From the NCBI RefSeq assembly GCF_022827545.1, contig NZ_CP094675.1, positions 1-38,978 of the forward strand: a DNA stretch of 38,978 nucleotides. The letters are read 5' to 3'. Positions 1 to 38,978 of the stretch are shown one piece after another. The DNA is from Hymenobacter tibetensis. Its GTDB lineage: Bacteria; Bacteroidota; Bacteroidia; Cytophagales; Hymenobacteraceae. The translations under genes and the position numbers were made by a program. The notes beneath the pieces are model-generated. The model was given only the letters and a program-made list of their open reading frames with translations, ran no database searches and had not been told where the DNA came from. Each line of letters opens with the position of its first letter. The stretch's first letter is position 1.

Positions 1-1193
1 AGTTCCACAAAAAAGCAACTGCCGGCACCCTCTTGGCTCTCTACCCAGAGCTTGCCGCGGTGCAGCTGCACAATTTGCCGGGTGATAAACAAGCCCAGCC
101 CGGTGCTGGCCTCGCCTCCCACCCCGGAACGACTTGCGGGACTAAACTTCTCGAACAGACTGGCTTGCAGCGCCTCGGGAATGCCAATGCCCGTATCGCG
201 CACCGTGAGCAATACACAGCCCGGGCATTCTTGCAGGCCCACCGTCACGCGGCCCCCGGCCGGGGTAAACTTGAGCGCGTTGCTCACCAGGTTGTCCACC
301 ACCCGCTGGAAGGTATCGGCGTGCAGGTTGGCCTGCAGGGGCTGAGAGGGCACGTCTAGAACCAGCGCCAAGCCCTTGTCGTGGGCTGTTAGCTGGTGCG
401 CCGCCAGTCGGTTTTCCAGCAGGGCGCCTAAGTTGGTGGGCTGCTTCTTTACCTGGGTGGTGTCGAGTGAGCCGAGCAGCAGCACATCGCCCAGCAGCTT
501 GTTGGCGTCGGCGCAGGAGCGGCGAATCAGGGCCAGGTACTTGGCCGTGTCTGTTGCGTCGTCCGTCGCGAACGTGGCCGCCTCCACTTGCCGCTGTAGC
601 AGGTCGGTCAGCAGTTGAATGTGGGCGATGGGCGTTTTGACGTCGTGGGTGATTAAATGCAGGATTGTTTCCTGCGCGTCGTAGAGGCGCTTGAGGGATA
701 GTTCCAGGGCCTTGCGGTCGCTGATGTCTTCCAGCTGCGTGAAGCCTAATTCTTCCCCGTTGTCGGGAAAGCGCATCGAGGTGACCTGGCACCAAAAAGA
801 GGACCCATCGGTGCGTACCAGGCAGGTTTCCAACGTGAAGTGGGGCAGCTTGTGGGCCCAGAGCCGCTGCTGCAGAAAGTGCCAGTCGTCGCGGTAGTCG
901 GGGTGGGCAAACTCCTTGATTTGATGGCCGACTACTTCCTCCGGGCTAGCACAGCCGAGCATGTCCAGCACCGCTTGGTTAGCTTGCCGGATCACGAGGT
1001 CCGAGGCGATGATTTTCTGCCCAAAGGGGGCGTTCTCAAAGATGGTCCGGAACCGGACTTGGCTTTCCTGGTAGCGGTCGGTCAGCGCCTGGTGCTCCGC
1101 CTTGTCAATACGGTCAGCCTCCAGCCGTTCTAGTTTCGCCCGCACCGCGCGTAACTCCGTTTCGAGAGCGTGATACCCGTCAGCTGATTTCAT
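1..1193 (-). CDS. PAS-domain sensor histidine kinase (C-terminus cut by window edge)
   Basis: The reading frame opens at an ATG at 1193 and is still open at base 1, so about 397 codons are visible and the C-terminus is missing. After a charged helical N-terminus (residues 1-45), a PAS domain follows (about 45-165). The HisKA helix carries the phosphoacceptor His183 in a THDVKTP context. The HATPase part shows an N-box (NLVSNALKF), a DTGIGIP G1 box and a GLGLF G2 box near the edge. No membrane segment is visible, so it is probably a cytosolic kinase that autophosphorylates and passes phosphate to a receiver protein. No receiver gene lies beside it; single-domain receivers occur at 26460 and 38355. 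Its PAS region closely resembles that of the kinase at 18398-19732 (shared IRQAN, EFAHPDY and TCLVR-DG stretches), so the two are paralogues. The ligand is unknown. Confidence 0.93.
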   Translation of the reverse strand, partial: MKSADGYHALETELRAVRAKLERLEADRIDKAEHQALTDRYQESQVRFRTIFENAPFGQKIIASDLVIRQANQAVLDMLGCASPEEVVGHQIKEFAHPDYRDDWHFLQQRLWAHKLPHFTLETCLVRTDGSSFWCQVTSMRFPDNGEELGFTQLEDISDRKALELSLKRLYDAQETILHLITHDVKTPIAHIQLLTDLLQRQVEAATFATDDATDTAKYLALIRRSCADANKLLGDVLLLGSLDTTQVKKQPTNLGALLENRLAAHQLTAHDKGLALVLDVPSQPLQANLHADTFQRVVDNLVSNALKFTPAGGRVTVGLQECPGCVLLTVRDTGIGIPEALQASLFEKFSPASRSGVGGEASTGLGLFITRQIVQLHRGKLWVESQEGAGSCFFVE

Positions 1194-1420
1194 AGCGGGG
1201 TATACGGGCCAAGCGCCGAAAGAGAGAAGCGGCAAAGGGAAGAAAGTGGGCGGTACGGGTGCTACATGTGCCGCTTTTTCGCGTAACGACGACCAGGAAT
1301 GGTTTAGCAGTTTACGTACTTTTATTTCCGGTTGCTATCAAAGGCTATCCCGCACATGGAGAAGATACAGCTTGCCGCTTAGGGAGACGACCACGGCCCC
1401 GGCCGAGACCCGCGCACTAA

Positions 1421-1561
1421 CCACTGCACCCGGTCCTCAAGTATCTGCTGGCCCAGGGCAACCGCCCGGCCCAGTGGTGGCAGGAGGATGGGTGGCGGTC
1501 AGACCCAAGAGGTGAACTGCATTACCTCTACCAACCCCATCAACGCAGCCCAGCGGCGTGA
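1421..1561 (+). other. Possible coding remnant in the 1194-1999 gap
   Basis: The gap between the kinase and the 78-residue gene has no convincing full gene. One open stretch from after a TAA to a TGA at 1559 has protein-like composition, with Trp/Gln/Asp-rich wording such as QWWQEDGWRSDPRGELHYLY. It lacks a start codon and may be the tail of a decayed gene. I do not recognise a family. The rest of the gap shows nothing that I can name. Confidence 0.2.
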
Positions 1562-1999
1562 GCAGTTTGCTTTCCCTCTTCAATTCAGCTACAAGAAGAT
1601 GGGTCTACTCAGGATAGTCTGAATCGGGTACATATCAGCCACGCCCGAAAGCAGCAACCCTTACGCATTACTATCCTCGTGGCATAAAGCAAAATGCTAC
1701 CTAAATCAATAAGATAAAAGGCTTTCTCAAGCAATTGTCATTTCACAAGGGGTGGCCTAGAGTATGCTATCCTTATGGTGCCCCAAGTTGTATCATGCCT
1801 GCTGCACTCCACGAGGCCACTCAGGCAGGTTGCTTGAATACGGATAAAGTTCGTTTAGCTTTTAAGCTAGCTTGGGGTGCTGGTGCTCAGGTAGTAAATT
1901 AATTGGAGGTTCATTCTTTTTGCCAGCTCTTTCACCGAGTTGCTCGTCGAGAAGCGTATACTCTCCTGACGTCTACCAAGAAGCCATGGCCCTACTCGG

Positions 2000-2236
2000 T
2001 CAAACGAAGTCCGTTAGATGTGTAAATGCTCGCGTTTCACGCAACGCGTACGTCGTCGTGTCGTAAGAAAGCTCACAAAAGAAATTGGCCAGCTGGTAAA
2101 GCCCCACTGCGCGGTGAGTTTCCCAACGGTAGGCCAGCAGCGTGCCTTCGGCAAACAGTAGAGCCGCTTGTTGGGGCAAGGGCCAGGCGCGAAAGCACTC
2201 CAGGGAGATGGTAGCGGGCAAAGCAGCAGACCTCAT
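2000..2236 (-). CDS. Small protein (78 aa) coupled to the STAS gene
   Basis: The ATG sits in an ATGA overlap with the end of the upstream STAS-domain gene (2233-2236), which argues for translational coupling and for a real gene despite its length. The protein is soluble, with a central part (LLAYRWETHRAVGLYQLANFF) that looks like a conserved helical core. I see no catalytic motif, signal peptide or membrane segment. I do not recognise the family. From its position it may act with the STAS protein in a signalling switch, but that is inference. Confidence 0.6.
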   Translation of the reverse strand: MRSAALPATISLECFRAWPLPQQAALLFAEGTLLAYRWETHRAVGLYQLANFFCELSYDTTTYALRETRAFTHLTDFV

Positions 2237-2592
2237 GGGTGGCGGCTTATGGCAACCGTGAAGGCCACGGCCTCGTCAAGCGATTGGGCTTGGGGGAGGC
2301 CAGCGCTGATGCCGGCCAGCGTCTGCTGCAGCACTTGCTGCACGCGTGCTGAAGCTCCGCACAGGATCATAGGAATACCTCGCCGACGCAGCCGTAGCTG
2401 ACACGACCACAGCAGCCACACCGCCGTGGGGGAAAGCGTATCGAGCAGGCGACAATCCACCCACACGGCGGGTCGGCCGCTACGACAGGCTTGCTCGAGG
2501 TGATCAGCCAGTTCGGTTTCGGTAGTAGCACCCGCATCGGGCGCCAGGGCCAGCAAGTAGCCGGTTGGCAGAGCTTCGTGATAAACGACCAT
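2233..2592 (-). CDS. STAS-domain (anti-sigma-factor antagonist-like) protein
   Basis: The 119-residue protein begins at the ATG at 2592; a longer start at 2625 is possible, but its extra residues look unlike the family. The order of segments fits a single STAS fold: an N-terminal strand (TGYLLALAPDAG), a helix with ELADHLEQA, then VWVDCRLLDTLSPTAVWLLW, which matches the usual position of the phosphorylatable Ser/Thr after the VDxxxLxxLsp strand, and a late strand with ILCGAS. STAS proteins of this type bind anti-sigma kinases or sensor proteins in partner-switching pathways. No anti-sigma kinase gene is adjacent. It heads a two-gene operon with the 78-residue protein. The assignment rests on fold pattern only. 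Confidence 0.72.
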   Translation of the reverse strand: MVVYHEALPTGYLLALAPDAGATTETELADHLEQACRSGRPAVWVDCRLLDTLSPTAVWLLWSCQLRLRRRGIPMILCGASARVQQVLQQTLAGISAGLPQAQSLDEAVAFTVAISRHP

Positions 2593-2982
2593 GGAAAAAG
2601 CGCTAGGAAACGAAGAAAGAAACAACGCTTCAAAGGTCGGTCAAGCCGGTATGCCTCACGTCCGGGTTTATACCCCATTTGCCTGGCAATCAACTACTGA
2701 AATGTAGTGCGCATTATCCGCAGGCCGCACTTGCACGACGACTCGTGCTGATCGCTGCGCGAAGGAGCCGTTTTGTTCACGCAGTGTCAGTCAGTCGGCG
2801 TCCGCAACCGAGGGGCTCGTTGCTGCTACTACTGTTTGTATAGCGCGCAGCGCCTTCGGTAAGCACGGTATTGCACTGCCATAACCCCATAATTATGGGT
2901 CGCAACCTAGTTACTAGCCTAGACAGCGCATCAGAGGGAGGAGCAAGGCTAGTTGAGGCCCTACTGCTACTCCTTCCTGATT
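2593..2982. other. Gap without a gene; short palindrome at 2886-2899
   Basis: No convincing coding frame is present. The only clear structure is a perfect 14-bp palindrome, CCCATAATTATGGG, about 85 bp upstream of the KGG gene start. It could be an operator or chance. Confidence 0.3.
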
Positions 2983-3200
2983 ATGGCGACAACTCTTGCT
3001 ATCCCTAACAACAACACGACCCCAACCAAACGCCCCGGGGCTTTGCTTCCATGGATGCGACCACACAGCGCCGGATTGCGAGCGAAGGCGGGAAAGCCTC
3101 TCATCAGAGTGGCCGTGGCCACCAGTGGACGAAAGAAGAAGCCCGGGCGGCGGGCCGCAAGGGTGGACAAGCGAGTCGGAGCCGCATTGCCCAATCCTAA
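2983..3200 (+). pseudogene. KGG-motif general stress protein, frameshifted
   Basis: The frame ending at 3198-3200 encodes RGFASMD followed by IASEGGKA and AAGRKGGQAS, the hallmark of the small KGG-repeat stress proteins (general stress protein family, Pfam KGG). Family members usually begin upstream of the RGFASMD stretch. Here that frame meets a TAA at 3006, while a plausible N-terminus (MATTLAIPNNN, ATG at 2983) lies in the neighbouring frame. One missing base near 3015 would join them as NNN-HDPNQ-TPRGFASMD. So the gene is probably frameshifted, unless translation starts at the internal ATG at 3051, giving a 49-residue protein that keeps both KGG-type repeats. A sequencing error is also possible. 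These proteins are linked to stress survival and fit the catalase next door. Confidence 0.75.
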
Positions 3201-3223
3201 GACGGAACCTGATCTTTGCTAGG

Positions 3224-3250
3224 GGCTAAAAAGGTGGTTCCTTTTGAGCC
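3224..3250 (+). terminator. Hairpin after the KGG gene
   Basis: GGCT-AAAAGG and CCTTTT-AGCC arms pair around a TGGTT loop with one internal mismatch. There is no downstream T-run, so it is a weak terminator candidate. The following bases to 3596 contain no gene that I can support. Confidence 0.35.
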
Positions 3251-3596
3251 ATAAGCAGGCTCTTCCCCGGCGGGCAGCCGCATTGCTACGACACAACAGA
3301 ACACAAATCCGGTAAGAGGAATTGCGCTGTCAACAGCAGACCGTACGCTTACAGAAAGCACTCGTTTCTCGTCGCAGAAAAAGTCAGTGACTGCGAACCA
3401 GCAGAGCCGGAATAAGCGGCAGGTTAGGGCAGGCCGCGAACGAATAGGCGGATATACGTAGGTAGATGTACCCGGTATTTTGTGGCTCTACGGACACGAT
3501 TTACGTGTTTTCCAAGCAGCTAAGGCCTCTAAGCGAGTCGCATAGCAGGTAGCGCTGCGATGGTCGTAGCGTATTCCACCAACCCGTTTTCCGCGT

Positions 3597-4469
3597 ATGT
3601 TTTACCATGACAAAGAACTACAATACACCGTCCGGGTGGACCGGCCGAACCCAGCGTTTGCCCGGATGCTGCAGCAAGCCATTGGCGGCATCGAAGGCGA
3701 GATTCGCGTCTGTTTACACTATCTGTTTCAGGCCTGGGGCACCCGCGGCCCGGTGAAGTATCGCGACATGCTGCTGGAAACGGGCACCGAAGAAATGGCG
3801 CATATTGAAATGCTGGCCACGGCCGTGGCCCTCAACCTGGAGGGGGCACCCACCAGCCTCAAAGACGAACTGGCCCAGGACAAAATAGTGGGCGCCGTCA
3901 TGGGGGGCATGGATCCACGCCACTTCCTTTCCGCGGGCCTAGCGGCGATGGCCGTGGATGCCAACGGGGTGCCCTTCAATGGCTTTTGGGTGGTGGGCAG
4001 TGGCAACACCGCCGCCGATATGTACGCCAACGTCATGGCGGAAAGCACTGGTCGCGTGCTGGCCACGCGCTTGTGGGAAATGACCGACGACCCCGGCATG
4101 AAAGACATGCTTTCCTTCCTGATTGCCCGCGACAGTATGCACCAGAACCAGTGGCTGGCCGTACTCGAAGAGTTGGGCGGCGTGCAGGGCGTACATCCTA
4201 TTCCGAACTCGTTTCCGCAAAGCCAGGAAGTGCAGCAGTTCAGCTACGCTTTCGTGGGTACCAGCGTCAACGACCTGGGTACGCCGAACGGCCGCTGGAC
4301 ACAGGAGCCGTCCATCGATGACAAAGGCGAGTTCCACGTAGTAAAAGCGCAACCGCTAGGGGGAGAACCCAAGCTAGCGCCACCGGTACCCGAAGGCGAC
4401 GCGCAAGTGGAGCAAATGACGCTGACCGATACCATCATGGGCAACATCAAAGACACGATGGGCCTCTAG
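3597..4469 (+). CDS. Manganese (non-haem) catalase
   Basis: This enzyme disproportionates hydrogen peroxide to water and oxygen at a di-manganese centre. The 290-residue length is normal for the family. The expected metal ligands of the ferritin-like four-helix bundle are all visible: Glu35 (GEIRV), Glu66 and His69 (EEMAHIE), Glu149 (MAESTGR) and His182 (RDSMHQNQW). There is no signal peptide, so it acts in the cytosol. ATG at 3597 is chosen because the MFYHDKELQY start matches the family N-terminus. It stands alone, with a frameshifted KGG stress gene upstream and a very long hairpin downstream. Its likely role is oxidative or desiccation stress defence; the C-terminal 40 residues after the core are variable tail. 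Confidence 0.95.
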   Translation: MFYHDKELQYTVRVDRPNPAFARMLQQAIGGIEGEIRVCLHYLFQAWGTRGPVKYRDMLLETGTEEMAHIEMLATAVALNLEGAPTSLKDELAQDKIVGAVMGGMDPRHFLSAGLAAMAVDANGVPFNGFWVVGSGNTAADMYANVMAESTGRVLATRLWEMTDDPGMKDMLSFLIARDSMHQNQWLAVLEELGGVQGVHPIPNSFPQSQEVQQFSYAFVGTSVNDLGTPNGRWTQEPSIDDKGEFHVVKAQPLGGEPKLAPPVPEGDAQVEQMTLTDTIMGNIKDTMGL

Positions 4470-4526
4470 CCAAAGAGGTGTTCTACATGCCACGCTGCTG
4501 GGTACAGCAATCGCAGCAAGTCGTTT

Positions 4527-4612
4527 AACGAAAACCCTCATCTAAGCTCCACTCCACCGACCTGTTTGTTTCGACAGGCCGGTGGAGTGGAGCTTAGATG
4601 AGGGTTTTCGTT
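4527..4612 (+). terminator. 39-bp inverted repeat after the catalase gene
   Basis: Two 39-base arms (4527-4565 and 4574-4612) match at 38 positions around an 8-base loop. The right arm ends in GGGTTTTCGTT, giving a T-rich 3' side, so it may terminate catalase transcription. Such an arm is much longer than an ordinary intrinsic terminator needs. Confidence 0.7.
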
Positions 4613-4971
4613 GATAATCGTGATGCAACCGATAGAAGCAGACGCATCAATAGCAAGCCGTAGGACGGCAGTTTTGCGTTGGTAGCCCTCTTGCGCTTGA
4701 CAGATTGAAGAGTCGTGCCATACCCCTGACTGCTCTCCTCACGTTGGACTTGGTCATTTTGGTAGCGTGCGCCATTGCAGACTTGGGGTAGGAATAAGCA
4801 ACGAGTGCGTCCCTTATGCAAGGACCTCTTCTTTGGGTTGGGCCAAGAGGCAGGCGATAACCACGTCTTAAGTCCCCAGGCCATTGCAACTTACCAGACT
4901 GAAGCTGGGCGGCGCAACCACCTGCCCATGGCTAGCCAAGACACCAGTGGGCCACTGCTTAGACGGCCGTT
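4613..4971. other. Gap without a supported gene
   Basis: Several overlapping open frames exist on the minus strand, but none has a recognisable family, a good start or consistent composition. It may be decayed mobile DNA, but I see no transposase motif. Confidence 0.3.
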
Positions 4972-5613
4972 TCACCTCAGCCAGCCCTTAACGAGCGCCG
5001 TTTTTATTAGCGCAGCAGTATTTTTGGCGCCGGTTTTTTCCATGATATTCTGCCGGTGGGTTTCCACCGTGCGGGGGCTGGTAAACAGTCTGTCAGCAAT
5101 CTGGGCAGTGGTCAGCCCATCGGCTACCAACTGCAAGATTTCCTGCTCCCGCGTTGTGAGGCCGCTCACGGGCTGGGTAATAACTTCCGGTACTCCAGTC
5201 AGGACCTTCTCGAGCATCGAAAGTCCTAGCTCGGAGCATAAAAACCGCTTGCCGGCGGCCACGGCCCGCACGGCCACTACAATCTCGTCGTGGCCCGCGT
5301 TTTTGAGCACATAGCCCTGGGCCCCGGCTGCCAGTACCTGCCCGATGGCGCGTTCGTGGTCGGCCATCGAGAGAATCAGTACCCGCACAGTCGGGAACTC
5401 GGCGCGCAGCCGCTGGGTGGTAGCTAAGCCGTCGAGCCCCGGCATGTGCAGGTCCAGTAGCACGACGTCGCAGGGCGTGGTGGGCAATTGGGCCAGCAGC
5501 AACTCGCCGGTTTCAGCTTCCCCGACCACATGTAGGTCGGTTTGCTGCTGAAAGAGCGTACGTAGGCCGTCGCGCAGGATGGTGTGGTCATCGACGAGAA
5601 ATAAGCGGATCAT
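4972..5613 (-). CDS. NarL/LuxR-type response regulator
   Basis: A two-domain transcriptional regulator of 213 residues. The receiver (1-120) has the acidic pair Asp8/Asp9, the phosphoacceptor Asp54 in VVLLDLHMP, a Ser in the switch position (ILSMAD) and Lys in YVLKNAG. The C-terminal GerE/LuxR helix-turn-helix (about 150-213) contains LTTREQEILQLVADGLTTAQIADRL-like wording and the recognition helix SPRTVETHRQNI. Its ATG overlaps the stop of the large sensor kinase by 4 bp (ATGA), so the two are translationally coupled and almost surely partners: HisKA_3 kinases typically pair with NarL regulators. Phosphorylation is expected to cause dimerisation and DNA binding; the targets are unknown. Confidence 0.95.
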   Translation of the reverse strand: MIRLFLVDDHTILRDGLRTLFQQQTDLHVVGEAETGELLLAQLPTTPCDVVLLDLHMPGLDGLATTQRLRAEFPTVRVLILSMADHERAIGQVLAAGAQGYVLKNAGHDEIVVAVRAVAAGKRFLCSELGLSMLEKVLTGVPEVITQPVSGLTTREQEILQLVADGLTTAQIADRLFTSPRTVETHRQNIMEKTGAKNTAALIKTALVKGWLR

Positions 5614-8600
5614 GAGGTAGAAGGATTAGGTAGGGGAATCCGGATCCGTACAAAGGCTCCGCCAGCCGGGACGGAGCCGGTTTCCAACTGGCCTCCGAGC
5701 AGAGCCACCCGGTCGCGTATGCTGCGTAGCCCCAATCCAGCGGCCGTCGTCTTCGCGCCAAACCCGGGGCCGTTGTCTTCGGCTCGCAGCAGCACCCAGC
5801 CCGGCATCGTTTCCAACTCCAAGTTGGCTTCCGTAGCGCCCTGGGCATGCTTGCTGATGTTGAGGGCCAACTCCTGAGCCATGCGGTAGAGGGCCAATTG
5901 CAGGGTCGGCGAAAGAGCAGAGGCCTCTTCATCGAGCAGCACGTGACAGGTAAAGCGCAAGTGCGGCGTGCTCATCTTGCGGCCGATGTCTCGTAGCGCC
6001 ACGGGCAAGCCAAACTGCTCCAGCGTCAGCGGCACCAACTCGTGGGAAAGGACGCGTGTTTGCCGAATGGCCTCGTTCAACAGCTGGTCAGCCTCGTGGC
6101 GGGCGGCCACCAGGGTCGGCAGCGTATGCAGCACGGGGGCGTGCAATTGGTCGAGGCGCAGCTTGGTGGCGAATAGGATCTGGCCGATGCCATTGTGCAA
6201 GCTCTCGGCCATGCGTCGGCGCTCGGTTTCCTGCGCTGCCTGCACCGCCTCGAATAAGGCTTGCTGTTGAGTTAGGCGCAGGCGCAGGTTGTCGGCTTCC
6301 AGGCGTTGCAACTCACTGAGGTCCAAGTCCACGCCCAGCACCCGCACAGGCTGACCCGCCGCGTTGTGGAGCACCACGGACTTGATACGCACGGTTTTCA
6401 CTTGCCCGTCCACACGCAGGCGCAACGTGTCCTCAAAGGAACCGTCGCCCGTTTGCACGCGGTGCACCAAGTCCTCCGCCCGTACCCGGTCTTCGTCTAC
6501 TACGTAGTCGAGGTAGATGTTGGGGCGGACTGGCTGACCCAGAGGCAAACCGAACAGCTGATACAGGCCATCGGACCACCGAAACTCCTGGCTCAGCAGG
6601 TCGTAGTCCCAACTACCCAGGCCGGCCACGGCTTCGGCTTGTTCTAGCAGGCGCAGGGTACGGGCGCGCTCTTGCTCGGCGGTTTTGCGGGCCGTGATGA
6701 CTTCCGATGTCAGCACCAGCAGGCCGTCCTGGCGCACCATAATGTGGCGAAACCAGTGCTGCATGCCTTCGCCCTCGTACCACTGCTCGAAATCGGCTGG
6801 CTCGCCGGTGGTGGCCACGTGCAGCAGCCGGGCCAGGATGCCGTGGGGCACCGTTTGCGGAAACAGGGCCGTGAAGCGCTGCCCCACCAGGTCGTCGCGG
6901 CCCACCACTTGCTGGTTGAAGGCGTTGAAAATCAAAATCTCAAAATCCTCGGCCTGCCCCGCCGCGTCGTGCAGCAGGCGCATAACAACAATGGCGGTGG
7001 GCGAGGCGTCGAACACGGCTTGCAGCAGGCGGCGGTTTTGCTGCAGTTCCCGGGTGCGCGCGGCCACTTGTTGTTCCAACTCGGCGCGGTGCCGCTCCTC
7101 GGTGTGGCGCACATCCTGCTCGGCCAGCTTGCGGGCGTGGATGTCCGTGGCGGCCCCGTACCAGGCCGTGACCGTGCCGTGCTCGCTTAGCAGGGGCAGG
7201 GCCTGTACCTGAAACCAGCGGTACTCTCCCTGCGCCGAGCGGATGCGGTACTCTTGCACCAGCGGCTGGCCGCTGACCACGGCCGTGTGGTAGCGGTGAC
7301 TTGATTCAGCTCGGTCATCGGGGTGAAGGGCATCCGTCCAGCCGTAGCGGGCGGCTTCGGCGGGCGTCTGGCCCGTGTATTCGTACCAGCGCTGGTTGTA
7401 CCAGGTGGTGTCGCTGTCGGGGGTGCTGCGCCAGAGCAAGTCAGGCACCAGGTTGGCCACGGCGCGAAACCGCGCTTCCGATTCGCGCAGGGCTTCGTCG
7501 GCGCGGGCGCGTTCCAGGGCCGCCCAGGTGCGCTCGGTCGCTTCTTCGAGCAGGGCCACCTCGCCCGGGGTCCAGTGCCGCACCTCCGCCGACAGGGCGA
7601 CGATGGCCCACTGCGGCCCGGCGTCCCCGCGGCGCAGCGTGGCGGCGACGAGGGCCCGCAGGCCCAGGGCCCCCAGGTTCTGCCGGTCCGTGTCGGAAAG
7701 GCCGGCGGTGTGGGCTAGGTCGTCGATGCGCAACGTCCGGTCAGAGGCCACGCGCAGGGCGTCGGGAAAATCCGACAAGCGCACCTCGGCGGGCAGGGAC
7801 GGGATGCGGTGGTTGCCTACCTGATGGGGAAAAAGGCCGCGGTCCTGGGCCAGGTCATAAAGGCCGATGTAACAACGGTCGAGCCGCAGCTGCTTCCCGA
7901 GCATTTCGAGCGCCCGGTCCGCTACGTTGGGGGCACTCATTTCCGCCCGTAGGGTATCAGAAAACCGCAGCAGGAACGCTTGCTGCTGTTCCTGCTGCTT
8001 GCGGGCGGTGATGTCAGTGAACACCGCGGCGACGAACGGGCTGCCCGGGCCGCCGCCGCGCGAATACTGGACGGTAAACCATTGTTTTGCGTCGGCATTG
8101 TACCCCTCCACTCGTTCGGGAACACCCGTTTGCTGCACGCGGGTCAGACCTTCAACCCATTGTTGCTCGATACGCGGAAAAACCTCGCTGGCCCGTTTCC
8201 CCACCACATTGCCGAACCCTACCTGCTGCTCAAACGCCGCGTTCACATCGCGGTAGATGATGTCGACGACCTGCCCACGCTCGCCAAGCACGAGTTCCAT
8301 CAGGCAATAGCCTTGGTCCATCGTCTCGAACAGCGTGCGGTATTTTTCTTCCGACCGGGCCAGCGCCTCCTCGGCACGGGTGCGCTCCACGGCGGCCCAG
8401 GTGCGCTCGGCCACTTCCCAGGCCAGGCTCACCTCGTCCGGGGTCCACTGGCGGGGGCCACTTTGCATCAGGCTAAACACGCCGGCCGGCTGGCCGTTTT
8501 GGAGTACCGGCACGTTCAGGTAGGACAGGAGCTGCAGCCGGAGGCAGAGCTGGCGCTGGCCCTCGTCCACGTCCTGGGCCGTGCGCACGTCGGCTACCAC

Positions 8601-9602
8601 CAAAGGCTGGCCGGCCTCGATAGCCGCCCGCAGCAGGGCAAAGTCGGCCAGCGCGTAGGTGCCGGCCAGCGAGGGCCGCCCGTCGGCGGCCGCGTCGTGC
8701 CGGATGAGGCCCTGGCCGTCGGCCAGCTCGCAGTAGTAGCAGTGGTCGGCCCCGAAGTGCTGGCGGGTCAGGCGCGTCGCCGCTTCCTGGATGGCGGCCG
8801 GGTCGGCCAGCGGACCCAGCGCATCGGCCAGTTGCAGGCGGAAGGCGTCGGCGGCGGCCACGCGGCGCAGGACCACGGCCTCGGCCTGCTTGAGCTCGGT
8901 GATGTCGCGGGCAATGCCGAGCACGGTTTCGACCTGGCCATCGCGCAGCTCGGGCACCAGGCGCGAGTAGTAGACCTCGCCGTGGGGAGTGGGGAACGAG
9001 TTGAAGTGCTCCTGGGGCTGGCCCGTGTCGAACACCCGCTGCAAGGCGGCCATGTAGGGACCCGCAATGGCCTCGGGCTGACCCATCTCGCGGTTGGTGC
9101 GGCCCCGTAATTCAGCCAGGGGCACCCCGGTTTTGTCGGCAAAGGCGGCGTTGGCGTAGCGCAGGCGCAGGTCCGGCCCCCAGCGGGTGAGCACGTCGGG
9201 TGTATTCTCGGCCAGGGCCTGGTACTGCTGCTCCCGGCGCTTTTGCGGCGTGATATCCTGGCCGTGGATCACCCAGCCAGCGGACCGGCGGGTGCTAGAG
9301 AGAGCAATCCATTGCTCCGACTGGGGTAGCCATACTTCGCGGGGCGCTTCTGCCCCCGGCTCGAGCAGCTGCAGCAGCGTCGTCAATACCACCGGCGACA
9401 AGTCGGCCTCGGCCAGGGCCCGTCCCAGGAGCGCGTCGGGCACCGTCCCGCACCAACGAGCCGCCAGCGGATTGACGCGTTGGACAATGCGCTGCTCATC
9501 TACTACCAGCACGCCCCAGGGCAGCGTGTCGAGTAGCTCTTCGGCGGCTCGTAGGGCGGCCTGTAGCGAAGGGTCGGGCGGAGTATGGGGTGTGGAGTTC
9601 AT
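5610..9602 (-). CDS. Large PAS/GAF sensor histidine kinase (HisKA_3 type)
   Basis: A 1330-residue cytosolic sensor without membrane segments. Domains in order: PAS (about 20-115), PAS (125-240), GAF (250-405), PAS (415-535), GAF (545-695), PAS (705-825), a short coiled coil (825-860), PAS (860-970), PAS (985-1100), HisKA_3 (about 1120-1190) and HATPase (1230-1325). The phosphoacceptor is His1136 in the ERRRMAESLHNGIGQ box typical of NarL-linked kinases. The N-box residue is Asn1248, and the G1 box DNGPGFG starts at 1276. Each GAF unit ends in a similar ERTWAAxERxRA linker, so the sensory part grew by duplication. It ends in a 4-bp overlap with its response regulator. Signals sensed are unknown; PAS and GAF units could bind haem, flavin, small ligands or cyclic nucleotides. 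Confidence 0.95.
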   Translation of the reverse strand: MNSTPHTPPDPSLQAALRAAEELLDTLPWGVLVVDEQRIVQRVNPLAARWCGTVPDALLGRALAEADLSPVVLTTLLQLLEPGAEAPREVWLPQSEQWIALSSTRRSAGWVIHGQDITPQKRREQQYQALAENTPDVLTRWGPDLRLRYANAAFADKTGVPLAELRGRTNREMGQPEAIAGPYMAALQRVFDTGQPQEHFNSFPTPHGEVYYSRLVPELRDGQVETVLGIARDITELKQAEAVVLRRVAAADAFRLQLADALGPLADPAAIQEAATRLTRQHFGADHCYYCELADGQGLIRHDAAADGRPSLAGTYALADFALLRAAIEAGQPLVVADVRTAQDVDEGQRQLCLRLQLLSYLNVPVLQNGQPAGVFSLMQSGPRQWTPDEVSLAWEVAERTWAAVERTRAEEALARSEEKYRTLFETMDQGYCLMELVLGERGQVVDIIYRDVNAAFEQQVGFGNVVGKRASEVFPRIEQQWVEGLTRVQQTGVPERVEGYNADAKQWFTVQYSRGGGPGSPFVAAVFTDITARKQQEQQQAFLLRFSDTLRAEMSAPNVADRALEMLGKQLRLDRCYIGLYDLAQDRGLFPHQVGNHRIPSLPAEVRLSDFPDALRVASDRTLRIDDLAHTAGLSDTDRQNLGALGLRALVAATLRRGDAGPQWAIVALSAEVRHWTPGEVALLEEATERTWAALERARADEALRESEARFRAVANLVPDLLWRSTPDSDTTWYNQRWYEYTGQTPAEAARYGWTDALHPDDRAESSHRYHTAVVSGQPLVQEYRIRSAQGEYRWFQVQALPLLSEHGTVTAWYGAATDIHARKLAEQDVRHTEERHRAELEQQVAARTRELQQNRRLLQAVFDASPTAIVVMRLLHDAAGQAEDFEILIFNAFNQQVVGRDDLVGQRFTALFPQTVPHGILARLLHVATTGEPADFEQWYEGEGMQHWFRHIMVRQDGLLVLTSEVITARKTAEQERARTLRLLEQAEAVAGLGSWDYDLLSQEFRWSDGLYQLFGLPLGQPVRPNIYLDYVVDEDRVRAEDLVHRVQTGDGSFEDTLRLRVDGQVKTVRIKSVVLHNAAGQPVRVLGVDLDLSELQRLEADNLRLRLTQQQALFEAVQAAQETERRRMAESLHNGIGQILFATKLRLDQLHAPVLHTLPTLVAARHEADQLLNEAIRQTRVLSHELVPLTLEQFGLPVALRDIGRKMSTPHLRFTCHVLLDEEASALSPTLQLALYRMAQELALNISKHAQGATEANLELETMPGWVLLRAEDNGPGFGAKTTAAGLGLRSIRDRVALLGGQLETGSVPAGGAFVRIRIPLPNPSTS

Positions 9603-10205
9603 GCGAGGCCGGTGAGCCAGTAAAGCTCGTACAAGGAAACCGGTGTAGTAAGCTTACGCAGGTTCTTACCTGCGCGGTTGCTTCGGCACTTATAAGCTGA
9701 ACTATAGCGCGTTAGCCTATACCTGCATGGCCGCGGCGCCCAAGGTGGGCAGTAGCAGTAGCGGGAAGCCCGCTCCGGTGCCGTTCATTGTGGTGGTAAA
9801 CTCGGGCAACCTCTATAGCAGGGGCTGACTCTACAACGAGCACTGGAAAGCTAGCAGGAAGCCACTTGCTACCATCAACAACACAAACGTCGTTTCCCAT
9901 ACGGCTCCAGCAGGTTGCTTGCGGGCCGCGTTACCTCTCTCTACTAATCCGCTTCAGCTCAGGAATTGAAGTCAAGTGCCTAAGTGCAAAAAAATATGGC
10001 CGCAATAAAGTGTTTTGCCACCCGCATCAGGTACGTGAATCGAGTCATTAAAGGTTCGAGAATTGGCAATAGGCTCTGTTTAAGCGCAACAGTCATTCTG
10101 CCTTCGAGCGTTGCTAAGCTGAAGCACGGCATGGCATTCCTTAAAAATATTCAAATGTGAGCCACACATAAAGGGCTATCTTTACCAGACAGTATTTTCA
10201 ACCTC
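9603..10205. other. Gap between kinases; weak transposase-like trace
   Basis: No supported gene. On the minus strand around 9712-9850 an open frame contains VYHHNERHRSGL, faintly like the YN-ERPH-L tail of IS3-family transposases, too weak for a call. A TATCTTTA at 10177 could be a -7 element for the kinase at 10206, but no -33 element is convincing. Confidence 0.25.
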
Positions 10206-11291
10206 ATGTCGGATTTCGCCGCCTTGTACTGGGAACAGGCGGAAGCCAGTGCCCAGGTACATTTTGTCTATGACGTGGCCGCAGCCCGGGTCGTATTTGT
10301 CAATTCGGCCTACGAAACGGTTCTGGGCGGACACCGAGAACAAGTCAACGACGAGTTGGGCGCTTTGCTCGACCGGTTGCACCCCGACGACCGGGCCTAT
10401 CTGGCGCAGTACTGGAAGGTGCTGGTGCGCGGCCAGGTCACGGACGAAGTGGAGGTGCGCTTGTTGCGCCCCAGCCAGTCCGAGCAAACCTTTTGTCTGA
10501 CGCCCTACTGCTCGTCGAAGGGGTCTAGTTCCCTACTGGTCTGTGGCACCCTGCGCGACATTAGCGCAGCCAAGAGCTACCAGCGCAACGCCGACGCGTT
10601 CAATGCACGCAAAAACGCGACCCTGGAAATCCTGTCCCACGACCTGGGCGGCTCGTTCGCCATGATGGAGCAGATTACCGACTACCTCGTCGAGGAAATT
10701 GCGGTGGCGGCCGATAGTCAGGCTGCCAAGCTGCTGCAGGTGCTGCAAAATACCAGCCGCAACAGCCTGAAACTGATTCGGGACTTAGTGGCCATCGAAT
10801 TTTTGTCGGGCGTCGACGCGGACCTCCAGCTCGAGCGGGTGGAGGTTGGGGCAGTGCTGCGCGAACCGTTAGAGCAACTCAAGCTCGGGCAGGGGGTGCT
10901 AGGCTTTCACTTCGCGTACGCCCTGCCCCCGGAGCCAGTATACGCCCACCTCGACGTGAACAAGTTCAACCAGGTACTCACCAACCTGGTCAGCAACGCC
11001 TTCAAGTTTACGCCTGATGGTGGGCAGGTCGCGGTGCAGGTCGAAACAGGCCCAGACTGCGTACGCTTCCACGTCCGCGACGACGGGGTGGGCATTCCGG
11101 CAGCCCTGCAGCCCCATCTATTTGAGCGCTTCACGTCGGCTCGCCGGCCGGGCCTGCGCGGCGAGCCCACCACGGGCCTAGGCCTCTCCTTGTGCCAGAC
11201 CATCGTCGAGTGGCACCGCGGCACGATTGCGGTAGTGAGCGCCGAGGGCAGCGGTAGCACGTTCACCGTGGAAATACCACTGGCTTTGTAA
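10206..11291 (+). CDS. PAS-domain sensor histidine kinase (361 aa)
   Basis: A soluble kinase with an N-terminal PAS domain (about 15-125, including FVYDVAAARVVFVNSAYE and HPDDRAYLAQYW), a HisKA helix with His145 in ILSHDLGGSF, and a HATPase domain (about 245-360) with an N-box (NLVSNAFKFTPDGG), a G1 box (DDGVGIP) and a G2 box (GLGLSLC). The H-box lacks the usual proline (HDLGGS instead of HDLxxP), which may alter helix bending or phosphatase activity. The ATG at 10206 follows an AT-rich leader. No response regulator is adjacent on this strand. The signal and partner are unknown. Confidence 0.92.
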   Translation: MSDFAALYWEQAEASAQVHFVYDVAAARVVFVNSAYETVLGGHREQVNDELGALLDRLHPDDRAYLAQYWKVLVRGQVTDEVEVRLLRPSQSEQTFCLTPYCSSKGSSSLLVCGTLRDISAAKSYQRNADAFNARKNATLEILSHDLGGSFAMMEQITDYLVEEIAVAADSQAAKLLQVLQNTSRNSLKLIRDLVAIEFLSGVDADLQLERVEVGAVLREPLEQLKLGQGVLGFHFAYALPPEPVYAHLDVNKFNQVLTNLVSNAFKFTPDGGQVAVQVETGPDCVRFHVRDDGVGIPAALQPHLFERFTSARRPGLRGEPTTGLGLSLCQTIVEWHRGTIAVVSAEGSGSTFTVEIPLAL

Positions 11292-11348
11292 GGCTACTCC
11301 AGCAGGCAACCAGCGCCCGAAGACGATCCGACGAGCGAAAGCTGGACG

Positions 11349-11435
11349 CTACGGCGGCAAGGGAATGCGGCTGCGCATGTATGTCCCGCCAGTAGGCACT
11401 GCACCAGTTTCCTGTTGCCCCCCGAGCAGGGCCAC
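11349..11435 (-). pseudogene. C-terminal remnant of a HisKA_3-type histidine kinase
   Basis: Reading the minus strand from 11435 to a TAG at 11349 gives VALLGGQQETGAVPTGGTYM followed by RSRIPLPP. The same region of the intact kinase at 5610-9602 reads VALLGGQLETGSVPAGGAFV then RIRIPLPN, so this is the last 28 residues of a close relative. Upstream the similarity stops at once, although the frame stays open to an ATG at 11459. The rest of that kinase and any regulator partner are gone. It lies tail-to-tail with the kinase at 10206. Confidence 0.72.
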
Positions 11436-11829
11436 CCAACTAGGCTCCTCCGAAGACATCAAGTAACACCCTAGCGCTAACTGATACCGGACAAAAAGTC
11501 AAGGCGCCGTTGCAGAACAGCCAGTAGTGGATTGAATGAAGCACAAGGGCGAATAGAGAATTGTTTCAGTGTTTTTGCTACGTGAGCAACGCGTTGTGAA
11601 AGCACCAAAGCCCACTCGGCTTACAGTTACGGGCTCCTTTAGACCCTGAAAGAGGGCAGTGGAAACCGATGCTTATCCTGTTCGATCAAGCATTCGGTTG
11701 TTTAACGAGCGTTGAGAACTATATTCCCGCGCTTAATCCCTTGCGCCGAAAGTGTTACCCTTATAGTGTTATGATATCTGCATTTAATGCTATGTTTAGC
11801 TTACGTCAGCTAATACTTATTCATGCACT
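11436..11829. other. Gap without a supported gene
   Basis: The region becomes AT-rich towards 11829 and probably holds the promoter of the next gene. An open frame at 11669-11896 runs into that gene in another frame and has no coding character. Confidence 0.3.
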
Positions 11830-12234
11830 ATGGAGAAGCCTATCTTGCTGCCGGCCGGGGAGTTGCAAATCTGTCCCGAAGGCTATATTCACCTGATTTG
11901 GGCCCCGGAGTCGCTGGATTCTGACGCCGCGCAGGCGGTATTTACTGAAGTGCTGCGCCTCTTGCAACGTACGGGGTACAGCAAGCTGCTGACTGATCAG
12001 CGGCAGCGGGCTACCGCGAGCGAAGCGTATATGGGCTGGCTGCTCGCCATCTGGCTCACGCAGGTCGGCGGTGGGGGGCACCTGACCCACGTGGCCGTAG
12101 TGCCGGCACGGGCGCTCGATTTACGCCTGCAAGCCGTGGATGTGTGCCGGCAAGGTCAGTACCGTTACGGGATTATGAGCCAGTTTTTCGACACGCCTGA
12201 GGCAGCCAGCCAATGGCTGCTAACCTCGGGCTAA
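11830..12234 (+). CDS. Small SpoIIAA/STAS-like protein of unknown role
   Basis: A 134-residue soluble protein starting at ATG 11830. The pattern fits the SpoIIAA-like/STAS fold seen in many small Bacteroidota proteins: an N-terminal strand pair, an amphipathic helix (AAQAVFTEVLRLLQRTG), a KLLTDQRQR strand end and loop, a long helix with MGWLLAIWLTQVGGGG, the strand HLTHVAVVPAR, and a C-terminal helix after FDTPEAASQWL. No active site is visible. It may be a sensor or scaffold coupled to the surrounding kinases, but that is inference from context. Confidence 0.7.
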   Translation: MEKPILLPAGELQICPEGYIHLIWAPESLDSDAAQAVFTEVLRLLQRTGYSKLLTDQRQRATASEAYMGWLLAIWLTQVGGGGHLTHVAVVPARALDLRLQAVDVCRQGQYRYGIMSQFFDTPEAASQWLLTSG

Positions 12235-12270
12235 GGGGGCGTTCTTCCTAAGAGTAGGTCCAAGGCTCAC

Positions 12271-12451
12271 TCACGCCGCAGCGTTGCTCTGCTGGAGCAG
12301 CTTCCCCAACAAGACCCGTGCTTTAAACAAATGGGCCTTTACGGTGCCCACCGGTGCCTGCATTTGCCGCCACCTCCTCGTAGCTGAATTCCTCGAAGTA
12401 GCGCAACCGTACTAGCCGCTCGTACTTCGGGGGAAGTTGCCTTACTACCTG
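12271..12451 (-). pseudogene. ECF sigma-factor region 4 remnant, frameshifted
   Basis: From 12451 the minus strand reads QVVRQLPPKYERLVRLRYFE then EFSYEEVA, and after a frame change near 12361-12366 it continues as QMQAPVGTVKAHLFKARVLL to a TGA at 12271. Together this is a typical sigma-70 region 4 helix-turn-helix (EEVA-x-GTVKAHLFKAR). Region 2 and the N-terminus are absent, since the frame is closed by a TGA just upstream. The gene is therefore broken by truncation and by a frameshift and cannot make a working sigma factor. Confidence 0.8.
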
Positions 12452-12753
12452 TCAGACTAACGTCATACGCTACGCTGAGCAAGGCTTGGTGGGGACTGGA
12501 TGCCGGATATGGGACAGTAAGTATTATATACAGTATTTAACATATACACACTTGCCAAAATCCTCGTTTTAGCGGCTTTTCTACATAGCGATTCTCTTCC
12601 CTAGACACCTTGACAGTAGGCCAATATATCAAAACTTCCTGGCCTACCTCGCTTCCCTACTGTTCTCACAACAAAGCAGTCAAAAACCGGGGCCAAGAAG
12701 TCAGACCAGAAAGAAAACGGGGTTTATCTTTATGAACCCGGCTTTCTGACACC
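12452..12753. other. AT-rich gap before the recombinase
   Basis: No gene is visible. The stretch around 12515-12560 is AT-rich and could hold the promoter or a recombination site for the serine recombinase that follows; I could not define crossover repeats by eye. Confidence 0.3.
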
Positions 12754-13323
12754 ATGAATAAAACCTTCGGCTATGCACGCGCCTCCACCGTCGCCCAGAA
12801 CTTGGATACGCAGCTCGACATCCTAGCCAAGGCTGGGTGTGATCACATCTTCCAAGATAAAATCATGGGGATGAGTCTGCAGCGTCCAGCACTCGACGAG
12901 ATGCTCGATTTACTACGGGAAGGCGATATGGTGCTCGTAGCTCGATTCTTTCGTTTAGGTCGTAGCCGCGACCATGTGATTCACTTGGTCAATTTGTTTT
13001 ACCAGCGGGGCATTCATTTCAAGGCGCTTGATCTAGGTATTGACACGACTACGCCCGCGGGCAAGTTTATGCTCTCCATCTTCGCCTCGCCGGCTGAGTA
13101 CGACCGGGAAAGCATTTTGGAAAAGACTCGGGCAAGACAACAGTTGGCCGCCGCACAGGGTAGACATATCGGTCGTCCCAAGGGACTCGATACTGAGAAT
13201 TTAGCTAAAGTCAAGAAAGCGCTGGACAAGGGCTTATCAGTGGCGGAAACGGTGAACTTGACTGGTATGAGCCTTTCCAGTGTCAAACGCTATCGTAAGC
13301 ATTTGCAAGCAGTGATGGGTTAG
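12754..13323 (+). CDS. Serine recombinase (resolvase/invertase family)
   Basis: A 189-residue small serine recombinase. The catalytic domain starts with FGYARASTVAQNLDTQ, with Ser11 as nucleophile and Arg9 nearby. Further family landmarks are the RPALDEML helix, the FFRLGRSRDH segment (the usual Asp before RLGRS is Phe here), and IDTTTPAGKFMLSIFA leading into the long dimer helix E. The C-terminal helix-turn-helix (about 150-185) contains SVAETVNLTGMSLSSVKRYR. Such enzymes invert or resolve DNA at short repeated sites. The next feature downstream is a tRNA-end-like sequence and a tyrosine integrase, so it sits at the edge of an apparent mobile element. Confidence 0.92.
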   Translation: MNKTFGYARASTVAQNLDTQLDILAKAGCDHIFQDKIMGMSLQRPALDEMLDLLREGDMVLVARFFRLGRSRDHVIHLVNLFYQRGIHFKALDLGIDTTTPAGKFMLSIFASPAEYDRESILEKTRARQQLAAAQGRHIGRPKGLDTENLAKVKKALDKGLSVAETVNLTGMSLSSVKRYRKHLQAVMG

Positions 13324-13363
13324 GACAAGAAATAGTAGAGCCGTATTGCGACGATAAGACCAA

Positions 13364-13388
13364 ACTGGTTCGATTCCCGTCTCTGGTA
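13364..13388 (+). other. tRNA 3'-end-like sequence, candidate attachment site
   Basis: The bases fit a T-arm plus 3' acceptor strand: a 5-bp T-stem with one mismatch around the TTCGATT loop, then 7 acceptor bases and a discriminator A. No 5' half of a tRNA is found upstream. A lone tRNA 3' end directly before a tyrosine integrase is the usual footprint of an att site. The partner copy is not visible in this window. Confidence 0.5.
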
Positions 13389-13411
13389 CTTTTTGGCCTT
13401 CGGGCTAGGCT

Positions 13412-13465
13412 GAAGCCGCCTCAAACCTCGTTTCCGAGCTGGAAACGAAGGTTTGAGGCGGCTTC
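13412..13465 (+). terminator. 24-bp hairpin before the integrase
   Basis: Arms 13412-13435 and 13441-13465 pair fully except for one bulged A, around a GAGCT loop, followed by TTTTCGTT. It could terminate transcription coming from the recombinase side and insulate the integrase. Confidence 0.7.
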
Positions 13466-13497
13466 TTTTCGTTACTTGTTTACCAAATGTTTACCAC

Positions 13498-14796
13498 GTG
13501 AGTTTTTCCGCTACGATCAACCTCCGTAAACCTGCGCAGAAGAATGGCCTGAACACCTTGCGCCTGCAAGTCATCATTCACCGCAAAGTGGCCAACATCC
13601 CGCTCGAGCTGGCGTGGCCTGAGCGCCTATTCGACGAGGAGGCCGGCCGGTGCTTAGACAAGCTGCCGAGGAAAAAACAAGGGGCCGGCTACAACGAGCT
13701 GCTTGCCCGCACCGAAGCCGCAGTGGGTGGTCCACTCGCCGGTAAGGCCGCCGACAACAATCTGCTCATCGGCCAAGTCCGGGCCAAAGCCAATGAAATT
13801 TTCGTGCGCTACCGACTCCAACCGGAGTTGGTGCTCACGGCCGACGAGTTCCTGCGTCAGTATAATACGACTGCCAGCGGCTCCGACTTCCTGGGCTATA
13901 TGGAGACGCGCATAGCCGAGCGGTATAAGAAAGGCCAGATCATCGAGAACACGCGAAAAAGCCACACCTCGACCCTGCGCAAGTTGCAGGAGTTCGCTCG
14001 TACCCTGCCCTCTAATAAGAGTTGCCTTAGGGATGGCACTAAGCCAGTAACCATCCCATTCAATTCCTTCACGCACAAATTTGCTGGCGACTTCGATGCA
14101 TGGCTCAAGAAAGCGCATAAAAGCTGCACCAACACTCGAAGCGGGCGACATCGGAACGTGAAAGCCTACCTGGAACTGGCTCGCCGCGATAAAATCACGT
14201 TTGATGATCCTTACGCCTACTTTGTCAATACAACGGTAAACGGCAAGTGGAAGGCGCTAGGCGAAGAAGAGCTGGCCGCGCTGGAGACCTATTACGCCAG
14301 CACCGAAGTGGGGTCGACCCACCGGCGCATGCTCCAGAAGTTTCTCTTCAGCTGCAACTGCGGCCTGCGCCTCGGTGACCTGAAGCGCATGGGGGAAGCC
14401 AAGGTAAACGGACAGTTGGTCGAACTCAAGGTGCAGAAGACGTTCCGCTACGATGAGAAGGAAACTTTGCTGCCCATCACCAAGAAAGCCTTGAGCTACT
14501 TGCAGGCCAGCCGCGAGGAGAACGGTACCGAGGGCTTTTTCCTCTATACCGACCAGTACACCAACCGGGCCTTGCAGAAAATAGCCCTGTGGCTAGGCAT
14601 CAAAACCAAGATTCACCACCACATCGGCCGCGAGACGTTTGCCACCAACTTCATCCGACGAGGCGGCAAGGTCGAAGTACTCCAGAAGCTAATGGGCCAC
14701 AAGAAGCTAAGTATGACGATGAAATACGTACACGTCGACGAGGCCATGAAGCAGGCCGAAATTGACCGACTGGATGCGCTCGACGACGCAGCATAG
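13498..14796 (+). CDS. Tyrosine recombinase/phage-type integrase
   Basis: A Bacteroidota-style site-specific integrase of 432 residues. The chosen start is GTG at 13498 (VSFSATINLRK), because the longer TTG start at 13453 lies inside the hairpin. It has an N-terminal arm-binding domain (1-100), a SAM-like core-binding domain (about 125-240) and a catalytic domain. Catalytic residues are all present: Arg291 (NCGLRLGDL), His375 and Arg378 (HIGRETFA), His401 (MGHKKLSMT) and the nucleophile Tyr410 (KYVHVDE). It cuts and joins DNA through a 3'-phosphotyrosine link. The tRNA-end-like sequence just upstream suggests it inserted this segment at a tRNA gene. A four-codon ATG-TGA mini-frame overlaps the GTG. 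Confidence 0.93.
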   Translation: MSFSATINLRKPAQKNGLNTLRLQVIIHRKVANIPLELAWPERLFDEEAGRCLDKLPRKKQGAGYNELLARTEAAVGGPLAGKAADNNLLIGQVRAKANEIFVRYRLQPELVLTADEFLRQYNTTASGSDFLGYMETRIAERYKKGQIIENTRKSHTSTLRKLQEFARTLPSNKSCLRDGTKPVTIPFNSFTHKFAGDFDAWLKKAHKSCTNTRSGRHRNVKAYLELARRDKITFDDPYAYFVNTTVNGKWKALGEEELAALETYYASTEVGSTHRRMLQKFLFSCNCGLRLGDLKRMGEAKVNGQLVELKVQKTFRYDEKETLLPITKKALSYLQASREENGTEGFFLYTDQYTNRALQKIALWLGIKTKIHHHIGRETFATNFIRRGGKVEVLQKLMGHKKLSMTMKYVHVDEAMKQAEIDRLDALDDAA

Positions 14797-14830
14797 TTCC
14801 TATCTTTCCAGTGCTTTTAAATATGATAAA

Positions 14831-15262
14831 ATGGAAAAGGAACAATTAACAATGCAATTGCGGGACCTGGTAAAATACTCTAAGGAAGTAGCAAGACTTC
14901 AAAAGGCTTTAAATAGCATAGAGCCTTTTGACCTAAGCACTGTGGGTGATAAAGGGCTATTAAATATTGACGATATCACTAAAGCAGAGGCATATGAAGA
15001 TCGTGTTGAAATGGCAAAAGAAGCCCTCCGTGTTGCTAAAGAAACATACGATAAGCAAGCGACAAGATTCATTGTAGATCTACCTCTGATTATTTCAGAT
15101 TTGATACGTTATCAAAAGTTTGTTCTTCATGCACAGTGGGTAACCCAAGATAGCTTCCGAACGAAATATGGCCCATATGCAGCTTATATTGACAACAAAG
15201 AGCTCATTGTTGAGGAATTCAAAAATTTCGAAGAATTAGAATTTGCTTTCCATAATAGATAA
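14831..15262 (+). CDS. AT-rich orphan protein (143 aa)
   Basis: The ATG at 14831 starts MEKEQLTMQLRDL. The protein is mostly helical and charged, with likely coiled-coil stretches at 1-30 and 55-80 and no signal peptide or membrane segment. I do not recognise the family. Its base composition is far more AT-rich than the integrase before it, which points to a separate origin as cargo of the element. It is followed directly by a good terminator, so it is probably transcribed alone or together with the integrase. Confidence 0.7.
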   Translation: MEKEQLTMQLRDLVKYSKEVARLQKALNSIEPFDLSTVGDKGLLNIDDITKAEAYEDRVEMAKEALRVAKETYDKQATRFIVDLPLIISDLIRYQKFVLHAQWVTQDSFRTKYGPYAAYIDNKELIVEEFKNFEELEFAFHNR

Positions 15263-15264
15263 TT

Positions 15265-15299
15265 AAAAAGGCCCGTTCCGACTTGGAATGGGCCTTTTT
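15265..15299 (+). terminator. Intrinsic terminator, probably bidirectional
   Basis: A 15-bp stem (AAAAAGGCCC arm against GGGCCTTTTT) with one G-T pair surrounds a 5-base loop. A-run and T-run flank the GC core, so it can end transcription from both converging genes. Confidence 0.88.
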
Positions 15300-15320
15300 C
15301 GTGGGTGCTCGTTCAGTATA

Positions 15321-15695
15321 CTATGAGCGGGTGCCGTTTTTCATAGCGCGACTTCTGCCGTTGTCTTGCCTGAGGTCGCGGTTGTCGCGCCTGTTCTGGC
15401 GCCGGTAATAGCGCCTGGCTCTTTCGTATCGCCGGCCAACCCGACGTGCCTGGCGGTAATCATAGCGCGGCGGCTCCGAGTACTCCACGCGCACCATTGC
15501 CTCAGGCATAGGCGCCGCCTGCACGTGCAGGGCGGTGCCAGCTGGCGTGTGCAGGAATAAGCCCTCAATAACATGAATCTTGGTGGTGTCGTCGAGCGCC
15601 ACCAGCTCGATGTGCAAGTCAGGCATTTTTGCCTGCACTTCTGCCTGAATCAACAGAGCCGCTGCCAGGCTGGCAACAACTAGATAAATTTTCAT
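15321..15695 (-). CDS. Exported basic protein of unknown role
   Basis: The 124-residue product begins with a signal peptide (about 1-22, MKIYLVVASLAAALLIQAEV then QAK). The mature part has a short beta-rich region (30-75) and then a strongly basic tail rich in Arg, Tyr, Asn and Asp (RRYERARRYYRRQNRRDNRD). The tail could bind nucleic acid, exopolymer or the cell wall, or be disordered. I do not recognise the family. Its GC content matches the host-like genes rather than the AT-rich cargo beside it. Confidence 0.65.
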   Translation of the reverse strand: MKIYLVVASLAAALLIQAEVQAKMPDLHIELVALDDTTKIHVIEGLFLHTPAGTALHVQAAPMPEAMVRVEYSEPPRYDYRQARRVGRRYERARRYYRRQNRRDNRDLRQDNGRSRAMKNGTRS

Positions 15696-15769
15696 ACGCT
15701 GGGATAAGAGGTTAGCAATGAGTTGAAGAACTCAAAGCTGCCTCCCGCTCCAGCGAGTAAAAAGGACAG

Positions 15770-16369
15770 TTAGCTAACAAGCGGCATGGTATCGAGCAGC
15801 ACCTTGCCAACTGTAGTAGCGGATATATTCAGCGCCGTAGCAATAGCCCGGTTGGAAATACCTGTTTCCTTCAGCCGCCTCACCTGCTCCACTAATTTCG
15901 CATCGACACCTGGTCGGCCCAACTTGGTGCCCTTTGCCACGGTCCTCGCCAGCCCGGCTTTGGTTCTCTCCCCCAAGCGCACCTGCTCCTGCTTAGCGAT
16001 GGTGGCCAAGATGCTGATGATGGCATCCTTAAACATGCCAGTGCTATCGAGGTATTGTTCGGTGTAGCTCTTAAACTGCACACCAGCTAAGGATAGCTTT
16101 TGTAAGTGGTTGAGGGTTTCTACTACTCCTTCCCGGCTGAAACGGTCGAGAGCCCAGAAAAGCACCACGTCGAAGCGACGTTGGTGAGCATCCTGAAAGA
16201 GGTGCTTGAACTGCGGCCGGTCAGCCTTACCCCCCGACTCGGTATCGAGGTACTCTTTACATATAGTATAGCCGAGCCGCTCGGCGAAGGCCCGCAGTTC
16301 ACGTAGCTGGTTTTCGTTGTCCTGGCCTTTGTCGCGGGTGCTCACACGGGCATAGATTGCAGCTGTCAC
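15770..16369 (-). CDS. Serine recombinase (resolvase family), last gene of the ImmA operon
   Basis: A 199-residue resolvase-type recombinase. It has AIYARVSTRDKGQDNENQ with nucleophile Ser10, then YLDTESGGKADRPQF, the catalytic FWALDRFSREG segment, helix E and a C-terminal helix-turn-helix (SNRAIATALNISATTVGKVL). The start is a GTG at 16369 that overlaps the stop of the 166-residue gene as GTGA, so translation is coupled. It therefore belongs to the same operon as the XRE/metallopeptidase gene, an uncommon setting that suggests its activity is controlled by that sensor. Its sites are unknown. Confidence 0.92.
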   Translation of the reverse strand: MTAAIYARVSTRDKGQDNENQLRELRAFAERLGYTICKEYLDTESGGKADRPQFKHLFQDAHQRRFDVVLFWALDRFSREGVVETLNHLQKLSLAGVQFKSYTEQYLDSTGMFKDAIISILATIAKQEQVRLGERTKAGLARTVAKGTKLGRPGVDAKLVEQVRRLKETGISNRAIATALNISATTVGKVLLDTMPLVS

Positions 16370-16866
16370 ACTTTCTTGGGTCTAGCCTTTTTAGATTTAT
16401 GGAAACCTGCGCTTTCGTTTAACTCCCATAAACTTATAGCTAGTTCAATACCTTCTCCCTCAGTAGCCGCCCAATCATCAACAATGTCAAAAATTTGTTT
16501 TGTGGCATCCTTAAAAGAAAACTTAGAATCCCGTGTATTAGAAGCTGCTTTTAGATATGTCTTCTTTTCTAAGAGGATGCTTGTTCTAATGTGCCCCTTT
16601 TTTACTCGCTTGATAATTACATTTTGTGCCTCATGCCACATTTTTTCAACAAGTCCAGGATTCTCTGAACTGTCAATCATAGACTCTTCCTCACTACTAA
16701 TAAAATCATCCTCCAAAGAATCAGAAGTCTTCTTAGGAAATTCTATTCTTGTTTGAAATTCCTTCTCCATCCGACGCTCGGCTTCTTGGAGATCTTCCAA
16801 CTCCTTTTGAAAAGCCTTACGCTTTCTATCTTGACTATCTTCAGGGGTTTCAAAAATGTCATTCAT
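16366..16866 (-). CDS. Charged partner protein (166 aa) of the XRE-ImmA operon
   Basis: The ATG at 16866 follows the stop of the XRE/metallopeptidase gene by 4 bases; an upstream start inside that gene is also possible. The N-terminal half is highly charged and likely coiled coil then disordered (KRKAFQKELEDLQEAERRME; a Glu/Ser-rich acidic stretch at about 50-70). The C-terminal half looks folded (MWHEAQNVIIKRVKKGHIRT, FKDATKQIFDIVDDWA) and ends in a Lys/Arg tail. I do not recognise the family. Being wedged between a putative protease and a recombinase, it could be a protease substrate, a recombinase regulator or an antitoxin-like factor. These are inferences. Confidence 0.75.
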   Translation of the reverse strand: MNDIFETPEDSQDRKRKAFQKELEDLQEAERRMEKEFQTRIEFPKKTSDSLEDDFISSEEESMIDSSENPGLVEKMWHEAQNVIIKRVKKGHIRTSILLEKKTYLKAASNTRDSKFSFKDATKQIFDIVDDWAATEGEGIELAISLWELNESAGFHKSKKARPKKV

Positions 16867-16870
16867 GCTA

Positions 16871-18088
16871 TTAAAAATTATAAACAGTTTCAACTTCTTT
16901 TAAATGCTCGTAGACACTATCCTCATCAAAAGGAGTTGTTCTAACAATTTTTACTGCCTTTTCTGGATTTCCGAATAGGTGTTGATACTTTGAATACACA
17001 TCATTATTATTGTTGTAATACCTCTCGTTATAACAATAAAAGTCATATATAATACTTGGATGCACTTGTATTTGCTCTGAGTATTTACGAACTGAAGCCG
17101 GCAAATCTATCCTAGAAGCTATAAAATCAAGTTTTGCCTTAGGGAGTAACCTATCACGTGCAAAACTATCTGCCATGTCCTCATTGAATAAGTCATTGGA
17201 AAGATTCGCCTCTCCAGACAAATGATATCTCCAAGCTTTCAATTCTTCGTAGTCATACAAAATATGATACAATTCATGTATTAGAGTAAACCATATTGTT
17301 GAATATTTTTGTTTAAAATCTGTAACCGTAATACATGGCTTATTATTTATAGCAAAGCTCGCCCCTTTAACTGCCGTATTAGATAAATATTTTTGCATAA
17401 TAACAGTCACTCCGACTTTATACAATGCTCGCAATACCATAACATAACCTGACTCCTCATTTAGAGTATAATATTTAATTTTAGGAATTAAAGCCAATAA
17501 TGCCTCTCTATCATATGGATTAGGATTATTTATTCGCTGAAATTGCGAAACAGCCGCTACAATCCACATTGTGCGCATTTCATCTTTACTTCTTTGCTTA
17601 GCCCTACTAAAAAGAGCAGCAGGTATATCTTTTCCGTATTGATATATACTTTCCAGCCCGAAGAAAGAAGTTATCTTTCTATCAATTTCTTTTATATCTG
17701 TTGTATTTTTAATAAAGCCAATCTTTTTAAGAGATGGCAGATTAAAATTCTTTAAAATAAAATTTGCCTTAGCAGCTAAATCAAGTTCCCCAACAAACTC
17801 AGGTTTCAGAGATGCTACAAAGACTTCAGCTATTTTATTGAACTGGATCCCTAGAAACTGACCTACTTTTAAAACTGAAAACAGATCTATTTTTTGAGTT
17901 TCTCCATCTATGAGTCTTGCCAATGTATTATTAGCAATGCCAACCATTTTCGAGAACTCATAGTCAGTGTTTATACCTAGCTCTTTTTTCTTTTGATCAA
18001 CAAGCTCCCTGAATGACGGAGTGTGATCAGATTCTATCATCCGGTGGATGGCGGACAGGAGGTCATCTCCAGAATTTATATTTTCCAT
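16871..18088 (-). CDS. XRE helix-turn-helix fused to ImmA/IrrE-type metallopeptidase
   Basis: A 405-residue fusion. An N-terminal XRE-type helix-turn-helix spans about 42-90 (YEFSKMVGIANNTLARLIDG). The C-terminal half carries the zinc-peptidase signature HELYH at 271-275 and a downstream Glu303 (NEDMADSFARDRLL), as in the ImmA/IrrE (COG2856) family. Family members cleave transcriptional repressors (ImmA on ImmR in ICEBs1; IrrE on DdrO in Deinococcus) after stress. Here sensor HTH and protease are in one chain. It is the first gene of a three-gene operon with a charged partner and a serine recombinase, in an AT-rich segment. It may both repress its own promoter and act as the stress-activated protease. 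Confidence 0.92.
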   Translation of the reverse strand: MENINSGDDLLSAIHRMIESDHTPSFRELVDQKKKELGINTDYEFSKMVGIANNTLARLIDGETQKIDLFSVLKVGQFLGIQFNKIAEVFVASLKPEFVGELDLAAKANFILKNFNLPSLKKIGFIKNTTDIKEIDRKITSFFGLESIYQYGKDIPAALFSRAKQRSKDEMRTMWIVAAVSQFQRINNPNPYDREALLALIPKIKYYTLNEESGYVMVLRALYKVGVTVIMQKYLSNTAVKGASFAINNKPCITVTDFKQKYSTIWFTLIHELYHILYDYEELKAWRYHLSGEANLSNDLFNEDMADSFARDRLLPKAKLDFIASRIDLPASVRKYSEQIQVHPSIIYDFYCYNERYYNNNNDVYSKYQHLFGNPEKAVKIVRTTPFDEDSVYEHLKEVETVYNF

Positions 18089-18147
18089 TTTTTTACCCTT
18101 ATTTCAGACTAAGTTAGACCTTTTTAACGCTTTTTTCCAAAAATGGA

Positions 18148-18155
18148 CAAAGCTA
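18148..18155 (-). promoter_or_regulatory. Bacteroidota -7 box of the XRE-ImmA operon
   Basis: On the minus strand this reads TAGCTTTG, an exact match to TAnnTTTG, about 60 bp before the ATG at 18088. A -33 TTG at standard spacing is not clear, which fits a regulated promoter. The region to 18397 is AT-rich and carries no gene that I can support. Confidence 0.45.
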
Positions 18156-18397
18156 TTCGCTTATATCTTGTTTTATATATACAATACACATTGCTAATAC
18201 ATTGAGTTTCATGCTAATGCAGTTATCACTGATAAACAACAGCAACACCTGTGAAGTCAGAATCCAGCCGAGAGCAGAAATCACTGTCCATAAAAGGGTC
18301 CAAAAAAACAGCTTGACAAACGCCGTTTTTGGGGCCTTCAGTGGGGTACAAAAAAGTGCACGTAAAACGACCGATTTCTGGACACCCCTAGAGTAGG

Positions 18398-19732
18398 CTA
18401 TACCCCTGCCACCTGGCGGCTTAGTTTAGGAAATACGGCAATGAAGGTGGAGCCCCGACCCAACTCACTCTCGACCCGAATGCTGCCCCCAGCATTATCG
18501 AGAATCTTTTTCACCAGATACAAGCCTATGCCGGTGCCCTCGACATGGGTATGCAGGCGCTGAAACAAGCGAAACAACTTGCCTTGCTGCGTCGCACTTA
18601 AGCCCAACCCATTGTCCTGGACGCGCACCACGAGCCGGCCCGACTCCCGGTAGCTGTGCACCTGCACCACCGGCGCCCGGTCTGGGTGGCGATACTTGAA
18701 GGCATTACTGATTAAGTTCAGCAGCACCGAGTGCACGTGCTTGGGGGTAAACCACAGGGTGGGGTTGCCGGGCAACTCGAGCAGCAGTTGCCCCTGAGTG
18801 GCCGTTAACACGGGCGTTAGCTCTTGGCGAATATTTTCGAGTACGGTGGCGAGCTGCACGGACTCGTGCGGCGTCTTCGCCTCCAGGCTTCCGATACTAA
18901 AGTCGGCCAGTTGATCGAGCGTGTGGCGAAACCGCGTCATCGACTCCTGCATCATGCTCAGAATGGGTTCCACTTGGCCCACGTGCCGGGCTTCAGGGGG
19001 CAGTTGATCGGTGAGCGCTTGGACGAGTCCCTGCAAGTTGGAAATGGGCAGGCGCAAGTCATGGGAGGCCGCGTAGACAAACGTGTCCAGCTCGGTGTTG
19101 ACCTGTCCTAGATGGGAGTTGGCATTCAGCAGTTCATCGTTAGTGACACGCAACTCTTCGTTTGAAGCAGCCAAGTCCTCGTTGGCACGCTCCAACTTGG
19201 AGGCCGTTTGTTGCACCTGAACTTCGAGGTGATGCCGTTCGGCAATGTCCTCCAGCACGGTATAGCCGAGTTCGCCTTCTTCGTCAGGAAACAGCACCGA
19301 AGTAACGCGGCACCAGAGCGGCGTACCATCCACGCGTACCAGGCACGTGTCGAGGGCAAACCAGGGCAGGTGATGCGCCCACAAGCTTTCTTGCAGACGC
19401 GTCCAGTCGGCTTCGTAATCCGGGTGGGCAAACTCGATGATGCGGTGGCCTAGCAGGTCCAGCGGTGAGGTCAGGCCGAGCATGGCGGCTATGGCCGTGT
19501 TGGCTTGCCGAATTATGAGGTTGGCATCAATGATTTTGTGGCCCAGCGGCGAGTGCTCGAAGACGGTGTGGAAGCGCACTTGATATTGCCGCGCGCGCTC
19601 GGCCTGCGCCTGCTGCTGCTCGGCGAGGCGGGCTTGGCGGTCCGCCTCGGCACGCACGCGCGCTATTTCCGCGCGTAGGGCAATGTTTTCCGCTTCTAGG
19701 GCGCGGTACTCAGCAAGAGACGGATAAGCCAT
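18398..19732 (-). CDS. PAS-domain sensor histidine kinase (444 aa)
   Basis: The start chosen is the ATG at 19732 (MAYPSLAEYRALEAEN); the upstream extension has no kinase-like sequence. Residues 5-50 form a coiled coil, followed by a PAS domain (about 50-170), a second helical stretch with repeated ELRVTNDELLNANSHL-like wording, a HisKA helix with His224 in AASHDLRLP, and a HATPase domain with an N-box (NLISNAFKY), G1 (DNGLGLS) and G2 (GTGIGLYLVKKI). It is soluble. The PAS region is very similar to that of the kinase at 1-1193, whereas the FVYAASHDL helix and catalytic domain resemble the large kinase at 22347-25553. It looks like a mosaic of two local families. The partner is unknown. Confidence 0.93.
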   Translation of the reverse strand: MAYPSLAEYRALEAENIALRAEIARVRAEADRQARLAEQQQAQAERARQYQVRFHTVFEHSPLGHKIIDANLIIRQANTAIAAMLGLTSPLDLLGHRIIEFAHPDYEADWTRLQESLWAHHLPWFALDTCLVRVDGTPLWCRVTSVLFPDEEGELGYTVLEDIAERHHLEVQVQQTASKLERANEDLAASNEELRVTNDELLNANSHLGQVNTELDTFVYAASHDLRLPISNLQGLVQALTDQLPPEARHVGQVEPILSMMQESMTRFRHTLDQLADFSIGSLEAKTPHESVQLATVLENIRQELTPVLTATQGQLLLELPGNPTLWFTPKHVHSVLLNLISNAFKYRHPDRAPVVQVHSYRESGRLVVRVQDNGLGLSATQQGKLFRLFQRLHTHVEGTGIGLYLVKKILDNAGGSIRVESELGRGSTFIAVFPKLSRQVAGV

Positions 19733-19878
19733 GTAGGAGCCGAATAAAGGGGGCTCCAATAAACACATAATAATAGTCTTACCTTCAACGCACAACGCCG
19801 CTTTTCTGCCGTTTACTCGCCTATAGAAGAGCTTATTCCCGCACCAGATGCTCTTTCCTGCGCCCAACGGCGCGCGCT

Positions 19879-20268
19879 GTGGACCAGGCGCGCGCCAATA
19901 TGGCGGCACGCGGTGTTGTGCAGCACGTCCGCGCTTACGCGCTGTGGGAGCAGTACGTGGCCGGCACCATCACCCACCCGCAGCTTCTCGACATTTTGGA
20001 CCAGGAAAAAGGCAGAGACGAGGAGAGCCAGAATCTAGCGATCAACGGACACCTGACTCTGCTTTGCCCGGTCGCCTATTGGAATACCCAGCTAAAGAAT
20101 CGAGCGTTTCTAAACAGCCTATTTGACGCTGTTCGCACCTATGCGGGAGTACAGTTCTCAGCTGCAACTTGCCACGATGCAGCTGAGAACTGTACTCCCG
20201 CTCGCTGGTGCTCTATTTCCTTATTGCTTTGCCAGCCGCCACTTTCTATCATAGCAACCGCGATATAG
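19879..20268 (+). CDS. Doubtful small gene interrupted by a hairpin
   Basis: The first 70 codons after a GTG at 19879 (or an ATG at 19900) look like protein: ARANMAARGVVQHVRAYALW, then THPQLLDILDQEKGRD. The last 45 codons run through a perfect 24-bp inverted repeat and then lose protein-like character. Either the gene is truncated by insertion of the hairpin element or the frame is chance. I do not recognise the family. Confidence 0.35.
   Translation: MDQARANMAARGVVQHVRAYALWEQYVAGTITHPQLLDILDQEKGRDEESQNLAINGHLTLLCPVAYWNTQLKNRAFLNSLFDAVRTYAGVQFSAATCHDAAENCTPARWCSISLLLCQPPLSIIATAI
20143..20201. repeat. Perfect 24-bp inverted repeat
   Basis: Arms 20143-20166 and 20178-20201 are exact reverse complements around an 11-base loop. 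No T-run follows either side. See the similar giant hairpins at 4527 and 13412. Confidence 0.85.
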
Positions 20269-20659
20269 GCCAGTGCTCTCGTTGTCGTCGAGGCCTGCCC
20301 ACGTACTATTGGGCACGAGTAATTCCTGGTAAAATGACTCCACCGATTGACTTGGCTGCGACCGACTACGGACGAAGGGCATGGCAGGTCTTTTTAGATA
20401 AGGACTTCGTCGGCTATCATATGCGGATAGGCAAGTAACCTACTGAAGCTGCAGCAACTGATCGTGTACTGAGGGCCTGCCTGCCCTGCCAAAACGGTCC
20501 AGAATCGCAGGGTTTCTGGGCCGTTTATAGTAGACGTTTAATGGATGGTGGCCCATAAAAAGCTACCCTTTCGAGCTTATGAAACGCAGTTGCGAGGCCA
20601 TTGCGTCAGCTGGTATTCTACCCGTTTAAGCCCAAGGATGAACCACCTGCCCTATCCTA
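20269..20659. other. Gap with one hairpin and no sure gene
   Basis: A possible 34-codon frame (ATG 20334 to 20438, MTPPIDLAATDYGRRAWQVF) is too short to judge. A 13-bp stem with one G-T pair at 20492-20504/20514-20526 (AAACGG arm, CCGTTT arm) could be a terminator for it. Confidence 0.3.
20492..20526 (+). terminator. Hairpin terminator candidate
   Basis: Arms AAACGGTCCAGAA and TTCTGGGCCGTTT pair over 13 bp around a 9-base loop, with A-rich and T-rich outer ends. It lies between the doubtful small frame and the convergent Fic gene. Confidence 0.5.
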
Positions 20660-21892
20660 TCACACCTGGAGCATGTCGATTTCTTTGCCGGCGGGATACA
20701 GCCCGGGGAAAAGTGCGGGCGCTAGCTTAATGGGATACGCGGCCCGATAGGGGGCTAGGTGATCGGTGGTATCGGTAGCCAACAAGCCGGCCTGCAGGAG
20801 TTGCGTCGCCAGTGCTTTCGCCGTTTTATCCGATAGTCCGGTTAACCGCTCTACCTCGCGGCGAGCAATACTGCCTTTCAGAAACACGGCCTCTAGCACA
20901 TAATACGTTTCCGGCCGCCACTTGCGCTTCAGGCGCATGAGTTGCACCAACCCGTGCAAGCGGCTGAGCATCTCGTCAATCGCCAGCCCGCGGGTCATAT
21001 AGGTGATCTGGTCCAGCGCTACTTCCAGAAAGAACCGGCAAAAGGTCGCCAGTTGCCGCTCCGACAAGTTGCCCCGGCCATCATAGTCGCTCTCACGCCG
21101 GGCATCGGCTGCGGCTAGGGCGCGCTTATAGGCGGTTTCCGCGCGAGCCAGTCCTCTCGACATCGACCATAACCCTTCGGCGTCCAAGCCTTCTACTCGA
21201 AAGGCGGCATCGCTGAACAGGCGTGTTACCCGACCGTTGCCGTCCAAGAACGGATGTACCCAGGCGAGGCGGTGGTGGGCAGCGGCAATCTGAACCACCC
21301 GCGCGAGCCGGTCATGCGCATAACGGGGCTGATAGCCATCTTCTAAGCGCCGCATAAAGGCGGGCAGCGCGTCCGCGGCGGGCGCGATATGCTGCCCGAC
21401 CTGCACTTCGCTCGTACGAAACACACCGGGCAGTACAGGCAGACGGGTCCCTTCCACCGTGGTCGTCCAACGAAACTCGTCGGGCAGGTAGGCATAAAAT
21501 GAGTGATGCAGGGCCCGCCAAAAGGCTTCGGTATAGGGATTGCTTTCGGCTTGCGCCAGCAATTCGGGTAGGCGAGCGTGTACGGCGATATGAGCTTTGG
21601 CTTCCAGTTGCAACGACCGGTTACGGCTGTCGGTGGAGTACTCCTCCTGCAGAGCGCGGGCAATGTCCAAGGGATGCGTATCGTGTCCCTCGATCAGGTT
21701 GGAGTAATAGCTATTAGCCGGGCGCAGAAAGGTGGCGATAGCGGCCGCTGTAAGCGGATGCAGGCTACCCGAAAGGCGCGCAGCGGCCTCGACAATGCGT
21801 AAGGCCAACTCCTGCAGGTCAGCAGGCAACGGACTGAGTTTGAGCGGCGCCATCGCGGACGCCTCCCGGTAGAGAGGCACAGGAGTATTCAC
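20660..21892 (-). CDS. Fic-domain adenylyltransferase with winged-helix tail
   Basis: A 410-residue Fic protein, expected to transfer AMP (or a related nucleotide) from ATP to a hydroxyl of a target protein. The catalytic motif HPFLDGNGRVTR starts at His213. An inhibitory helix motif is present upstream (SNLIEG, Ser64 to Glu68), as in class II Fic proteins that keep themselves off with the Glu. The N-terminal Fic_N-like part covers about 20-110, and the C-terminus (about 320-385) is a winged-helix domain (RREVERLTGLSDKTAKALAT). It stands alone with no small antitoxin gene nearby. Proteins of this architecture are widespread in Bacteroidota; the target is unknown. Confidence 0.94.
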   Translation of the reverse strand: MNTPVPLYREASAMAPLKLSPLPADLQELALRIVEAAARLSGSLHPLTAAAIATFLRPANSYYSNLIEGHDTHPLDIARALQEEYSTDSRNRSLQLEAKAHIAVHARLPELLAQAESNPYTEAFWRALHHSFYAYLPDEFRWTTTVEGTRLPVLPGVFRTSEVQVGQHIAPAADALPAFMRRLEDGYQPRYAHDRLARVVQIAAAHHRLAWVHPFLDGNGRVTRLFSDAAFRVEGLDAEGLWSMSRGLARAETAYKRALAAADARRESDYDGRGNLSERQLATFCRFFLEVALDQITYMTRGLAIDEMLSRLHGLVQLMRLKRKWRPETYYVLEAVFLKGSIARREVERLTGLSDKTAKALATQLLQAGLLATDTTDHLAPYRAAYPIKLAPALFPGLYPAGKEIDMLQV

Positions 21893-22346
21893 CCCACAAG
21901 TATACCGTTAAATTCCGATATCGATTACGACTTATATACAGATGACTATCAAGGATGTATAAGCAACCTTTATAGGCCATTTCCGACACTTATCACCGAT
22001 ACTACTACCATACTAATAATTACAGGTGCTCACATCTATCTGCATTAAGATTTCCTATAACCTGTCACATCTCTTGAAGAAGGTTCAAGAAATGGAACAC
22101 TGTTAACGCAGCAAGAAGTAGTGTCAGCGACCGTTTCGCCCTAGGCAGCGGGCCGCACCATGCTTTCATGGATGTCGACCTGAGCAGACTGCTTACGGGA
22201 AGAAGGGACAGCATAGGCAAGCCACCTGCTTCGGGAGGGGTGCTCGCCAGCGCAAGAATCCTATTTACTTAGGTAGATTCGTTCACTGAACGTTGCGCGG
22301 TCCTACCGCTCCGCACTTTGGTTGTCTCATTTCGTCCCTGTCGCCC
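21893..22346. other. Gap upstream of the six-PAS kinase
   Basis: The first 200 bases are AT-rich and probably carry the promoter of the Fic gene. No gene, repeat or exact TAnnTTTG box stands out. Confidence 0.3.
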
Positions 22347-25300
22347 ATGCTTTCGCCTGCTGCCGCCGCCATTGCCCCCGCCGCCGACGTCCTCCAGGAC
22401 CTGCTGGCCGTCTCGCTCACCGGTATTATCTTTTACACGCCCCTCTACAATCCCGCGGGCTCGGGTGAGATACTCGATTTCACCTTCGAGTATCTGAACC
22501 CCGCGGCGCAGCGCATGATGCACATGCCGGAAATCCCCACCGTGACGCACATGGAGCAATGGCCCCACAGCAAAGCCCACGGCACCTTCCAATTTCACGT
22601 CGACGCCTACCTGACGGGCGAGCCGCGGGAATACAACATCAACTACCAGGCCGATGGCTACGACAACTACTACCGCCTCGCCGCACGCCGCTCCGGGCAC
22701 GGGCTGCTAGTAAGCTTCACTGATACGGCCGATCAGCCCCGCTCCCCGGTGGAAGTGGCCCTACGCGAAGCCCAGGCCCGCGAACAGCAGGCCCGGGCCG
22801 AAGCCGAGGTCCAGCGCCAGCGTTTGCACGAGGTACTGATGGCCCTGCCCGCCTTGATGGCCACCTACCGCGGTCCCGAGCACGTGTTTGAACTGGTCAA
22901 CCCGCGCTACCAGCAGTTGCTACCCACGCGTCGCATCCAGGACCTACCCATCCGCCAGGCCCTGCCCGAACTGGAGGGCCAGGGTATTTTTGAACAGCTC
23001 GACGCTGTCTACCATACCGGTGCGCCGCATGCCGACCCCGAGCAGGAAACGTGGGTGGACCTGACGGGCACCGGCCGCTTGGAGCAACGGTACTTCAGTG
23101 TGCTCTTCCAGGCCCTGCGCGACGGCCAGGGCCGCATCAACGGGGTCCTCAACTTCGCCTACGATATCACCGAACAGGTACTCGCTCGCCGGCAGGTGCA
23201 GCAGCTCAATTTAGAGCTGGAAACGCGGGTGCAGCAGCGTACCCAGGAAGCCGAGGCCGCCCGCGCCGTCGCCGTCGAGCAGCGCAATCGTCTGCTGCGC
23301 CTCTTCAGCCAGGCCCCGGCCGAGATTAACCTTTTTCAGGGCCCGGACCACGTCTGGACCCTGGTGCACCCGCGCACCCAGGAGTTGCTGCCAGACCGCC
23401 CCTTGCTGGGCTTGCCACGCCGTCAGGCCCTACCCGAGTTGGCGGAGTCGCAGCACGAGCCGTTTGACCGCGTGTACCGCACCGGCCAGCCCGAATATGC
23501 CCTCGAGACCACCCAGCGCCTTGACCGTTTTCACACGGGGCAGCTGCACGACGAGTACTACGACCTCACCCTGCAGCCCAAGTTCAATGCCGCCGGCCAG
23601 ATCGAAGGCGTGATGAGCTTTGCCGTCAACGTCACGGAGCGGGTGCGCAGCCGGCAGCAGGCCGAAGCCCTGCAAGCCCAAGTGCTGGCCGTGGCCCAGC
23701 GGCAGGCGCAGCAGCGCGAAGCCGTGTTCCAGATCCTGGCCGATACGCCCGCCGCCGTCGCCTTGTTGCGCGGGCCGCAGCACCAGTTCGAGTACGTTAA
23801 CGCGGCCTACCAGCAGCTCTTTCCTGAGCGCCAGCTTCTGGGTCGGGCGGTAGCCGAGGCCCTGCCCGAAACCAAAGAGGCGGGTTTTCTAACTCAACTC
23901 GACAAGGTGTACCGAACGGGCGACACTTTCTTCGGCCTGGAGCTGCCGATGCGCTTAGCGCCGCGCGACGGTGGTTCCAGTCAGCAGGTGTACTACACCT
24001 TCACCTACCAGGCCTACCGCGAAGAGGGTCGGATTGTTGGGGTCTCCATCTTTGCCTTCGACGTCACCGAGCAGGTGCAGGCCCGCGCGCAGCGGGAAGC
24101 CGAGCGCCAGCAGTTGCTCGGACTCTTTACACAGGCGCCGGCTGGCATCTGTATTTTGGCCGGGCCCGACCTGGTAGTTGAGTTTGTAAACCCCGGCTTT
24201 GAGCGGCTGCTGCCGGGCCGGGAGGTGCTGGGGCAGCCCATTTTTCAGGCCTTGCCGGAACTAGTGGGTACACCCGTGGAAATGCTGCTCCGAGAGGTGT
24301 ATGCTAGTGGCCAGACCCACGAAGAGCAAGCCTTGCTGGTCCCCATGGCCCGGGCCACAGACAGCGAACTGGAAGACCGCTATTTCAGCTTTGTGTATCA
24401 GGCTCGCCGCCAGGAGCAGGGCCAGGTCGATGGCATTCTGGTGTTCGTCTTCGAAGTCACAGCACAGCTGCAGGCCACCGACGCGCTGCGCGAAAGCGAG
24501 GCCCGCTTCCGCATCATGGCGGATGCCGCTCCCAACCAAGTGTGGGCCGTGAACCCGGATACGACCCTTCGCTACGCCAACCAGGCTTTTCTCGACTTTG
24601 TTGGCATGCCCCTGGAGCAATACGTGACCACCGGCTGGTCGGCTTTCGTACCTCCGGCAGAACTGGCGCAGGCCCAACGTACCCTGGAAGAAGCCATCCG
24701 GACCCGCTCGCTGTACTCGCTCGAGCACCGCATGCGGCGCCACGACGGTGAGTACCGCTGGTTGCTGGCTCAGGGCGCGCCCAGCTTCTACCCCAACGGG
24801 GAGCTGTACGGCTACGTGGGCTCCGCCATCGACATCACCGACCTCAAGCAAACCAATGAACAGCTCCTGCGCACCAACCAGGATCTGGACAATTTCGTGT
24901 ATGCGGCTAGTCATGATCTGAAGCAGCCCGTGCATAATCTGGCGGGCCTGTTCGAGGAGTTGCGCCGCAGCAGCACCTTTGTCGACCCGGCCGAAGAGCA
25001 GTTGCTCGTGCCCCTGGTCCACGACGCCCTACAACAACTGAGCAGCACGATCGACGATTTAGCCGCGCTAGGACAAGCCCAGCAAACCCGCCAGGGGCCT
25101 CCGGAATTAGTGTCGCTGGACGAGTTGACCGAAGAAGTGGTGAATACCTTGGAGCCGCAAGTGCGGGCAGCCCGGGCCCGGATCACTACGGATTTCACGG
25201 CTAGGCCGGTCCTGTCCTTTGCCCGGGCTAACCTACGCACCATCCTGCTCAACCTGCTGGGCAACTCGTTGAAGTATGCTGACCCCACCCGGACGGCCCG

Positions 25301-25553
25301 GATCCATGTCTCGGTGTGGGTGGAGCAGGGCCAGCCCGTGCTCGTGGTGGAAGACAACGGCCTAGGGTTCGACGCGGCCCGGTACGGGGCGGAACTGTTT
25401 CACCTGTTCCGGCGGCTGCACACGCACACGGCGGGCACCGGGGTGGGGCTCTACCTGGTGAAGCGCATCGTGGAGGCCAACGGGGGCGCCATTGTGGTGG
25501 ACAGCCAACCGGGCGAAGGAGCTACGTTCCGCATTCGCTTTGGAGCGGCCTGA
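22347..25553 (+). CDS. Six-PAS sensor histidine kinase (1068 aa)
   Basis: The ATG at 22347 (MLSPAAAAIAPAADVLQ) is preferred over an upstream TTG. The protein is soluble. An N-terminal divergent PAS (about 10-130) is followed by a coiled coil and four similar PAS units at about 165-290, 310-440, 460-590 and 590-725. Each contains a GP-H/L-x-x-x-VNP-Y/F-LLP type segment (GPEHVFELVNPRYQQLLP, GPDHVWTLVHPRTQELLP and so on). A sixth, canonical PAS lies at 730-845. The HisKA helix has His856 (AASHDLKQP), and the HATPase domain has DNGLGFD and GTGVGLYLVKRI boxes. The four middle units are clearly internal duplications. No adjacent regulator; the lone receiver at 26460 is a possible partner. Confidence 0.95.
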   Translation: MLSPAAAAIAPAADVLQDLLAVSLTGIIFYTPLYNPAGSGEILDFTFEYLNPAAQRMMHMPEIPTVTHMEQWPHSKAHGTFQFHVDAYLTGEPREYNINYQADGYDNYYRLAARRSGHGLLVSFTDTADQPRSPVEVALREAQAREQQARAEAEVQRQRLHEVLMALPALMATYRGPEHVFELVNPRYQQLLPTRRIQDLPIRQALPELEGQGIFEQLDAVYHTGAPHADPEQETWVDLTGTGRLEQRYFSVLFQALRDGQGRINGVLNFAYDITEQVLARRQVQQLNLELETRVQQRTQEAEAARAVAVEQRNRLLRLFSQAPAEINLFQGPDHVWTLVHPRTQELLPDRPLLGLPRRQALPELAESQHEPFDRVYRTGQPEYALETTQRLDRFHTGQLHDEYYDLTLQPKFNAAGQIEGVMSFAVNVTERVRSRQQAEALQAQVLAVAQRQAQQREAVFQILADTPAAVALLRGPQHQFEYVNAAYQQLFPERQLLGRAVAEALPETKEAGFLTQLDKVYRTGDTFFGLELPMRLAPRDGGSSQQVYYTFTYQAYREEGRIVGVSIFAFDVTEQVQARAQREAERQQLLGLFTQAPAGICILAGPDLVVEFVNPGFERLLPGREVLGQPIFQALPELVGTPVEMLLREVYASGQTHEEQALLVPMARATDSELEDRYFSFVYQARRQEQGQVDGILVFVFEVTAQLQATDALRESEARFRIMADAAPNQVWAVNPDTTLRYANQAFLDFVGMPLEQYVTTGWSAFVPPAELAQAQRTLEEAIRTRSLYSLEHRMRRHDGEYRWLLAQGAPSFYPNGELYGYVGSAIDITDLKQTNEQLLRTNQDLDNFVYAASHDLKQPVHNLAGLFEELRRSSTFVDPAEEQLLVPLVHDALQQLSSTIDDLAALGQAQQTRQGPPELVSLDELTEEVVNTLEPQVRAARARITTDFTARPVLSFARANLRTILLNLLGNSLKYADPTRTARIHVSVWVEQGQPVLVVEDNGLGFDAARYGAELFHLFRRLHTHTAGTGVGLYLVKRIVEANGGAIVVDSQPGEGATFRIRFGAA

Positions 25554-25797
25554 AGAAGCGGAGCGGAACCCGTACGACTTTAGTAGCCGGCGCCCTTACT
25601 GCTAGCGGGCTGCACCGAGTATCACTGGGCTACTCCTTGTGGCCATCAACCGGCCGGCGATGAACGCGCGCCTGCCTACCTATCGGCTCTACCGCGGGTG
25701 TTTGCTTGGACGGGCGACATAAGGAAGCGGCGCTGCTGCCCCTCTAGATAAGTGGGCCCCTTCTCGGTGGGGTTGCGTTTGCGTACAGCCAGGGTTG

Positions 25798-26133
25798 CTA
25801 CTGTACCCCTAGCACCTTGAGCACCCGCTCGACATCGGAGAAGTCACCTACCAGGCGGCGAACCAAGCCGGGCCGTTTCTTTACCAAGCAAGGCAAGCCT
25901 AAAATAGCGTCTTCCTCCGCCCGTTCCGGGTGGTGGTGCAGATCCACGATTGTCAAGGTGTAGCGGCCCCGCAGATACTGGTGACAGATAGCTTCGAGGT
26001 GGCGCCGGGCGGTGGCCGACCGGCCAGCAGTACCGGCTACATATAGCTGCAACTCATACTCGGGTAGTTCGGGCTGTTCCGATCCAGCGGCATCTACCGA
26101 AAAGAGCGGGGGCTGGGGAGGGGAAGGCAGCAT
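25798..26133 (-). CDS. KaiB-domain protein
   Basis: A 111-residue protein whose residues 25-111 match the KaiB fold: the opening strand YELQLYVAGTAGRS, helix with ARRHLEAICHQYL, the strand YTLTIVDLHHHPERAEEDAI, then LPCLVKKRPGLVRRLVGDFS and a closing helix. In cyanobacteria KaiB binds KaiC during the clock cycle; outside them, KaiB-like proteins occur without a clock and often next to sensor kinases. No KaiA or KaiC is in the window. The first 24 residues are Pro-rich and disordered. Located between a six-PAS kinase and a receiver protein, it may modulate that signalling. It is not a clock on this evidence. Confidence 0.9.
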   Translation of the reverse strand: MLPSPPQPPLFSVDAAGSEQPELPEYELQLYVAGTAGRSATARRHLEAICHQYLRGRYTLTIVDLHHHPERAEEDAILGLPCLVKKRPGLVRRLVGDFSDVERVLKVLGVQ

Positions 26134-26459
26134 ACGGAAATGAAACGACCTGGTTTTTTGCGCACTGCTACGAGAGCCCGAAAGTACAAGAATCGCCTGA
26201 TTTTACCACACCGACCGAAGCGATTCTTCTAGGCAATAACCTGGTGTGAGGCAACAGCACCACATGTTGCGCAATAGTTCTTTCGCAGAAGCACTTGCCC
26301 ACCTCAAAAGCTAGTGCGGCTTGTATTCGATAGATGCTACTTGTGCAGGCCCTGCAGGGGCAAAGAAGTGGTATAAGTTGGGAGAGGACCCGAAAAAGGC
26401 CCTGAGCAACAAAGCAACAGGGGCGCTGGCCCGAACAGAAAGCCGTCCGCTTGGGCTTG
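26134..26459. other. Gap with a short inverted repeat
   Basis: AGAATCGC near 26189 and its complement GCGATTCT near 26219 could form a hairpin. No gene is supported. Confidence 0.3.
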
Positions 26460-26882
26460 CTAGCTCGGTAAAGCGGTCGGCAGATGCTGCCGCACTAACG
26501 CGGCCAATCCGTGAATGTCTAAGGGTTTGAGCTGGATGTCAGTCGCCAGGGCACGGACCCGCACGTGATAGACGGCGTCGGGCATGCCCCCCGATAAGAC
26601 AATGACGGCGGTACCTGCTCGGCACCCCGGTGGGAGCTGCACGTGGTGCTCTAAGAACTCGAGCCCATCCATGATGGGCATGTTTAAATCTAGGATCACC
26701 AACAGGCCCAGGGAGTGCTCGGGGGAGTGACAGTGCGCTTCCACCAACGCCAGCGCTTGCTGGCCGTCCGGCGCTTCCACTACGTGGGCCCGCACGCCTA
26801 GATGCGTCAGCCAGCGCCGTAAGATGCGACGGGTCGGCTCGTCATCGTCGACCAGCAAAATGGTAGGGGAAGCAGCGGCCAT
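26460..26882 (-). CDS. Single-domain response regulator (receiver only)
   Basis: A 140-residue receiver without an output domain. Acidic residues Asp12-14 (LLVDDDEP), phosphoacceptor Asp65 in VILDLNMPIMDG, Ser in VLSGG and Lys in QLKPLD are present. Such proteins relay phosphate or act by protein contacts. It may take phosphate from the nearby six-PAS kinase or the other orphan kinases. A variable insertion (about 50-58) precedes the phosphorylation strand, as is common in Bacteroidota receivers. Confidence 0.94.
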   Translation of the reverse strand: MAAASPTILLVDDDEPTRRILRRWLTHLGVRAHVVEAPDGQQALALVEAHCHSPEHSLGLLVILDLNMPIMDGLEFLEHHVQLPPGCRAGTAVIVLSGGMPDAVYHVRVRALATDIQLKPLDIHGLAALVRQHLPTALPS

Positions 26883-27879
26883 TGGGCAGCCATACGGCGA
26901 CTGGGCGCGTGGGGTTAAGGAACCTGGCTCTTCAAGGGACCCCTGCCAGAGTCAGCCGCCCGTCGGCGGGGCAACCTTAGGATGTTCCTCCTTAGAACGT
27001 AACTTGTCCCTCACCCACCCCTTTGCTGCCTGCGAGCACTCCTGGAGTGGGCAATGGTTGACTGTTCATATATCCCTGAGAATGGTATGGCAGTTGCCGC
27101 ATTTCCGTAGTGCAAGCTGGGGTCTACCGCGACAACATGAGACTAGATTTGCTGTTTTCAGCCCGAAAACGCCGATTCCAGCCAGTAAAAGCACAAGTTC
27201 GTAAGACTGCCCTTTTCTAGCTATTCATTACCTATGATGATGAAGGTATACTCACTGCGAGTACTCTTCTGGTGGGAGCAGTGAAGCTGCTAGAACGGCT
27301 TTCGATCCGACTTGCTAGCGGGTTGCTCTTGTTAGTCAGCACGCAGAGGCTTACCTGACGAAACGGCAATTGCAGTGACCTGACCGAGGCTGGAGATGGC
27401 GGTTACTGGCAGTACGTCGGTCAACTTGCTGGAATCGACTATTAAAGCAACCAAAACAGCGATTCCAGCCTATTGGCCGAGACGCGGGATAGTAATTGCC
27501 GACAATGTCTCGGTCCGTTCGCTCCAATCGGTGTTTTTGTTGCTGTTGGCGTGACAGATATCCTGTAACGTAGTCCTGATAACTGCCAAGACGTGACAGT
27601 GCAAGCTGGGGTAACGCACTGCACGCGTGAGACTATGCAATGCCTGAAACGGCTAAAAGTTGTGTTGGTAGCTCTTCGGTAGACATGGCGTTGAGATTGG
27701 CTTTTGCCCTTTACCGCAGTGTTGCCTGCTCCTACCTACCAGGAGCTACCTCGGTGCCAGATAAGTGGATGCCTGGCGAAGGGTGAGTCTCGCACGGACG
27801 AAGGAAGTAGCGGCCACACTACCATGGCAGGCATAGTACAACAGACCAGGAAGGTCACTAGATACTACAGGTGGCGCTG
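26883..27879. other. 1-kb gap with scrambled short repeats
   Basis: No supported gene. Two modules occur twice: module A at 27109-27145 and 27598-27635 (AGTGCAAGCTGGGGT ... TGAGACTA), and module B around 27161-27183 and 27448-27470 (AAAAC, then CGATTCCAGCC). Their order is A-B on the left and B-A on the right. A frame without a start codon on the minus strand across the right copy has some protein-like wording but no family. It is probably decayed mobile DNA. Confidence 0.4.
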
Positions 27880-28125
27880 TTAGGCTTGGCTAGGCGTAGC
27901 CAACTTACCTTCCACTTGCTGAAGCAGCACAGAGACAGGGGTGCCCAGCGCGGTGGCTAAGGCCCAAATCGTGGTCAACGAAGGCTGCTTGCGCCCTGAT
28001 TCGAGCAGCGAAATAAAGGCACGATCCACCTCACTTTCATAAGCTAAGGTTTGCTGTGACCAGCCCTTGTGCTGACGTGCTTCCCGCAGCACTTGCCCAA
28101 ACGCGTGGATCACTTCGCTGCTCAT
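27880..28125 (-). CDS. XRE-family helix-turn-helix regulator
   Basis: An 81-residue DNA-binding protein from the ATG at 28125 (MSSEVIHAFGQVLREAR). The helix-turn-helix covers about 8-65 (WSQQTLAYESEVDRAFISLLE, with SGRKQPSLTTIWALATALG). There is no second domain beyond a short tail. It is divergent from the 228-residue gene, and a perfect 26-bp palindrome lies between the two, so it most likely represses one or both genes by binding there. Confidence 0.9.
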   Translation of the reverse strand: MSSEVIHAFGQVLREARQHKGWSQQTLAYESEVDRAFISLLESGRKQPSLTTIWALATALGTPVSVLLQQVEGKLATPSQA

Positions 28126-28155
28126 TGGGCGCAAGCTACCTGGACCCAAGCGCGC

Positions 28156-28181
28156 CGATTGTTGTCAATTGACAACAATCG
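28156..28181. promoter_or_regulatory. Perfect 26-bp palindrome, probable XRE operator
   Basis: The half-site is CGATTGTTGTCAA followed directly by its exact reverse complement. It lies 31 bp before the XRE start and about 100 bp before the divergent gene. A TTG (28162) and TATTTTG (28184) at 19-bp spacing resemble a Bacteroidota promoter overlapping the palindrome, which would suit repression. Confidence 0.75.
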
Positions 28182-28282
28182 CGTATTTTGCTTCGTCTTG
28201 TGACTTTCTATACTTCCAGCAAGCATCCTGCTTGGTGCGCCCAGTATATTCTTGCTTGGTTCCCTCTTCTTTCCCTTTCTCG

Positions 28283-28969
28283 ATGACTACTCCTGTTTCT
28301 CCCGTGGTGCCTTTTTTCATCCCGATGCCCACGCAGGCCGACTTTCTGGCGGCGCATCAGATCATCTTCATTCAGCAGACCGAGGACTATTGTCTCTTCA
28401 TCGAACGGAATGCGACGGCGCGCGTTCGTGCCTACGTGTTCGTGCCCTATGATGGCTTTTATTTAGCCGAGCAGCAGCACTGGTCCAACCAAGAGGTGGA
28501 GCAGTACCTGCCCGTGTTGCAGCATCGGGTAACGCAACGGTGGCTGAACAGGAACGGTCGGCATGGTTGGCGCCCTGTTCTTCGGCGCGAGCCAGGGCTG
28601 GAGGACAACCCGATGAGCGATTTCTGGCTGCCACAACTGGCTGGCCAGGCGGCGCAGGCACCTTGGGCTCCTGAGGGAACGATCGAGTGCTTTGAAGAGA
28701 TCGTGCAGCTAGCCTTCATCGGCTATTGTGATGCCTATGAAGGCCGCTACACGGCGCAGGGCTTGCAGCTATGGCCGCAGGAAAACTCGCCGGAATCGTT
28801 CCGTACCCTGCAGCAGCATTTGCACTGGTTACAGGAGGGTCACTTCCTGATGGCGTATTCCACGTCAGACGAACAGCGCGTGACTGTGCAATTCCAACAG
28901 GAGGTGCTCGCTCCCGCCATGGACCTGATCGTGTTGCCTGCTTTCTTTCGGACACTCTTTTTCGAATAG
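28283..28969 (+). CDS. Unknown protein (228 aa) divergent from the XRE regulator
   Basis: The start is taken at ATG 28283 (MTTPVSPVVPFFIPMPTQAD), since the upstream extension overlaps the operator region. The protein is soluble, rich in aromatic residues, Gln and Trp, with mixed strands and helices (DYCLFIERNATARVRAYVFV, EEIVQLAFIGYCDAYEGRY). I see no catalytic motif and do not recognise the family. Its likely control by the XRE repressor across a shared operator suggests a conditionally expressed effector, possibly a toxin or a stress factor, but the sequence alone does not show this. Confidence 0.75.
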   Translation: MTTPVSPVVPFFIPMPTQADFLAAHQIIFIQQTEDYCLFIERNATARVRAYVFVPYDGFYLAEQQHWSNQEVEQYLPVLQHRVTQRWLNRNGRHGWRPVLRREPGLEDNPMSDFWLPQLAGQAAQAPWAPEGTIECFEEIVQLAFIGYCDAYEGRYTAQGLQLWPQENSPESFRTLQQHLHWLQEGHFLMAYSTSDEQRVTVQFQQEVLAPAMDLIVLPAFFRTLFFE

Positions 28970-29112
28970 GTTGCTTGACTCTCGAGCATCTACTCTTCTA
29001 GCAGGCCGCCACAATGGCCTGTTGGAAGGGTACTTGCCAGATGGTGGCGAGCAATTGCCACTACAGCTCGACTATTTCGCTAGAAAGCACATTGTCATGG
29101 GGCGCAAGCCCA

Positions 29113-29587
29113 GCATATATTCCGGCTAATTACCACTCCCGCGATTTCCTGGGGCTAATGGGCGCGCTATGCGGAGTGGAACACGTAATAATTTTCAGGC
29201 TAATGCACTATGATTGTCAGCGAGTTAAGCCTATTTAGGCAATAAAATCACTTTTTTTGACGGGGCGGTCTCTCTCCTCGGTTGCGTGTGGTAATTACCG
29301 AGCGACTTGCGCGGGTGTTGCGTTCCCTAGCAGAAGTGGGTATACGCCCCGGTACTTGCGAAGCGACTGGTGGTAGTGGTCTTGACTAGGCCACGTGTGG
29401 TAATTACCATTACAATTCCACCTAGTGGCTGGAAAGGGCTTTTCCGTAGGGTATAGGTCCTGCATATATCCCGGATAATTTCCACCTGTGCAATTTCTAC
29501 TAGCTAATGGGCACGCTATGCCGAGTGAATTGCACCGGAATTTTCAAGTAAATTACCTCTGACAATCAGCATATTAAGCCAATTTAG
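29113..29587. repeat. Degenerate 126-bp duplication (29113-29238 and 29462-29587)
   Basis: The two copies start with GCATATAT and end with ATTTAG, align over 126 bases without gaps and agree at roughly 70% of positions by eye, including GCTAATGGGC and CGCTATGC blocks. Similarity continues weakly for 40 more bases on the right. Neither has a coding frame. Between them lie two identical GTGTGGTAATTACC stretches (29286-29299 and 29395-29408), each with the palindrome GGTAATTACC. Their position before the iterons suggests a role in plasmid control or a structured RNA. Confidence 0.75.
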
Positions 29588-29926
29588 ACCGGAATTTTGG
29601 TATTTTTCAGCGCGGCTTATCTGGTCTCTACCAATGAATAGCAATTTCCCACCGTTTCGGTAAGTTCCTCCCCTTCACATATCGGTCGTGTACAGGTGCA
29701 ATTGCACCCCGCGTTCAGCGCGAGTCGAGATGTTGTGCCCAACACAGGGCTCGAAAATGACACAAAACAGGTTAATATGTTGATTATTAATATAATATGG
29801 CAAAATAAATTAGATTATAGCATCTATTTTTTACAGCTACTAAGCACTTTGTTTTGCTGCTGAATAAGCAATTGTATTGATTCTGAGTCGTTGCTAACTA
29901 TTTACTCTGAATAGGATTAGTGAAAA

Positions 29927-30036
29927 ACTACTTTTTATCAGTCATATTCTCAATACGCTCACTATTAGTAATCCCGAAGAGCTTACTACGTCCTGCCTTT
30001 TGAGTCCATAGCCGTAGTTGACTGATAAAAAGTCGT
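29927..30036. repeat. Outlying iteron pair
   Basis: One direct copy (29927-29941, ACTACTTTTTATCAG) and one inverted copy (30022-30036) of the iteron core lie in an AT-rich stretch about 400 bp before the main array. Inverted iterons upstream of rep often bind the initiator for self-control. The AT-rich DNA at 29760-30340 could be the melting region of the origin and holds no gene. Confidence 0.8.
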
Positions 30037-30416
30037 AGTTACTATCTTTTACAGCGAAGGATTCACTACTGTTATTGATTATCGTTTCATAATGAATTAG
30101 GGTGATAGTAATACAAGTATAACCAGCTTATAAACTACTGTTAATAAGCTTAGTATGCATAATTAATAATGAAGTACGTTTCTTCATCTCTGGGATTAGG
30201 TACAAAAAAGCTATAAAAAGTACAATTCCAAGCGCCTCCTGTAGACCTTTTTATGCTTCCCCTTTTTGCTGCTTTTTGGTTGGTGGTAGTTATATGCTAA
30301 ACTCTTAAAAGTTCTTTTTTCCCTTCGCACGAATCAACAACTTGTGTATTTTTAGTTATTTGTCTATTTGCAGTGCTCATAAATATTTGGCTACTAATTG
30401 TTTACGCGTCATACAA

Positions 30417-30527
30417 ACGACTTTTTATCAGTTAAAAACGACTTTTTATCAGCTAACAACTACCTTTTATCAGTTAAAAACGACTTTTTATCAGTCAATC
30501 TTAGATCGTACTACGACTTTTTATCAG
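30417..30527 (+). repeat. Iteron array, probable origin of replication
   Basis: The core ACGACTTTTTATCAG occurs at 30417, 30438, 30459 (ACTACCTTTTATCAG) and 30480, an exact 21-bp period of two helical turns, and again at 30513. The array sits directly before the Rep gene, as in iteron plasmids of the RepB/Rep_3 type, where the initiator binds the repeats to open the origin and to limit copy number. Confidence 0.9.
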
Positions 30528-30550
30528 CTAAAAACGCCCTCTAAAAACCA

Positions 30551-30580
30551 TTGTAGTTTTTAGCTCGTTTCTTATATTTG
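30551..30580 (+). promoter_or_regulatory. Promoter of the rep gene
   Basis: TTG at 30551 and TATATTTG at 30573 with a 19-bp spacer match the Bacteroidota -33/-7 pattern. The start site would be near 30587, giving a leader of about 13 bases before the ATG. The last iteron lies just upstream, so Rep binding could repress it. Confidence 0.75.
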
Positions 30581-30599
30581 TTCTCTATCATTTTACTCT

Positions 30600-31538
30600 A
30601 TGGATCCAACTGAATCGCTGGAAGTCAGGCAACATAATGCCATCACCACGGCCCGCTATGACTATACTGCGTGTCAACTGGATTTGCTGTTCTTTCTGCT
30701 TTCCAAGCTCCGACGGGAGGATTTGCCGAATCAGGAATATCAGATTCACATGAGTGAAGTGGTGGCCATGACAGGACGTGAATGGCACTATAAGCAACTC
30801 AGGGAAGCTACCGAGTCTATGGGCTCGCGTATGTTCGAGGTGGAGAACGATCAGTCGTACGTGCAACTGTGGATGTTCCAGAAGGTGGAGTACGTCAAGG
30901 GCCAAGGCTACTTACGCATTCGCCTTTCTGAAGATATTCGGCCTTACCTGTTTGAACTCAAGAATAATTTTACTTCCTATCAGCTCTTTTCGGCACTAAA
31001 GATCTCCAGCAAATACGCCAAGCGCATCTACCAACTAGCCAGCCAGTGGAAGGATATTGGCGAAACTAAAACGTATGACCTAGATGACTTCAAGCTCATG
31101 CTTAAGCTCAAGGATCCTAGCGGGAAAGAGCCAGAGCAGTTCCAGCGCATTTCAGACCTTAAAGCCAAGGTGCTCGACATCGCAGTGCGGCAGATCAATG
31201 AGAATACCGAACTCAAGATCAGCTATACACTCCTAAAGCAAGGTCGCTCGTTTCATGCGGTGCGCTTCTACGTCACCAAGCAGCAGCCTAAGCAACTACC
31301 AATCCCTTTCGATGAGTCACCGGAAGATGCCAAGATCCTGATGGCTCGCCGGCATCTGGAGTCACTGGGTATAAAAGACCCAAGATTGGTTAGCCAAATC
31401 ACAACGGATGAACAACTCATCAATGAGTTGTTTAAGTTCATGTACCGGCTCAAGACAGATAAGATCAAAGCCGATAAGAATCCAGCTGGACTACTGCTCA
31501 CAGTACTCGGCCTTAAAACACCAGCAAAGACTAGCTAA
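30600..31538 (+). CDS. Rep_3-type plasmid replication initiator
   Basis: A 312-residue initiator of the Rep_3 (RepB/Initiator Rep) family. The N-terminal winged-helix domain (about 8-130) opens with QHNAITTARYDYTACQLDLL and includes the typical GREWHYKQLREATESM and IRLSEDIRPYLFELK stretches. The second winged-helix (about 135-225) has FTSYQLFSALKISSKYAKRI and LDDFKLMLKL. It is expected to bind the iterons just upstream and start replication with host factors. The C-terminal 80 residues are variable. It is the first gene of a likely operon with a 96-residue protein and a Fic gene (26-base gap, then a 4-bp overlap). Confidence 0.95.
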   Translation: MDPTESLEVRQHNAITTARYDYTACQLDLLFFLLSKLRREDLPNQEYQIHMSEVVAMTGREWHYKQLREATESMGSRMFEVENDQSYVQLWMFQKVEYVKGQGYLRIRLSEDIRPYLFELKNNFTSYQLFSALKISSKYAKRIYQLASQWKDIGETKTYDLDDFKLMLKLKDPSGKEPEQFQRISDLKAKVLDIAVRQINENTELKISYTLLKQGRSFHAVRFYVTKQQPKQLPIPFDESPEDAKILMARRHLESLGIKDPRLVSQITTDEQLINELFKFMYRLKTDKIKADKNPAGLLLTVLGLKTPAKTS

Positions 31539-31563
31539 CGTATTGCCTCTGCTTTCCCCCTTT

Positions 31564-31854
31564 ATGACCTCACACAACCAAGAAGCCTATCGCGCACTTA
31601 GAGCCTATCTCACGCACTTATTGACTGATCCTCGGGATAAAGCCCTAGAAGAAGTGCCAGTGCCTTTACGAGCCAGTGTAAAAGCGTTTATGTTGGGCAA
31701 GACCGTATACCACGATGCTCAAGACCGACCAATCATCTATGCGCATGATTTAGCTGCTTGGGCTCACCAAGTCATTCACGTGTCGGGGCTGGAGTATCCG
31801 GTACCCTTGGCTAGCGTGGATATAAATAGTTTGCGCCAAGCCATGGCCGCATGA
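31564..31854 (+). CDS. Small partner protein (96 aa) of the plasmid Fic gene
   Basis: The ATG at 31564 (MTSHNQEAYRALRAYLTHLL) lies 25 bases after the rep stop. The stop overlaps the Fic start as ATGA, so the two are translationally coupled. The protein is small, helical and soluble, with a central LRASVKAFMLGKTVYHD part and an IYAHDLAAWAHQVI helix. It lacks the S/T-xxx-E-G/N motif of known VbhA-type Fic antitoxins. I do not recognise the family. The arrangement suggests an antitoxin or adaptor for Fic. Confidence 0.75.
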   Translation: MTSHNQEAYRALRAYLTHLLTDPRDKALEEVPVPLRASVKAFMLGKTVYHDAQDRPIIYAHDLAAWAHQVIHVSGLEYPVPLASVDINSLRQAMAA

Positions 31855-32618
31855 GTTGGCGTGAGATTGAGCGCTTGACAACCTTAGTGCAGCAACTACC
31901 GACAGCTGATCAGCTGTCTCGTCAGCAACTAAACCATGTGATGGTGTCGGCGCACTCGACGATGATCGAAGGCTCCCGGGTAACAGTGCAGTCTGCCTTT
32001 GATTTCTTAGTAGGTGACGAACCCAAAATTGATCAGAGTTTGCCCTGGGACGGATACGATATGCTGGCTGATCATGCCCAGGCCTTGGATCAGGCGTTGC
32101 AGTGGGCAGACGAGCGACGGCTTCCCTCAACGGAATTACTGCAAGATTTAGCTGGCGCTGTGATGCGCACAACTGGGCTACGCACCAACAGTATTCTGGG
32201 CATTACTGATGCTGCGCGCGGAGATTTCCGCGTCGACAAAGTATCTATCATGGGAGCTAGTTCTTTTCCGAACGCGCAGAAGGTGCCTATTCTAGTTGCC
32301 CAGCTTACTCAACAGCTACGGCAGCGAATGGGAACTGCCGTAACTTTAGAAGATCAATTGCACATCGCTTTTGACGCACACCAACAGTTAGTAAGCATTC
32401 ATCCCTTCAACGACGGTAATGGCCGTACCTCCCGATTGTTGATGAACTACATCCAGCACTACTTCGGGCAACCCTTGACTGTAGTGTTTCGGGAAGATAA
32501 AGCTACTTACTTCTCTGCCTTGGAGAAAAGCAGGCGAGAAGATGATCTAAGTATATTCCGCGACTTCATGCAAGTGCAGCACATTAAGTCGCTGGAACAC
32601 CATTTATTGAAGCTGTAA
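31851..32618 (+). CDS. Plasmid-borne Fic-domain protein
   Basis: A compact 255-residue Fic enzyme. The catalytic motif HPFNDGNGRTSR begins at His184, with the Mg-binding Asp/Asn and the phosphate-binding GNGR complete. An inhibitory motif STMIEG (Ser36 to Glu40) lies in the N-terminal helix, so the enzyme can inhibit itself (class II). The core is complete, so AMP transfer to a protein hydroxyl is likely. It follows rep and the 96-residue gene in one operon, which couples it to plasmid replication and suggests a plasmid-maintenance or host-interference role. It differs from the longer Fic protein at 20660-21892 and lacks its winged-helix tail. Confidence 0.94.
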   Translation: MSWREIERLTTLVQQLPTADQLSRQQLNHVMVSAHSTMIEGSRVTVQSAFDFLVGDEPKIDQSLPWDGYDMLADHAQALDQALQWADERRLPSTELLQDLAGAVMRTTGLRTNSILGITDAARGDFRVDKVSIMGASSFPNAQKVPILVAQLTQQLRQRMGTAVTLEDQLHIAFDAHQQLVSIHPFNDGNGRTSRLLMNYIQHYFGQPLTVVFREDKATYFSALEKSRREDDLSIFRDFMQVQHIKSLEHHLLKL

Positions 32619-32685
32619 GTAGCAACTGAATTTACAACTAGATATAGTTGCTATCCTAGTTGTTGCTAGTGTGTATATAACCTCA

Positions 32686-33390
32686 CTAAATTTCTGAACT
32701 ACCGTTAATTTCTGCTTTGTAACCAACCCACCCGCGGAAGGTGAAGCCAGCATAAAACAAACTCACGTCACAGAAGCCAGCTTCCCTTAGTAAAGCTTCA
32801 TCTTGTTGGGGAGAAAGTACCGGCAACTGGGCGTTGATGGCGGCAATTGCTTTCTCTGCCTGGGTTCGTTCGACACCTGAAGAAACTGCAAAGTTAGCAT
32901 AGCGCGAAAGCCACTGCATACGTTCTTCATCGCCCTGGGGGAAGCTGTGATGGGCAACAATTAATGGGGCACCAGGTTTAAGACGCTGCAAGATCTGATG
33001 CAGAGTGCGACGCCGTTCTTCTAAGGACAGAAAGTGAAAGGTGAGTAGGCAAGTTGCCGCATCGAACGGTCCTGCTGGGGCCGTGTCAATGTAGCCTTCG
33101 TGTAAGCGTACTTGAGACATAAGCGTTCCGAGCGTGGCCTGAGCGAGCCGCAACATTTCTGCCGAAGGGTCTATCCCATCGAATTGCCAGCTCGGTTGGC
33201 TCTCAGCGAAGGCCTTTAACTCTAAACCACCGCCTGCTCCAAGTACTAACACTCGCCCGATAGCAGGAGTACGCTCAGCTAGAAGCAGCAAGGTCATCCG
33301 GTGCATATCAGCGAAGCCTGGCACGAGGCGAGATGGTCCTTCAGCGTAGCGCGATACTGCTAAAGAGTCTGAAAAAGGAGACATGGACAT
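32686..33390 (-). CDS. Class I SAM-dependent methyltransferase
   Basis: The ATG at 33390 (MSMSPFSDSLAVSRYAEGPS) is preferred over a longer start at 33444. Motif I is RVLVLGAGGGLELKAFAE (about residues 46-63), followed by DGIDPSAEMLRLAQ (acidic end of strand 2), AATCLLTFHFLSLEERR (motif IV region) and LKPGAPLIVAHH. The fold and wording resemble CmoA/UbiE-like small-molecule or RNA methyltransferases; the substrate is not evident. It lies downstream of the parA pair on the same strand, perhaps in one transcription unit. Confidence 0.9.
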   Translation of the reverse strand: MSMSPFSDSLAVSRYAEGPSRLVPGFADMHRMTLLLLAERTPAIGRVLVLGAGGGLELKAFAESQPSWQFDGIDPSAEMLRLAQATLGTLMSQVRLHEGYIDTAPAGPFDAATCLLTFHFLSLEERRRTLHQILQRLKPGAPLIVAHHSFPQGDEERMQWLSRYANFAVSSGVERTQAEKAIAAINAQLPVLSPQQDEALLREAGFCDVSLFYAGFTFRGWVGYKAEINGSSEI

Positions 33391-33484
33391 GCGGGTAGCA
33401 GGAATAGTGCATACAGCACCAACGATATGCAAGGGCGTCTGCAACAGTATAGGCAGACAACTAGGTTTACAACTGTGTATACAA

Positions 33485-33796
33485 CTATTTTGAGTTGTGT
33501 TTCTTTGCCGCCTTTTCGATTTTTTCTTTTACAGCGGACACTACGAAATCGTGAATAGAAATACGGTCTCGTTTGGGCAGGCTATCCTGAATGGCACGGA
33601 TTTGTGCTAACTCACTCTCGTAGATTTTAAAGGTAAACGACTTAAGTTTATCCTCTTCAACCTCTGCCCTAGCAGGGACAGCTACTACTGGTTCCTGCAC
33701 CGACCCACCTTTGTTAATCATCTTCTGCATGGCAGGGTTCGATAAGGAGGCTGGCATTGTGGGAGGAAGGCCGAGCTTAGGTTTCTTCGTGGCCAT
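33485..33796 (-). CDS. Small partition partner, probable ribbon-helix-helix protein
   Basis: A 103-residue basic protein starting at ATG 33796 (MATKKPKLGLPPTMPAS). The first 50 residues are Pro/Lys-rich and disordered, and the C-terminal part (LKSFTFKIYESELAQIRAIQ, then DRISIHDFVVSAVKEKIEKA) fits a strand-helix-helix DNA-binding fold. In plasmids with a ParA lacking its own helix-turn-helix, such a small protein downstream of parA is the centromere-binding partner (ParG/ParB-like). Its predicted sites are the TTACAACT-type repeats around both genes. Confidence 0.8.
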   Translation of the reverse strand: MATKKPKLGLPPTMPASLSNPAMQKMINKGGSVQEPVVAVPARAEVEEDKLKSFTFKIYESELAQIRAIQDSLPKRDRISIHDFVVSAVKEKIEKAAKKHNSK

Positions 33797-33828
33797 ATAT
33801 TGCAAATGATGTTATGTACCGAACCTAT

Positions 33829-33864
33829 TTTACAACTAAAATTACTTGTAAAATAAGTTGTAAA
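33829..33864. repeat. TTACAACT inverted pair between the partition genes
   Basis: TTTACAACT (33829-33837) and its inverted match AGTTGTAAA (33856-33864) frame the short intergenic space. The same 9-mer recurs at 32631, 33466, 34566 (inverted) and 36258, with shorter variants nearby. It is a candidate centromere or operator. Confidence 0.65.
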
Positions 33865-33873
33865 TTTAATTCT

Positions 33874-34530
33874 TTACTTGGTTGTACTACCTGCACTTTG
33901 CACGCTCTTACACAATTCATTGACTTCAGCCACAGCTTTATCATCAGCTGGTTTCATTTCCAGCACGCCTAAACCAGCCGCTGCAGCATTAGCAAAAGAG
34001 ATTCGGTTACCGACCGCCGTTTCAAGGAACTGCAGATACTCAGAACCCCGGAGCAGTTCAGCCGCTTCTTCCTTATAGGTGCCACGGGCGTCTGCTTTGT
34101 TGATGAATGTAATTGAGCGCAGGCCTGAATTGAAGGGCGCTACTTCAGCAATTAGGTTCTCTACTTTACGTAGCGTCCAAATATCGAGTGAGCGAGGAGC
34201 AAAGGGTACCAAGTAAACATGAGAAATCGTCAGAGCAGAACGCTGACTGACAGTGTCACGTCCCCCAGTATCAATGACTATATCATCGCACTTGGTAGCC
34301 AGACGTTGTACCTGAGCGTTGAGTTCGCGGCCAGTTACCTTAACAGCTGTGTAACCAAGATCACCATCGAGTGATTGGTGACGGAAGGAAGTGAAGTCCG
34401 TTGCTGACTCCTGATCATCGGCATCAATGAGAATTACGTCGCGGCCCTGCTGAAGCAAATAAACTGTCAGATTCGTCGCAATTGTGGTTTTGCCGCTACC
34501 ACCTTTGATACCGCCTACCGTGTAAATCAT
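33874..34530 (-). CDS. parA: ParA-family partition ATPase
   Basis: A 218-residue ParA/MinD-type ATPase from the ATG at 34530 (MIYTVGGIKGGSGKTT). The deviant Walker A KGGSGKTT spans 9-16, the second motif is LIDADDQES (34-42), and Walker B is IVIDTGG (84-90). There is no N-terminal helix-turn-helix, so it is a short type Ib-like ParA that relies on its partner for DNA specificity. It moves plasmid copies apart through ATP-dependent binding to the nucleoid. It forms an operon with the small partner 77 bp downstream. Confidence 0.93.
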   Translation of the reverse strand: MIYTVGGIKGGSGKTTIATNLTVYLLQQGRDVILIDADDQESATDFTSFRHQSLDGDLGYTAVKVTGRELNAQVQRLATKCDDIVIDTGGRDTVSQRSALTISHVYLVPFAPRSLDIWTLRKVENLIAEVAPFNSGLRSITFINKADARGTYKEEAAELLRGSEYLQFLETAVGNRISFANAAAAGLGVLEMKPADDKAVAEVNELCKSVQSAGSTTK

Positions 34531-34570
34531 GTTGTTGCAATTGAACCAATACAAGTTGTCTTTTCAGTTG

Positions 34571-34601
34571 TAAATCTAGTTGTTAATCAACATACGCACA
34601 A
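34571..34601 (-). promoter_or_regulatory. Probable parA promoter overlapping repeats
   Basis: On the minus strand TTG (34601-34599) and TAGATTTA (34578-34571) are 20 bp apart, close to the Bacteroidota consensus. Copies of the AGTTGTAA repeat (34566-34574, and a variant at 34578-34586) overlap it, which would allow self-repression by the partition proteins. Confidence 0.5.
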
Positions 34602-34930
34602 GCTATGTAATGAGTTTACAGCTTGGCCACACTTCCCTTATTTTACCTTCTGATTTAAGATATAGACGTGCTATTACTGCCCTGACCTTTGTTGCCTCAT
34701 TTTCCACCACTTGCGAACAAGAAGATGAATAGCCTGCACGTTAGCATTAAATACTAGATCCATTTCAAAAAGGGGCTTGTTACATTTCTCTAGCGTCGTT
34801 CGTTAAACAACTGTACTCGCTTCCTTTGTCACCTTATGGCGGAGCCGGTCTATAAACGGTGGTAAAATTGTGCTTGACCGGGTACGGGATACTCTCTAAA
34901 TCCGACCATTACTGTAAGGCATTCTCGATT
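34602..34930. other. Gap without a supported gene
   Basis: This is the boundary between the partition genes and the next gene. No repeat, RNA or coding frame stands out. Confidence 0.3.
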
Positions 34931-35671
34931 ATGCGCTTATCGGTTGTCCTTTTGCTTGCTGCCTGGTTTATTCCTGTTTATACTGTTCTAGGGCAACGTC
35001 GGCAGGCAGACGCAACGACTGATGTTCCTTCGTCACCCACTGACAAATATTGGGGCATCGCGACCGATCTGGGATCTGCTACTTTCGACGTCCAAGCGCT
35101 CAACACCTTTTTTGAGCCCTACACCGCCGCATCCCTTCCGCGAGAGGGTATTGCGCAGGCTTTACAGGTCTTGGTGAGTCAGAAAGGAATTGGCTACGTC
35201 TCGCTTTATTATAAGCAGGCGCTCACCTTCCCGGAGTTGGATGAGGCAAAGCCCTCCTTGCAGTTGCACCAACACACGTTTGGCTTTGAACTACATAAAG
35301 TTCTGGTAGATAAGCGAATCAAGGTGGTGTTGCCCAGCGCAGGGATCGGCTATCGCTTCGTCAACGTGACCTATAGTCCAGCGCAACCGGCTGTTCTGCC
35401 CCTTGATAGTCTCTTCCAGCGGTCGGGTTCGTTTACCCTTAGCAACCATAATATGAACGTGTCAGCTGGCGCGGGGCTATACTATACCGTGCGCCGCTTT
35501 AAATCTGCGGCGATCCGACAACTCGACATCGGCCTAGCGGGTTCGTATGTCTACACCGTGCGCCTAGGGCAGTGGTATATTTTCGATACGGGCACCTCCG
35601 TGCCCGTACCGCCCACTCGGTTAAACCACTATACGGTCCGATTTTCGGTTGGCCTTCTGCTAAACCGTTAA
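34931..35671 (+). CDS. Exported, probably outer-membrane beta-barrel protein
   Basis: From the ATG at 34931 a signal peptide (MRLSVVLLLAAWFIPVYTVL, cleavage after GQ) leads a 246-residue protein. The mature part alternates short amphipathic strands with Gly and aromatic residues (GIGYVSLYYKQ, AGIGYRFVNVTYS, AGAGLYYTVRRF, IGLAGSYVYTVRLGQWYIF) and ends in YTVRFSVGLLLNR, like small Bacteroidota outer-membrane barrel proteins (PorT/OmpW style). The function is unknown. Confidence 0.78.
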   Translation: MRLSVVLLLAAWFIPVYTVLGQRRQADATTDVPSSPTDKYWGIATDLGSATFDVQALNTFFEPYTAASLPREGIAQALQVLVSQKGIGYVSLYYKQALTFPELDEAKPSLQLHQHTFGFELHKVLVDKRIKVVLPSAGIGYRFVNVTYSPAQPAVLPLDSLFQRSGSFTLSNHNMNVSAGAGLYYTVRRFKSAAIRQLDIGLAGSYVYTVRLGQWYIFDTGTSVPVPPTRLNHYTVRFSVGLLLNR

Positions 35672-35821
35672 GCGTTTTAATCAGAAAGTGCTATCAGCTA
35701 GGCGAATAACTTCTTCGTCTCCTGCAGCGACAGATTCGTCTAGATCTCATGAGCTTGCAGAACAGTGGTTAAGCAGCACCCTGTCAGATGTTACGAGCCC
35801 CTTGACCTTATTTCGTTCCGT

Positions 35822-36160
35822 ATGGTAGATCGTATCAGACCTCTCCAATTCCTGCTTTTGCTTCTGCCCACGGAAGCGTTCGCCCATGGGGAAGAGATGT
35901 TAGAAACGGCTTTCCTGCAAGGAGCTTCGCTCGTTCTCTTTCTACTAGTCGTGCTCTTTATCCGGCTACCGTATGCCAAAAGGGCCCTGTTGGTCACCGT
36001 CTATCTGCTCATGACGGGGTTAGTTTGGGGGCTGATGGCCCAGCTGCCATATCAGGCTAATCACCGGATGATTAATCTGTTGATAGGTGTAGTTCCCATC
36101 GTTGGGGTAATAGCGGCCTATGGGTTCAGTACGTGGCTACCGAGAAAGCAAAAACCGTAA
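35822..36160 (+). CDS. Small membrane protein (112 aa)
   Basis: The ATG at 35822 gives an N-terminal hydrophobic stretch ending in AFAHGEE (possible signal peptide), then three likely membrane helices (about 32-48, 54-72, 83-102). The HGEE after the first segment resembles small metal-related exported proteins, but there is no further support. The function is unknown. Confidence 0.6.
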   Translation: MVDRIRPLQFLLLLLPTEAFAHGEEMLETAFLQGASLVLFLLVVLFIRLPYAKRALLVTVYLLMTGLVWGLMAQLPYQANHRMINLLIGVVPIVGVIAAYGFSTWLPRKQKP

Positions 36161-36269
36161 TGAAGTGATGGCTATCTACTATGCCAGAAAGTGGTATAAC
36201 TGGCTTCTACTAAATGCTGTTGTAGATGAAATCAAACATATACTATACTAATTTGCATTTTACAACTGA

Positions 36270-36410
36270 CCGTTCAACGAACGTTACGGCACCAGTGGAG
36301 CGCTTTTATGGGATAGTGAAAGAATTCAACCGCAGCTGGAGCAGGTGGCTCAGCAGCGCCTCCACCAGGCCGGGCAGCAGCATAGCCGTCGTAGCAGAAT
36401 GGGCATGTAA
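36270..36410 (+). other. Possible C-terminal gene remnant
   Basis: An open frame without a start codon runs from a TGA to a TAA and reads FNERYGTSGALLWDSERIQP, then QLEQVAQQRLHQAGQQHSRR. The Gln/Arg-rich helical tail looks like the end of a plasmid protein such as a mobilisation factor. I cannot assign a family. Confidence 0.3.
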
Positions 36411-36456
36411 AGGCTGTACCTTATTTAATCTACCGTTTTGGCGAACGGCGTCGTCG

Positions 36457-36744
36457 TCACCCGATGTCGTTTGGGTCGTAGTGGTAGTGCTCTTGGCTGC
36501 CTGAGGTAAACCGTTGGATAAAGACTGCCTCGGTTTGTTCCGGCTTGGTGGGCTGAAACAGCTGCTTTTCTTTGGCCCAATCATACACGCCCTGGTCCAT
36601 TGGGTAGCGAGTTAGCACACCGGTTAGGTGATGCTGGTCAATCCACGCCTCGGCCTTGTCACGCGTTGTGAATACCCCGCTGGCAAACCGGCCGCCCAAG
36701 CCGTGAAAGACCCATACGTCTGTATCGGCATCCTCTTGCTCCAT
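36457..36744 (-). CDS. DUF7710-like small protein
   Basis: A 95-residue soluble protein starting at ATG 36744. WVFHGLGGRFASGVFTTRDK, EAWIDQHHLTGVLTRYPMDQ, GVYDWAKEK and FIQRFTSGSQEHYHYD match the conserved wording I know from the DUF7710 family. Members are short proteins of unknown function and often stand beside toxin-immunity or SMI1-type genes. The ankyrin gene lies upstream on the same strand. Confidence 0.75.
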   Translation of the reverse strand: MEQEDADTDVWVFHGLGGRFASGVFTTRDKAEAWIDQHHLTGVLTRYPMDQGVYDWAKEKQLFQPTKPEQTEAVFIQRFTSGSQEHYHYDPNDIG

Positions 36745-36844
36745 TATTTCCTTTCAATTGGGTGAGATGGCGCAAACCTACGGCAGTTGTACAGAGACGC
36801 GTTCATCTTCGGAGCCTTTTCGTGAACGCCAACACGGTTGTGAA

Positions 36845-37345
36845 CTACTGCGCAAAGAGCTGCTTAACATCAAAGTTAGCAATGGTTTCGGCCAGTTGCC
36901 GCGGGGTCACGCCGCTGTCGTTGGGCTGGTCGGGATTAGCCCCGTGCGCGAGCAAGAGTTGCAGCATCGCGCCTCGTCCCCGCGATTCAAACGCTGCCCG
37001 CCACAACGGGGTATTGCCATAGACATCCGGCACATCGACTGTGGCACCCGCCGCGAGCAGCAACGCTGCCATTTCCACAGTGTAGGCTTGGGCCGTAAAA
37101 TGAAGCGCTGTCCATCCGTTACGGTCTTGCTGGTCTAGTGCAGGGCCTTTGGTTAGCAGCCATTGCAGTATGGCCACGTTCCCATAGGTCACGACAAACG
37201 AAAGCACGCTTCGGCCACTGCTGTCCAGTAGGTTGACGGTGGCGTTCGTCACCAACTGCTCCAGGGTCGGGTAATCCTGCTGATGAACAGCCCGGATGGC
37301 CTCGGGAGATAAACAGGGCGAAGCTGCAGTACGGGATTTGCTCAT
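36845..37345 (-). CDS. Ankyrin-repeat protein
   Basis: A 166-residue soluble protein with about four ankyrin repeats: a degenerate one (about 15-45), then SGRSVLSFVVTYGNVAILQWLL, NGWTALHFTAQAYTVEMAALL, and YGNTPLWRAAF..GAMLQLLLAHGANP, ending in SGVTPRQLAETIAN. Ankyrin repeats bind other proteins. It is 100 bp upstream of the DUF7710-like gene on the same strand, and the pair may be immunity-like. Confidence 0.88.
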   Translation of the reverse strand: MSKSRTAASPCLSPEAIRAVHQQDYPTLEQLVTNATVNLLDSSGRSVLSFVVTYGNVAILQWLLTKGPALDQQDRNGWTALHFTAQAYTVEMAALLLAAGATVDVPDVYGNTPLWRAAFESRGRGAMLQLLLAHGANPDQPNDSGVTPRQLAETIANFDVKQLFAQ

Positions 37346-37575
37346 AGCACGAAATTATCCTCCTTCAGTCAAACACTATAAATCGGCCCGTTCTCCCGGC
37401 AAAGTACCACACCGGCAGCACCCCGCGCAGGGAAGTCAAAATTATCATTTTCCTAAGTCGGTCCGAGAACAAATCTTATGTTTAGAAATTATTCCATGGA
37501 AAGAGCGACACTACTTAGAGCATCTGTACTCGAAGAAGTGCTATTGCTGTGTATTATGCTATTTATCTTCCTCTA

Positions 37576-38205
37576 ATGAAACACTCCATTTATCTCTTAC
37601 TCGGGCTGCTCTTGTCTTCGTCGGCGTCTGGTCAGACCTCGACTACGCCTGACCAGGTGGCCGTCAGGCGGAAAGCGCAGCAGCAACTTTGGGATAGTTT
37701 AGAACAGGAATTCTATCGCCAACCTCCCTGTCTACTCGTTTCCTATTACCGAAACGCCCAGCGAGTCTCTTGGTCCAATAAGATGACATTGTATCTAGAC
37801 CAAAACGGCCAGAAAACGGTCCTGACGCCTGTGCACGGGAATACCTTTTTGCTGCCCAAGCTGTACTCCGACACGCTTGTCATCGGCTTTCAAATGGCTG
37901 ACCAGACGATTGCGCTCCAACGCCTTCCCGCGTGGCGGTTGCAGCACGGAGCTACGATACAATTCGGCCTCATTGACCGCTTCAGTAAACGGCAACACCA
38001 AGATCAGAGAAGACAGCATAACAATGATACTTCCCCCTTGGAAGAGATCGGCGTTCCCTACTATGATCTGCTTCGAGACCAGCACATCACGCAGGTACTG
38101 CATGAACAGCAAGCGAGTAAACTGCTCTATGAGGTGATTGAACCGAGAGTATATGGTGACGGCGTCCTATTAACTTCTTACCGCCTTGTCGCTAATAAGC
38201 AGTAA
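37576..38205 (+). CDS. Exported protein of unknown function (209 aa)
   Basis: The ATG at 37576 opens a clear signal peptide (MKHSIYLLLGLLLSSSASGQ). The mature part is mixed alpha/beta with a middle region (TLYLDQNGQKTVLTPVHGNT) that could be a beta sandwich and a basic Gln-rich stretch (RQHQDQRRQHNND). No cysteine lipobox is present. I do not recognise the family. Confidence 0.7.
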   Translation: MKHSIYLLLGLLLSSSASGQTSTTPDQVAVRRKAQQQLWDSLEQEFYRQPPCLLVSYYRNAQRVSWSNKMTLYLDQNGQKTVLTPVHGNTFLLPKLYSDTLVIGFQMADQTIALQRLPAWRLQHGATIQFGLIDRFSKRQHQDQRRQHNNDTSPLEEIGVPYYDLLRDQHITQVLHEQQASKLLYEVIEPRVYGDGVLLTSYRLVANKQ

Positions 38206-38354
38206 AGCTCAACCCTGTATTTTTTGTCCGAGAAGCAACTTTATGTTAACTACAATTCCAAGAAACAAAAGGGAAAGCCCCCCCAGCACTATTCCCAAAA
38301 TCCTGTTTCATTAGGACCGTAGAAATGAGGTGTCGCTGCCAACTCCTATAGGCG

Positions 38355-38765
38355 CTAGCGAAAATGGCGCTGCAGAATGGCGTGTACTTTTTCGCTGGTG
38401 AGCGGTTTGGTGAGAACCTCAACCGCGATAGGCAAGGTGTGGAGGCGCTCTAAGTCGCGAGGATGCTGCGAGGACGTGAGCACGACAATCACGGCGGGGC
38501 ATTGTTGCGCGAGCGGGTGCTGCTGATACGTTGCCAGAAATTCTAGCCCGTTCATGACCGGCATGTGTAGGTCTAGCAACACGAGCAGCGGGCCGACCAG
38601 CTCCGCCGGTTCGGCGCAGACCTGTTCCAGCGCGTGTAGTGCTTCCACCCCGTTGCGTGCCACCAATAGCTGTTCGGCGACCTGCAAGCGGCGCAGCAGC
38701 TGCTCATTCAGAAACGTGGCAGTTGAGTCGTCATCGACTAAGAGCACCTTGGCGATCTTTTTCAT
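38355..38765 (-). CDS. Single-domain response regulator (receiver only)
   Basis: A 136-residue receiver from ATG 38765 (MKKIAKVLLVDDDSTATFLN). It has the acidic triad, phosphoacceptor Asp65 in VLLDLHMPVMNG, Thr/Ser in VVLTSSQ and Lys in VLTKPLT. It has no output domain. It resembles the receiver at 26460 in length and style. It is the second orphan receiver here and may serve the orphan kinases. The remaining bases to the window end carry no gene that I can support. Confidence 0.94.
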   Translation of the reverse strand: MKKIAKVLLVDDDSTATFLNEQLLRRLQVAEQLLVARNGVEALHALEQVCAEPAELVGPLLVLLDLHMPVMNGLEFLATYQQHPLAQQCPAVIVVLTSSQHPRDLERLHTLPIAVEVLTKPLTSEKVHAILQRHFR

Positions 38766-38978
38766 GGGCAAGTTCGTTGCCGCACCGTGTTTCTGCAGCT
38801 ACCTAGGAAGTACGAGCTTTAATTTACCGTAGTAGCCCTGGGCGCGCAAACAAACGCGCACCGCCCAGCTTTTACGTATAAATGCAGAGGCTGACCTACG
38901 TATTTTCCCAGCTAAGGCAAGAGATAAAGACTCGTTGGGAACGCGGAAGCCGGCTCGCGCTTACTGGCCCGCTAGTGC

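Follow-up and report, generated by a model that had tools for sequence, protein, structure and literature searches.

A repressor-protease gene and its charged partner in Hymenobacter tibetensis as a candidate mobile unit in front of a serine recombinase

Three genes that follow one another closely on the minus strand of a Hymenobacter tibetensis contig raise the question of whether a repressor-protease, a highly charged protein and a serine recombinase make up one dedicated system, or whether they were brought together from different sources. In this study, the window denotes the whole stretch of DNA analysed, 38,978 bases long, which, as the complete contig C7 of a 7-contig, 6.33-Mb genome, is probably a plasmid. 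The foremost gene (16871..18088, minus strand, ATG start) encodes an XRE-ImmA fusion protein of 405 amino acids with an HELYH motif. Behind it, after a gap of 4 bases (16867-16870), comes the gene of a charged and helical protein, hereafter the partner (16366..16866, minus strand, ATG start, 166 amino acids, 39% charged), and this gene overlaps through the letters GTGA (16366-16369) with that of a 199-residue serine recombinase of the resolvase/invertase type (15770..16369, minus strand, GTG start). The coordinates were re-read and bear out the operon layout given in the preliminary description. The same description had called the DNA AT-rich, which is true of the XRE-ImmA gene (33.7% G+C) and the partner gene (37.7%), but not of the recombinase gene, whose 55.0% is like that of the 38,978-base contig (54.9%). 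Because of this break in base composition at the recombinase, the pair and the recombinase are probably of different origins. The gene in front of the pair on the same strand (19909..18398) encodes a PAS histidine kinase.

The repressor-protease and its partner families

The XRE-ImmA protein matched the PADLOC model PD-Lambda-2_B over residues 107-365 (E 1.8e-21) and, more distantly, the model RmrA (E 2.2e-5), while Pfam returned Peptidase_M78 and HTH_26, both under the Pfam cut-off. Five of its residues, H271, E272, H275, H289 and E303, are invariant across the family. A single-sequence search gave 316 relatives, the protein itself included, and 25 places were recorded for the protease in 390 genomes of the order.

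For the 166-residue partner, single-sequence searches returned no relative except itself. That it is an orphan is nevertheless ruled out by its match to a profile, that of family A, which arose from weak plasmid matches of the protein that adjoined matches of the protease; against a family-A model built without it, the window's partner scored 33.6 bits, and the best of 2000 shuffles 9.5. The genes behind the protease almost always encode charged proteins of about 150-235 amino acids, and an all-against-all comparison of 104 of them separated family A (n=93), of which the window's partner is a divergent member, from family B (n=11). The P63C domain was found in all 10 of the 10 family-B proteins scanned; a scan of 52 family-A members gave no match to a Pfam family. 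A union of the two families was rejected, with an hhalign probability of 0.2%. Neither did the four partners scanned against PADLOC (three of family A, one of family B) match any model there, nor was a relative of the partner found among solved structures; since it is without such matches, toxicity of the partner is a guess. The structure model of the partner is all-helical, with six helices and a mean pLDDT of 77.4. Part of a loop that is conserved in the other family-A members is missing from the window's protein, which could be impaired by this.

The two genes are seldom found apart. A partner stands behind the XRE-ImmA gene in 128 of 132 loci, 108 times from family A and 20 times from family B, a count that includes the window, duplicate loci, L056, where the match is weak and the contig ends, and L115, where the partner is interrupted; the four protease loci in which none was detected are L027, L028 (at a contig end), L031 and L121. 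The median gap between the two genes is 7.5 nt, and in 101 of 104 cases it is at most 30 nt. Seen from the other side, family A occupies 16 places in the 390 genomes of the order, 15 of which adjoin an XRE-ImmA place; at the sixteenth, a pseudogene, no protease could be detected. In a tree built from 111 proteases the label of the partner undergoes two changes, compared with a mean of 17 after shuffling; all rows other than B were labelled A by default (partnerless L121 among them), and for the last loci the label was assigned by eye. Duplicate loci were kept in the 132-locus count and removed for the tree as well as for the operator and recombinase-abutment counts below. As judged from these comparisons, the protease and partner genes travel together.

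Operator, carriers and neighbours of the pair

Within 150 bases before the protease gene lies an 18-bp palindrome with a 4-base centre, whose 7-bp arms match perfectly in 50 of 117 upstreams from non-redundant loci, compared with 2 of 117 coding stretches. The putative operator core of the window, TCCATTTTTGGA, is at 18136..18147 on the minus strand, where the surrounding 18-bp palindrome pairs at 6 of 7 arm positions, and the exact core has no second copy in the 6.33-Mb genome. At L129, the nearest relative among the loci examined, with a protease 65% identical and a middle gene closely resembling the window's, the counterpart TTCCATTTTTGGAA is found at the same distance from the protease gene. 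Among the 97 loci having at least 6 of 7 arm pairs, 26 show a second operator near the start, which in 21 of them is spaced 52-53 bp from the other; at L022 an operator copy lies just inside the gene. The window may likewise have a degenerate second operator at the start codon (18083..18096, minus strand); it carries 3 mismatches in 14 positions and 55 of 5000 shuffles were equally good, its candidacy being suggested by the twin operators of relatives. Elsewhere in the locus stretches examined, no copies of the cores with up to one mismatch were detected. This pattern fits a self-repressor with a narrow target, and the proposal that the protease and the 166-residue protein constitute a conserved two-gene unit with its own operator is upheld by it, together with the adjacency counts given above (128/132 and 15/16).

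The relatives also point to a probable promoter. The motif TAnnTTTG occurs 12-45 nt downstream of the operator centre in 40 of 79 upstreams, compared with 4 of 79 after one shuffle, and upstream of the operator centre in 4 of 79. By analogy with it, a probable promoter of the window is placed at 18109..18143 (minus strand), consisting of TTTTTG (18143-18138) inside the operator, a spacing of 21 bp and TAACTTAG (18116-18109), the local equivalent of TAnnTTTG. The TAGCTTTG box noticed earlier in front of the genes is indeed present at 18155-18148, but since the relatives have TAnnTTTG downstream of the operator, it was set aside as the main or conserved promoter.

With regard to carriers, the pair was met on plasmids as well as in transposons. 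Complete IS1595-type elements with matching ends, a transposase and exact 8-bp duplications surround it at L043 (3025 bp), L046 (2954 bp) and L051 (5241 bp). The first two are filled by the transposase and the pair, with no room for another sizeable gene; in the longer L051 element the pair is followed by a RadC-type gene. A fourth element is represented in Spirosoma luteum by two copies of its left 3.6 kb, each on a contig that stops short of the right end. IS1595-type ends were also sought around the window's pair and none were found. A few other loci have tyrosine integrases or a resolvase ahead of the pair; L020 has a different resolvase 88 bp in front, and three further pair loci have a resolvase on the opposite strand within 2 kb. 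Taken at the level of sequence, the pair appears to be a widespread mobile unit of Bacteroidota and a few neighbours.

The genes next to the pair were considered in 105 loci, the window included and pieces and pseudogenes left out. A close same-strand third gene was present in 44 of them and absent from 61. After the removal of duplicates and three spurious ORFs, the 44 third genes became 36, of which 31 were scanned in PADLOC as a set. The types encountered are HsdM, YhcG, OLD-type ATPase, KAP NTPase, AbiTii, TIR, AbiU2-HEPN, DNA methylase, type ISP and ApeA. Defence-type genes account for 13 of the 31, ten of them by Pfam and L089, L108 and L110 by their likeness, judged by eye, to proteins that were scanned. 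This is a count and not an unbiased rate, because 15 of the 31 were scanned singly in Pfam and the first ten of these were partly chosen for a defence-like look; L051, L066, L087, L097 and L098 were scanned and not counted as defence. The 31 third genes matched 229 PADLOC families, a figure raised by a few ATPases, each with matches to many models, against 28 for the 39 control neighbours (drawn from 46 other neighbours), which had one member per PADLOC family among the matches listed. On the protease tree, 14 rows were labelled as having a defence-type third gene (L098 is one of these, SIR2-like by eye and without a Pfam or PADLOC match), and 11 changes are required to account for them, suggesting that defence-type neighbours came and went during the history of the pair. 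At L117 the pair is flanked by a SIR2-TIR gene and a TIR gene.

The recombinase and its upstream site

The 199-residue recombinase matches the Pfam family Resolvase (E 5.5e-33), and its own family has 123 places in 77 of the 204 genomes of the taxonomic family. Only one of these 123 places, that of the window, has a recorded protease place no more than 2 kb away; on Hymenobacter plasmids the relatives are mostly found behind unrelated genes, and at L129 no recombinase follows the pair within the stretch examined. The recombinase was consequently rejected as a conserved third gene of the pair, and the idea of a dedicated three-gene system is not supported. Whether homologues of the three genes occur mostly apart, a question raised with that idea, received a divided answer, as the recombinase does (1/123 beside the pair) but the protease and the partner do not. 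The trio looks as if it had been put together recently, rather than being one ancient machine.

We examined 30 of the 123 places along with eight plasmid records, making 38 recombinase loci, 35 of them distinct. An upstream ORF was considered to abut the recombinase if it was on the same strand, had at least 60 amino acids and ended at most 40 nt ahead of the recombinase start codon or at most 12 nt inside the gene, and a second resolvase family from the window, sought in the same genomes, served as control. Abutting ORFs were found in 24 of the 35 distinct loci against 4 of 28 in the control (Fisher p 2.8e-5), and an exact 4-nt overlap, as in the window, in 11 of 35 against 0 of 28 (Fisher p 7e-4). 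The abutting ORFs fall into 21 families. In a few loci the longest ORF call enters the upstream site described next, which makes the true start of the cargo uncertain.

A res-like, partly palindromic site of about 97 bp was located in the window at 18287..18383 on the minus strand (nhmmer 43.0 bits, E 1e-12, against a model from which the window's rows had been removed), so that the pair stands between this site and the recombinase. Matches to the site occur in 32 of the 38 recombinase loci, in 31 of them at 25 bits or more, with three loci counted twice; the seven that score below 25 bits include L199 and L191. In 24 of 29 recombinase-family loci there are 27 sites, 26 of which lie upstream of the recombinase. 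In comparison, the site was found in 1 of 30 control loci, in none of 16 protease loci from genomes of the taxonomic family and in 1 of 6 stretches that surround further resolvase-like places in the window's genome, a comparison in which the model, being trained on recombinase-family loci, favours these loci. At four loci, L186, L202, L204 and L206, the site immediately precedes the recombinase and no cargo ORF separates the two, and since the recombinase match crosses a stop in L186, L204 and L206, some of these may be broken. Second and third copies of the site exist upstream at some loci, and two copies on G060:C2 are far from its recombinase, so that arrays of sites or a wider dispersed repeat are possible. 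A blastn search with the window's site in the 204 genomes returned, apart from the window itself, 8 places spread over 5 genomes, several being short matches; two of the places are on G060:C2 and one, on G060:C6, precedes a recombinase of the same family. The claim of a family-wide site is based on the profile and not on blastn. A folded single-strand hairpin at the site was unsupported (z -0.85).

The G060:C6 locus has a recombinase 90% identical to the window's, patches of similar DNA behind it and its own site in front, and its cargo is a 244-residue protein with a TRADD-N-associated membrane domain. Among ten cargo proteins scanned, five carried a Pfam domain of a kind often associated with defence, namely TRADD-N-associated membrane, Shedu, AIPR, HEPN and trypsin-like. 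At the loci of the AIPR cargo (L199) and the trypsin-like cargo (L191) no site was detected by the profile. Tn3-type resolvases have a palindromic, multi-part res site upstream, and our recombinase is similar to them as a serine recombinase of the resolvase type with a palindromic, multi-part site (18287-18383) in front; it differs in that unrelated cargo stands between the site and the recombinase in most loci examined, often with the 4-nt overlap.

Related systems and competing readings

With reference to known systems, the closest kind to the pair is that of the ImmA-type toxin-antitoxin or defence units, such as RosmerTA and PD-lambda-2. RosmerTA joins an RmrA antitoxin, having an ImmA and often an HTH domain, to varied RmrT toxins (PMC10440598), and the pair resembles it in its fusion of XRE and ImmA in one protein, its small partner that varies with lineage and its defence neighbourhood. 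The HELYH motif, the invariant residues and the RmrA match agree with such an antitoxin, although the Pfam domains are below the cut-off, and the adjacent partner is seen in 128 of 132 loci at the short median gap noted above. The partners differ in matching no known RmrT family in PADLOC (four scanned) or Pfam (52 of family A), and they may be an unlisted RmrT. PD-lambda-2 consists of a HigB-like A, an Xre-peptidase B and a P4 antitoxin-like C, and its B protein alone was toxic and was rescued by A (PMC9519451). The window's protease is like that B protein over residues 107-365; the differences are that a PAS histidine kinase and no HigB-like toxin lies upstream, and that the partner matches no PADLOC model, that of the P4 antitoxin-like gene included. 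Given that the HTH-peptidase of PD-lambda-2 is itself toxic, either gene of the window's pair could be the toxin by analogy. CapH-CapP, DdrO-IrrE and ImmR-ImmA share the same two activities, a repressor and an ImmA-type protease, but in the window's protein these are fused, and an unrelated partner gene is added. A description of the pair or of the recombinase-cargo layout was not found in the literature searched, though the pair may already figure in the node lists behind PMC10440598.

On balance, we consider it somewhat probable that the pair is a self-repressed, mobile toxin-antitoxin or defence unit that rides as cargo of a unit made up of a res-like site, cargo and a serine recombinase. 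What can be read directly from the sequences here is the conservation of the pair, its operator, its carriage by transposons, the varied genes that abut the recombinase and the site upstream. In the mechanism that we propose, the XRE part would bind the operator and repress the operon, as the palindromes suggest, and the partner, bound or cut by the protease, would be either an effector triggered by stress or phage or a protein that restrains the protease. The recombinase would be the tail gene of a second mobile unit, running from the res-like site through one or more cargo genes to the recombinase itself, with the pair as its cargo on the window's plasmid. Toxicity, defence, proteolysis and the action of the recombinase on the site are the parts that we infer.

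Other readings share much of this evidence. The pair might mainly be a regulator: by means of its fused repressor-protease it would govern a third gene that varies between loci and is in many cases a defence effector, much as CapH-CapP controls CBASS; the many defence types among the same-strand third genes (HsdM, YhcG, TIR, ApeA and others) are in line with it, as is the cutting of CapH by CapP, which is activated by ssDNA (PMC10904395). We regard it as rather unlikely, as 61 of 105 loci are without a close same-strand third gene, two complete transposons hold just the transposase and the pair, and copies of the operator were detected, in the stretches examined, only around the pair's own start. 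A unit of two genes with its own operator, found on plasmids and in transposons, could also serve addiction, that is the maintenance of a plasmid or element, without any role in defence, and Xre-COG2856 toxin-antitoxin units were predicted by Makarova et al. 2009 (PMC2701414); the repeated defence-gene neighbourhood and the defence-like fellow cargo of the recombinase speak against this, and we deem it quite unlikely.

The reading offered in the preliminary description, in which a stress-sensing protease cleaves either the partner or its own HTH part and the recombinase is thereby switched on, as a protease-gated DNA rearrangement, seems to us improbable. It has a precedent in ICEBs1, where ImmA acts on the repressor ImmR and so allows expression of the element (PMC2701414, PMC10440598). 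The operator, the pair and the recombinase are also co-oriented, with the 4-base gap and the GTGA overlap, and the operator precedes the whole trio, so that on the window's plasmid more recombinase could be made once the operator is released. Yet the arrangement is not conserved, as the count of 1 in 123 recombinase places and the lone pair of L129 indicate, and the recombinase differs in base composition and trails many unrelated genes. We favour the reading of a self-repressed mobile unit carried as cargo.

A wider and more speculative proposal, to which we give a low probability, concerns the recombinase. In Hymenobacter and its kin, the site and the start codon of the recombinase may mark the two ends of a slot for the exchange of unrelated genes, often of defence type and in many cases coupled stop to start with the recombinase, so that a gene-collecting system would exist that resembles an integron but uses a serine recombinase. 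The window's pair would be one such cargo, and since it brings its own repressor and protease, the collector would come under stress control if the collecting system is real.

In summary, what appeared to be an orphan charged protein proves to be a member of a partner family that, across the Bacteroidota, goes with an ImmA-type repressor-protease. With its operator, sometimes its own transposon, and its position beside many defence genes, the pair is a testable candidate for a defence or toxin-antitoxin unit. The recombinase, which trails partly defence-like genes behind a conserved site, would represent a new route for the shuffling of defence genes, if it acts at that site.

Partners and carriers of the XRE-ImmA gene

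Behind the XRE-ImmA protease gene, a P63C-domain protein was observed to replace the family-A partner, the charged helical protein of which the window's partner is a divergent form, at the relatives' loci L016-L021, L023, L024, L029, L120 and L122, and all ten of the replacement partners scanned gave a P63C match. The label of the partner, P63C versus family A, changes twice on the protease tree. We also found that the XRE-ImmA pair is carried by complete IS1595-type transposons with 8-bp duplications (L043:2881-5905, L046:2912-5865 and L051:1175-6415). Among the four plasmid records from other phyla examined, three (L125, L126 and L127) display a RelE/ParE-type toxin gene followed by a distant XRE-ImmA relative, which in two of the three is itself followed by a gene for a Fic protein or a helicase.

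Neighbouring TIR genes and a Fic-domain protein

The XRE-ImmA pair at L117:2454-6375 is flanked by a SIR2-TIR protein gene on one side and a TIR gene on the other, a Thoeris-like neighbourhood. The window itself harbors a Fic-domain protein of 410 aa (20660-21892, minus strand; PADLOC SoFic, E 1.3e-28).

Serine recombinase and res-like site

The serine recombinase (window 15770-16369), together with its relatives at L184-L212 and L148-L155, forms a Hymenobacteraceae family. Its start codon touches or overlaps an unrelated upstream gene at 24 of the 35 distinct loci compared, against 4 of 28 for the control recombinase, a second resolvase family from the window; the abutting upstream genes fall into 21 families. 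In the window (18287-18383) and at L186, L187, L252, L256 and L257, a palindromic, res-like site some 97 bp long was detected upstream of the recombinase and its cargo, the cargo being the genes that lie between site and recombinase. At 20481-20539 the window contains a second stretch that the site model matches weakly, with a score of 15.7 bits. Some recombinase loci harbor two or three copies of the res-like site with ORFs in between, an arrangement which possibly represents an array.
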